Shown in pieces: positions 1-48,517 of a stretch of DNA of 48,517 nucleotides. Numbering within the stretch: position 1 is the stretch's first letter; every line of letters begins with the position of its first letter. The DNA comes from Paucidesulfovibrio gracilis DSM 16080 (GTDB taxonomy: Bacteria; Desulfobacterota; Desulfovibrionia; Desulfovibrionales; Desulfovibrionaceae), in the NCBI RefSeq assembly GCF_900167125.1, contig NZ_FUYC01000015.1, positions 1 to 48,517 on the forward strand, given 5' to 3'. Position numbers and translations under genes: made by a program. Below the pieces are notes generated by a model that saw only the letters and a program-made list of their open reading frames with translations, was not told where the DNA came from and ran no database searches.

Positions 1-14
1 TTTGGGGGCGCACC

Positions 15-63
15 GTTGCCGCGAGTTTCGGGAGGGCGGAGCCATCCCGGAAATCGCGGCAAC
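15..63. other. Long inverted repeat at the left edge
   Basis: Two arms face each other across an 11-base loop: the outer 10 bases GTTGCCGCGA pair perfectly with TCGCGGCAAC, and the inner arms TTTCGGGA and TCCCGGAAA pair with one bulge. There is no run of T after either arm, so it is not a classical intrinsic terminator. It lies upstream of the 3'-end repeat at 121-226 and may belong to the 3' end of a gene beyond the window edge. Function unknown. Confidence 0.5.
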
Positions 64-120
64 AGAACGACACGCCGCCGCGCTGCTCCGCCTTGCCATT
101 CCCCGGACGCCATCCCACCC

Positions 121-226
121 TACGCCCCCGGCCGCGCGCAGCGCGAGACCGGTAAATGGGATTCCAAAGGGTCGCGGACCCTTTGGCCGCCGGAGGCATG
201 CCTTTCCGTCCTGCGGGGCCGCCGGG
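121..226 (-). repeat. 3'-end hairpin repeat, copy A (after MscS gene)
   Basis: Read in the sense of the upstream gene (minus strand), the element begins within a few bases of the TAA stop. It holds, in order, a GGCCCCGCAGG block, GAAAGGCATGCCTCCGGCGG, a perfect hairpin (164-186: 10-bp stem CCAAAGGGTC/GACCCTTTGG, three-base loop), then ATCCCATTTACCGGTCTCGC and a GCGCGGCCGGGGGCGT end. The same order of blocks recurs after 13823 and 36441 and in shorter form after 8449 and 36656. A terminator or processing role is an inference; there is no U-tract. Confidence 0.8.
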
Positions 227-1438
227 TTACAGCACGTCCTTCCCGCGCGGATCCGGGGCGCGTTCGCGTTGGTAGACCCGCAGTTCAAACCAGGGTAGGG
301 CAGCCAACAGATGATCGAAAATATCGGCCTGAATGGACTCGTAGCGCACCCAGGCAATATCGCTGGCAAAGGCGTAAATTTCCAGGGGCAACCCCTGGGG
401 CGTGGGTTCCAATTGCCGCACCATCAAAATCATATCCTGCCGTAAATACGGATTTTCCCGCAGATATCGTTCCGCATAGGCCCGAAAGCAGCCCAAATTG
501 GTAAGGCGTCGGCCGTTGAGCGGATGTTCCGTGTTCACGCCGTGATCACGATTCCAGGCCTGCACCTCGGTGGTTCTTGTTTCCAGGTAGCCTTGAATCC
601 GTTCCACTTTGCGCAACGCGTCGAGCATTTCCTCATCCACGAACCGTACCGAGGAGAGGTCGAGAATCAGGGACCGCTTGATACGGCGGCCACCGGATTC
701 GGTCATGCCCCGCCAGTTGCGGAAAGCGCCGTCCACAAGCTTGAACGTGGGGATGGAGACGATGGTCTTGTCCCAGTTCTGCACCAGCACCGTGTGCAGG
801 GCAATGTCGATCACATCGCCGTCCGCGCCGTATTCCGGCACTTCCAGCCAGTCTCCCTTACGGATCAGATCCTCGCCGATGAGCCGGATGCCGGCCACAA
901 AGGAAAGAATGGTGTCGCGAAACACGAGCATGAGCACGGCGGTGAATGCGCCGACGCCGGAGAGCAGCCCCCAGGGGGATTCGCCCATGAGCAAGGCCAG
1001 CATGGCCACGCCCGCGAGGATGAAAACGAACAACCGGACGAGCTGCACCGCGCCCTTGATGGGCCGCCGTCCGGAGAGCGGCAGGGATTGGTAAAGCTGG
1101 TTGAGCACGGAGAGCAGGCCGGAAAGCGCCAGAGCGCCCACCAGCAATCCGAGCGCGTTCACGCCCCGGTCGATCCACTGGGCCTGGGCGGGGAAAACGT
1201 CTCCCAGGTGCGAGAGCACCAACAGCGGCGCAAACCAGGTTAAGGTGGTGAACACCTTGTGTTGCTGTAAGGCGTCGTCCCAGGGCATGCGGGTTCGGCG
1301 CACCACGGCGTGCACGGCGCGCACCGCCACTCTGCGGGCCAGAAACAAAGCCAGCCATGCCCCGAAGAGCAGGCCAACAGTGGCGAGGACATCGGTCAGC
1401 CAGGGCTGGTCCGCGAGGATTCGGCGCAATTGTTCCAC
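227..1438 (-). CDS. MscS-family mechanosensitive channel (YbdG-like)
   Basis: Inner-membrane small-conductance mechanosensitive channel that would release solutes on osmotic downshock. The 403-residue protein has about five hydrophobic helices in its first 180 residues, the last a glycine/alanine-rich pore helix ending near RDTILSFVAGIRL, then the MscS beta domain with GDWLEVPEYGADGDV and QNWDKTIVSIPTFKLV. The latter is typical of the longer YbdG/MscM branch rather than small MscS. The chosen GTG start at 1438 has GGAG six bases upstream; an in-frame GTG at 1450 has no such site and would add four residues. It may be cotranscribed with coaX, 115 bases upstream on the same strand. A 3'-end repeat follows its stop directly. 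Confidence 0.85.
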   Translation of the reverse strand: MEQLRRILADQPWLTDVLATVGLLFGAWLALFLARRVAVRAVHAVVRRTRMPWDDALQQHKVFTTLTWFAPLLVLSHLGDVFPAQAQWIDRGVNALGLLVGALALSGLLSVLNQLYQSLPLSGRRPIKGAVQLVRLFVFILAGVAMLALLMGESPWGLLSGVGAFTAVLMLVFRDTILSFVAGIRLIGEDLIRKGDWLEVPEYGADGDVIDIALHTVLVQNWDKTIVSIPTFKLVDGAFRNWRGMTESGGRRIKRSLILDLSSVRFVDEEMLDALRKVERIQGYLETRTTEVQAWNRDHGVNTEHPLNGRRLTNLGCFRAYAERYLRENPYLRQDMILMVRQLEPTPQGLPLEIYAFASDIAWVRYESIQADIFDHLLAALPWFELRVYQRERAPDPRGKDVL

Positions 1439-1553
1439 AGTACTCTCCACGCGCAGGATGAAAAATGATTCGTTGCTGGAAGAAATGGCCGTTTTTCAAT
1501 AAACCGCCATGCCTCGTCCTACCAAACCCGGGAAAAAGCGCAAGCGCAAGGGG

Positions 1554-2345
1554 CTATTCGGGCAGGGCCAGGCGCAGCCCCTCAAGCACGAGATCCGGCC
1601 GCACGTCCGTGATGGCCGGGCATACGGGCGCGATGTGCCGGGCATAGCCACCCGTGGCCAGGACCAGAGCCGGGCCGCCCAGGGCCGTTTCCAAACGGCG
1701 GATCAACCCTTCGGCCATGGCCGCAAAACCAAAGACCACCCCCTGATTCAGACTATCCATGGTGCTTATCCCGATATGCAGTCCGGTTGGGTCCACCTCC
1801 AGGCTGGGCCGGGGCAGTTGGGCGGTGTCCTCGGTAAAGGAGCGGATGGAGGAACGCACGCCCGGGCAAATCAGTCCGCCCAGGTAGGCGTTGTCGCGTA
1901 CGCAGTCAAAGGTCGTGGCCGTCCCGAAATCCAAGACGATGAGCCGGGATGCGTCCGAAAGCCGTCGGGCCGCGTAGGCCACGGTGAGCCGGTCCGCGCC
2001 CACTTCGTCGGGACGGGCATATTGATTTTCGATGTCCAGGGGCAGTTCCCCCGGCACCAGCCGGCAGGGTGTTTCCAAAATCCGGGCCACGGCGCGCAGA
2101 TGTTCCACACTCCCTGGCACGACGGACGCGGCCGCCAGCAGAAGCGGTCGTGGAAAGGCCGCGCCGGGTTCTCGGGCCGCCTCGTGCGGAGGCACGCTGC
2201 CCAGGGCGCGTCGGGCCGCATCCGCCCACTGGTCCGGCTTGCGCGTGGGGGCGGCGTGGGTTTTTCCCAGCAGCCGGTCCGGTGTGGCGGGCCGGAATTT
2301 GATGGTGGTATTGCCCAGATCCGCCAGCAAACTGATGTGTTGCAC
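1554..2345 (-). CDS. coaX: Type III pantothenate kinase
   Basis: Phosphorylates pantothenate with ATP, the first step of coenzyme A synthesis, in the cytoplasm. The 263-residue protein carries the acetate/sugar kinase-fold signatures of CoaX: an N-terminal D9-x-G-N-T phosphate loop, a GADRLTVAYAAR stretch, the second phosphate motif LDFGTATTFD and the GGLICPGV motif. The length fits the family (about 250-270). The start is a GTG at 2345, since AAGGAG lies six bases upstream; the reading frame stays open further upstream to 2399 but that part lacks family similarity and a ribosome site. Type III enzymes are not inhibited by CoA and use unusually high ATP (family knowledge). Confidence 0.95.
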   Translation of the reverse strand: MQHISLLADLGNTTIKFRPATPDRLLGKTHAAPTRKPDQWADAARRALGSVPPHEAAREPGAAFPRPLLLAAASVVPGSVEHLRAVARILETPCRLVPGELPLDIENQYARPDEVGADRLTVAYAARRLSDASRLIVLDFGTATTFDCVRDNAYLGGLICPGVRSSIRSFTEDTAQLPRPSLEVDPTGLHIGISTMDSLNQGVVFGFAAMAEGLIRRLETALGGPALVLATGGYARHIAPVCPAITDVRPDLVLEGLRLALPE

Positions 2346-2661
2346 GTTGTTCTCCTTGCCGTTGCCCGGGCAGAGTACCGTTCCGGGCGGAAAAGGCAAG
2401 CCCGGCCTGATCCGTTGACGGCTCTGGCCGAAATGAATGGAATGACTCTGCGCCGCTCCAGGACTCGCACCTCAAAGGACCGTGGAAAATCACCTATCCT
2501 GGTTGCCAGTCGGCAAAAGCTGAGGTATTGGTTCAAAGATACGGACAAACCGTAAGCGCGGACATCATCGGTGCTCCGACCGGGAGGGGTGTTCGGGCAA
2601 CCGGCGTGCAACAGTCGAAAATGCAGTGATATTTCATCAGCAAGCAAGGAGAGAGAGTGGT
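2346..2661. other. Divergent intergenic region, coaX / bd-like operon
   Basis: No gene is supported in these 316 bases. It must hold the promoters of coaX (minus) and of the redox operon starting at 2662 (plus). A possible plus-strand promoter is TTGCCA followed after 17 bases by TATTGG near 2498-2526, a good -35 but weak -10. No convincing operator was found. Confidence 0.4.
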
Positions 2662-3711
2662 ATGGATCCGGCGCAACTGATTCCCGTGGTGGACCCCATC
2701 CCGATCCCCGGGCCGTGGTTCGACGTCCTGCTGGTCGTCACGTTCGTGGCGCACATCCTATTCATGAACGTGGTCGTGGGCGGTGCGGTCATCAGCCTTG
2801 TGGGACACGCACGGAACACGGAGCCTCTTTCGCGTTCCCTATCCAAAAAACTGCCCACCATCCTGGCCCTGACCATCAACATGGGCGTGGCTCCGCTGCT
2901 GTTTTTGCAGACCGTGTACGGCCAGTTCGACTACACCAGTTCCGTGCTCATGGCCGGGTATTGGCTGGCCGTGATCGGCCTGCTCCTGGCCGCGTATTAC
3001 GGACTCTACATCTATAATCTCAAATTCGACGGGCTTGGCGGGCTGCGAACCCCGCTCCTGCTGCTCACCCTGGGCATGATGCTCTGGATCGGATTCATGT
3101 TCTCCAACAACGTGACCCTGATGCTCCGCCCGGAAAAATGGTTCGACTATTTCAAGACAGGCGGCGCCGGCTTCCTGAATCTGGATGATCCGGTCCTGTA
3201 TCCCCGTTATCTGCACTTCATGGTGGCGTCCCTGGCCGTGGGCGGTTTGTTCGTGGCTCTGCGCGCCCATTTCAAGAAGGATGCGGAACGCCTGAAAACC
3301 GGCATGCTCTGGTTCATGCGCGCCACAGTGGTCAACCTGGCCGTGGGCGTATGGTTCCTCATGGCCCTGCCTGGCGAAATCATGATGCTGTTCATGGGCG
3401 GCGACGCACTCGCCACCGGCGTCCTGGCGCTCGGCATTCTGGGTGCGGCGGCCCTGGTCTGGACCGGGCTGACCCGCAGGCCCGTGCTCGCGGCGGTTCT
3501 CACCGTGGTCACGGTGCTGCTCATGGCCGTGGCGCGGCACATCGTGCGCACCGCGTACCTGGCTCCCTGGTTCGACTCCTCGCAGCTGCCCATCACAGGT
3601 GAATATTCCACCCTGCTGCTGTTCCTGTTCTTCCTGGCCGTGGGGCTGCCCTGCGTGGTCTGGATGGTGCGGATCTACGTCAAGCCTGCGAACATCGAAG
3701 GAGACGCATAA
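2662..3711 (+). CDS. Cytochrome bd-like integral membrane cytochrome b subunit
   Basis: A 349-residue polytopic membrane protein with eight or nine hydrophobic helices and several histidines inside or at the edge of helices (for example H31 and H185) that could bind b-type haem. Overall pattern, including a TINMGVAPLLFLQTVYGQ helix pair, resembles subunit I of cytochrome bd quinol oxidases, but the protein is shorter and the match is by eye. The start at 2662 has AAGGAG ten bases before it. The stop overlaps the start of the next gene by one base (TAATG), so the two are translationally coupled and probably form one complex. I infer a quinol-oxidising membrane unit that passes electrons to the multihaem partner; an oxygen-reducing role is less likely because the partner is a cytochrome c. 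Confidence 0.7.
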   Translation: MDPAQLIPVVDPIPIPGPWFDVLLVVTFVAHILFMNVVVGGAVISLVGHARNTEPLSRSLSKKLPTILALTINMGVAPLLFLQTVYGQFDYTSSVLMAGYWLAVIGLLLAAYYGLYIYNLKFDGLGGLRTPLLLLTLGMMLWIGFMFSNNVTLMLRPEKWFDYFKTGGAGFLNLDDPVLYPRYLHFMVASLAVGGLFVALRAHFKKDAERLKTGMLWFMRATVVNLAVGVWFLMALPGEIMMLFMGGDALATGVLALGILGAAALVWTGLTRRPVLAAVLTVVTVLLMAVARHIVRTAYLAPWFDSSQLPITGEYSTLLLFLFFLAVGLPCVVWMVRIYVKPANIEGDA

Positions 3712-6350
3712 TGGAATATCCCATTTGGCAACTCACCACCCTGGGCGGCGGCTTCTGGGTCGCGCTCATCGCCACGGTCCATGTTTTCGTGGCCCAGTTC
3801 GCCGTGGGCGGCGGGCTGTTCCTGGTGCTGACGGAACAATACGCCTACAAACATAATTCGCCGGAAATTCTGAACTACGTCAAAAAACACTCCAAATTCT
3901 TCCTGCTGCTGACCATGGTCTTCGGCGGGGTGACCGGAGTGGGCATCTGGTTCACCATTGCCCTGCTCTCTCCGCAGGCCACCATCACGCTCATCCACCA
4001 CTTCGTGTTCGGCTGGGCGTCGGAATGGGTCTGTTTCCTGGGGGAAATCGTGGCCCTGCTGGTCTATTATTACGGCTGGAAACGGCTCAGCCGCAGTCAG
4101 CACATTGCCGTGGGCTGGCTGTACTTTATCTTTGCCTGGCTCTCGCTCTTCCTGGTCAACGGCATCATCGGCTTCATGCTCACCCCTGGCGACTGGATCC
4201 AGACGGAACGGTTCTGGGACGGGTTCTTCAACCCCTCGTTCTGGCCGTCCCTGTTCTTCCGCAGCTTCCTTGCCTTCATGCTGGCGGGGTTGTTCGGCTT
4301 CCTCACGGCCACCCGCGTCCGGGACGAAGCAGCCCGCACCCGGCTGGTGCGCGTCTGCGCGCTGTGGACCATCGCCCCGTTCGTGCTCTTTCTGGCCTCG
4401 GGCTGGTGGTATCTGGTCGCCATGCCCGAACCCCAGCAAAGCATGATCCTGGCCAAATCGCACCGGGTTTCCGAGTTCTTCCAGTACTTCTGGATTTTTG
4501 CTCCGCTGGTCGTGGTGGGCGGACTGGTCATGGCCGTACGCATGCCCCGGTCCATCTCCTTCCCGGTGGCCTTCGTCATCCTGGCCCTGGGGCTGGGATT
4601 GAGCGGCTCCTTTGAATTCATCCGTGAGGCAGGACGCAAGCCCTACCTCATCTACCATGAAATCTATTCCAACTCGATTCTCTCGGCCGAGGCCGCGGAA
4701 ATCAATGAAACCGGGGCGCTGGCCCGGGCCAAATGGGCGCCTGCGGATCTTGATCCGGAAAAGGATCCCGTCAAGGCCGGTGAATTCCTCTTCCAACTGC
4801 AATGCGCGAGCTGTCACTCCATCGGCGGTCCCATGAACGACATCCTGCCGCGCACGGAAAAATTCACCCATATCGGCATGGACGCCCTGCTCAACGGCAT
4901 GGGCAAGGTCAATAAATACATGCCGCCCTTCCTGGGTACTCTGGACGAACGCCACGCCCTGGCCGCCTACATCGTCGAAGAACTGCACGGCAAAGCCGAT
5001 ACCGGCGAAAAAATCTTTGAACCGGTGGACCTGCCCTTTGAAGTGCCGCCCTTTGACCAAAACGCGCCGGAAGACGGCGGAGATGAATACGTGCTCCTGG
5101 CCTGGAACAACCTGGGCATGCACTGCATCTCGGACTCCGACAGCAACTGGGTGTTGCTGCCCCCGGCCAACGACCTCTTTGCGCAACTCGTGCAACGGGG
5201 CGACCCGCCCATGCTCGTCACAGACAATGTCCGCCTGAGCTACAAGGTGGAACCGGGATTTGAAAATCCCTCGGCCCATTCGGAATTCTGGGACTTCGCC
5301 CATATCCTCTTTGGATTGCCCGAGCCACTGCCCAAAAACATCGGACTGGCCGGAAAAGGCGTGGAAGGGGAAATGGACCTCGAAGACCACGCCGGATGGT
5401 TTGAAGCCAAACTCATTCCCGTAGTTCCCTACCCGGACTCGGGCGGCTACCAGCCGTACCCGCTCTTTACCATTCAGGCACATGATGCGGAATCCGGAGA
5501 ACTGCTGGCCGAAACCAAGGTCGTGGCCCCCACGTCCACGGAAATGGGCTGCAAAAACTGCCACGGCGGTCCCTGGAAGGTGGACGACTTCGCAGGCATT
5601 TCCGCAGAAACCGGACGCGACGTGCTCACCGTGCATGACCGCATGAACGGCACCTCCCTGGCGCAAAGCGCGGAAGACGGCAAGCCCGTGCTCTGCCAGA
5701 GCTGCCACCCCGATCCAGTGCTCGGTGCGGAAGGCAATCCCGAACTGCTGAATCTGCCCGCGGCCCTGCATGGACTGCACGCCCAATACCTTACGGACCG
5801 CGGCTCCGAAGCCTGCGCCTACTGCCACCCCAACCGGCCCGACGGTCCCACGCAATGCCTGCGCGGACGCCACGCCGACTTTGCGGAATGCGCCGACTGC
5901 CACGGCACGCTTGAAGACCACGCCATATCCCTGCTCAAGGCGGAAAAAGACAAGAAAGGCGCGGCAGTGCTGCTCAGTCAGCTCGAATCCCGCATGGTGG
6001 ACAGCGCCGAACAGGTGCAGCCCCGCATTCCATGGCTCAATGAGCCGGATTGCCTGAATTGTCATGTCGGCTTTGAAAATCCGGGCCTGAATGCCTTCAA
6101 CGTCTGGACCGAGGGCGGCGACAAGCTCTTCCGCAATCGGCACGACGACATGGGCATCATCGCCTGCGCCGGTTGCCACAACAGCCCCCATGCCACCTAC
6201 CCGGCACGGAACATCTACGGCGCGGACCGCGACAACATCCCGCCGCTCCAGTTCCAGGGCGTGGCCGGGACCATGGGCACCGAAGGCGGCTGCGTCTGCC
6301 ACACCGTGACCATGGACTACTCGGCGCACCACGAAAACCAACTGCCGTAA
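3711..6350 (+). CDS. bd-like membrane domain fused to heptahaem cytochrome c
   Basis: This 879-residue fusion has a membrane part (about 1-305, eight or nine helices) with bd-oxidase-like features: H24, the pair H96-H97, and acidic residues E105 and E112 in a helix. A large extracytoplasmic part follows. It contains seven CxxCH haem c sites at about 365, 614, 662, 702, 727, 781 and 819, and a further C861-V-C-H that lacks one residue of the usual spacing. A NNLGMHC stretch near 465, known from other deltaproteobacterial cytochromes, lies between haem one and two. The gene follows the 349-residue bd-like protein with a one-base overlap and ends before a strong terminator. Inference: quinol to periplasmic or extracellular acceptor electron transfer, analogous to Geobacter CbcBA, where the b and c parts are separate proteins. 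Confidence 0.8.
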   Translation: MEYPIWQLTTLGGGFWVALIATVHVFVAQFAVGGGLFLVLTEQYAYKHNSPEILNYVKKHSKFFLLLTMVFGGVTGVGIWFTIALLSPQATITLIHHFVFGWASEWVCFLGEIVALLVYYYGWKRLSRSQHIAVGWLYFIFAWLSLFLVNGIIGFMLTPGDWIQTERFWDGFFNPSFWPSLFFRSFLAFMLAGLFGFLTATRVRDEAARTRLVRVCALWTIAPFVLFLASGWWYLVAMPEPQQSMILAKSHRVSEFFQYFWIFAPLVVVGGLVMAVRMPRSISFPVAFVILALGLGLSGSFEFIREAGRKPYLIYHEIYSNSILSAEAAEINETGALARAKWAPADLDPEKDPVKAGEFLFQLQCASCHSIGGPMNDILPRTEKFTHIGMDALLNGMGKVNKYMPPFLGTLDERHALAAYIVEELHGKADTGEKIFEPVDLPFEVPPFDQNAPEDGGDEYVLLAWNNLGMHCISDSDSNWVLLPPANDLFAQLVQRGDPPMLVTDNVRLSYKVEPGFENPSAHSEFWDFAHILFGLPEPLPKNIGLAGKGVEGEMDLEDHAGWFEAKLIPVVPYPDSGGYQPYPLFTIQAHDAESGELLAETKVVAPTSTEMGCKNCHGGPWKVDDFAGISAETGRDVLTVHDRMNGTSLAQSAEDGKPVLCQSCHPDPVLGAEGNPELLNLPAALHGLHAQYLTDRGSEACAYCHPNRPDGPTQCLRGRHADFAECADCHGTLEDHAISLLKAEKDKKGAAVLLSQLESRMVDSAEQVQPRIPWLNEPDCLNCHVGFENPGLNAFNVWTEGGDKLFRNRHDDMGIIACAGCHNSPHATYPARNIYGADRDNIPPLQFQGVAGTMGTEGGCVCHTVTMDYSAHHENQLP

Positions 6351-6374
6351 CCGCAAACTCCAACCAAACCACAA

Positions 6375-6409
6375 CCCCCTGGAAGAACATGTTCTTCCAG
6401 GGGGTTTTT
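6375..6409 (+). terminator. Intrinsic terminator of the bd-like/multihaem operon
   Basis: A perfect 30-base palindrome (6375-6404), with arms CCCCCTGGAAGAACA and TGTTCTTCCAGGGGG, is followed at once by five T residues. It begins 24 bases after the stop at 6350. As a palindrome it could also act on the opposite strand for the converging catalase gene, though the T-run there is poor. Confidence 0.92.
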
Positions 6410-6572
6410 CGTTCTGAATCCTTTACAAAGAACGCAACATTGGTTCAGTGCTTGTTTCGTTTGCCTGATTATCAAAGCACAGGGTGACAAGAGGTTTCTT
6501 GCCACCCTGCGTTTGTTTTAGGACGTGTGGAAAAATTTGCGCGCGACACTCGGTGCGTTGGTGACGTATCGT

Positions 6573-8036
6573 CTACTTCGTGACGTTACGCAGATCAATC
6601 CCCAGAGCCTTGGCCACTCCTTCTCCATATGCCGGATCGGCCTTCAAGCAGTTGCCGATGTGTCTAATCTTGACCATCTCCGGCGCATCGCCCATAGCCC
6701 GGGCCGTGTTGCCAAACAGCGCTTTTTGTTGCTCTTTGCTCATAAGATTAAAAAGCTTGCCCGGTTGAGTGTAGTAGTCGCTGTCGTCCTCACGGGCATC
6801 CCAATGGGCTGCGGCACCACTCAACTCCAAAGGCGGCTCAGAGTAATCTGGTTGTTCCTGCCACTCACCGTAGCTGTTCGGCTCATAGCCAATCGTGGAA
6901 CCGTAGTTACCGTCCACGCGCATCTGTCCATCCCGATGGTAACTGTGGAAGGGACAACGGGCTTTGTTCACCGGGATAAGGTGGTGGTTAACGCCCAGCC
7001 TGTAGCGCTGGGCGTCGCCGTAGGAGAAGAGCCTTCCCTGGAGCATTTTATCAGGAGAAAAACCGATGCCGGGAACGACATTGGCAGGATTAAAGGCAGA
7101 CTGTTCAACCTCTGCAAAATAGTTTTCCGGATTCTTGTTGAGTTCGAGAACCCCCACTTCGATAAGGGGATAGTCATTTTTGTACCACACCTTTGTCAAA
7201 TCGAAAGGATTATAAGGGTGGTTGGCAGCCTGTTCCTCCGTCATAATCTGGACGGACAAGGTCCAACGCGGGAATTTCCCGTCCTCAATGGAATAATAGA
7301 GATCCCGTTGATTACTCTCGCGGCATTTGCCGATCACCGCCTCAGCCTCTGCATCCGTCAGGCATTTGATGCCCTGCTCCGTTTTGAAATGAAATTTGCA
7401 CCAGACACGTTCGTTGTCCGCGTTGATAAAACTATATGTGTGGCTTCCGTATCCGTTCATGTGACGGAAAGAAAACGGGATGCCCCGGTCACTCATCGTA
7501 ATCGTCACTTGGTGAAGAGCCTCGGGCAAGGATGTCCAGAAGTCCCAGTTGCTCGCCGGGCTGCGCAGGTTGGTGCGGGGATCGCGGTGAACAACATGGT
7601 TGAGGTCAGGAAATTTGAGCGGGTCACGGAGGAAAAAAACGGGAGTATTGTTGCCCACCAAATCCCAGTTGCCCTCGTCGGTGTAGAATTTGAGCGCAAA
7701 TCCACGGATATCTCGTTCAGCGTCCGCGGCACCACGTTCTCCTGCCACTGTTGAAAAACGAGCAAATAATTCCGTCTTTTTGCCAACTTCAGAAAAAATA
7801 CTGGCACGGGTATATTGGGTAATGTCATTTGTTACTGTGAACGTTCCATAGGCACCAGAACCTTTGGCGTGCATCCGACGTTCAGGAATCACTTCCCTGT
7901 CGAAATGCGCCATTTTTTCCAGATACCAAACGTCCTGCAACAGTTGGGGACCACGATGCCCCGCAGTCATTACGTTCTGGTTTTCAGAAACCGGAGCCCC
8001 GGCGTTGTTGGTCAATTTTTTCTTTCCGTCTTTCAT
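6573..8036 (-). CDS. katA: Monofunctional haem catalase (clade 3, small subunit)
   Basis: Converts hydrogen peroxide to water and oxygen. The 487-residue protein has the full small-subunit catalase fold: distal H56 in [12 protein letters not shown], the catalytic Asn in [11 protein letters not shown], and proximal haem ligand Y339 in [14 protein letters not shown], at the same numbers as in Helicobacter pylori KatA. The start is ATG 8036, seven bases after AAGGAG; the upstream TTG at 8039 is not needed. Base composition is clearly lower in G+C than the flanking genes and the upstream region is AT-rich, which points to acquisition. An anaerobe would use it for oxygen-stress defence. A TTG-N2-ATA-N3-TAT-N2-CAA dyad lies about 70-85 bases upstream. 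Confidence 0.97.
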
Positions 8037-8396
8037 CAATGATCTCCTTGCAGGTCACCCCGCCTAAACGAAATCCAATATATGATGTAGCTATTGCTGC
8101 TTATTGGCATATTTTATATCAACAACTCTACATAATTAGCCTATTCGATTTTAGTCAAAAACCAGCAACATACAAGCCAATACAATACGCAGTAAACCAA
8201 GTTTGATTGGTGTTGTCTACATCATCCACATTATTTTTGAGACGGCACGCCAACACGAAAAAGGAACCTGGTTGTTCGGCCAGATCGAAAATCAAAGGAC
8301 GTACTGCTCACGTCTATAAAAGGGGAAATCGCAAGAAGGGTGATACGATCGTCGAGTAGTTTTCCACACGCGGTTCACACACAAAACTCGAGGCTA
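8037..8396. other. AT-rich upstream region of the catalase gene
   Basis: No gene is seen. On the minus strand TTGACT followed after 18 bases by TATGTA (near 8130-8160) is a candidate promoter for the catalase. The whole stretch is markedly more AT-rich than the neighbouring DNA. Between about 8220 and 8390 I see nothing recognisable. Confidence 0.4.
8104..8122. promoter_or_regulatory. Candidate operator dyad upstream of catalase
   Basis: The 19-base site has half-sites TTG-N2-ATA and TAT-N2-CAA around a three-base centre, with exact symmetry in the six named positions of each half. It sits about 77 bases upstream of the catalase start. The regulator is unknown; a peroxide-responsive or Crp/Fnr-type factor is possible. 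Confidence 0.4.
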
Positions 8397-8448
8397 CCCC
8401 AAAGGCCATTGGCCCGTTGGCAAGCCGGAGGTCTGCCTTTCCCGCTTG
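8397..8448 (-). repeat. 3'-end hairpin repeat, copy B (after Crp/Fnr gene)
   Basis: Read on the minus strand it starts a few bases after the regulator's TAG stop with GGGAAAGGCAGACCTCCGGC, matching the opening block of copy A. A weaker hairpin follows (8399-8420; CCAACGGGCC against GGCCTTTGG). The distal blocks (CCCATTTACC and the G-rich end) are missing, so this is a short or decayed copy. Confidence 0.6.
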
Positions 8449-9132
8449 CTATCCGGCCATGCGGTCCAGCGCCTCCCGGTCCAAAATAGCAATATCCCGT
8501 CCCTGGGCGCGGATCATGCCCTGCTGCGTCATACGCGCCAAAACACGCGAGATGCTCTCCGGGGTTGTGCCGAGGATGCGGGCCACTTCGTGCCGGGGTA
8601 CGCGCAGGCTGACCCGGTCCGCGTCATCGCCCTGGGCGAGCAGGGTATGCCGCAAAAAAGACGCCGTGCGCTGCTGCACATCCCGCAGGGCCAGGTCTTC
8701 GATCATCTGCATGGAACTGAGCAGCCGCGTATTGAGTACGCGCAGAATATTCAACAGCAAGAGCGGCGTGCCGTGCGAATGCTTTTCCATGACGTCCCCG
8801 GGCAGGCTCATGACCCGGCTGGCGGCGATGGCCCGTGCGTTGAGCGGGGCAACACGGTTGTTATAGATGGTACAGAGGCAGAACGGTTCCCCCGGATCCA
8901 CCACGTACAGGGTCTGTTCCTTGCCTTCGCTGGTGCTGCGAAACAACTTGACTCCGCCCTCCATGAGCACATGGAAACGCGTGACTTCGTCCCCTTGGCG
9001 AAAAATCATTTCCTCAGGATCGAACCGGCGGATAAAGGCCTGGTCCGCCAATTCGGCTTGGTCCCGCTCCGCAAGCCCCTGAAAAAGAGGCATGGTTCGC
9101 AACTCCCGAAGCGTATCTTCCCCTGCGCTCAT
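8449..9132 (-). CDS. Crp/Fnr-family transcriptional regulator
   Basis: A 227-residue regulator with an N-terminal cyclic-nucleotide-type beta-roll (about 15-130), a dimer helix, and a C-terminal winged helix with EVARILGTTPESISRVLARM as recognition helix region. The SxSR segment is the part that in FNR/CRP proteins reads TTGAT-type half-sites. It lacks the N-terminal cysteine cluster of iron-sulfur FNR but has a C85-x-C87 pair, which could be redox-active or haem-linked. The start ATG 9132 follows GGAAG; a longer frame to 9204 has no support. It is divergent from the ferredoxin/NrfD/multihaem operon and likely controls it, itself, or both. Desulfovibrio HcpR-like regulators of nitrosative stress are a plausible relative, not proven. 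Confidence 0.88.
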   Translation of the reverse strand: MSAGEDTLRELRTMPLFQGLAERDQAELADQAFIRRFDPEEMIFRQGDEVTRFHVLMEGGVKLFRSTSEGKEQTLYVVDPGEPFCLCTIYNNRVAPLNARAIAASRVMSLPGDVMEKHSHGTPLLLLNILRVLNTRLLSSMQMIEDLALRDVQQRTASFLRHTLLAQGDDADRVSLRVPRHEVARILGTTPESISRVLARMTQQGMIRAQGRDIAILDREALDRMAG

Positions 9133-9236
9133 TTTTCTTCCCTGCCCGTTGAATAGCCTGTGCTGTACCCGGTGGTTTCCGCCAAACCACGCTGACACCG
9201 GCAAAACGTAAAAAATAACGTGTTTCGTCCACCTTC

Positions 9237-9250
9237 TTGACGCCCATCAA
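9237..9250. promoter_or_regulatory. FNR/CRP-type binding site
   Basis: TTGACGCCCATCAA matches the FNR consensus TTGAT-N4-ATCAA at nine of ten defined bases. It lies almost midway between the divergent starts at 9132 and 9349. If it acts as a class II site, the start of transcription for the operon would be near 9285, with a weak -10 (TAAAGC at 9273-9278). The neighbouring regulator is the obvious candidate ligand. Confidence 0.6.
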
Positions 9251-9348
9251 TGTCAACTTGTCGAAAGAGGAGTAAAGCAAAGTTATTCCTAAAAGGAAAG
9301 CCCGCGATAGCGCGGTGTTGAATGGAATTGTGGGAAAGGAGGGAGATG

Positions 9349-10248
9349 ATGAGCATGAACCGACGGCAATTTATTGTCGGAGCGGGCCTGGCTGCCACGG
9401 GCGCATTGGTCCCGGCCGGGGCCGACGCCTGGGAATCCAAGGCACCGCCGGATCCATACGGATGTCTAACGGATGTGACCCGCTGCATTGGTTGCCGCAA
9501 ATGCGAGCTGGCCTGCAACGAGGTCAACCAACTGCCCGAACCGGAAACCCCGTTTGAGGACATGCGGGTGCTGGACGCCAAACGCCGTCCCACTGCCGGT
9601 TCCTACACTGTGGTAAACCGATATTATCCCGGTCCTCTGGACGACAGGGGCAATCTGGTACCCAGTTTCGTCAAAGTGCAATGCATGCACTGCCAGGATC
9701 CGGCCTGCGCCTCGGCCTGCGTCACCGGTGCGCTCTCCAAAAAGGAAAACGGCGCGGTGCATTATGACGTAAGCCGTTGCATCGGCTGCCGCTACTGTAT
9801 GGTGGCCTGCCCGTTTGAAATCCCGGCCTACGACTATCACGACCCGATCACGCCCGAGGTGCGCAAGTGCACACTTTGCTTTGACCGGATTCAGGAGGGC
9901 AAGGCACCGGGGTGTGCGTCGGTCTGTCCTACGGAGGCCATCACCTTCGGCAAACGCTCCACCCTGCTTGATCTGGCGCATCAGCGCATCGCCAATGATC
10001 CGGCCCGATACGTGGACCACGTCTACGGCGAGCATGAGGCGGGCGGCACAAGCTGGTTGTACTTGGCGGGCCAGCCTTTTGAGCGGCTCGGATTTTGGGA
10101 AGTCCCGGACGCCCCCATGCCCAAACGCACCGAAAGCATCCAACACGCCTTGTTCAGTTACCTTTGGTCCCCGGCCCTGCTGTTCGGCACTCTGGCCGTA
10201 ACCATGAAGCTGTTGCACCGCAATCATGACGATGCGGACGCGGAATAG
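9349..10248 (+). CDS. Periplasmic HybA/HmcB-like 4x[4Fe-4S] ferredoxin subunit
   Basis: Electron-transfer subunit of a membrane redox complex. The 299-residue protein starts with a twin-arginine signal ([10 protein letters not shown], then a hydrophobic stretch), so it should be exported folded. Four cysteine clusters follow: [35 protein letters not shown] and [20 protein letters not shown], enough for four [4Fe-4S] centres. A C-terminal helix ([15 protein letters not shown]) anchors it, as in HybA and HmcB. The start is ATG 9349, six bases after GGAGG; ATGs at 9346 and 9355 are alternatives. First gene of a three-gene operon, it would carry electrons between the NrfD-like membrane subunit and the 13-haem cytochrome. 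Confidence 0.9.
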
Positions 10249-10258
10249 GGAGGCAGTC

Positions 10259-11425
10259 ATGCAGCATCAACCGCGACCCATTGACCGGCCTTTCTGGACC
10301 CCCGGCGTTCTGGTCCTGCTCGGCTTTATGATCGCTGGAGCTGTGGCGCTCCTGGCCCGTTTCATCGGCGGCCTGGGCTATGCCACGAACCTGAGCAACG
10401 CCACGCCCTGGGGCATCTGGATCGGCCTGGATGTCGGCTCCGGTGTGGCGCTCGCGGCCGGAGGGTTCACCACCGCGGCCCTGGCGCACATCTTTGGACG
10501 GCGCGCCTACGAAGCCGTGACCCGCCCTGCGCTGCTCACCGCGGCCCTGGGCTACAGCTTCGTGGCCTTTGCCATCCTGGTGGATATCGGCCGTTCCTGG
10601 GCCATCTGGAAACCCATGATCTTCCACAACTATAATTCCGCGCTGTTCGAGGTGGCCATGTGCGTCATGACCTACCTCACGGTGCTTTGGATCGAAATGG
10701 TACCCATCCTGGCGGAACGCTTCGGCCAGCGCGTGCCGCTTTTGGCCTGGCTGGATAAGCGGCTCTCCGCCTTCATGTGGGTATTCATCATTCTAGGCGT
10801 GGTGCTCTCCTGCATGCACCAGTCCAGCCTGGGGACGCTCATGGTCATCGCCCAGACCAAGATGCACGTGCTGTGGAACACGCCGTTCCTGCCGCTCTTG
10901 TTCCTGCTCTCCGCTTTTGCCGTGGGCTATCCCATGGTCATCGTGGAAACCAACCTAGCCACCACGTCCCTGCGTCTGGATAATGAAATGGATGTGCTGG
11001 GACCGCTCTCCCGGTTCACCATCGTGACCCTGGGCGCGTACCTGCTGGTCCGGCTTTGGGATGTGCTCTACCGGGGCGCGCTGGGCGCGGCCTTTGACGG
11101 CTCTGCAGCGGCCAACAGCTTTTTGGCCGAAGTGGGGCTGGGCGTGATCCTGCCCTGGATTTTGCTGCTGTTCCCCACGGTACGCGGATCGCGGCGCGGC
11201 CTGTTCTTCTCGGCCCTGCTCATCGTAGGCGGCGTGGTGCTCAACAGGGTGAACGTCTTCATCGTGGCCTATACCCCACACACCGCTACCTCGCCCTACT
11301 TCCCGGCCATGGCTGAAATTCTGGTGACCGCCGGTGCCGTGGCCACCATCATGTTCCTCTACCGCGTCTTTGTGACCTGGACCCCGGTGCTCTCCGCGCC
11401 CAAGCAGGAGGAGGTGGCCTCATGA
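10259..11425 (+). CDS. NrfD/HybB-family quinol-interacting membrane subunit
   Basis: A 388-residue protein with about ten transmembrane helices, of the NrfD/PsrC/HybB family that exchanges electrons with menaquinone. The helix-loop GLGYATNLSNATPWGIWIGL near the first quarter is typical of HybB/HmcC-type members. The start ATG 10259 follows AGGGAGG, ten bases after the ferredoxin stop. Its TGA overlaps the ATG of the next gene by four bases (ATGA), so the cytochrome is translationally coupled to it. With the flanking genes it forms a complete quinol-ferredoxin-cytochrome c path across the membrane; the direction of electron flow cannot be read from sequence. Confidence 0.92.
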   Translation: MQHQPRPIDRPFWTPGVLVLLGFMIAGAVALLARFIGGLGYATNLSNATPWGIWIGLDVGSGVALAAGGFTTAALAHIFGRRAYEAVTRPALLTAALGYSFVAFAILVDIGRSWAIWKPMIFHNYNSALFEVAMCVMTYLTVLWIEMVPILAERFGQRVPLLAWLDKRLSAFMWVFIILGVVLSCMHQSSLGTLMVIAQTKMHVLWNTPFLPLLFLLSAFAVGYPMVIVETNLATTSLRLDNEMDVLGPLSRFTIVTLGAYLLVRLWDVLYRGALGAAFDGSAAANSFLAEVGLGVILPWILLLFPTVRGSRRGLFFSALLIVGGVVLNRVNVFIVAYTPHTATSPYFPAMAEILVTAGAVATIMFLYRVFVTWTPVLSAPKQEEVAS

Positions 11426-13614
11426 GACCCGCAACGCGTATTCTTGCCCTTACGGGAATCCTGCTGGCCGTGGCTGCATTCGGCGTGCTCGCGGGGCTGC
11501 CCGCGGTCAACGGGTTTGCGGCCCCCGATCCCACTCCGGACGCCGCGCCCACGGAAAAGCAGCGTGCCCCAAGGCATCCGGCACCCGAGGGCTGGCAGGC
11601 ACCCGACCAGGCCAAAGCCATGCAACGGGCCGCGGAACCTCGGGAATTCGTGGCCAACGTACGCACCGAAGATCCCAAGCTGCGCCAACTGCGGTTCAAG
11701 GATCTGGAACTGGGCGTCAAAGACATCAAATTCCCGTACATCCTGCTGCACAGCCCGTTGGTGAACACCTTTGAGGACATGTACGGCCCGGTGCGGTTCA
11801 TGCATTCCAAACACGCGGCCAGCCTGGACGGCAATTGCGCCCTGTGCCACCACGTCAGCCCCGAGGGAGCGGACGCAAGCCAGGACCGACTTTCCGAAAC
11901 CGTGGCCTGCCGCGCCTGCCACCGGGAGTCCTTTGACCCCGATCACCCCGAACGGCTCGGCCTGAAGGCCGCATATCACCAGCAATGCATGGACTGCCAC
12001 GAACGCATGAATCAGGGACCGGAAAAATGTGTGGGCTGCCATCGCAACAACGTGCCAGACCACAAGGAGCTGGTGGAATTGCCCGACAATCCCACGGCCC
12101 TGCAGGTCACCGCGGAATGCCTGCGCTGCCACGAAAAGGCCGGAGAGGACATGATCCAAAGCGCCCACTGGCTCTGGAAGGGTCCGTCCCCCTATACCGT
12201 GGACCGGCAAAAAAAGGTCATGAGCGGCAAGGCCACTGACACGGTGAACAACTTCTGCGTGGCCCTGCCCTCCAACTGGCCGCGCTGCACCTCCTGCCAC
12301 GCCGGGTACGGGTGGGAGGATGAGACCTTTGACTTCACGGACATGACCCGGGTGGATTGCCTGGTCTGCCACGACACCACGGACAGCTACGTCAAAGCGC
12401 CGCCCAAGGCCGGGATGCCCGCGCCCGAAGTGGACCTCAAATACGTGGCCCAGCGGGTGGGGCAAACCAACCGCAACACCTGCGGCAACTGCCACTTCCA
12501 GGGCGGCGGCGGCGACGCCGTGAAGCACGCGGACATGTGCGCGGTGCTGCGTTACCCCAGCCGTAACTGCGACGTCCACATGGGCGGGTACGACTTCACC
12601 TGCACCCAATGCCACGAAGCCGTAAACCATAAAATCAAGGGACGCAGCACCTCCCTGCCCGTGGCCGAAGGCTCGCGCACCTGCGAGGACTGCCACAGCG
12701 ACAAGCCGCACTACGGCGACGACATGCTCGACTACCACCTGAACAAGCATTGCGACACCGTGGCCTGCAATACCTGCCACTCGCCGGCCTACTCCAAGTG
12801 CACCGCCACCAAGACCTGGTGGGACTGGTCCCTGGCCGGAGACAAAGACAGAACGCCCGTGAAGGATAAGTACGGCATGCCCGACTACTTCTGGAAAAAG
12901 GGCGAATTCGAGTGGAAGGAATCCAAAAAGCCCGTGTACGCCTGGTACAACGGCTACATGGAACGGCTGCTGCTCGGCGACGCCATCAATCCGGACGCCG
13001 TGGGCATCCGGCCGGGCGATCCCATGCCGGACAAGGCCGCGAAAAAGCAAATGGTCGTCACGGACATCACGGCTCCGGTCGGCTCCATCAAGGATCCCTC
13101 GTCCAAGATCTACCCCTTCAAGGTCATGGACGGCATCCAGCCCGCCGATGCCAAGCACCGCTACCTGCTGGTGCCGCACCTCTTCCCTGTTACGCCGGAC
13201 GATCCGACCGCGTATTGGAAGAACCGGGATTGGCAGAAGGCGTTCACCGAAGGCATGAAGGCCGCCGGCCTGCCCTACAGCGGGGAATACATGTGGGTGC
13301 GCACCAATATGTATTGGGGCATTCACCACGAGGTGACCCCCAAGGAAATGGCGCTCTCCTGCGTACAGTGCCACGAAAGCCTGAAGGGTGAACAGACCTG
13401 CGACCGCTGCCATCAGGATCACCGCGACGTGGACTTCAAGAAGCTGGCCCACCGGGGAACCGACTTCAGCTTCATGCTCTCCCAGGGGCGGGACGTGGCC
13501 GACCTCGTAGACAGCACCGACTACATCGACTTCAAGGCGCTGGGCTACAAGGGCGATCCCATCCTGCACGGCGGACGCTTTACCAAGCTCCCTCTTGGCC
13601 GCACCACCCCATAA
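11422..13614 (+). CDS. 13-haem cytochrome c: c3-like domain plus octahaem OTR-like domain
   Basis: A 730-residue exported cytochrome with an N-terminal signal or anchor helix (about 5-30). Thirteen CxxCH sites are visible. The first four (139, 163, 189, 203) follow FMHSKH and form a tetrahaem cytochrome c3-like unit. The next nine (233, 289, 313, 354, 394, 421, 449, 647, 660) fit the octahaem tetrathionate reductase family plus one extra near the end. Family hallmarks are HWLWKG after haem five and NNFC (C279) just before CTSCHAGYGW, matching the active-site cysteine region of Shewanella OTR. That family can reduce tetrathionate, nitrite and hydroxylamine. Inference: a quinol-linked periplasmic reductase with its own c3-type electron entry point. 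It could instead be a relay cytochrome such as those of Ohc/Hmc complexes. Confidence 0.85.
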   Translation: MRPATRILALTGILLAVAAFGVLAGLPAVNGFAAPDPTPDAAPTEKQRAPRHPAPEGWQAPDQAKAMQRAAEPREFVANVRTEDPKLRQLRFKDLELGVKDIKFPYILLHSPLVNTFEDMYGPVRFMHSKHAASLDGNCALCHHVSPEGADASQDRLSETVACRACHRESFDPDHPERLGLKAAYHQQCMDCHERMNQGPEKCVGCHRNNVPDHKELVELPDNPTALQVTAECLRCHEKAGEDMIQSAHWLWKGPSPYTVDRQKKVMSGKATDTVNNFCVALPSNWPRCTSCHAGYGWEDETFDFTDMTRVDCLVCHDTTDSYVKAPPKAGMPAPEVDLKYVAQRVGQTNRNTCGNCHFQGGGGDAVKHADMCAVLRYPSRNCDVHMGGYDFTCTQCHEAVNHKIKGRSTSLPVAEGSRTCEDCHSDKPHYGDDMLDYHLNKHCDTVACNTCHSPAYSKCTATKTWWDWSLAGDKDRTPVKDKYGMPDYFWKKGEFEWKESKKPVYAWYNGYMERLLLGDAINPDAVGIRPGDPMPDKAAKKQMVVTDITAPVGSIKDPSSKIYPFKVMDGIQPADAKHRYLLVPHLFPVTPDDPTAYWKNRDWQKAFTEGMKAAGLPYSGEYMWVRTNMYWGIHHEVTPKEMALSCVQCHESLKGEQTCDRCHQDHRDVDFKKLAHRGTDFSFMLSQGRDVADLVDSTDYIDFKALGYKGDPILHGGRFTKLPLGRTTP

Positions 13615-13636
13615 CGGTCCGGCCTCTCCTCAATCC

Positions 13637-13675
13637 CCCGCCGACCCGGTGCCTATCGGGTCGGCGGGCTTTTTT
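13637..13675 (+). terminator. Intrinsic terminator of the multihaem operon
   Basis: A perfect 12-bp stem (CCCGCCGACCCG with CGGGTCGGCGGG, 8-base loop, 13637-13668) is followed by C and six T residues. It lies 23 bases after the cytochrome stop. Confidence 0.93.
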
Positions 13676-13716
13676 GTGCGCTTCGCCTGTCCAATCTATG
13701 GACTCCTTCCAACCCC

Positions 13717-13822
13717 ACGCCCCCGACCGCGCAAGGCGCGGGCAGTAAATGGGATCCCAAAGGGTCGCGGACCCTTTGGCCGCCGGAGCATTGCTTCTCA
13801 GCTCCGCAGGGCCGCGCACAGG
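13717..13822 (-). repeat. 3'-end hairpin repeat, copy C (after PHP-glycosyltransferase gene)
   Basis: In the minus-strand gene sense it starts right after the TAA stop with a GCGCGGCCCTGCGG block, then GAGAAGCAATGCTCCGGCGG, a perfect hairpin identical in stem to copy A (13757-13779), then ATCCCATTTAC and a GCGCGGTCGGGGGCGT end. It meets the plus-strand operon terminator at 13637-13675 tail to tail. Confidence 0.8.
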
Positions 13823-16267
13823 TTACGAGTACCGCCCGGAGCGCACGGATTCGCCAAAGATTTCCCATGTTTTCAGAAAAGTGGCGTCAAACGTCCGTTG
13901 TTCCATGGATTGGCGCGCATTTTTCGCCATGTAGGTCCGACGTTCCGGATAATCGATGAGTCCGAGCATGGATCTGGCAAAGGCATCCGGATTGCCGGCT
14001 TTGCAGATCATACCGGTTTGGTCCGGGCGGATGTTTTCCTGCGGTCCTCCCAGGTCGGATACAATGGCGGGCAGTCCCGAGGCCTGGGCTTCCAGCACCA
14101 CGTTGCCGAAGGTGTCCGTGGCCGAGGGAAACACGAAAATATCCGCACTGGCATAAGCCTGGGCCAGTTCTTCCCCTTCCAGCACTCCGGTAAAATGGGC
14201 CGGAAGGCCGCGCAATTCCCGACGCATTTCTTCCAGGTACGGTCCGTCGCCCACGATGACGAGTTCGGTTCCTGGGCGCTGGGCATGTACGGTACGAAAG
14301 GCCCGGCAAAGCACGTGCAGATCTTTTTCCCGCGAAACACGGCCCACATAGAGAAACTTGATGCCGGACCCCATGTCCCGCTTGGAGAAAAATCCGTTCC
14401 GCTTGGAGGGATGGAATCGTTTGGTGTCCACGCCTCTGGGGTAGACGATGATTTTTTCCGGATCGATCCCTTTTTCGGCCAGTTCCTCCCGCACGGCGTG
14501 CGACGGCGCGTAGACAACGCTCATCTGGTTATAAAACCAGACCATGAACCGCCAGGCCGCATCTTCCAACACCTGGTCATCCGTAAGCGAACCGACGTAT
14601 TGCGGAAATGCAGTGTGGTAGGTGCCGTGGAAGGGCAGTTTGAGAATTTTGGACACGGCCAGGGCCGCCATACCCACCGGGCCGGGCGTGGCCGCAAGGA
14701 TGAAGTCGAAGTCCTGTTCAAAACAATAGGTCAGCATGTCCAGCAGGGGCGGATAGTAGAGCTTGATTTCCGGGTATTCCGGGATGCTCATGCTCCCCAC
14801 CGGCTCAAAACTCCGCACGCCGCATTCGTCGCGTCCCTGACCGCAGGTAACCACGTGCATTTGTTTGTTGTGGCGGCCGACCAGGGAGAGTTGCTGCCGG
14901 ATGGTGCGCGCCACGCCGTTGACCTCGTCGAACGTGTCGGTGAAATGCGCGACCTTAAGCCCCTGAGCGCGTGGCCGTTTTGGACGGCGGTCAAATGTCT
15001 TGAGCACCTCGTCGCAAAAACGGCGCTCCCGGGAAAAGAGGTCATAGCTCACGAAATAGGGCGCAAGCAGGGCGTAGAACGATCCTGCGGAACCAAGGGT
15101 GTGAAAAATATCGAAAAACTGTCCGTTGGTCACGGTCTGCATGGTGCGCTCGGCAAATTGATGCAGAATCCGCCCGGCAGCCCGATTCACGAACCGGGAC
15201 CATTCGGCTTCCAGCTCCGGCACGTCCTTGACCTGTCCATCGGCGAGATCGGAAAAGCGTTTGTCGTGCAGGATCAAATCCGTGGCCTCGGCAAGCATCA
15301 TGTCCTTGGCATTGCGCCCCCGGGCAAAACGGCTCCAGTAGGCGGTCTTGCCTCGACTGACCAGCCGCCGCAGTCCTGCGAACATGCCCGGCTCGGCGCT
15401 GTGGCGCGGATCCAGGGCGTTGTCCGCAAAACGAAAGCAGACATGCCGGGTTTCCGAAGAGTGGGAGCCGATGCGCTGCTTGTAGAATTGATAGGCAATG
15501 CCGTAGAGATTGTGGGCCATGGTTTGCGGGGTGGCCGGAGTTCCCTCGGGACGCCCGGAACGCAGCCGGATGCGTTGCTTGAGGTTCTCCAGCGTGGCGG
15601 GACCGTCGAACGCGGTGTGGAACCGCCCGATGTTCAGGGAGGAGTGGTCATCGGATCCGCCCGTGAGTCCTTTTTTCCATGGTGCTTCGCCGTACGGCTC
15701 CAAGCCGTGTTTATCGGCCAGGCGTTCCAGGTCGTATCGGCTCAGAGAGCCGACGATGTCGCGCAGCACCTGATTTTGCATGACGTCCCGGGTGCCGTTC
15801 AGCTCAAAATTGTTGAACAGCAACAGACATTGTTCAAAATGTTCCGGGGTGAGCCGGTCGTTCACGGCAAAGAGCGGATGAGCCAGGACGTGCGGAATGT
15901 TATGTTCCCGCAGCCAGGGCACCAGCTCGAACACATCGGGCCGCAACCGGGTGATGTCCTGATGTTGCTCCTCGGTGATGTCGTAGGCCAGCACATGCAA
16001 CTTGCATTTATCTTCCGGGAAATACGTGGTGATCTCCTCGGAAACAAAGGCATCCGGCAAATGCGCGATTTCCAGACTCCCGGCCAGGGTGTTGTGGTCC
16101 GTTATCGTGACCAGCCCCATGCCCATGCCCTTGCAGACTTCATAGATGAGACGCGGCTCCGTGAAGCTCTCGGGGCAACCGATTTTTTGCAGGAGCCATT
16201 GCGAGGGCCGGGTGGAGTGCCTGGAGTGGACGTGCAGATCAATGCGAAAGGATGATTCGCCGGACAT
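13823..16267 (-). CDS. PHP-domain / GT4 glycosyltransferase fusion
   Basis: An 814-residue two-domain enzyme. The first half is a PHP-type metal phosphoesterase-like domain, with DLHVHSRHS at 10-18, TITDHNTL at 54-61, an H-rich HVLAHPL segment and GGSDDHSS. The second half, from about 415, is a GT-B fold family 4 glycosyltransferase: HFTDTFDEVNGVART opens the first Rossmann fold, and GRVSREKDL and PSATDTFGNVVLEAQASG mark the nucleotide-sugar site with the E-x7-E pattern. The donor and acceptor cannot be read; relatives glycosylate lipids or polysaccharides. ATG 16267 follows AAGGGG. It lies 33 bases after a DksA/TraR-type gene, likely cotranscribed, and is followed by a 3'-end repeat. Confidence 0.88.
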   Translation of the reverse strand: MSGESSFRIDLHVHSRHSTRPSQWLLQKIGCPESFTEPRLIYEVCKGMGMGLVTITDHNTLAGSLEIAHLPDAFVSEEITTYFPEDKCKLHVLAYDITEEQHQDITRLRPDVFELVPWLREHNIPHVLAHPLFAVNDRLTPEHFEQCLLLFNNFELNGTRDVMQNQVLRDIVGSLSRYDLERLADKHGLEPYGEAPWKKGLTGGSDDHSSLNIGRFHTAFDGPATLENLKQRIRLRSGRPEGTPATPQTMAHNLYGIAYQFYKQRIGSHSSETRHVCFRFADNALDPRHSAEPGMFAGLRRLVSRGKTAYWSRFARGRNAKDMMLAEATDLILHDKRFSDLADGQVKDVPELEAEWSRFVNRAAGRILHQFAERTMQTVTNGQFFDIFHTLGSAGSFYALLAPYFVSYDLFSRERRFCDEVLKTFDRRPKRPRAQGLKVAHFTDTFDEVNGVARTIRQQLSLVGRHNKQMHVVTCGQGRDECGVRSFEPVGSMSIPEYPEIKLYYPPLLDMLTYCFEQDFDFILAATPGPVGMAALAVSKILKLPFHGTYHTAFPQYVGSLTDDQVLEDAAWRFMVWFYNQMSVVYAPSHAVREELAEKGIDPEKIIVYPRGVDTKRFHPSKRNGFFSKRDMGSGIKFLYVGRVSREKDLHVLCRAFRTVHAQRPGTELVIVGDGPYLEEMRRELRGLPAHFTGVLEGEELAQAYASADIFVFPSATDTFGNVVLEAQASGLPAIVSDLGGPQENIRPDQTGMICKAGNPDAFARSMLGLIDYPERRTYMAKNARQSMEQRTFDATFLKTWEIFGESVRSGRYS

Positions 16268-16300
16268 GGGTAAGCCCCTTGTGAGATGTTGTGCGCCGGA

Positions 16301-16648
16301 TCAGGCGCAGGCCGGCAGGCTTCGTTCGGCCTCGGCCTGACAATGGACGCACAGTTCCGTGGCGGGATTGGCCTTGATGCGGGGCAGGCCGATGTCCTGG
16401 CCGCATTCCAGACAGATGCCGAAATCGTCGTCCAGATCCAGCCGCTTGAGCGCCCGCTCCAAGGCCTCTGCCTGGCGGGTCCGGCGGGCGCTGAGAGCCA
16501 TTTCCATGGTGTGCTGGGTCAGGAGGGTGGCATAGTCCGTACTGTCGGCGCAGTTCTCCAGAGCGACTGCCTGGTTGGACTCCTGCTGCAACAATTTCAA
16601 TTGCTGTTCCAAGTGGCGTCGAATTTCCTGTTTGTACTTCGTCGTCAT
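16301..16648 (-). CDS. DksA/TraR-type zinc-finger protein
   Basis: A 115-residue cytoplasmic protein with a long N-terminal helical (coiled-coil-like) region and a C-terminal four-cysteine zinc finger, CLECGQDIGLPRIKANP followed by ELCVHC. This is the DksA/TraR arrangement, in which the protein enters the secondary channel of RNA polymerase. The start ATG 16648 has GGAGG nearby; the longer frame to 16690 is not needed. The acidic coiled-coil-tip residues that define true DksA are not obvious, so a general TraR/DksA-family label is safer. It precedes the PHP-glycosyltransferase gene on the same strand by 33 bases. Confidence 0.88.
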   Translation of the reverse strand: MTTKYKQEIRRHLEQQLKLLQQESNQAVALENCADSTDYATLLTQHTMEMALSARRTRQAEALERALKRLDLDDDFGICLECGQDIGLPRIKANPATELCVHCQAEAERSLPACA

Positions 16649-16813
16649 GGCTGCATTCCTCCACGCATGGCTGAGGGATTGAAATTGCAAGAGCTATACA
16701 CCTGTTTTTTTGGTGGCGTGTGGCGGAATGGTCACGATTTGTCGACGGTTGCCCGACAAAAGAACGAAAATAGAGCCATGGACCTTGGCGTGAAAGCGGC
16801 GTATCACTGCCGC

Positions 16814-17254
16814 ATGAAAAGCATGTACATTCTCATCGCCATGGTGGCGGGCTTTTTGGTGCCCATGCAGGCAGGCATCAATGTTCGCCTGAAACAGGCC
16901 GTTGGCGACGCCGCCGCGTCCGCCCTGGTCTCCTTTGCTGTGGGTACGGTAGTGCTGGCGTTGTGGTGCGTATTCACGCGGCCCATAGTGCGGGACGTAC
17001 TCGCGGCCCGCGGACCGTGGTGGATGTGGACCGGCGGACTTTTCGGCGCGTTTTTCGTGGCCGCCACCATTTTGCTGGCCGAAAAGGTCGGGGCCGGGGC
17101 CATGCTCGCCTGGATCATCGCCAGCCAGCTCATGGGCGGATTGATCCTGGACCATTTCGGGGCGTTCGGTTTTGCCGTGCGTGAAATCAGCCCCATCCGC
17201 GTGTTCGGGGTCGGCCTTCTGGTGCTCGGCGCGGTGATCGTACAACGCTTTTAA
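16814..17254 (+). CDS. YdcZ-type (DUF606) small membrane transporter
   Basis: A 146-residue inner-membrane protein with four or five helices, matching half-size DMT-superfamily proteins of the YdcZ/DUF606 group: GFLVPMQAGINVRLKQAVGDA at the front, a central GGLFGAFFVAATILLAEKVG, and the final ILDHFGAFGF and GLLVLGAVIVQRF helix. Substrates of this family are largely unknown. The start is taken at ATG 16814, but no strong ribosome site is seen; ATG 16778 (12 residues more) and ATG 16823 are alternatives. It stands alone between the divergent DksA-like gene and the UbiA gene. Confidence 0.8.
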   Translation: MKSMYILIAMVAGFLVPMQAGINVRLKQAVGDAAASALVSFAVGTVVLALWCVFTRPIVRDVLAARGPWWMWTGGLFGAFFVAATILLAEKVGAGAMLAWIIASQLMGGLILDHFGAFGFAVREISPIRVFGVGLLVLGAVIVQRF

Positions 17255-17545
17255 CAGGCGGCCCCTAGCGAAATGCTGTGTCACGGCCGCCCAGTACACG
17301 GGCCTTCGCATTTGGGGAATCCACTTTGCACCGTGCATTTTATCCGGCACAGCACCGCTTTTTTTCAGCAAATCCGACATATGCGTTGCTTGCTGCCCAG
17401 TACAATCTCCCGACACAGACACGTACGCCTTTTTCCCCGGGGCGTTGCGAAAACGCATTTTCCACGCTTCGCGCCATTTTTGCGCGGAAAGCAGCTCGTT
17501 TCGCTCTTCCCAATATCCAATCAAAAACACAAAGGTTGACGACGT
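17255..17545. other. Intergenic region before the prenyltransferase gene
   Basis: A short open frame crosses this stretch but has no ribosome site and no family character, so I do not call it. The region presumably carries the promoter of the prenyltransferase gene; no clear elements were found. Confidence 0.3.
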
Positions 17546-18403
17546 ATGGCTTTTTGGAATGATTTCAAGGCTACCTGCCGGATGATCAAGATCGAACATT
17601 CCGTGTTTGCTCTGCCCTTCGCCTATATGGGCCTGTTTCTGGCCTCTGCCGGACGACCCGGGGTGGGGGAATTCCTGGCCCTGACCGTGGCCATGGTTGC
17701 GGTGCGGTCCTTTGCCATGACCATGAACCGCTTGCTGGACATGGATATTGACGCCAAAAATCCGCGTACCAGCGGCCGCCCTCTGATTACGGGAGAACTG
17801 AGCCGGGCCTTTGCCTGGAAATTCGCGGCAGGTTGCGCTGTGGTCTTCGTGCTGGCCTGCGCCATGCTGAACTGGCTCTGCCTGATGCTCTCGGTTCCCG
17901 CGCTGCTCTGGTCCGCATTCTACAGCCTGACCAAGCGCTTCACCCATTGGTGCCATTTTGCACTGGGTTCGGTGCTGGGCCTGGCTCCGGTGGCGGGCTG
18001 GCTGGCGCATGATCCCACCCTGACCCTGCCCGCGAGCCTGTTCTTCTGCGGCGTTACCTTCTGGGTGGCCGGGTTCGATCTGCTCTATGCGGCCCAGGAT
18101 GAGACGTTCGACCGGGAACAGGGACTGCGCTCCATTCCGGCCCGGTTCGGGCTGAATGCTGCGCTGCTGGTGTCTTCCCTTTCGCACGTCATGGCGGCGT
18201 TGTGCTTTTTGCTAGGCGGCTGGGCAGCCGGACTGGGCGGCATATATTTTCTGGTAGCGGGTGCGGTTTCCGTGGTACTGCTTTGGGAGCATCGGTTGCT
18301 CAGCGCCGAGGACATGAGCCGGGTGAACACGGCCTTTTTCACGCTCAACGGTGTCATTGCCGTGGGGCTGTTCGCGGGCGTGCTGCTGGATCTGTACCTC
18401 TGA
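17546..18403 (+). CDS. UbiA-family prenyltransferase (likely menaquinone pathway, MqnP-type)
   Basis: An integral membrane enzyme that attaches a polyprenyl chain to an aromatic acid. The 285-residue protein has eight or nine helices and both aspartate-rich motifs of the family: NRLLDMDIDAKNPRT at about 54-68, and DLLYAAQDETFDREQGLRS at about 177-195. In anaerobes with the futalosine route, such UbiA-like proteins (MqnP) prenylate the naphthoate precursor of menaquinone. That fits the quinol-linked complexes in this window, but the substrate is an inference. The start ATG 17546 has AAAGG about ten bases upstream. A GC-rich inverted repeat (CCGGCCGG at 18408 and 18441) lies just past the stop without a T-run. 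Confidence 0.88.
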   Translation: MAFWNDFKATCRMIKIEHSVFALPFAYMGLFLASAGRPGVGEFLALTVAMVAVRSFAMTMNRLLDMDIDAKNPRTSGRPLITGELSRAFAWKFAAGCAVVFVLACAMLNWLCLMLSVPALLWSAFYSLTKRFTHWCHFALGSVLGLAPVAGWLAHDPTLTLPASLFFCGVTFWVAGFDLLYAAQDETFDREQGLRSIPARFGLNAALLVSSLSHVMAALCFLLGGWAAGLGGIYFLVAGAVSVVLLWEHRLLSAEDMSRVNTAFFTLNGVIAVGLFAGVLLDLYL

Positions 18404-18554
18404 TTTCCCGGCCGGAAAACACTGCTGCGTGCCGTTTGCACCGGCCGGACGAAAAAAGGAGACATTGGCAGCGAATACCAACGATCAATACTGCATTCGC
18501 GCAACAGCTTGATACGGTACGGCACGTTCCCACGGCGTTGGGAAAGGGAGACGC

Positions 18555-19853
18555 ATGGAAGCACAACAATGGGGCGAATGGTGGAGCCTGTTGGAAAGCT
18601 GGTTTCGGACCACGGTCCTGACCTGGAATATGGCTTTTCAATTGGGCGCCGTGCTGCTCTGCGCGGCCCTTGGCCTGGCTCTGGGACAATTGGCGCGCCG
18701 GGCCTACCGCCGACGGTTTGAACAGCAGCTCCGGGCCGAGGCGTTTTTCGGCAAGGTGTTCCGGGCCGTGGAGCGTGTGGTCTGGCTCAGCGTGGCCGGG
18801 GCGCTGCTCACGGTGGCGGGAGTGGCCTTCCGCAGTCTGGATGAACCGGCGCGGCTGCTGGACGTAGCCACCACCCTGACCCTGGCCTGGATCGCCATCC
18901 GACTGGCCTCGGGCCTGATCCTGAACCGCTTCTGGGGACACGCGGCCTCGGTGTCGGTCTGGGTGCTCGTGGCCCTGGACGTGGTGGGGCTTTTGGATCC
19001 GCTTCTGGCCTTTATGGACGGACTGGGCATGAATTTTGGCGACGCACGCGTCACCCTGCTCCAGGCCATCAAGGCTGTCCTGCTGTTCGTGCTGTTGTAT
19101 CAGCTGGCCGCGAACCTAAGCCGCTTTTCCGATGAGCAACTCCGGCGCAACGCCCAGTTGACGCCATCGGCCCAGGTGCTGTTCGGCAAGGGCGTCAAAT
19201 TTTCGCTGTTTGCCCTGGCGTTCGTGCTGGCGCTTTCCAGCGCCGGAGTCAATCTGACCAGCCTGGCCGTGCTCTCCGGCGCCATCGGCGTGGGGGTGGG
19301 CTTTGGACTCCAGAAGATTTTCGCCAACCTGGTTTCCGGGGTGATCCTGCTCTTTGAAAAATCCATCAAACCCGGCGACACGCTGGAAATGAGCGGGGTC
19401 TATGGCGTGGTCACGTCATTGAACGCCCGTTTCACCTCGGTACAAACCCGTGACGGCAAGGAATACCTGATCCCCAACGAAAATTTGATCACCAACGACG
19501 TGGTCATCTGGACCCACACCGATCCCAATGTGCGCCTTAAAATCCCAGTGGGTATTTCCTACGACGCGGATCCGCGTCTGGCTTTGCAACTCATGGAGGA
19601 GTCCGCCCGCAAGGTCCGCCGCGTGCTGCCCGACCCGGCTCCCGCTGGCCGGCTCACCGGATTCGGCGATAACTCCGTAGACCTGGAGGTCCGCATCTGG
19701 ATTCGTGATGCGGATCAAGGCGTGGTCAATGTGCAGAGCGAAGTGCTCCTGAACATCTGGGATGCGTTTAAGGAACACAACATCGAAATCCCCTTCCCGC
19801 AACGCGACATCCACGTCCGTACCCTGCCGCCGAAAGTCGAGGAAGGAAAGTAG
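18555..19853 (+). CDS. MscS-family mechanosensitive channel (second copy)
   Basis: A 432-residue inner-membrane channel. About five helices occupy the first 265 residues; the last is the pore helix GAIGVGVGFGLQKIFANLVS, close to the canonical MscS TM3. The beta domain follows with KPGDTLEM, FTSVQTRDGKEYLIPNENLI and the closing C-terminal alpha/beta part to 432. It differs from the YbdG-like channel at the window start and is nearer the KefA/YnaI-type medium-size members. The start ATG 18555 follows GGGAG. Likely monocistronic, closed by a hairpin at 19875-19909. Confidence 0.9.
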   Translation: MEAQQWGEWWSLLESWFRTTVLTWNMAFQLGAVLLCAALGLALGQLARRAYRRRFEQQLRAEAFFGKVFRAVERVVWLSVAGALLTVAGVAFRSLDEPARLLDVATTLTLAWIAIRLASGLILNRFWGHAASVSVWVLVALDVVGLLDPLLAFMDGLGMNFGDARVTLLQAIKAVLLFVLLYQLAANLSRFSDEQLRRNAQLTPSAQVLFGKGVKFSLFALAFVLALSSAGVNLTSLAVLSGAIGVGVGFGLQKIFANLVSGVILLFEKSIKPGDTLEMSGVYGVVTSLNARFTSVQTRDGKEYLIPNENLITNDVVIWTHTDPNVRLKIPVGISYDADPRLALQLMEESARKVRRVLPDPAPAGRLTGFGDNSVDLEVRIWIRDADQGVVNVQSEVLLNIWDAFKEHNIEIPFPQRDIHVRTLPPKVEEGK

Positions 19854-19874
19854 ACAACATTTGCACAGTTCAAC

Positions 19875-19909
19875 AATAAACCCCTTTTCATGCTAAAAAG
19901 GGGCTTATT
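19875..19909. terminator. Bidirectional intrinsic terminator
   Basis: Stem CCCCTTTT/AAAAGGGG (7-base loop) is extended beyond a single A/C mismatch by AATAA/TTATT. It lies between the convergent MscS and aminotransferase genes. T-rich tails occur on both strands (CTTATTCTC on plus; TTTATTGTT on minus). Confidence 0.8.
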
Positions 19910-19954
19910 CTCGTTGGAAAAGGAAATCATCGTCCCATCATGACGATGGAGAAC

Positions 19955-21277
19955 TCAGTTCAACCGCTTGAACATGGTCTGCGATGGTTTTCCTTTCAAC
20001 CGTGCATCCAAATCATTCTTGTCCACTGCCTCGGCAATGGCTGCAAAGGCATTGTCCGCCGCCGCAAGATATCGGTCCACATGCTCATCCGTATGTGCGT
20101 AACTCACATAAAACAAATTTGAGGCAAGGATGCCCTGCTCCAGCATGAGTTGCACATAATAGGCCTTCACCTTTGGGAACGCTTCATGTTCAATGGAAAA
20201 ATGGCCCATGGGTTCCAGTCCGCCAGCATGCACCTTCAGACCGTGCTTCTCGCCCAGCGCTTCCCACCCCTTCATGACACGACCGCCGATGCGAATCAGA
20301 TGCTCCGGCACATTCTCGCGTCTATGCTTGCCAATGGTCGCCAAAGCTGCGGCAAAACCGATTCGCTCAGTCCAATGCGTCGAACTGATAAAACTGCCTT
20401 GCGCGGCCTGCATTACGGATTCACGGCCGATAACCGCTCCAATGGCGTATCCGTTGCCCATGGCCTTGGCAAAAACCGCCATGTCCGGTTCCACGGAATG
20501 CTTGACCAGATGTGCTCCACCTGTATTGAGCCGGAACCCGGAAGAAATTTCATCCATGATGAAGACGGCCCCTGCCTTGTCGGCGAGGGTACGTACTCCT
20601 TCGATGAACCCGGGGGCCGCTTCCAGATTCCGCAACGGCTCCATAACGATTGCCGCCAGATCATCTCCATGAGCAGCGACGATTGCTTCCAGTTCGTCCA
20701 AACGGTTGTAGCGGAACGGGAGGGCCGTGCCGCCCAGATGGTCCGGCACCCCGGCAGGATCCAACCCCGTCAGCAAATGATCGTTCAGCTCATTGCCGGT
20801 GCCGAGATTCGCAGCCAAATACCAATCCTGCCAGCCATGGTAACCGCAAAACGCAACAATGTTACGACGGGTATGCGCCCGGGCGATACGAACGGCAACC
20901 CCCATGGTCTCGCCTCCTGCTCTGGCATAGCGGACCATGTCCGCCCAGGGATGCAGCTCGCACAACAATTCCGCGAGTTCGACCTCCTCAGGGCAATTCA
21001 ACGAACTGGCAACGCCGCCGGAAACGGCCCGCCGTACGGCTTCATCGACTTCGTCGTCAGCATATCCCAGGACACAGGCTCCAATGCCTGCTATGCTCAT
21101 ATCCATATATTCATTGCCATCCAAATCCCATACCGTGACGCCTTTGGCTCTGGAATAGTAGCCGGGCCAAATTCCGAGACTGAACATATCCGGTCGCTTG
21201 GACAACAGCTGACACATTCCGGGGATGCGTTTCTTGGCTCGTTCCTGCATGGCAAGGGATTGCTGCAATTTCATCAT
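19955..21277 (-). CDS. Class III PLP aminotransferase (glutamate-1-semialdehyde-aminomutase-like)
   Basis: A 440-residue fold-type I, class III aminotransferase. The PLP lysine sits in VFAKAMGNGYAIGA; the preceding IMDEISSGFR carries the cofactor-binding Asp, and ARAGGETMGVAVRIAR is the phosphate region. It resembles HemL but is the last gene of the sugar operon, so transfer of an amino group to a sugar or sugar-linked aldehyde is more likely than haem synthesis. The start overlaps the preceding aldo/keto reductase stop by four bases (ATGA); a second ATG at 21274 has better spacing from GGAG. A shared terminator lies after its stop. Confidence 0.88.
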   Translation of the reverse strand: MMKLQQSLAMQERAKKRIPGMCQLLSKRPDMFSLGIWPGYYSRAKGVTVWDLDGNEYMDMSIAGIGACVLGYADDEVDEAVRRAVSGGVASSLNCPEEVELAELLCELHPWADMVRYARAGGETMGVAVRIARAHTRRNIVAFCGYHGWQDWYLAANLGTGNELNDHLLTGLDPAGVPDHLGGTALPFRYNRLDELEAIVAAHGDDLAAIVMEPLRNLEAAPGFIEGVRTLADKAGAVFIMDEISSGFRLNTGGAHLVKHSVEPDMAVFAKAMGNGYAIGAVIGRESVMQAAQGSFISSTHWTERIGFAAALATIGKHRRENVPEHLIRIGGRVMKGWEALGEKHGLKVHAGGLEPMGHFSIEHEAFPKVKAYYVQLMLEQGILASNLFYVSYAHTDEHVDRYLAAADNAFAAIAEAVDKNDLDARLKGKPSQTMFKRLN

Positions 21278-22170
21278 TCGCTCCAAAGTGCGGGATTCAG
21301 CACACGTTCCTGCACGTTATCAAAGGTTGCTTGAATGTCCTGAAAACATTCGTCCGAAAGCGTGGTGGACCAGGAGGCCAGATTGTCCAGCACTTGTGCG
21401 TCTGTTTCCGCTCCGAACAAGACCTTGGCATTCGGCGCCGCAGCGCGGATATACCCCAGGGATAATTGTTGGGGGGTCAAGTCCCACTTGGCGACCAGCG
21501 CATTGAATCGCCGCACGCTGTCGCCTGCAAAGGCCATATGTTCCGGCAGAGTCGTGGGAGTATGAAAGACAAGTCCTTGAAGGAATACGCTCCGAACATA
21601 CAGGGTTTTTCCTAGACGCTCGGCCAGGGTGTAAACACCGGCCCGCTCAAAACGTCGATCAAAAATATTCCCGGGAATCTGTACCATGTCGATTCCCTCG
21701 GTTTGTAATGCACGCAACGCAGCCTGCGGTGAATACACCGAAACGCCCACGCGTCGCAGCAATCCGTCTTTTACGAGGTCTGCAAATATTTGCCCCACCC
21801 CCTGCTTCCAATCATCAAGAAACTCCTCGCGATGGAGCAACATGCCTTCCAGAGCGGAAATCTGAAGCCCATCCAGCGAACGGTTTACTGCGGATCGGAC
21901 GGCAATGGGCGAGCGCAAATCAAGTTTCGTATCAGGCTTGCTTACGACCCGGACGCGTGCGGCGCAGTTTAATTGCTGAAAGCAACGGCCCAGGACGCGT
22001 TCGCTGTCTCCGTAGCCTTGTGCCGTGTCGAACTCCAATACGCCATTTTCCACGGCGGCACGCACTATGGCCAGAGCTTGTTCATGGTCGGGCCGCCCTG
22101 AGGTGTTGGCAATGCCATAGGGCAAGCCCAGTTGAACGGTACCGAGGACGAGACGGGAAAAAGTAGTCAT
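21274..22170 (-). CDS. Aldo/keto reductase
   Basis: A 298-residue TIM-barrel NAD(P)H oxidoreductase. The AKR catalytic set is visible: Asp and Tyr in FDTAQGYGDSERVLG, Lys in VVSKPDTK and His in GMLLHREEF. The start is taken at ATG 22170, as the upstream TTG only lengthens the frame by three residues; the ribosome site is weak. Its stop overlaps the next gene, the class III aminotransferase, which suggests a coupled oxidation/reduction and amination at one carbon of a sugar or side chain. The pairing of an AKR with a HemL-like aminotransferase beside a NeuB-family synthase also occurs in other surface-sugar loci (from memory). Confidence 0.9.
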   Translation of the reverse strand: MTTFSRLVLGTVQLGLPYGIANTSGRPDHEQALAIVRAAVENGVLEFDTAQGYGDSERVLGRCFQQLNCAARVRVVSKPDTKLDLRSPIAVRSAVNRSLDGLQISALEGMLLHREEFLDDWKQGVGQIFADLVKDGLLRRVGVSVYSPQAALRALQTEGIDMVQIPGNIFDRRFERAGVYTLAERLGKTLYVRSVFLQGLVFHTPTTLPEHMAFAGDSVRRFNALVAKWDLTPQQLSLGYIRAAAPNAKVLFGAETDAQVLDNLASWSTTLSDECFQDIQATFDNVQERVLNPALWSE

Positions 22171-22198
22171 AAAATACAACCGATTCTGCTTGGCAAAA

Positions 22199-22930
22199 CT
22201 ATCTAGGCCGGATCACTAAAATATCTTCGCGAGTATGCCCAAAGGGAAGTTCGGGATTCTGAGGAAGAATGTAGGCACTGCAACCAAGCTTTCGAATATA
22301 AGCGGTCAACGCCAAGACACTTTCGTCGTCGAACTGTGCATTGTCGGGGTCCGGTTTGCAGTCCACGACTTCTTTGCATTCCTTCGTCGAATCATTTTGG
22401 GAACAAAGGCGATTCCATTCCTCCTGGAAACGGATCCCTTCGTCAGAATCTAAAAACCGTTGTTTCAAGCTGGTGTTGGGTATGTCGCCCAGGAGCAGCC
22501 TCCCTCCGGGGGCCAGGAGGGAAATGGCCTTTTCCACAAAAGGAACCAAGTCATCCTTACGCAGGCAATGCAGTACACTATAGCTCAAAATTTTATCATA
22601 TCGCTCATCATTGAAAGGGAGAGTCAAAAAATTTCCTGCCATATACCGGACGTTTTCCCCCTTAAAGCGTTCTTGGAGCCGTGCCAGACAATCCGGGTGA
22701 TCCACAGCCGTGGCTTGGGCTACGAGAAAAGAAAGAGGAATAAAAACTGTTCCAATATTGCAACCGATGTCCAGAAGGGAATCTGATGACTGTATACTGA
22801 GTTTGGAAATCAGGTCATTGACAATACGGCGTTCCGCATCGGCTTGGATACAATAACGACCGGAGATTGCGGTAGTGTTTTCAACGCACTTCGCATACTT
22901 GCCGTAATTTTCAAATGTAACTTCGCCCAT
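22199..22930 (-). CDS. SAM-dependent class I methyltransferase
   Basis: A 243-residue Rossmann-fold methyltransferase. Motif I is LLDIGCNIGTVFIPL, followed by an acidic AVDHPD loop, NFLTLPFNDERYDKILSYSV, and the LLAPGGRLLLGDIP strand of motif III. No targeting signal. The start ATG 22930 has GGGGAG about five bases upstream; an earlier TTG is unneeded. It lies inside the sugar operon, 28 bases ahead of the aldo/keto reductase, so O- or N-methylation of the sugar or of an acyl substituent is likely. G+C is lower than in the operon's first genes. Confidence 0.85.
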   Translation of the reverse strand: MGEVTFENYGKYAKCVENTTAISGRYCIQADAERRIVNDLISKLSIQSSDSLLDIGCNIGTVFIPLSFLVAQATAVDHPDCLARLQERFKGENVRYMAGNFLTLPFNDERYDKILSYSVLHCLRKDDLVPFVEKAISLLAPGGRLLLGDIPNTSLKQRFLDSDEGIRFQEEWNRLCSQNDSTKECKEVVDCKPDPDNAQFDDESVLALTAYIRKLGCSAYILPQNPELPFGHTREDILVIRPR

Positions 22931-22999
22931 GTAGCTCCCCTTTATCGTATCCGTCAAAAAAATATCGTCCAGGATTTCCCGCCAAACTTGGTGGTGTGA

Positions 23000-24058
23000 T
23001 CACTCAAATTGCAAAGAATTGATGTACTTTTCTGCATTTTCCCGGATCTCATGAGCAGCAATTCGGACATCAAAATAGCGGACTCCCCGAAACATCGGAA
23101 CAATCCTGCCGCCAAAACCCCGTTTGAAAAAAGAAATTCCCAGATCCTTTTTTGAAGGGAAATCGTATAACTGTTGCCCAAACTGCTGTAGCCCAAGCTC
23201 GAAAAACGGGATTCCCCGTTGTTTGTAATACTCTGCTGCAGCCCAAATAATGGAGTGCTCCAGCGGTATACCCCCCTCATAATCGGGATCATCCGCAGCG
23301 GAGCCGTAGTAGCAACTCAAGGCACTATGAAAGAAATAAGAAATGGCAACAAAGGAATCTCCATCCTTTATCCCAAGCAACATCCCTTCATCGTTTAACA
23401 ATGCCGAATATTGCTCCTCAAAACTTTGTAAAGGGCGAGTGATACGCCCTGCAGTTTTGTGGTGCATTTCACAATATTCATCAAAAAGCTCTCTGTCCGG
23501 TGAAGAAAAATCCGACACAACATAAACGAAATTTTGTTTCGCTTTGTTGATCATGGGTTTGTATCGACGCCGAATTCCGGCATGCAACGTGTCTGGATCC
23601 TGCCGAAGATCCAGTAAAGCGCTGGCCAAAGACACGTCCAGAAAGCCCTGCTGTTGGAGGTAATTGCTGTCCGGATTGGTAGCTGGATCGATCAGCATCC
23701 GCATTTTGGCCGCGCCCGTTGATAGACCAATCGTCTCCAACTCTTCGTAACAACGAGAAAGAATTTTGCGTTGATGCGTTTTCCCGGTTTCGGGATGCAC
23801 AAACGGGGACGGGGCGAATCCCGCCCCGAAACCGAGCTGACGGCAAGGAGGGAAGTCGACGAGAAATAACGGGACCAACGCCAGTGGCACTCCGTCGCGG
23901 ACCACTATGAAAGAGCAATCATCAAGAAGATGCTTCCCACAATAGGCCCGCTGATACTGCAGATACCCATACGTATACCGCCAGGGGCAACCAAATTCAG
24001 CAACAAACTGCTTCCAAAAACTCTCAAAATTTTGGTCCCCAGCACGAACTAATTCCAT
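23000..24058 (-). CDS. FemAB/GNAT-type acyltransferase
   Basis: A 352-residue protein of two tandem GNAT-like halves, as in FemAB and related peptidyl or acyl transferases. Visible features are the N-terminal FWKQFVAEF helix, RRRYKPMINKAKQN and an IPLEHSIIWAAAEYYKQRG helix followed by FFELGLQQFG. In this operon it could supply the N-acyl step that PseH performs in pseudaminic acid synthesis, or add an amino acid; this is an inference. ATG 24058 has only a weak ribosome site. It lies 30 bases after the acyl carrier protein gene. The gene is AT-rich compared with the flanks. Confidence 0.8.
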   Translation of the reverse strand: MELVRAGDQNFESFWKQFVAEFGCPWRYTYGYLQYQRAYCGKHLLDDCSFIVVRDGVPLALVPLFLVDFPPCRQLGFGAGFAPSPFVHPETGKTHQRKILSRCYEELETIGLSTGAAKMRMLIDPATNPDSNYLQQQGFLDVSLASALLDLRQDPDTLHAGIRRRYKPMINKAKQNFVYVVSDFSSPDRELFDEYCEMHHKTAGRITRPLQSFEEQYSALLNDEGMLLGIKDGDSFVAISYFFHSALSCYYGSAADDPDYEGGIPLEHSIIWAAAEYYKQRGIPFFELGLQQFGQQLYDFPSKKDLGISFFKRGFGGRIVPMFRGVRYFDVRIAAHEIRENAEKYINSLQFE

Positions 24059-24088
24059 ACGGTCACTCTGTGGTCATCCTGTTCATAT

Positions 24089-24334
24089 TTAGTTTGCAAC
24101 TGTTTTTGCATACTGCTCATACAGGGTGTCGAAACAATCCTGGTCCGTTACCTCCATCTCGCCGATGTCGATGCCGAGAGTTTCTTCGGTGGAAAGCAGG
24201 ATGTTCATGATGTCGAGCGAATCCAATCCGTACTCGGCAAATGTTTCGTCGTCTCTGATAGGAGGTTGCGGAGTGGAAAGAACCCCGGCAACGGCCGTAT
24301 GAAATGCAGTGCGAAAATCATCCTTGGAGATCAT
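24089..24334 (-). CDS. Acyl carrier protein
   Basis: An 81-residue acidic four-helix ACP with the phosphopantetheine attachment serine S39 in YGLDSLDIMN. ATG 24334 follows AGGAGG with six-base spacing; the longer frame to 24364 is not supported. It is not in a fatty-acid synthesis cluster but between a FemAB-like acyltransferase and an unknown protein, with a hexapeptide acyltransferase two genes upstream. A dedicated ACP here suggests that an acyl group is built or held on the carrier and then placed on a sugar amino group. Confidence 0.93.
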   Translation of the reverse strand: MISKDDFRTAFHTAVAGVLSTPQPPIRDDETFAEYGLDSLDIMNILLSTEETLGIDIGEMEVTDQDCFDTLYEQYAKTVAN

Positions 24335-24378
24335 GGAACTCCTCCTGAAAAAAAATGATGTCAAAAATGGAACCGAGC

Positions 24379-24936
24379 CTATTCGGCATAAAAATAAATT
24401 TCTCCAACCTGTTCACCGTCACCAACAATCCGGCCTTCATAAAACCGTTTGTTGATACAGCGCTTGTATTCAATGCCACAGGGGAAATCTGGTTGTTTAT
24501 GTACCTTCAACCTTGTAAACAAAAATTTATTCTTGGAATCTTTCAAAACCTGGGTATTCAGCAACGTTTTAAATCCAACCACACAATATCGTGTAAGTGA
24601 AAACGACGCAGGCAAGGTTTCAGCAAAAACCATCTGATCTTTCCATGTCAAATAGCTCTGCAAGGTTGCTTCGTCATCCTCCACACTTTCCGTAAGCATA
24701 TCCTGCCCCTCAATCACCCACAAACGGTGTGAGGAATCCTGGTATCGGCCCACGACTGACTCCGCGGGAATATCGGTCAGTTCACCGACAATACGAAATT
24801 GCTTTTTACATTTCCGCTGAACAACAAAATCAAAATTCCAGTCCTGACCGACGCTAAATTCAGCAAGAATCGCATCCAGTATATCTGCGCCGAGCACATA
24901 GTCCCGATCCCCTCGAATTAACTGCTGTGTTGTCAT
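24379..24936 (-). CDS. Uncharacterised 185-residue protein of the sugar operon
   Basis: I do not recognise this family. The protein is soluble, has no signal peptide or helices, and opens with a conserved-looking MTTQQLIRGDRDYVLGADIL. The C-terminal half ends in RFYEGRIVGDGEQVGEIYFY, a strand pattern that recalls hotdog-fold dehydratases or thioesterases acting on acyl-ACP, but this is a weak impression. Its ATG overlaps the acyltransferase stop by four bases (ATGA) and the ACP gene follows 44 bases on, so an acyl-ACP-related job is plausible. Base composition is AT-rich. Confidence 0.75.
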   Translation of the reverse strand: MTTQQLIRGDRDYVLGADILDAILAEFSVGQDWNFDFVVQRKCKKQFRIVGELTDIPAESVVGRYQDSSHRLWVIEGQDMLTESVEDDEATLQSYLTWKDQMVFAETLPASFSLTRYCVVGFKTLLNTQVLKDSKNKFLFTRLKVHKQPDFPCGIEYKRCINKRFYEGRIVGDGEQVGEIYFYAE

Positions 24937-25862
24937 TTTTTCTTGACCATCCGGGCGATGTTGAGTTTGTGGTCAACGGCGAAATTGCCGGACACGTCTT
25001 TTCCATCCGCAACATCAGACACAACAACCGCACCGATTTTTACAGATGCCGCTTCTCCGAGATGTAGCGAATTACTGACCAACGCCCCGGCTCCAATCCA
25101 GCAGTCGCTGCTCACCTGGGTTCTTCCGGCGATCAAGGCCTTGCTGGAGAGCGTGCATCGATCCCCCACACAGGCATCATGTCCAATGGACACACCAAAT
25201 CCAAGATGACATTCATCGCCAACAACAGTGAAGCCGCCATGATAAACGGCAGATGCTACGGTGCTTTGGGCCTGGATTCGCACATCCTTCCCGATGCGAA
25301 CCCCCCCAAAATGGACGATATGCGTTTTTTTGCCCTGAATTATCCGGGGAAACAGCCCATCCTCCCCCACGACGACATGCGATCCTATGCGGGTTCCGGC
25401 GCCAACCACGGTATTGTCGTGAAGCACGGCATACGGACCGACAGTGACGTGCTCTGCAATGTGCACGTTTTTGGCCAAAACAGCTGTTTCGTGTATCTCG
25501 GCAGTGGGATGGACAAACGGCTCCACAAAAACATCCGCGGCACCTGAGACCCTGTGCAATGGAGCATTGTGCACGAGATAAAACAACTCTTCAGCCTTGG
25601 AGGAGAGCACAACCCCTCGGGATGCCGAAATCTCCTTCAAAGCCTTGTCCGCGACAACCACCTGGGAAGAGAGGAAGATGGTTCTGATATTATCGTTTTC
25701 CAGGGCGCGATACAGATACTTCCGGTTTCCTGCAAAGCAGGCGGCATTCGGCATGTCGCTCCAGGGCAACCCGGTGCGAACAGTGTCGGCAAAGGCTGAT
25801 TCACCATACAGCTGGTAAGTGCCGGAGTATCCCGACAGTCTGGATAACATTTCGGCTATCAT
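24933..25862 (-). CDS. LpxD-like hexapeptide-repeat acyltransferase
   Basis: A 309-residue trimeric left-handed beta-helix acyltransferase. After a globular N-terminal part (about 1-110) come hexapeptide repeats from FVEPFVHPTAEIHETAVLAK to near SVKIGAVVVSDV, with the catalytic-type histidine in SAVYHGGFTVVGD. Domain order and repeats resemble LpxD (UDP-acylglucosamine N-acyltransferase), which takes its acyl group from ACP; an ACP gene lies just downstream. Housekeeping LpxD would sit with lpxA and fabZ, so a role in acylating a 4-amino sugar is likelier. ATG 25862 follows AAGGA. Confidence 0.85.
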   Translation of the reverse strand: MIAEMLSRLSGYSGTYQLYGESAFADTVRTGLPWSDMPNAACFAGNRKYLYRALENDNIRTIFLSSQVVVADKALKEISASRGVVLSSKAEELFYLVHNAPLHRVSGAADVFVEPFVHPTAEIHETAVLAKNVHIAEHVTVGPYAVLHDNTVVGAGTRIGSHVVVGEDGLFPRIIQGKKTHIVHFGGVRIGKDVRIQAQSTVASAVYHGGFTVVGDECHLGFGVSIGHDACVGDRCTLSSKALIAGRTQVSSDCWIGAGALVSNSLHLGEAASVKIGAVVVSDVADGKDVSGNFAVDHKLNIARMVKKK

Positions 25863-25871
25863 GCTTTTTCC

Positions 25872-26645
25872 TTAGAGACTCGACCCATCGGCTATTGACC
25901 TGAGCTTCTCCATGTCCCGCTGAAAATCGCGGAGGCCGAAACTAAGATCCTTCGGCGTTTCAATCGTGACCCAGGCATTATCCGGCAATGCCTGAAGAAT
26001 CTCGCCGAGGGGGAAATCGCCATTGCCAAATCCTTCATGCCGGTCTTGAACACTGGAAAGATCCCCATCGGATAGATGGAATCCAACTGGATTCATTTGA
26101 AAAAAACGCTGCAAAAAAAGTTTCCAGTCCGTCTTGAGAGCATTTGCCGCATATATCGCATGTCCAACGTCCAAGACAAACCCGGAAAACCCCTGCGATT
26201 CAGCGATGATGGCCACTTGTTCCGGCGTGTACCCAACACAGGACTGGTCATCCAGCCCCACCTTTGGCACATTTTCAATCACAAGCCGGGGTTCCTCAAA
26301 CAATGCCCCCTGCCGAACAACTTCTGCCACTGTGCCGCCGAACCCCCCGTGCAAAATAATCCACGGCGAATCGAACAAATCGGCAAAAAGACGTGCATCC
26401 CGAATCAGTTCCACGTTTTTTGAAAAAAAGTCAGGATGGGAAATATTAACGCCATGCCCAAAATGCGGGCCATGAATAGTGACCGGAAGCGGAAAATTCT
26501 GAAAGTGTGCGGCGCAGTTTTCATATGATCCTGGAACGGCATATAGCTCCACATAAGAAAAAAGACCAACATCCGCGGCATGACGAACGTCTGGAAGCAA
26601 GTCCGTGTTTGTTGAATACAGTTTCAATCCGGGACGCAAATGCAT
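25872..26645 (-). CDS. Sugar phosphate isomerase/epimerase-like TIM barrel
   Basis: A 257-residue protein of the xylose-isomerase-like/AP-endonuclease-2 TIM-barrel family. Metal-ligand-type residues appear in VTIHGPHFGHG, VIENVPK, VLDVGHAIYAAN, GFHLSDGD and VTIETPK. Start ATG 26645 lies four bases after the cytidylyltransferase stop; the longer frame to 26735 overlaps that gene and is rejected. Members isomerise or epimerise sugars or keto acids; the substrate is unknown. Its place between the cytidylyltransferase and acyltransferase suggests a sugar substrate in the same pathway. Confidence 0.82.
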   Translation of the reverse strand: MHLRPGLKLYSTNTDLLPDVRHAADVGLFSYVELYAVPGSYENCAAHFQNFPLPVTIHGPHFGHGVNISHPDFFSKNVELIRDARLFADLFDSPWIILHGGFGGTVAEVVRQGALFEEPRLVIENVPKVGLDDQSCVGYTPEQVAIIAESQGFSGFVLDVGHAIYAANALKTDWKLFLQRFFQMNPVGFHLSDGDLSSVQDRHEGFGNGDFPLGEILQALPDNAWVTIETPKDLSFGLRDFQRDMEKLRSIADGSSL

Positions 26646-26649
26646 TTCC

Positions 26650-27465
26650 CTACCTGGAATCCTTACCCGAACCGGCTGTGTCTGCTTCTGCGCGTAATGA
26701 CTTAGTGAGTCCTTCGTTCCGGGGTATCTCGCCATTCAACGCATGAAGGCCGGTTTCCGAAAGAAACGCCTTGATTTCTTGAAAAGTGGGGATCGAGCCA
26801 TCGGAATACAGTTCCGTGATGATCTTTTGGACAACTTCAAAATCACGCGATTCATCCACGGTGATGCGGATGGCGCTGTCATCGGAATCATTTTTCAATC
26901 GCCGAATATCATACCGCTCGGGATGGTTGTGGATAAAAAGTGTGACGTGTTCGCGCTCCGAGGGGAGACTCGCCTCCTTCCAGGCTTCTTCCAAAACAGT
27001 TCGCCGAAACACACAGCAATCCAACCCCTCGGCAAAACTTGGACCCAGCCCGACAAAATCGCATGAAGAAGCAGCCATTTCCGAAAGCACCCGATCACAT
27101 ACCCCGGGATCCAGCAACGGGTTATCTCCGGTAAGACGCATCACATATTGACAAGTGGTTGGCCTGACCGCCTGATAAAACCGGTCAAGCACATCTTGCT
27201 CAGACCCACGATAAACAGTCACGCCTTCCTGGGCGCAAAATGCGGCCACGGCGTCATCCTCTGCGTTTTCCGTGGTGGCGACGATGAGGTCATCAACCCG
27301 CGACAAACGAACTCGCTCCAATAAATATCCCAGCAACGGTCGATCAGCCACGGACTTGAGCACCTTTCCGGGGAGCCGCGTGGACCCCATCCGGGCCTGG
27401 ATCACCGCAACAACCCCTCCCGGGAGCACCTGACTTTTTTTCCCTTTCGCCGTTCGTTCCGACAT
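26650..27465 (-). CDS. SpsF-like cytidylyltransferase (CMP-sugar activation)
   Basis: A 271-residue nucleotidyltransferase of the CMP-NeuAc/CMP-Kdo synthetase superfamily, closest in pattern to SpsF/COG1861. The nucleotide loop is VIQARMGSTRLPGKVL, followed by LLGYLLERV, VMRLTGDNPLLDP and the late TVDESRDFEVV stretch. It would couple CMP to the nonulosonic-acid-type sugar made by the next-upstream synthase. ATG 27465 has only a weak site (GGATAAGA). It follows the NeuB-family gene by 53 bases. The extra C-terminal tail after position 245 is charged and not part of the core. Confidence 0.9.
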   Translation of the reverse strand: MSERTAKGKKSQVLPGGVVAVIQARMGSTRLPGKVLKSVADRPLLGYLLERVRLSRVDDLIVATTENAEDDAVAAFCAQEGVTVYRGSEQDVLDRFYQAVRPTTCQYVMRLTGDNPLLDPGVCDRVLSEMAASSCDFVGLGPSFAEGLDCCVFRRTVLEEAWKEASLPSEREHVTLFIHNHPERYDIRRLKNDSDDSAIRITVDESRDFEVVQKIITELYSDGSIPTFQEIKAFLSETGLHALNGEIPRNEGLTKSLRAEADTAGSGKDSR

Positions 27466-27518
27466 GCGTTCTTATCCGTATTCTCCAGCTTCCATCAGTC
27501 GCTATGGAGCTGTAGAAG

Positions 27519-28538
27519 CTATGAATCGGTTATGTTTAATCCTTCCCAAGAGAACCCCTCCCCTTGGGCGATGTCCTTACGGACCGACGACCCCACAAGG
27601 GTAAGGAAATGCCGCTTACGGATATCCCCGGCCGGTCGCTGTATCAAAATGTCTGCAGGCTGCAAAACTTCACCCTTCCGAATGTCCCGGGCGGCGTAAA
27701 GCCCCTCACGCCGACTTTTTGCACGCTCCCACGGGAGCATGCATTTTTCCGCGCTGCCCAGGCAAGTGTGGGCCTCGTTGATCATGGCAACATACGTAAC
27801 CAGCTCTTCCGGCTGCATGGCGAAGAAATGGTCCGGTCCGTCGGAATTCCTGTCCAGCGTAATATGCTTTTCAATGACCGATGCTCCCCGGCCGACAGCG
27901 GCCACGGCCGCGGCCATGCCGGTAGTATGATCAGAAAACCCGACGGGGCAGCCGTACAGTGAAGCAAACGTGTCCATGACACGCAGATGCACATGTTCCG
28001 GCGGAATGGGGTACATGGCGCCGCACTGCAACAAAATAACATTCTCATTCCCGGCCCGGCGACAAATCTGCACGGCATCGTGAATGTCCACCAGGTCGCA
28101 CATACCCGTAGAGATGATTACGGGTTTGCCGAATGAGGCAATGTGCGAAAGCAAGCCGGGCTTGGCTGTTTCCGAAGAGGCAACCTTGTAGGCAGGAACG
28201 CCTGCGGCTTCGAGCTTATCCGCGGACTGCTCATCAAAGGGAGAGGCCATAAAATGGATACCAGCCTCATCGCACCGGGCCGCAAGATCCGTAAGCCAGC
28301 CGCTGTCCAGCTGAATGGAGCGAAAAATGTCGTGCATCTTCGTTTCGGCAGGATACATCTTGTCCGCCTGGAACAGCTGAAACTTGGCGGCATGCGCCCC
28401 GGCTTCCGCAGCCAGGTCGATCATGCGGAAAGCCTTGTCCTTGGACTGGTCGTGGTTTGAGCCGATTTCTGCGATGACGTAGGGCGGATTCGAAGCGCCG
28501 ACTTCTTTCCCCGCGATGGATACCGTTTGCTTCAGCAT
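27519..28538 (-). CDS. NeuB/SpsE-family nonulosonic acid synthase
   Basis: Condenses phosphoenolpyruvate with a six-carbon amino sugar to make a nine-carbon acid. The 339-residue protein has the TIM-barrel synthase domain (PPYVIAEIGSNHDQS, HAAKFQLFQADKMYP, FMASPFDEQSAD, VGFSDHTTGMA, VIEKHITLDR) and a C-terminal SAF/antifreeze-like domain (GLYAARDIRKGEVLQPADI). It looks nearer NeuB/SpsE than Campylobacter PseI, although PseB and PseC precede it. ATG 28538 is preferred; ATG 28550 lacks a ribosome site. Product stereochemistry cannot be read. Confidence 0.93.
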   Translation of the reverse strand: MLKQTVSIAGKEVGASNPPYVIAEIGSNHDQSKDKAFRMIDLAAEAGAHAAKFQLFQADKMYPAETKMHDIFRSIQLDSGWLTDLAARCDEAGIHFMASPFDEQSADKLEAAGVPAYKVASSETAKPGLLSHIASFGKPVIISTGMCDLVDIHDAVQICRRAGNENVILLQCGAMYPIPPEHVHLRVMDTFASLYGCPVGFSDHTTGMAAAVAAVGRGASVIEKHITLDRNSDGPDHFFAMQPEELVTYVAMINEAHTCLGSAEKCMLPWERAKSRREGLYAARDIRKGEVLQPADILIQRPAGDIRKRHFLTLVGSSVRKDIAQGEGFSWEGLNITDS

Positions 28539-28619
28539 GGTCGCTCTCATTCGTTGTCGGATAGTTTCAAGAAAATTTCGGAGGTAACTCCCACCAAGGC
28601 CGGATAGGGTTCGACGATC

Positions 28620-31031
<2,412 letters not shown>

Positions 31032-32240
31032 TTACGCTCCTGCCGAGGCTCGGAAGTTTTGTACCGCACGGGCGAAGCCTTCAGCGCTTCGGTCGATGAT
31101 GGCCTTGTCGCAGCAGAAGGACAAGCGCACGAACCCGGGCATGCCGAATCCCCGTCCGGGAACGGCCAGGATGCGCTCCTCCTGCAATGCCGCGCAAAAG
31201 GCCACGTCGTCGTCGCTGCCCGGCACCTGCGGGAAGAAGTAAAACGCTCCCTTGGGCATGGCGTAGGTCATGCCGGCCTGATCCAGCACAGCGGCCATGG
31301 CCGCACGGCGCTCGGCGTACACCGAAGTATCCACCTGGGAACCCAGAGACTTGACCATCAACCGTTGCCCGATGGCGGGGGCGTTCACAAATCCCAAAAT
31401 CCGATTGGTGAGCACCAGCCCGGCCATGAGTTCGGCTTTCTCCGGCATGGCCGGATTCAGGGCCACGTAGCCCACGCGCTCACCGGCAAGGGCCAAATTC
31501 TTGGAAAAAGAGCTGCACAGCACGGTGTAGGGATACATGCCCAGGGCCGCGGGCGCCTGCACACCGTCATACGTCAGGAACCGATACGGCTCGTCCAGCA
31601 GCAGGAAGATGGGACGTTCCCGGCCCTCGGACTTGCGGGCCAGCAGTTCGCCCAGGGCGCGCATCTGTTCTTCAGTGTAGACCGCGCCCGTGGGGTTGTT
31701 GGGCGAGTTCACCAGCAGCACGCGTGTCTTGTCCGAGATGGCGGCTTCCAGCGCGTCCAGGTCTGGAGCAAAATCCTCTTTGCGGGCAGGCACGGGCTTG
31801 AGCGTTGCGCCGGAATTTTCGGCATAAAAACCGTATTCCACAAAATAAGGGGCAATGCAGACCACTTCGTCGCCCGGCTCCAGAATGGCCCGGTACAGGG
31901 CGTTGAGTCCTCCGGCCGCACCGCAGGTGATGATCAGATCATCGGCCTGCAGGTCCACGTTTTGTTCACGCCCGAGATGCTCTGCCAGAGCCTCCCGCGC
32001 AAAGGGGTAGCCCGCGTTGGGCATGTATCCGAAGATCATGGGTTGATCGGCTTGATCGGCCAGCTCGCGAACGGCCTGTGCCATGGCGGGCGGCGGGGGC
32101 AGGTCGGGATTGCCCAGGCTGAAGTCGCATACCGCGTCCTCGCCGAATTGCTGTTTCAGTTTGGCTCCGGTCTCGAACATTTTTCGAATCCACGAGGCCC
32201 GTTCCAGGTACGTGCTGATTTGTTGGGACAAAATACGCAT
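31032..32240 (-). CDS. Class I/II PLP aminotransferase (aspartate-aminotransferase-like)
   Basis: A 402-residue fold-type I aminotransferase. Visible hallmarks are NSPNNPTGAVYTEEQ, LLLDEPYRFLTYD and the PLP lysine in SSFSKNLALAGERVGY. The N-terminal region (ERASWIRKMFETGAKLKQQ, then FSLGNPDLPPPP) is typical of a group of deltaproteobacterial enzymes annotated as aspartate or alanine-type aminotransferases. ATG 32240 has AGGAG eleven bases upstream; the open frame to 32405 is not supported. Probably amino acid metabolism; the substrate cannot be read, and no operon link to its neighbours is clear. Confidence 0.9.
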   Translation of the reverse strand: MRILSQQISTYLERASWIRKMFETGAKLKQQFGEDAVCDFSLGNPDLPPPPAMAQAVRELADQADQPMIFGYMPNAGYPFAREALAEHLGREQNVDLQADDLIITCGAAGGLNALYRAILEPGDEVVCIAPYFVEYGFYAENSGATLKPVPARKEDFAPDLDALEAAISDKTRVLLVNSPNNPTGAVYTEEQMRALGELLARKSEGRERPIFLLLDEPYRFLTYDGVQAPAALGMYPYTVLCSSFSKNLALAGERVGYVALNPAMPEKAELMAGLVLTNRILGFVNAPAIGQRLMVKSLGSQVDTSVYAERRAAMAAVLDQAGMTYAMPKGAFYFFPQVPGSDDDVAFCAALQEERILAVPGRGFGMPGFVRLSFCCDKAIIDRSAEGFARAVQNFRASAGA

Positions 32241-32401
32241 TGACGCTTCCGCTCCTGTGAATTTTATGGGTGAAGCGGCAGGATACGCAAAATCTGGCCG
32301 GGACGGAAGAGCTGGATTCTTCGGTCCCGGCCCGATGGTGAAGGAACAAAACCTCGGGGATGTTGGTTTGTGACGATGGGGGCGTTTCTTTGTGAGTCCG
32401 G

Positions 32402-33256
32402 TCAATCCAACACCAAGGTCAGGCCCACGAGCAAAACAGCCTCCGATGCGGTCATCCCCGCGAAACTGCGTCGCAGAGCCGGAGCGTATTCCCGATACCG
32501 TTCGTCGTGGTGCGGCAATTCGCGGGCGGCCTGCCGCTCCTCTCTGTCGTAGTTGGCGTAATACATGCCCGTTAGCGAGCAGGCGAAAAAGAAATTGGCC
32601 CAGGCCATGCCGAACATGGCCGAGGACACGGAGCGTGCCAGTCCGCCCGGTTCGTGCCCTTGCAACAGTTCCAAAAGAGCCGGTCCCAATGCCCCGCCTC
32701 CGCTCAAAGCCAGGAAAAACGCCCAGGCCGTGTCCTTGGCCTGTCGCAATTGAAGCACGCCGTGAAGCCGCCGCACCAGGGCGGCATTGTGCGGATGCTC
32801 CGCATTCGGCTGGTCCGCGGCATCGTCCGGATCCCCGGCACCTGCCAGCCGCAACATCCGCACCCGCTCCATAAGGGTTTCATAGGCGCGCTGCTCGGTC
32901 CACCCTTCGGACTCCCAGCCCATCTTTCGACAAATATTGATCCCGTCGGCCTGATAATACACCGCCACCTGCCGATCCGGTTCCGGGGCAAAGGGATGGC
33001 GGCGCACCACGCGGTAGGCCACGTGCGGAAACGGTGACCGCACCCATTGGCCGCTGTGTTCCCGAACCATGTCCCGTAGATATTGCGCGGCCTTGCGTGC
33101 GGTCCAGCCCTGGGAGGCGCGGCCCACCATTTCGCAGATCTTGACCCCGTTGCGGCGATAATACACCGCAAAGCATGCATCCTTGGCCGGTCCGGTGCCA
33201 CCGGCCACGGCGCAGCACGCCACATACGGATAGGCGGTTTTCGACCAGTTGCCCAT
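32402..33256 (-). CDS. Membrane protein with tandem integrase-arm-like repeats
   Basis: Not a family I can name. The 284-residue protein has two copies of a 22-residue pattern at the same internal spacing: VYYRRNG-V-x-IC...GRASQGWT at 31-52 and VYYQADG-I-x-IC...GWESEGWT at 99-120, each followed by an alpha-helix (ARKAAQYL; EQRAYETL). The pattern recalls the arm-type DNA-binding domain of phage integrases. The C-terminal part has two or three hydrophobic helices (about 176-196, 208-232, 264-283). The start ATG 33256 follows GAGGGG; in-frame ATGs at 33262 and 33292 are possible. DNA binding is an inference from pattern only. Confidence 0.75.
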   Translation of the reverse strand: MGNWSKTAYPYVACCAVAGGTGPAKDACFAVYYRRNGVKICEMVGRASQGWTARKAAQYLRDMVREHSGQWVRSPFPHVAYRVVRRHPFAPEPDRQVAVYYQADGINICRKMGWESEGWTEQRAYETLMERVRMLRLAGAGDPDDAADQPNAEHPHNAALVRRLHGVLQLRQAKDTAWAFFLALSGGGALGPALLELLQGHEPGGLARSVSSAMFGMAWANFFFACSLTGMYYANYDREERQAARELPHHDERYREYAPALRRSFAGMTASEAVLLVGLTLVLD

Positions 33257-33633
33257 ATTCATCCCCTCATTGCCGGTCGATTGTGCATCCATTGCCGATT
33301 CACCCGCGCTGAGTGGGGGAATGTGAAGAAAAACCGCAGGTACTCGGGGGCAGTTGCAGGATCCGGACAAGAGAGGAGGACATCCCTTTGGTATTGGACA
33401 TCCCAATAGCTTGAGATAAAAAGAAAAACAAAACGAGTCCAATTCAATCAAAAGAAGCGGGTTATTCTGAATATACCCGGAAACATAGTGTGGCGCAAGA
33501 TCAATGGCGGTATTCTTTTACCACCGGCCGAAAAAGTGACGCACCAAAACGCAACCCAATGTAAAAGAAACAGTTCCCTTCAAAAAAACGGAACCTCGCT
33601 TGCCATCTTTCCGGGAATGATTATCATCGCGTG
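33257..33633. other. Divergent AT-rich intergenic region before uvrA
   Basis: No gene is seen in these 377 bases, which separate two divergent genes and should hold both promoters. I looked for a CTGT-N8-ACAG-type SOS box ahead of uvrA and did not find one; deltaproteobacterial LexA sites can differ. Confidence 0.35.
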
Positions 33634-36441
33634 ATGAAGAACACTGAATCCCATTCCGCTGACAAGCGTTGCATCCATATCGAAGGAGCCAGGCACCACA
33701 ACCTCAAGGATCTGACGCTGGACATCCCCCGCGACAAGCTTGTGGTGGTCTGCGGACCGTCCGGTTCAGGCAAATCCACCCTGGCCTTTGACATCGTCTA
33801 CGCCGAGGGCCAGAGACGCTACGTGGAATCCTTGTCCGCGTATGCCCGCCAGTTCCTCCCGCAGATGGACAAACCCCAGGTGGACAAAGTGGAGGGACTT
33901 TCCCCGGCCATCAGCCTGGAGCAACAGACGTCCACACGCAACCCGCGCTCCACCGTGGGCACGGTCACCGAGGTGTACGACTTTTTGCGCGTGTTCTTCG
34001 CCCGTTTGGGCCGCTTCCACTGCCCCCAATGCGGCAAGCCCATCCAGGCGCAGACCCAGGATGAAATCGTGGAGAACATCCTCGCGCTGCCCGAAGGCAC
34101 CAAGTTTCTGCTCCTGGCGCCGCTGGTGGACCACCAAAAAGGCACGCACAAGGACTTGTTCGCCAAGTTGAAAAAAGAAGGTTTCGTTCGCGTGCGCGTG
34201 AACGGCGAGGTCGTTGCACTGGACGATGCACCGGACCTGGAAAAAAACAAAAAACACAGCATCGACCTGGTGGTGGACCGGTTGGTGGTCCGACCCGGCA
34301 TGCGCACCCGCCTGGCCGATTCCGTGGAACTGGCGCTGACCAAAGGGGAGGAATCCCTCACGGTTTCCGTGGTTGGCGGCAGCCATGCCCCCACCGGCGA
34401 CCGGCTCGTGTCCACGCTCTCCACCTGCCCGGACTGCAAAATTTCCCTGCCCAGGCTCACCCCGCAACTCTTTTCCTTCAACAGCCCCCAAGGCGCTTGC
34501 CCAGCCTGTTCCGGCATTGGAGCGGTGGATTATTTCGAGCCGGACCTGCTCGCGCCCAACAAAGGGCTTTCCCTGAACAAGGGAGCCGTCATCCCCTGGA
34601 AAAACGCCCGGCTCTTCGCCAAGCACGCGGACGCGCTCAAAGCCGTGGGCAAGAAGCACGGCTTTACCCTGGACACGCCCGTGGGCCAATTCACGCCCGA
34701 GGCATGGCAGGCCATGTTCTATGGCGACAAGGCCGCAGATTGGGAAGGGGTCATCCCCAAGTTGGAACTGGGCCAGCAAATGGGACCGATCTGGCGGGAC
34801 GAGCTGGCCCGTTTCCGGCAATCCCGCCCCTGCCCGGCCTGCAATGGAGCACGCTTGCGGCCGGAATCCCTGGCCGTTCGTGTCCGCAGCGGCGACGGAA
34901 CCGGGAACGAACCCGGGCCAAACATCTTTGAGTTCGTTTCCATGTCCATTGCCCGCGCCTTGGAATGGCTCAAAGGGCTGACCTTCGAGGGACACGAAAA
35001 CCTCATTGCCGACCCCCTGCTCAAAGAATTGATCCACCGGCTCGGATTCATGGTCAATGTCGGCCTGGATTACATCTCCCTGGGCCGGAACATGTCCACG
35101 CTTTCAGGCGGCGAAGCCCAGCGCATCCGGCTGGCCTCCCAGCTCGGGTCCGGGCTGGTGGGCGTGACCTACGTGCTGGATGAGCCGTCCATTGGCCTGC
35201 ACCCCCGTGACAATGAACGGCTATTGGCCACGTTGCGCAGTCTGCAAGGACGCGGCAATACCGTGCTGGTGGTGGAACATGACGAGGAAACCATCCGCAA
35301 CGCCGACCATGTCCTGGAACTTGGCCCGGGATCGGGCATGCTCGGCGGGGAACTGGTGCATGAGGGGGATGTACCATCCCTGCTGCAAGGCCAGACCCTG
35401 ACCGGTAAATACCTGCGCGGGGACATGCGTATCGAACAGCCCGAAAAAAAGGTGGAACCCACCGGCTGCCTCACCCTGCGCGGAGCCGAGACCAACAACC
35501 TGAAAAATCTGGACCTGGAAATCCCCCTGGGACAGCTCGTATGCGTCACCGGGGTGTCCGGCTCTGGCAAAAGCTCCCTGGTCATGGATTCCCTCTATAA
35601 GCACATCGCCCTGGCCCAAGGCATCAAGGTGGACAACCCGGGACGCATCACCGGCATCGACGGGCTGGAACAAATCGAAAAAATCGTGTCCATCGACCAG
35701 ACCCCCATCGGCCGAACCCCGCGCTCCAATCCGGCCACCTACACCAAGGTGTTTGATGAAATCCGAAAAATCTTTGCCGGCACCAAGGATTCCAAGACCC
35801 GCGGATATCAGCCGGGCCGGTTCAGCTTCAACGTCAAAGGCGGACGCTGCGAAAACTGCCGGGGCGACGGCCAGATCCGGGTGGAAATGCACTTTCTCCC
35901 CGATGTGTACGTGACCTGCAACGTCTGCAAAGGCAAACGATACAACGCCCAAACCCTGGAAGTGGAATACCGCGACAAAAACATCGCGGACGTGCTGAAC
36001 ATGACCGTGCGCCAGGCCAAGGCATTCTTCGAAAATCATCCCGTGCTGCTGCGCAAGCTCACCGTGCTGGAGGAAGTGGGCCTGGAGTACCTCAAGCTCG
36101 GTCAACCCGCCACCACCCTTTCCGGCGGCGAAGCACAGCGCATCAAGATCAGCCGGGAACTGGGCAAACGAAGCCTGCCCGGGGCGCTGTACATTCTGGA
36201 CGAACCCACCACCGGCCTGCACATGCACGAAGTGGGCAAGCTCATCAAGGTACTGCGCAAGCTTGTGGACAAAGGCGCCACGGTCATCGTTATCGAACAC
36301 AATATCGATGTGATCCGCGCTGCCGACCATGTGGTGGACCTGGGACCAGGCGGTGGAGAAAGCGGTGGACGTATCGTGGCCGCGGGTTCGCCCGAACAGA
36401 TCCAGGCTGATCCGCATTCCGTGACAGGCAAGTTTTTGTAG
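33634..36441 (+). CDS. uvrA: Excinuclease ABC subunit A
   Basis: DNA damage recognition ATPase of nucleotide excision repair, acting with UvrB and UvrC. The 935-residue protein has both ABC modules: first Walker [11 protein letters not shown] and signature [18 protein letters not shown] with [12 protein letters not shown]; second Walker [11 protein letters not shown] and signature [18 protein letters not shown] with [12 protein letters not shown]. Zinc-finger cysteine pairs are present (CPACSGIG region, and CENCRGDGQ with [10 protein letters not shown]). Length is as usual. The start is ATG 33634; a GTG three bases earlier is an alternative and the ribosome site is weak. A 3'-end repeat begins directly after the stop. 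Confidence 0.97.
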
Positions 36442-36546
36442 CCCTCGGCGGCCCTGCGGCTGAAAGGCAGGCCTTCGGCGACCAGGAGGCCCGCGGCCCC
36501 CTGGACCCCCATTTACCGGTCTCGCGCTCCGCGCGGCCGGGGGCGT
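36442..36546 (+). repeat. 3'-end hairpin repeat, copy D (after uvrA)
   Basis: It begins at the base after the uvrA stop: CGGCGGCCCTGCGG block, GAAAGGCAGGCCTTCGGCG, a hairpin (36482-36504; CCAGGAGGCC/GGCCCCCTGG, one mismatch), then CCCATTTACCGGTCTCGCGC and GCGCGGCCGGGGGCGT. Flanks match copy A almost base for base while the stem differs from CCAAAGGGTC at several pairs changed on both sides. Confidence 0.82.
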
Positions 36547-36570
36547 GGAGCTAGGAAAAGTCTTTGGAAA

Positions 36571-36631
36571 GGGGGTCCAGGGGGAAAAACCTTTCTTCAG
36601 AAAGGTTTTCCCCCTGGTCGCCGAAGGCCGT
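36571..36631 (-). repeat. 3'-end hairpin repeat, copy E (after small membrane gene)
   Basis: In minus-strand gene sense it reads GGCCTTCGGCGACC, then a long hairpin (36577-36617: about 18 bp, arms built of CCAGGGGG, a run of A, CCTTTC and their complement, four-base loop), then GGACCCCC. It shares the CTTCGGCGACCAGG and CCTGGACCCCC edges with copy D but has a longer stem. It lies tail to tail with copy D, one for each of the two converging genes. Confidence 0.75.
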
Positions 36632-36655
36632 CTCTTTTTCTTCCGTTCCTTCCGG

Positions 36656-37084
36656 CTAGGTTGATCCGCACCATTTCATCCACCAGCAAGTAGCAAGCCC
36701 CCAGCAGACGCTCCAGGCAAGGGTCACGACCAACTGCAATCCGGAGTCCGGCATGGGTGAAGGCTCTGCGGCCAGCGGCGGCAACACGCCCGTCAGCATG
36801 GTTACGGCCGGGAGCAAGGCAACGAGCAATCCTTTGAGTGTAGCGCTTTGCAGGGACCAACGGGGAACGCAGGCCAGGGCGCACAGTGCTCCGGCCATGG
36901 CCGACCGGCTCAACCAGGGAAAACCCGGCCAGGAAGCCGCGTCCACGCCCATATTCCGTTCCCAGAGCACGCCGCAAAGATAATAAGCCAGGACAGCGCC
37001 GATCACCCCACCCAGCACGCCTCCGGTAACAGCCGTGGAGAGCCGCAAGGCCAACCGTTGACCAGGCCGTTTTCGGCGGCTCAC
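36656..37084 (-). CDS. Small membrane protein (four helices)
   Basis: A 142-residue protein with four predicted helices (around 18-45, 60-80, 88-110 and 118-138 by eye). No family recognised. The start is a GTG at 37084 that overlaps the stop of the upstream gene by four bases (GTGA), so it is translationally coupled to it. A basic N-terminus (SRRKRPGQR) precedes helix one. A 3'-end repeat follows. The pair may be an ATP-synthase-type or transporter accessory unit, but nothing shows this. Confidence 0.65.
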   Translation of the reverse strand: MSRRKRPGQRLALRLSTAVTGGVLGGVIGAVLAYYLCGVLWERNMGVDAASWPGFPWLSRSAMAGALCALACVPRWSLQSATLKGLLVALLPAVTMLTGVLPPLAAEPSPMPDSGLQLVVTLAWSVCWGLATCWWMKWCGST

Positions 37085-37413
37085 GAATGGTTTCCTCTTT
37101 TCTGAGGGGGTTCGGAGGCGGAGTCGCTTTTGCCGCTTACATCGCGTCGCAGCAACAGGCGCATCCCCCAGCCGAAGAGAAACATGGGCAACAGGAGCAT
37201 GGCCAGGGTCATAACCTTGGCCGCGCCCCCCGGGAAAAATCCCCGGACCATGCCCAGGGGAAGCAGGATCAGAATGGGAAGCTGCAACAGCGCCCCCACC
37301 CCCGCCCAGAGCCGGAGCCGTCGGGGATGGGTGGATTCCGATCCGGGCTGCGGCCAGGAGATGCGCCACAGGCAGAGCGCCCCCAGCATGGAGAGAAAAA
37401 GAAGAACGGCCAT
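37081..37413 (-). CDS. Small membrane protein (three helices)
   Basis: A 110-residue protein with three hydrophobic helices (about 1-20, 34-58 and 66-88) and a charged C-terminal tail. No family recognised. ATG 37413 has only a weak ribosome site. It overlaps the next gene by four bases. Being upstream in the pair, it probably forms a complex with the 142-residue protein in the inner membrane. Confidence 0.65.
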   Translation of the reverse strand: MAVLLFLSMLGALCLWRISWPQPGSESTHPRRLRLWAGVGALLQLPILILLPLGMVRGFFPGGAAKVMTLAMLLLPMFLFGWGMRLLLRRDVSGKSDSASEPPQKRGNHS

Positions 37414-37533
37414 GCCGCCACATAGCTGAAAACAGCGGAAAAGAAAACGCTGCTACCGTCTTGGTTGCCGAATGGCGCAAACTGTTCACATACTGTGGAA
37501 CGCGGCAAATCAACGCTCCGGCCGCAAACGGGC

Positions 37534-37568
37534 AAAAAAAAGGACGGAAAGGGCGTACCTTTCCGTCC
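37534..37568 (-). terminator. Intrinsic terminator of the lipoprotein operon
   Basis: On the minus strand a perfect 11-bp stem GGACGGAAAGG/CCTTTCCGTCC with a five-base loop is followed by eight T residues. It ends transcription of the lipoprotein gene that stops at 37592. Confidence 0.93.
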
Positions 37569-37591
37569 GGAATGGTATGGGAAAACCGGAA

Positions 37592-38470
37592 TCAGCTGTT
37601 GCTGAACTGGGCCACCCGCAGGGTTTCGGCCTCGGACCCGTCCTCGGTTCCGGGCGTGACCATCACGTTGACGTAGAATTTCTTGGCCCGGTCAAAGGCG
37701 AATGTCCCGCCCATGATGGCCACCCGCCAGCCCAGATAATCGGCATAGGACGCCGACATCAGGGACTGATCCGGGTCGGTTCCGCCCCGGGAGCGCGAAG
37801 CCACCATGGTCATGACGGTATCCGGGGCAAGCCGGTCCATGGCAAAAGCCAGGATCACGTATTCCCGTTCCACAAGGCTTGTGCCGTCCACTTTCTCACA
37901 ATTGGCTTTGGCAAAGTCGTACAGCGCCGTCCAGGAGGCACTGCGCGTTCCCACCTGCTTTTCCCACAGCTCGTAGCGGACAACGTAAAATTCCACGCGC
38001 GGAGTGAGGGTAAACACGGGCCGGGCAAAGCTTTCGTCCAGCACCACGGTGTCGCCGTCCTCATGATATTCCAGCAGACTTTGGATGGCGCAGCCGCGCT
38101 CCCGTTCGTCGAGCAGCTTGACCACACTGTGGACCCGGGCCTTGCCGTTGACTTCCTCGGCGGTGAAGAAATCCACTTCTCCCACCTTGAAGCCTTCGTA
38201 GCGGAAGTTGCTCTCGCGTCCGGACCGGCTCGCGGTGTCGGCAAACTTCACCTGGGGAACCGGCTCGTTGTGCCGCAGGTCATTGATCTGCGAGGCCAGG
38301 GCCACGCGATAGACCGTGCCCGCGGCTTCCAGCCCCAGGGGGGTTCCCGCGGAGCGCATCTGCGCCGGAGTTGCTTCCACCACGGTGGATCCCGTGGTCT
38401 GGCACCCCAGCGTGGTCAGAACGGACAGCAGGGCCAACAGCAACAGAAAACGAATCATTGTTGTACGCAT
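37592..38470 (-). CDS. Putative outer-membrane or periplasmic lipoprotein
   Basis: A 292-residue protein with a lipoprotein signal peptide: hydrophobic stretch FLLLLALLSVL and lipobox LTTLGC, cysteine at 23. Cleavage and lipidation would leave a periplasm-facing protein anchored by C23; Q24 after the cysteine favours outer-membrane sorting. The mature part (about 24-292) has no domain I recognise. ATG 38470 follows AGGGGG. It lies nine bases after the secreted-protein gene upstream and is closed by the terminator at 37534-37568, so the two form a compact operon. Confidence 0.75.
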   Translation of the reverse strand: MRTTMIRFLLLLALLSVLTTLGCQTTGSTVVEATPAQMRSAGTPLGLEAAGTVYRVALASQINDLRHNEPVPQVKFADTASRSGRESNFRYEGFKVGEVDFFTAEEVNGKARVHSVVKLLDERERGCAIQSLLEYHEDGDTVVLDESFARPVFTLTPRVEFYVVRYELWEKQVGTRSASWTALYDFAKANCEKVDGTSLVEREYVILAFAMDRLAPDTVMTMVASRSRGGTDPDQSLMSASYADYLGWRVAIMGGTFAFDRAKKFYVNVMVTPGTEDGSEAETLRVAQFSNS

Positions 38471-38478
38471 GATGCCCC

Positions 38479-38922
38479 CTAGTCCCCGAGACCTTCGCCG
38501 GAAAGCAACGCTCCGGTATGTTTCATCAGATTCCGAACGTCGCTGGCCAGCATGACCACGTTGAAGACGCCTTCGCCCGTGACCAGACGCAATGCCACCT
38601 TGCCCGCATACCCGGAAATAATCACAATGCGCAGCAATTCATCGCGGGTCAGATCAGGAATGGTCGGATCCGTGGGACCAACGCTTTCTGTTTGAATCGG
38701 ATCATACGTGAACTCAAACGGCTTGAATTCATCATCAAATTCCGGCGGGGTGAGCAAATTAGTCATGGGATCCACCACGTCACCACCGGGGTTGATGTTG
38801 AACAACCCCCCGCTGCCGCCCCCACCGCCATAGGCAAAGGCGGACGAAGCGCAAAGCGCAAGCAGCGCCGCCGTCATGACGGCCACCACCATTTTTTTCC
38901 ATTTCCAGCCATTTCCAGTCAT
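38479..38922 (-). CDS. Secreted glycine-rich-start small protein
   Basis: A 147-residue exported protein with a clear signal peptide (MVVAVMTAALLALCASSAFA, cleavage near residue 30) followed by YGGGGGSGG. The mature chain is acidic in the first half and ends with a helix-rich part (about 90-140). No family recognised. ATG 38922 follows GGAGG with seven-base spacing. It precedes the lipoprotein gene by nine bases, so both products are likely made together and meet in the periplasm. Confidence 0.72.
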   Translation of the reverse strand: MTGNGWKWKKMVVAVMTAALLALCASSAFAYGGGGGSGGLFNINPGGDVVDPMTNLLTPPEFDDEFKPFEFTYDPIQTESVGPTDPTIPDLTRDELLRIVIISGYAGKVALRLVTGEGVFNVVMLASDVRNLMKHTGALLSGEGLGD

Positions 38923-39346
38923 TACATTCCCTCCAAGAACCTTTGGTTACATAACAAACACTACGGTTTACTTAGTACGCTACTCTAGCATCGGCAGTAC
39001 ACCCCGTCAAAACAGTTTCTATTTCCACCCATAGAAATTACCTATGCTGTTTCCATCCGACGTGCTCCAAAAAACGACACAACCAAAGACCATGGCAAAG
39101 GGTCTCTTCTTCCACAACACACTAATAAAAAATGGATAAAAGGACGGTTCGGCGGTTCAAAAAAATGCTTGCAAAGGATAACACCATCACTCCAACAGCC
39201 TTCTCCCGGGAGTTTCCCCCAAATTCAAAAGAAAACGTTCCTTTTTCGCACGCACACGACGCACGAAAAAGAAACGTTTGTCTTTTCAAACACGCTACGG
39301 CCAACAGCGAACGCGTTAGCCGAGCGTACAAAACTACTTTAGGCTG
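38923..39346. other. AT-rich intergenic region with two inverted repeats
   Basis: A 72-codon open frame lies here (39132-39350 plus) but has no ribosome site and covers the inverted repeat, so I do not call it. The minus-strand promoter of the secreted-protein operon should be near 38930-39060. Besides the hairpin at 39225-39287, a second one at 39291-39324 has arms CGCTACGGCCAAC and GTTAGCCGAGCG with one bulge and one mismatch. Confidence 0.45.
39225..39287. other. Long inverted repeat, 16 bp arms plus extension
   Basis: Arms AAACGTTCCTTTTTCG (39233-39248) and CGAAAAAGAAACGTTT (39264-39279) pair with one mismatch around a 15-base loop, and the pairing extends weakly outward through CAAAAGA/TCTTTTC. 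It lies downstream of the flavin reductase gene on the minus strand. A terminator or small RNA is possible. Confidence 0.5.
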
Positions 39347-39916
39347 TTAGGCCATGTATCCCCGGCCGATGCTGAAGCCCTTGCCCAAAAACGGCCCGGA
39401 TTTGTAATACATTTTGCCTCCCGTGCCGTAGAGCAGGGGCATGACCTTATCCAGTGCGGGGCGACCGTCCACCAGGACGTCCTGATCCGCCTTCACGTCC
39501 ACGATTTCCCCCACGAACTGGGTGTGCAGACCGATTTCCAGCGTGTGCAGCAGACGGCACTCCAGAACCAAGGGGAACTCCTTGACATACGGGGCGTCCA
39601 CAACCTGGCTCGGTTCAGGGGTCAGGCCCGTGACCTGGAACTTGTCCACGTCTCTGCCTGAGGCCATGCCGAAATAGTCCGCTTCCTTGGCGTATTGCTC
39701 GGACGGCACGCTCACGGTAAAGGCCTTGCGGCGCATGACATTGCCGTACGTATGCGTGGCTTTACGCAGGGAAACCGCCACACACGGCGGTTTGGAGCAG
39801 CAGACCCCGCCCCAGGCAATGGTCATGGCATTGGGTTTGTCGTCCTCGCCATAACTGCCCACGATCCATACCGGTGTGGGCATGGCCAATACTTCCGCTC
39901 CAAGTGAAACTTTCAT
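39347..39916 (-). CDS. Flavoredoxin-like flavin reductase
   Basis: FMN-binding split-barrel protein of 189 residues, of the flavin reductase/flavoredoxin family known from Desulfovibrio gigas, where it passes electrons in thiosulfate reduction. Typical stretches are VWIVGSYGEDDKPNAMTIAW, GGVCCSKPPCVAVSLRK and FTVSVPSEQYAKEADYFG. ATG 39916 follows GGAGG. The start overlaps the stop of the monooxygenase-like gene upstream (ATGA), so the two are coupled. Soluble, cytoplasmic. Confidence 0.9.
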   Translation of the reverse strand: MKVSLGAEVLAMPTPVWIVGSYGEDDKPNAMTIAWGGVCCSKPPCVAVSLRKATHTYGNVMRRKAFTVSVPSEQYAKEADYFGMASGRDVDKFQVTGLTPEPSQVVDAPYVKEFPLVLECRLLHTLEIGLHTQFVGEIVDVKADQDVLVDGRPALDKVMPLLYGTGGKMYYKSGPFLGKGFSIGRGYMA

Positions 39917-40239
39917 GGTGCCTCCGTAGGTGCATTTTTCAAGTCCAACGGTTTCCATTCCAGCAGTTCCGGCGGCGAGGCCAACAATGGCCCGGCCGTT
40001 TCCTGAAACTGTTGCAAAAATGGCTGATTCTGGTGCAGCTCCAGCAATTCCCTGGTGGCCCAGCGCTCTAAAAGCAGGATGCGGCCGTCTTTTCCGCCAT
40101 GAAAATCATAGGCCAGGCAGCCGGTGTCACGCCGACTGGCCCGCCCCAACCGCTCCAGGGCACGCATCAGGGACTCCCCGGCTCCGGGCCGGGGGGAAAA
40201 AATCACGGTCAACACGATTTCGCCAGGGGACGATGTCAT
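39913..40239 (-). CDS. Antibiotic-biosynthesis-monooxygenase (ABM) domain protein
   Basis: A 108-residue protein of the ABM/dimeric alpha-beta barrel family: IVLTVIFSPRPGAGESLMRAL, then GCLAYDFHGGKDGRILLLERW and a helix with NQPFLQQF. Members include cofactor-free monooxygenases and stress proteins. ATG 40239 has GGGAG about seven bases upstream. It is translationally coupled to the flavoredoxin gene, so a flavin- or quinone-related detoxifying pair is possible. A perfect TATAAT on the minus strand lies about 80 bases upstream. Confidence 0.85.
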   Translation of the reverse strand: MTSSPGEIVLTVIFSPRPGAGESLMRALERLGRASRRDTGCLAYDFHGGKDGRILLLERWATRELLELHQNQPFLQQFQETAGPLLASPPELLEWKPLDLKNAPTEAP

Positions 40240-40559
40240 TTTTTGTCTCCCAATCCGAGAGGTTATACGGTTGGCCGTCCAGGGACACTACTACGGACAG
40301 CCACAAAAGGACAACAATTATACAATACTTTTTTCTATACGCTGATCCGGTGTCTTTCCCATGGCGGCACATGCGGACCGGATCCATAGCGCAATAGGAA
40401 AGGGCGCCGCCGCATAGACCCCGCCCGGGCTTTTCCCGTTTACACGGGGTACCGCAAATGGTTCCCAGCTTGAGCAAAGCCTTTTATTCCGGTACGCTGA
40501 AACCAACGAAGCAGAGCATCTGCGCAGTGTCCCCGCCCACGGCCAACCGCGGAGTTTCC
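40240..40559. other. Divergent promoter region (ABM operon / pentapeptide gene)
   Basis: No gene is supported in these 320 bases. On the minus strand a perfect -10 TATAAT lies at 40317-40322, with no good -35, and would give a leader of about 70 bases for the ABM gene. An imperfect repeat TTGGCCGTCC/GGACAGCCA lies between them (about 40271-40303). Plus-strand signals for the gene at 40560 are not obvious. Confidence 0.4.
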
Positions 40560-41147
40560 ATGCCTTTTTCCAAGCATGATCTATACGAGGATCAAACCGT
40601 TACCCAGGTAACCTGCACGGGTCCGCTTCAGGACACATCCTTTTACGGCTGCACCTTTCAGAACTGTTCTTTTCAATCCTGCCGTCTGGTGAACTGCCGG
40701 TTTGAGGATTGCACCTTTGCGCAATGCAATCTTGCACTGGCCGTAATCGACGGGACGACCTTCGCCAATGCGGAATTTCAGGACTGCAAGCTTCTGGGGA
40801 TCAACTGGTCCCCGGTAGGCGGATTCTTCACGGCCCGATACAAGGGCTGCGCTATGGAGAACAACGTCTTTGCGGATTTGGGGCTTGCGGAATTCAGCTT
40901 TACGTCGTGCTCGCTCCTGAACGCCTCCTTCTTCAACACGCGGCTCACCCGGGCCGTGTTCGAGGACTGCGACCTGGCGGGCTGCCGGTTCACGGACGCG
41001 GACCTGAGCTTTGCGGACTTCAAAACCGCCCGCAACTATCACATCAACGCTGAAACCAACACGCTGCACAAAACGATATTTTCCATGCCCGAGGCGGTTT
41101 CCCTGCTCTCCAACCTGGACATTGTCCTGGATGAGGAGTGGGCCTGA
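40560..41147 (+). CDS. Pentapeptide-repeat protein
   Basis: A 195-residue cytoplasmic protein with pentapeptide repeats in two blocks: residues 19-75 are cysteine-rich (pattern F-x-x-C-x, such as TFQNCSFQSC) and residues 100-160 follow the usual A(D/N)LxF pattern (SLLNASFFNTRL, DADLSFADF). It should fold as a right-handed quadrilateral beta-helix like MfpA/Qnr DNA mimics; function unknown. ATG 40560 follows GGAG with seven-base spacing; the longer frame to 40458 is not supported. Confidence 0.88.
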   Translation: MPFSKHDLYEDQTVTQVTCTGPLQDTSFYGCTFQNCSFQSCRLVNCRFEDCTFAQCNLALAVIDGTTFANAEFQDCKLLGINWSPVGGFFTARYKGCAMENNVFADLGLAEFSFTSCSLLNASFFNTRLTRAVFEDCDLAGCRFTDADLSFADFKTARNYHINAETNTLHKTIFSMPEAVSLLSNLDIVLDEEWA

Positions 41148-41200
41148 CCGGCATCGCGCCATAAGCCACCAAAGCCGGGGCGGAACCGGTCCCGGCCGCC

Positions 41201-41725
41201 TCAACCCCGGACCTTGCCGTACCCGTCCCAATGCACGCGCTCGGGATTGAAGCGGTCCTCGCTCCGGCGCTCCTGGGCCGGGTGGCCGATTACGGCAAAC
41301 CCGAGAGGCTTCACATTATCCGGCAGGCCGCACATGGCCCGAAACCCGGCTTCGCGGTCGGCGATGGGGTGTACCCCTGTCCAGACCGCCCCCAATCCCT
41401 TGGCATGAACCGCCAAGAGCAGGTTCTGCATGGCTGCGGAACAATCCTGCACCCAATAGCCCGGATATTTTTCCAGGGATGTGTCGCCGCACACGAGGAT
41501 GCCCAGGGGAGCACCCGCGGCCATGCCCGCATAGGGGCTGAATTCCTTGACTCGCTCCAGCAGGGCGCGATCACGAATCACCACGAACTGCCAGGCCTGG
41601 GCATTGCCTGCCGACGGAGCCATCATCGCGGCCCCCAAAAGCTCCCGCACGGTCTCGTCGCTCACGGGCTCGTCCGTATACTTCCGAATGCTGCGCCGGG
41701 TATGCATGGCTTCAAAAACATCCAT
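41201..41725 (-). CDS. FMN nitroreductase-family oxidoreductase
   Basis: A 174-residue nitroreductase with RRSIRKYTDEPVSDETVREL at the start, the FMN-contact APSAGNAQAWQFVV, and GLGAVWTGVHP near 110. Compact members of this type reduce nitro compounds, quinones or flavins with NAD(P)H. ATG 41725 follows AAGGAG with seven-base spacing. It diverges from an HxlR regulator 146 bases away, which probably controls it. Confidence 0.93.
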   Translation of the reverse strand: MDVFEAMHTRRSIRKYTDEPVSDETVRELLGAAMMAPSAGNAQAWQFVVIRDRALLERVKEFSPYAGMAAGAPLGILVCGDTSLEKYPGYWVQDCSAAMQNLLLAVHAKGLGAVWTGVHPIADREAGFRAMCGLPDNVKPLGFAVIGHPAQERRSEDRFNPERVHWDGYGKVRG

Positions 41726-41805
41726 GTTCATTCTCCTTGTTTGCGTTTCCCTTCATTGCGAAGTAGAAACCTTTTCATCCATTGCATCCAAAGAATCAAG
41801 TACGC

Positions 41806-41823
41806 ACTATATTGTAGCATAGT
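41806..41823. promoter_or_regulatory. Candidate HxlR operator
   Basis: Dyad ACTAT-N8-ATAGT, flanked by GTAC on both sides (41800 and 41822), in the 146-base gap between the divergent nitroreductase and HxlR genes. HxlR/MarR-type regulators usually bind such short dyads near their own start. Confidence 0.45.
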
Positions 41824-41871
41824 ACCAAAAAAGAAACCGCCACACGCACGCCAAACCATACAGGAGCCACC

Positions 41872-42261
41872 ATGAGCGTTCCCACCGGGCAATGCCCGCT
41901 CAAAAAACTGGGGGACCGCAGTTACCACTGCACCTTTGAACTGACCCTGCAAATCATCGGGGGAAAGTGGAAGCCCATGATCCTGTATCACCTGGGTTGC
42001 GACGGGGTGCACCGATTCAGCGAGCTGCGCCGCGCCCTGAACGGCATCACGCAAAAAATGCTCACCCAGCAACTACGCGAGTTGGAAGCCGACGGCATGG
42101 TTCACCGCGAGGTCTACCCCCAGGTGCCGCCCAAGGTGGAATACTCCCTCACGCCCATGGGCCGCACCATCATGCCCGTGCTCCGGCAATTGTGCGCATG
42201 GGGCAGCGAATACGAACGCCTGGCCGCCCAACAAGAGCAGGCCCACCTCCAGGCGTCCTGA
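41872..42261 (+). CDS. HxlR-family transcriptional regulator
   Basis: A 129-residue winged-helix regulator. The HxlR hallmarks GGKWKPMILYHL, RFSELRRALNGITQKMLTQQLRELE and VPPKVEYSLTPMG are all there, with cysteines at 8 and 20 that may sense electrophiles or redox state. ATG 41872 has AGGAG five bases upstream. It is divergent from the nitroreductase gene and likely represses it until quinone, nitro or aldehyde stress occurs (family knowledge). Confidence 0.94.
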   Translation: MSVPTGQCPLKKLGDRSYHCTFELTLQIIGGKWKPMILYHLGCDGVHRFSELRRALNGITQKMLTQQLRELEADGMVHREVYPQVPPKVEYSLTPMGRTIMPVLRQLCAWGSEYERLAAQQEQAHLQAS

Positions 42262-42492
42262 TCAGGCAGCGTAACGAAATGACCGTGGCCTTGTGGCTGG
42301 TTCCCGACGGCATCGGGGAAATGATATGCATTCAGCTTTGCTGTTTGCTCAATTCCCCCGCACTTCGGCAAACGGCTCAGGGCTAAGGTGGGTGCCGAAC
42401 GGTGTCAGCGTTTCACGACCTTTTGCCGAAAATGGATCGGAAATAAAACCAAGGCTCTTGTGTGTATTGCCGTCGCACGGTATAGACCGGGA

Positions 42493-44370
42493 ATGAATGT
42501 CCACCCCGCCGCAAATCTATCCACTTCGACACCAACAGCCAATCTGTTGTTACGCGTTCTGGTGGTGGCGGGTGTCGTGGCTGGCCTCACGCTCTTGAGT
42601 CAATACAATTTTCTTTTATTTCATAGCCTCTCCGAACTATTCAGCATCGCCATCGGCTGGGCCGCGTTCGGCATGTGCTGGAACTCCCGCGAGCGGTTGC
42701 AAAGCGGATACCTGCTCATCCTGGGCGTGGCCCTGCTCTGCGTGGGCGCCATCGACATGGTCCACACCGTCTCGTACAAAGGCATGGGCGTCTTTCCAAA
42801 GGACGATCCCAACCTGCCCACCCAGCTTTGGATCGCGGGGCGCTATCTCAAAGGTGCGGCCTTTGTTCTGGCCGGGCTGTTCCTGAACCGCCGCATTGCC
42901 CCGTTCCCCCTGTTGACTGGATTTCTGCTGGTCACCGCGGGACTGCTCGGCTCGATCTTCCTGGGCTGGTTCCCGGATTGCTTCATCCGGGGCAGCGCTC
43001 TCACCCAATTCAAAATATTCAGCGAATATCTGGTCTGCGTACTCTTCCTGATCAGCGGGTGGTTGTTCCTGCGCGGCCGTCGTCACCTGGACCCCGTACT
43101 CTTTCAGGTCATCATGGCGGCTCTGGTCCTCTCCATTGCGCAGGAAATGCTCTTCACGTTTTACGTCAGCGTGTACGGCCTTTCCAATCTCCTGGGGCAC
43201 CTCACCAAGGTGACCGTGTTTTGGCTGCTGTATTACGGCATTGTGCGTATGGGCGTGGCCGAACCGCACCGCGTGCTCTTCCGCGAATTGGAAAACCACC
43301 GCGAACGTCTAGCCCGGAGCCGCGACCGTCTGGCCGAGGCCCAACGCGTGGCCGGGGCCGGGAGCTGGGAATGGACCGCGGACACGGGGGAAACGCTCTG
43401 GTCCGAGCAAATGTATCACCTGCTGAACAAAGATCCGGACACGTTCCACCCCGACCCGGAAAACCTGCGCCGCCTGTTCGGCGTCAAGGCCTGGGAGACG
43501 TACAAACGCCACCTGCTGCAATGCCTGCGGCGGGACGACCAGTGCGAATTCGAGGTCACCCTGCGTCTGCCCGGGGAAGCCGAGGTTCGCCATCTGGAAA
43601 TCACCTGCCGGGCCACCCGGCGTGCTGACGGCAGACCCGAACGCCTCCTCGGTATGATGCGGGACGTGACCGGGCGACGAAATCTGGAAGCCATGCGAGA
43701 GGACGTGGAGCGCATCCTGCATCATGACATCAAATCCCCCATCGCCTCCCTGGTCAGTGCGCTAAAAATGCTCGCCCAGGAACCGGAAATACCGGCAAAG
43801 CACCGCAGCATGCTGGAAACCATGGGACAATCGGCGCGGGACGTCCTTCAGCTGGTGCAACGCTCCGTGGCTTTACGCCGCATTGAGGAAGGACAGTTCA
43901 CCCCGGCGCGGGAGCGGGTCAACGTCATGAGGCTGCTAGGACAGGTGCGGACCCAGACGAAACGGCTTCGAACGCTGCGTTCCGTGTCATTGTCCATCCA
44001 CATGCATCCGGATGGAGAAAAAAGAAAGCGGCCCGACACCCGAGGCGACGCTCCGCTCCTGCAATCCATGCTGGACAACCTGATCCGCAACGCCGTGGAA
44101 GCCGCCCCCCGGGAAAGCACGGTAACAGTGCACGTAGGGAACAGTCACGGCGTGAACATCACCATCCACAACCAGGGAACCGTACCCAAGGCCGTACGCC
44201 ATCGGTTCTTTGATAAATACGCCACCCATGGAAAAACGGACGGCACCGGGCTGGGTACCTACTCGGCCAAGCTCATTGCCGAAGCCCACGGAGGCAAGAT
44301 ATCCATGCGCACGGGCCAAGAGCACGGCACCATCGTGACCGTTCGGCTCCCTGTGTTCGGCGAGGCGTGA
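42493..44370 (+). CDS. MASE3-PAS sensor histidine kinase
   Basis: A 625-residue membrane kinase. Residues about 15-255 carry seven or eight helices matching the MASE3 sensor module (TVSYKGMGVFPKDDPNLPTQ loop). A PAS domain follows (about 275-395), then a dimerisation helix with phospho-acceptor H411 in HHDIKSPIASL, N-box LIRNAVEAAP and G-box GTGLGTYSAKLIAEAHGG. No response regulator gene is adjacent. Its C-terminal kinase resembles that of the soluble PAS kinase at 45874. ATG 42493 lies seven bases after a TATAGA, so a leaderless message is conceivable. Confidence 0.9.
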   Translation: MNVHPAANLSTSTPTANLLLRVLVVAGVVAGLTLLSQYNFLLFHSLSELFSIAIGWAAFGMCWNSRERLQSGYLLILGVALLCVGAIDMVHTVSYKGMGVFPKDDPNLPTQLWIAGRYLKGAAFVLAGLFLNRRIAPFPLLTGFLLVTAGLLGSIFLGWFPDCFIRGSALTQFKIFSEYLVCVLFLISGWLFLRGRRHLDPVLFQVIMAALVLSIAQEMLFTFYVSVYGLSNLLGHLTKVTVFWLLYYGIVRMGVAEPHRVLFRELENHRERLARSRDRLAEAQRVAGAGSWEWTADTGETLWSEQMYHLLNKDPDTFHPDPENLRRLFGVKAWETYKRHLLQCLRRDDQCEFEVTLRLPGEAEVRHLEITCRATRRADGRPERLLGMMRDVTGRRNLEAMREDVERILHHDIKSPIASLVSALKMLAQEPEIPAKHRSMLETMGQSARDVLQLVQRSVALRRIEEGQFTPARERVNVMRLLGQVRTQTKRLRTLRSVSLSIHMHPDGEKRKRPDTRGDAPLLQSMLDNLIRNAVEAAPRESTVTVHVGNSHGVNITIHNQGTVPKAVRHRFFDKYATHGKTDGTGLGTYSAKLIAEAHGGKISMRTGQEHGTIVTVRLPVFGEA

Positions 44371-44374
44371 CGAG

Positions 44375-45733
44375 TCAGCAGTTGACCATACTCACGGCCA
44401 GTCCGCCCCGCGACGTTTCCTTGTATTTGGTGTTCATGTCCCGGCCCGTTTCGGCCATGGCGTGAATGGCGCGGTCCAAATCCACCACATGATGGGCGGG
44501 CAGTTCCGCGGCCGCAATAAGATACGCGTTGTACGCCTTGACCGCGCCCATGGCGTTGCGCTCAATGCAGGGAATCTGCACCAGCCCTTCCACGGGATCG
44601 CAGGTCAGACCCAGATGATGCTCCAGGGCGATTTCCGCCGCATTTTCCGCCACACGGAAATCATGCCCGAATCCGTAGGCCAACATAGCCGCAGCCATGC
44701 TCGAGGCCACGCCCACTTCCCCCTGGCACCCCACCTCGGCTCCGGCGATGCTGGCGTTGTGCTTGCAGAGGAATCCCACGGCAGCGGCGGCCATCAACCC
44801 CCGGCGCACGGCCATGCGCGGCAGTTTGAAGCCATCCAGCATGACCTTGATCACGGAGGGCAGCACGCCGGAAGCTCCGGCCGTGGGCGCGGTCACCACG
44901 CAATGCCCGGTGGCGTTTTCCTCAGCGGCGGCCACGGCGTAGGCGTTGAGTTCCAGCAGAAAACGATCGCGGATGCCCTTTTCGCAGGCGCGCAACAGCA
45001 AGGTCGGCCCCTTGCGGTTCAGGCCGATGCTTCCGGGCAAAACACCTTCGGTGTTCAGGCCGTTGTCCACGGCCGCGAGCATGACGTCCACCAGCCGGTC
45101 CAACCCCTCCACCACCTCTGGCATGGAGCTGCCGGTAACGGCCTGTTCATTTTGCAAAATCAGCTCATGCAGGGGCAGTCCGGTACGATGCAAGGCCCGG
45201 CGTAAATCCAGCATGGTGGAATACGGATGTTCAGGGTTGCCGGTTTCCGGCGCGACCCAGCCCTTCCATTGTAAAAACCCGCCGCCCACGGAGTAATATT
45301 CCTGCTCCAGCAGGATCTTTTCGCCGCCCATGAGACGAAATATCATGGTGTTGGCATACGGATGGTCGTGGTGAATGGCGCCGAAGACGATATCCCCGGG
45401 TTGCAGAGGGATTTCCCGTCCGCCCAGGTCCACGCGGTGCGGCTCCTCGGGCCGGGTCAGGCGGGAGAGCAGATCCGCGGGGCAGTGTTCCGGACAGTAG
45501 TCCAACAGCCCACCGATCACAGCGCGATCCGTTCCATGCCCCTGGCCCGTTGCCGAGAGCGATCCCAAAAGACGCACCTCAAACCGTTCGGCCAAATGCA
45601 GCGCCTCCCGGGGCAAGGCACGGCAGCGCCGCAAAAAATCCCGCCCCGCCCGCATGGGCGCGATGGTATGGGAACTGGACGGTCCGGGACCAATCTTAAA
45701 TAATTCGAACAGCGACGTGGTCACATGGCGCAT
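44375..45733 (-). CDS. sdaA: L-serine ammonia-lyase (serine dehydratase), iron-sulfur type
   Basis: Deaminates L-serine to pyruvate and ammonia. The 452-residue single-chain enzyme has the beta domain ([40 protein letters not shown]) and the alpha domain with cluster cysteines in [27 protein letters not shown], and a C-terminal cysteine after GLAVSMVN, as in the [4Fe-4S] enzymes where the tail enters the active site. ATG 45733 has GGAGG upstream; the longer frame to 45814 is not supported. It converges with the MASE3 kinase, four bases apart. Confidence 0.96.
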
Positions 45734-45873
45734 ATGTCGGTTCTCCTCCCTCAAGAGCAGGATACCCGCTCCGGCCCCACCGCACAACTGGGAATCTCCT
45801 TCTTTTCCAGTCATTGCCGTGGTGACTGGAAATTATTCTTTCCTCAAACACAAAGCCATGGTATTTTCTTTCT

Positions 45874-47490
45874 ATGCGTCGCTTTATCCACGCAACAAGC
45901 CGAAAGCGTTCCCGAAACGACAAACGCTTCCCAAGACGTTCCCTGTTTTCAGGACGGGATCGGCTTTTACAACGGCAACTTCAGCAGGCCTCGGCCCAAG
46001 AACCGCAGCAAACGCCGCCAGCAGATGCCCCTGCCGACGAGGAGCAAGACATTGAGCGGCGCATTCTCTCCCGGGCCGTGGAACAAAGCCCGGTTTCCGT
46101 CGTCATCACGGACACGCAGGGCTGCATCGAATACGTGAACCCCCAGTTCACCAAGGTCACCGGCTACACCGCCGAAGAAGCCATCGGTCAGAATCCGCGC
46201 ATCCTCAAATCCGACAAACAGCCCGCCGCGTTTTACCGTATCCTCTGGCAGACCATCACTTCGGGCCGCGACTGGAACGGGGAATTCTGCAATCTGAAAA
46301 AAAACGGTGAGGAGTACTGGGAAAAGGCCACCATTTCGCCGGTCAAGGACGCCACCGGCAAGATCACCCATTTTCTGGCGCTCAAGGAAGACATCACGGC
46401 CCGCCGTCAGGCACAGCTGCGCCTGCGCGAAAGCGAGGAGCGCTACCGCCAGATGGTGGAAGACACAGACAACATCGTGACCCGCGTGGACGCCGCCGGC
46501 AATTACACGTTCCTAAGCCGTGCGGCCAAGCGCCTGTTCGGGGAGACCGCCCGAGTCGGCTCCCTGGCCTTTGAAAACGTACACCCTGACGACCGCGCCC
46601 GCACCATGGAGTCCTATAGCCGGTGGATCACGGACCAACCCCGCCGGATACAATTTGAAAACCGCGTGTTGGATGCCTCGGGCGAAACCCGGTACATCCA
46701 CTGGACCATTTCCTTCCGTTTCGGACCGGACGGTTCCCTGCGGGCCACCACCTCCATCGGACACGACATGACCCGGGACCACCAGCTCCGCCAGCTTCGG
46801 GAGGACGTGGACCGCATCACCCGGCACGACCTCAAGGCGCCGCTCCTGGGCATTATCTCCGTTCCCCAGCTGCTGCTGGAACAAAAAAATCTTACCGAAG
46901 ATCAACGCGGACTGATCCAGGCCATGGAGGACGCTGGATACCACATGCTGCGGCTGATCAACCTCTCCCTGGACATCTATAAAATCGAGACCGGCGCATA
47001 CCGCCTGCGCCCGCGCAAGGTGAACCTGCGCGACGTTCTGGAACGGGTCATCACCGGCATTGCCCGCAGTTTCCCGGGGCGAAAGGTGCTGGTGGAACGG
47101 CCGGACCTCGAGCCTGAACAGCTGGAAACGGAACGCACCAGCCCCTACCTTATTTATGGCGAAGAGCTGCTTTGCCACTCCACGCTCTCCAATCTGTTGC
47201 GCAACGCCCTGGCCGCAACCCCCAAGGGGGAAGTGACCCGGGTGACGCTCTTCCCCGGAGAACCGGCACAGGTGACCATCCACAATCCCCTGCCCGTTCC
47301 CAGAGAGGTGCGTCATCGGTTCTTCGAAAAATACGTCAGCTCCGGCAAGGCAAGCGGAACGGGCCTGGGCACCTATTCCGCCCGCCTGCTCACCCGCGTG
47401 CAAAACGGCATACTGAACATGCAGACCTCGGAAAAGGACGGGACCACCCTGACCATCACCCTGCCCCGTCCGCCCGAACACGCCCGCTGA
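45874..47490 (+). CDS. Soluble PAS-PAS sensor histidine kinase
   Basis: A 538-residue cytoplasmic kinase without helices. After a basic, glutamine-rich N-terminus come two PAS domains (about 70-180 with YVNPQFTKVTGYTAEEAIGQ, and 190-305), a dimerisation helix with H318 in RITRHDLKAPLLG, an N-box LSNLLRNALAATP and G-box GTGLGTYSARLLTRVQNG. Flavin or haem binding in the PAS domains cannot be judged. The start ATG 45874 lacks a clear ribosome site and could lie further in. It is related in its kinase part to the MASE3 kinase on the other side of sdaA. No response regulator gene is adjacent. Confidence 0.88.
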   Translation: MRRFIHATSRKRSRNDKRFPRRSLFSGRDRLLQRQLQQASAQEPQQTPPADAPADEEQDIERRILSRAVEQSPVSVVITDTQGCIEYVNPQFTKVTGYTAEEAIGQNPRILKSDKQPAAFYRILWQTITSGRDWNGEFCNLKKNGEEYWEKATISPVKDATGKITHFLALKEDITARRQAQLRLRESEERYRQMVEDTDNIVTRVDAAGNYTFLSRAAKRLFGETARVGSLAFENVHPDDRARTMESYSRWITDQPRRIQFENRVLDASGETRYIHWTISFRFGPDGSLRATTSIGHDMTRDHQLRQLREDVDRITRHDLKAPLLGIISVPQLLLEQKNLTEDQRGLIQAMEDAGYHMLRLINLSLDIYKIETGAYRLRPRKVNLRDVLERVITGIARSFPGRKVLVERPDLEPEQLETERTSPYLIYGEELLCHSTLSNLLRNALAATPKGEVTRVTLFPGEPAQVTIHNPLPVPREVRHRFFEKYVSSGKASGTGLGTYSARLLTRVQNGILNMQTSEKDGTTLTITLPRPPEHAR

Positions 47491-47584
47491 CAGGCGGCCG
47501 CCGCTGGACAACACCCCAGAAGGTTTCCCCGAGTCCTCCCCGAACCCAATTCCAGGATCCCCCCGCCTGCAACCGCTCAATGCA

Positions 47585-47887
47585 TCAGGGCGGAAATTCC
47601 TCATCCCTGTTGCGCACATCCTCGCGCCAGGGGCTGGCGGGATAGCAGCACCCCATGCCCACAAACAGGGCGCGGCGTGCCTCCCGATCCCGCTCAACAT
47701 GGCCCACCAGGGCGCAAAGGTAGCGCCCCAGCTCCTCACTCCAATACACCTCCGGACAACGGCGGCAATACCCGTGCAGCCGATGCGAAAGATCGCACTG
47801 GTCATGCAGGCAGCACCAACCGCAACCGACACATGGCAGGGATTCAGACAACGAAAAGAACCGCCCAAGTGAACCTGGAGGCGGCAA
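47585..47887 (-). CDS. Cysteine-rich small protein (YkgJ-like motif)
   Basis: About 100 residues with CVGCGWCC, then CDL, CRRC, a lone cysteine near the middle and CC towards the end. The CxxCxxCC pattern recalls YkgJ-type zinc- or iron-chelating proteins. The start is unsure: no ATG lies before the motif, and the frame opens at a TTG (47887) without ribosome site. It converges with the kinase gene and lies divergent from YjbQ. Confidence 0.55.
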   Translation of the reverse strand: MPPPGSLGRFFSLSESLPCVGCGWCCLHDQCDLSHRLHGYCRRCPEVYWSEELGRYLCALVGHVERDREARRALFVGMGCCYPASPWREDVRNRDEEFPP

Positions 47888-47992
47888 AAAGCAGGGTATT
47901 CACGATAACTCCAAACTTGATGGCGGACCACACGGCCCGTATGGTCACGGTACGCACCTACCCGCAAAAATCAAATTGCAAGGAGCCGACGC

Positions 47993-48409
47993 ATGAAATC
48001 CCATCGGACGGAATTGACATTCCAAGTACCCACACGCCGCGCCTTCATCAACATCACCCCGCAATGCCGGGACGCCCTGGCCGAATCCGGCATCCGCGAG
48101 GGACTCATGCTGGTGAATGCCATGCACATCACCGCGTCCGTACTCATCAACGACGACGAATCCGGGCTGCACCACGACTATGAACAATGGCTGGAGCGGC
48201 TCGCCCCGCACGAGCCTGTGTCGGGCTATCGGCACAACGTGGGCGAAGACAACGCGGACGCGCACATGAAACGCCAGGTCATGGGCCGGGAAGTGGTGGT
48301 GGCCATCACAGAAGGAAAACTGGATTTCGGCACCTGGGAACAAATTTTTTACGGCGAATTCGACGGGCGACGCCCAAAACGTGTGCTGGTGAAGATCATC
48401 GGGGAGTGA
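47993..48409 (+). CDS. YjbQ (UPF0047) family protein
   Basis: A 138-residue protein of the YjbQ family, annotated as secondary thiamine-phosphate synthase because some members complement thiE loss. Family stretches are [24 protein letters not shown] followed by [18 protein letters not shown] and a [19 protein letters not shown] closing part. ATG 47993 has AAGGAG about seven bases upstream. Its true role in cells is uncertain. Standing alone at the right end of the window. Confidence 0.93.
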
Positions 48410-48517
48410 GACCGTTCGTCGCGGCCAACGCGTATACCGACGACGCGAGGGGGAGTGGAGCTTTTTGCGGCAACGAAGCAGATTGCCGTTTGGATGCACC
48501 CAAGCTGGTCCCAAATG
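48410..48517. other. Right edge
   Basis: No gene is supported. A short inverted repeat CGGCAA/TTGCCG (48468-48488, nine-base loop) lies here; no T-run follows. Confidence 0.3.

Follow-up and report, generated by a model that had tools for sequence, protein, structure and literature searches.

The 48,517-nt stretch analysed here (the window) is contig C15 of the 3.18-Mb, 53-contig draft genome of Paucidesulfovibrio gracilis DSM 16080 (G000), and it carries three copies of a palindromic module, named L (left), just beyond the ends of genes. The L covariance model, which had these copies among the rows from which it was built, matched them at 124-208 on the minus strand (copy A, E 3.3e-22), 13719-13801 on the minus strand (copy C, E 1.8e-14) and 36460-36544 on the plus strand (copy D, E 3.4e-21). 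Copy A lies 20 nt past the stop of ORF 227-1450 (-), which encodes a mechanosensitive channel, and copy D lies 19 nt past the uvrA stop (33631-36441, +), while copy C sits between the convergent ORFs 11422-13614 (+) and 13823-16267 (-). In gene orientation, the three modules start 19-23 nt past the stops of unrelated genes. Copy C consists of L only. Copy A belongs to a larger element of ~410 bp truncated by the contig start, with positions 1-123 (-) holding the beginning of its middle part, which includes the long GTTGCCGCGA...TCGCGGCAAC palindrome. Downstream of copy D, an R (right) module occupies 36558-36628 (+), its outer arm GGTCGCCGAAGGC repeating the L arm GCCTTCGGCGACC in inverted form; together the two modules form an internally deleted L-R element (D/E, 36446-36628, +) that folds as one long hairpin. 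Read in its own sense, this R module points away from ORF 36656-37513 (-), a convergent ORF whose stop is 27 nt distant; this ORF has no Pfam match and was not chosen by our gene caller.

The preliminary description of this DNA listed five independent short copies, each placed directly after the stop of an unrelated gene and reading in the direction of that gene. This holds for the L modules of A, C and D, which, however, are modules of a larger dimeric element; the fourth and fifth copies are the two ends of D/E, the fifth (the R module) reading the opposite way. The remaining one, copy B (8390-8443, -), follows ORF 8449-9204 (-), a Crp/Fnr-type regulator according to Pfam, and scores weakly (13.7 bits, E 0.19). 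It may be a decayed relative of L, and its head block is exact, a pattern that gave 3 matches against 0.06 expected but had been drawn from these very copies. A head-like block (GCCTCCGGCGGCC in the loci) is repeated ~30 nt before the true L hairpin at 36446-36459 of the window and in four other loci (L002, L007, L009 and L015). Elsewhere in the window, ORF 32402-33451 (-) contains a 70-nt direct repeat (32896-32965 and 33100-33169; 71% identity, spacing 204 bp), which perhaps encodes a repeated protein motif.

The full element measures ~410 bp and consists of inverted L and R hairpin modules of ~85-100 nt each flanking a middle. From the outside inwards, L comprises GAAAGGCATGCCTYCGGCGRCC, a hairpin, the motif GGAnyCCCVTTTMCC and a CGCGC hairpin; R has a hairpin of matching style in inverted orientation, and the middle holds the long palindrome together with a hairpin of 17-21 bp. 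Inverted ends of 13 bp are present in D/E and in many G000 copies, and absent at the R end of the copies on G000 contigs C5 and C14 and of the units of a second genome of the genus (G054). These G054 units are L-R repeats of ~208 bp, often in tandem, of which G000 holds one array, on C6; G054 and the public record of Desulfovibrio sp. STF2_139 both show three core matches 208 bp apart.

Copy A has 41 matches in its own genome, itself included, with 40 of 66 candidates scored. A full copy (L027, 413 bp as cut) gave 76 own-genome matches, the first 42 of which (E <=7.4e-36, itself included) are element-sized and the rest short pieces, mostly inverted; the best other copy is 91% identical over 369 nt. 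The modules fetched from G000 merge into 64 places, some of which may be two halves of one site, interrupted by contig ends, and a module is found no more than 450 nt from 42 of the 106 contig ends. Among the matches listed, none is on contigs C3, C4, C7 or C9 (C3 alone is 0.4 Mb), and none falls in 20 spread 20-kb stretches of the large contigs. Most are carried by small contigs, and the copies look clustered, partly because contigs break at them.

Both modules have retained their folds while their sequences changed. A full L-R copy gave a z of -7.98, with none of 100 shuffles as stable, and the short D/E copy, folded over 36446-36633, a z of -6.25 (0/200). In the alignment of 128 L modules (122 distinct) from the three genus genomes, changes on both sides occur at 16 of 25 pairs, a count reached by none of 500 shuffles and compared with at most 12 in slid versions. 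For the 99 R modules (97 distinct), which also include other family members, the count is 27 of 36 pairs (0/500 shuffles as high; a maximum of 14 after sliding). Fitting to the model was used for both alignments and biases them towards the structure. These counts bear out the earlier observation that the stems differ with changes on both arms while the fold is kept. Because G-T and A-C cells showed no clear strand preference outside single columns, folding as RNA and folding as DNA are not separated by these data.

Of the 26 readable distinct copies, 25 retain the middle hairpin, with many two-sided changes; two of the 28 segments are cut by contig ends, and L014 is the copy that lacks the hairpin. 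The hairpin has a GC core and, in the same 25 copies, an A-rich rising arm and a U-rich falling arm. The earlier statement that there is no U-tract is therefore correct for L and R and does not extend to the amplified version of the element, which contains this A-rich/U-rich hairpin.

Gene neighbours were counted in G000, G054 (only 89% complete) and a third genome of the genus, G013, as the nearest gene within 400 nt on the outer side of each module, using our own codon-model gene caller. The outer neighbour of L reads into the module in 29/40 cases in G000, 18/23 in G054 and 15/22 in G013, and in 25 of the 29 G000 cases its stop lies at -3 to 55 nt. The outer neighbour of R is convergent in 23/30, 20/22 and 9/12 cases, respectively, and 17 of the 23 in G000 are at 6-33 nt. 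In G000, 11 of the 40 L ends and 7 of the 30 R ends depart from this pattern. Pooled p values are 3e-5 for L and 5e-7 for R, to be read with sites common to species not being independent, and neither end is significant in G013 alone (p 0.13 and 0.15). Two more G000 copies have a tRNA gene in sense just before L (tRNA-Arg at L014, tRNA-Leu at L030) and were left out of these counts since the nearest protein gene is more than 400 nt away.

Where both flanking genes are known, elements occupy convergent spacers in 8/18 cases in G000, 14/20 in G054 and 12/25 in G013, versus 53/342 among spacers in 400 kb of G000, and divergent spacers in 2/18, 1/20 and 0/25 versus 46/342; the G013 total of 25 is inflated by counting both members of inverted L pairs. 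Pooled, 3/63 spacers are divergent, versus 40/192 when the reference is limited to lengths of 50 nt or more (p 0.002) and 46/342 when it takes in all spacers (p 0.06). The genes of G013 and G054 were initially called with models trained on their own longest ORFs, later replaced by the codon model trained on G000. In G013 (64.8% GC) the self-trained run reversed the bias, with 8 of 15 two-sided cases divergent, and it was rejected because such a model appears to pick antisense ORFs there, long ones misleading its training at 65% GC. As the outcome flipped after this correction, the G013 numbers carry the least weight. Among other family members, where genes were called with the model trained on G000 and some palindromic sites entered once per strand, R-type matches have a convergent outer gene in 31/46 cases and lie in divergent spacers in 1/42.

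The elements are, then, inverted palindrome pairs at gene 3' ends, with convergent and unidirectional spacers preferred and divergent ones avoided. Neighbour counts in the three genomes support the preliminary proposal of a gene-end element with fixed orientation and REP-like character, and the genome-wide scatter without regard to stops or gene direction that would have spoken against it did not occur.

Within the family set of 199 Desulfovibrionaceae genomes, the whole middle was found in its own genome only, with up to four candidates scored per genome, and 18 others have middle matches of 22-42 nt. The 24-nt core of the middle was absent from the named genomes and viral contigs searched, a set from which own or near records were possibly omitted. 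The L or R ends are more widespread: at least 79 of the 199 genomes, own included, contain one, mostly R-type (E 1e-5, three candidates scored each). Between G000 and G054, occupied sites could be compared directly. Element-abutting gene ends number 53 in G000, and 50 were searched in G054, the three left out being two short proteins and one that exceeded the length limit; 44 have a usable ortholog, five have none, and one match of 48% identity was set aside. At 15 of the 44, the ortholog's end abuts an element in G054 too, versus 0.85 expected from 54 abutting ends in 40 fetched G054 stretches and ~2,800 genes (estimated from G000 gene density), and the element sequence differs. One of the neighbours of copy C, ORF 13823-16267, has a G054 ortholog that likewise lies next to an L end. 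Of the 15 shared cases, 10 involve the same end (L or R) in both genomes and 5 the opposite one, a swap not accounted for by simple inheritance.

A site common to G000 (C5/C39) and G013 (C12) has the same two genes flanking an L-R element with differing middles, and a U-tract terminator-like hairpin is kept before L in both. Another gene pair (C14:34461/34905) encloses a ~370-bp element in G000, where its spacer measures 443 nt; in G054 (C76) the spacer is 4 nt, the genes having been taken as orthologs from 80% and 55% identity over their last 60 residues. With many occupied ends shared while the sequence is renewed per species, these data suggest that the sites are old, that some were gained or lost, and that copies homogenize each other by gene conversion, which we infer as the simplest cause. 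Two convergent gene pairs that are element-free neighbours in G054 (C18 and C138) have their members abutting different elements in G000 (C8/C11 and C35/C38), and this splitting suggests that genome rearrangements had their break points at elements.

RAYT transposases are a frequent explanation for REP-like repeats, and a RAYT link had been raised for these hairpins. A Y1/RAYT transposase (PF01797) was detected in none of the three genus members at E 0.001, while 74 of the 199 family genomes have one. We scanned 22 PF01797 loci, two of which repeat others and one of which served as the positive control; the control matched, and profiles found no L or R module at the 19 distinct family loci. 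A core scan allowing three mismatches gave one match at these loci (L462 = L338, the same place), which the profiles did not extend. The RAYT link was thus rejected for the three genus genomes. A phage or plasmid origin was likewise set aside, with no blastn match in the plasmid and phage collections. An attC/integron cassette was considered because the hairpins follow stops, and its GTTRRRY core was not seen by eye in the palindrome.

According to Di Nocera et al. 2013 (PMC3733652), BIME/REP dimers are palindromes scattered through the genome, frequently as inverted pairs, beside gene 3' ends and mostly in unidirectional and convergent spacers; CGTC REPs lack a dedicated transposase and have a CGTC/TGTC/CCTC tag, a stem of 8-9 bp that opens with two A-T pairs, and a CCA tail. 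Our elements resemble BIME/REP dimers in placement and inverted pairing, and CGTC REPs in that no dedicated transposase was found. They differ from BIME/REP dimers in their ~85-100-nt modules with long hairpins, the ~410-bp composite, the rarity of GTAG and a stem base of C-G rather than A-T. The GTAG tag occurs anywhere in only 1/128 L and 3/99 R modules, and CTAC in 3 L and 5 R. CGTC strings are present in 13/128 L and GACG in 48/128 L. The first two pairs of the L hairpin, A-T in the CGTC-REP stem, are C-G in 119 and 117 of 122. Desulfovibrio does not appear in the main text of PMC3733652. REPINs, which occur with RAYTs, are described in a 2011 study (PMC3116915) as inverted doublets folding as one hairpin, with tandem clusters. 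Our elements share these traits and are unlike REPINs in that PF01797 is absent from the three copy-rich genomes and no module lies beside the 19 family loci. This is a BIME-like gene-end family without the tested features of GTAG or CGTC REPs or of REPINs, and we found no published description of it in the open-licence literature.

BOX, RUP, Correia/NEMIS and ERIC elements are modular or bear terminal inverted repeats, measure roughly 100-400 bp, and are structured and intergenic. Our elements are similar by this description; the sequence-level comparison consisted of Rfam, where the element was unmatched at gathering score in the window and 23 loci, with only tRNA and TPP recovered.

Bidirectional intrinsic terminators have a GC-core hairpin with A-rich and U-rich arms, and the middle hairpin resembles them in both respects. 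It is unlike them in that its U-rich stretch lies inside the long stem, that L and R have no U-tract, and that a pattern scan for terminators did not call it. Between the stop and the element, a U-tract terminator-like hairpin was seen in 7/49 cases in G000, 7/54 in G054 and 4/25 in G013, and element-free convergent ends have a terminator within 170 nt in only 18/98. The comparison of 7/49 in G000 with 18/98 was neutral on the idea that elements replace terminators. Canonical termination is probably also used here, given a U-tract terminator-like hairpin of the ordinary type at 37542-37568 (-) of the window.

Taken with these placements and folds, we put at about an even chance that these dispersed, non-coding, dimeric palindromic elements at gene 3' ends have a role at mRNA 3' ends as a two-way barrier; a transcript-end role is the function that placement and structure make most likely. 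L and R are inverted, each as a rule pointing away from the adjoining gene, and the middle between them differs between species. The elements fill gene 3' ends, chiefly in convergent spacers, as BIME/REP dimers do, and an mRNA running into one would gain a stable 3' hairpin. In this species, the mRNA would also meet an A-rich/U-rich hairpin able to halt polymerase from either side, so that the element would act as a two-way end barrier. We infer transcription into the element, and termination or 3'-end protection there; copies would homogenize by gene conversion, and some sites would be gained or lost.

A less probable, still serious alternative is a selfish, non-autonomous REPIN- or MITE-like element moved by an enzyme encoded elsewhere, with gene ends being where selection spares insertions and the fold serving the mobilizing enzyme. 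Inverted ends with subterminal hairpins, tandem L-R arrays and near-identical copies are all in keeping with such mobility, as are the presence/absence site at the C14 gene pair and a fold without clear strand preference. It is weakened by the results for PF01797 and for the plasmid and phage records, and by the 15 of 44 occupied gene ends common to two species. That the copies are instead BIME-2-like topology elements, whose palindromes would serve as binding sites for gyrase or for a nucleoid protein and release supercoiling between convergent units, appears unlikely. The convergent preference, the tandem arrays and a head-block dyad, YCGGCGR, with covarying outer letters would fit it, but elements also stand after tRNA genes and as single modules. 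The gathering of contig ends around modules points to a fragile assembly near the copies, which could prompt the suspicion of chance or an assembly artefact, with unrelated terminator hairpins merely looking alike. This is highly improbable in view of the 42 element-sized matches to one copy, the 91% identity of the best other one, the whole copies inside contigs and the recurrence of the G054 tandem array in a named public record.

A 20-nt core, TGCCTYCGGCGRCCARRGGG, extends beyond the genus, occurring in at least 120 stretches from Desulfovibrionaceae, Aminicenantes, Clostridia, Selenomonadaceae and others; six IMG/VR viral contigs (L215-L220) also contain it. Of the 89 core matches in 80 listed loci (L095-L174), 79 are accompanied by the corresponding falling arm and by a GGA tail. 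This tail is a mirror image of the stem: AAAGGG occurs mostly with AATCCC (also AACCCC and AAACCC), AGGGGG with ACCCCC, AGAGGG with ACTCCC, and AAGGGG mostly with AACCCC (also ATCCCC). At the two variable positions, stem and tail share 0.79 and 0.89 bits of information across 75 named modules, and less, 0.71 and 0.33 bits, across 129 own and family modules. The outer letters of the YCGGCGR dyad covary, with C/G in 81, T/A in 11, mixed (C/A, T/G) in 0 and other in 2 of the named modules (n=94), and 146, 62, 3 and 4, respectively, in own and family modules (n=215); viral ones have C/G in 4 and T/G in 1. In 15 Desulfovibrionaceae groups, the core follows a gene in sense in 32/42 cases and lies in divergent spacers in 0/34, a count that omits four STF2_139 loci (this genome is G054). 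Aminicenantes show no gene-end bias (7 sense, 11 antisense, 3 inside a gene call; divergent 3/16 spacers), and the remaining groups have 7 sense and 6 antisense (divergent 0/9). Single Aminicenantes genomes hold many core copies.

Speculatively, and we regard this as doubtful, the core GCCTYCGGCGRCC-ARRGGG...CCCYYT-GGAnnCCC could represent one ancient or horizontally spread palindromic family in several phyla, its tail mirroring the falling arm as in an intramolecular triple helix of a purine arm, a pyrimidine arm and a second pyrimidine strand. In the genus, it would have developed into a gene-end cassette of two modules, inherited with its sites, renewed where it stands and spread mainly by gene conversion rather than by a transposase. 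Alternatively, the mirroring may trace back to a few subfamilies by descent, without any triple helix.

The sulfate reducers studied here thus contain a large family of repeats with strong gene-end placement and kept folds, and no RAYT was found in the three genomes. The elements mark break points of assembly and perhaps of rearrangement. As occupied sites are comparable between species while the sequence turns over, inherited function and selfish spread can be tested against each other. If the elements end or protect transcripts, they would fill a gap in the picture of how genes end in sulfate reducers.
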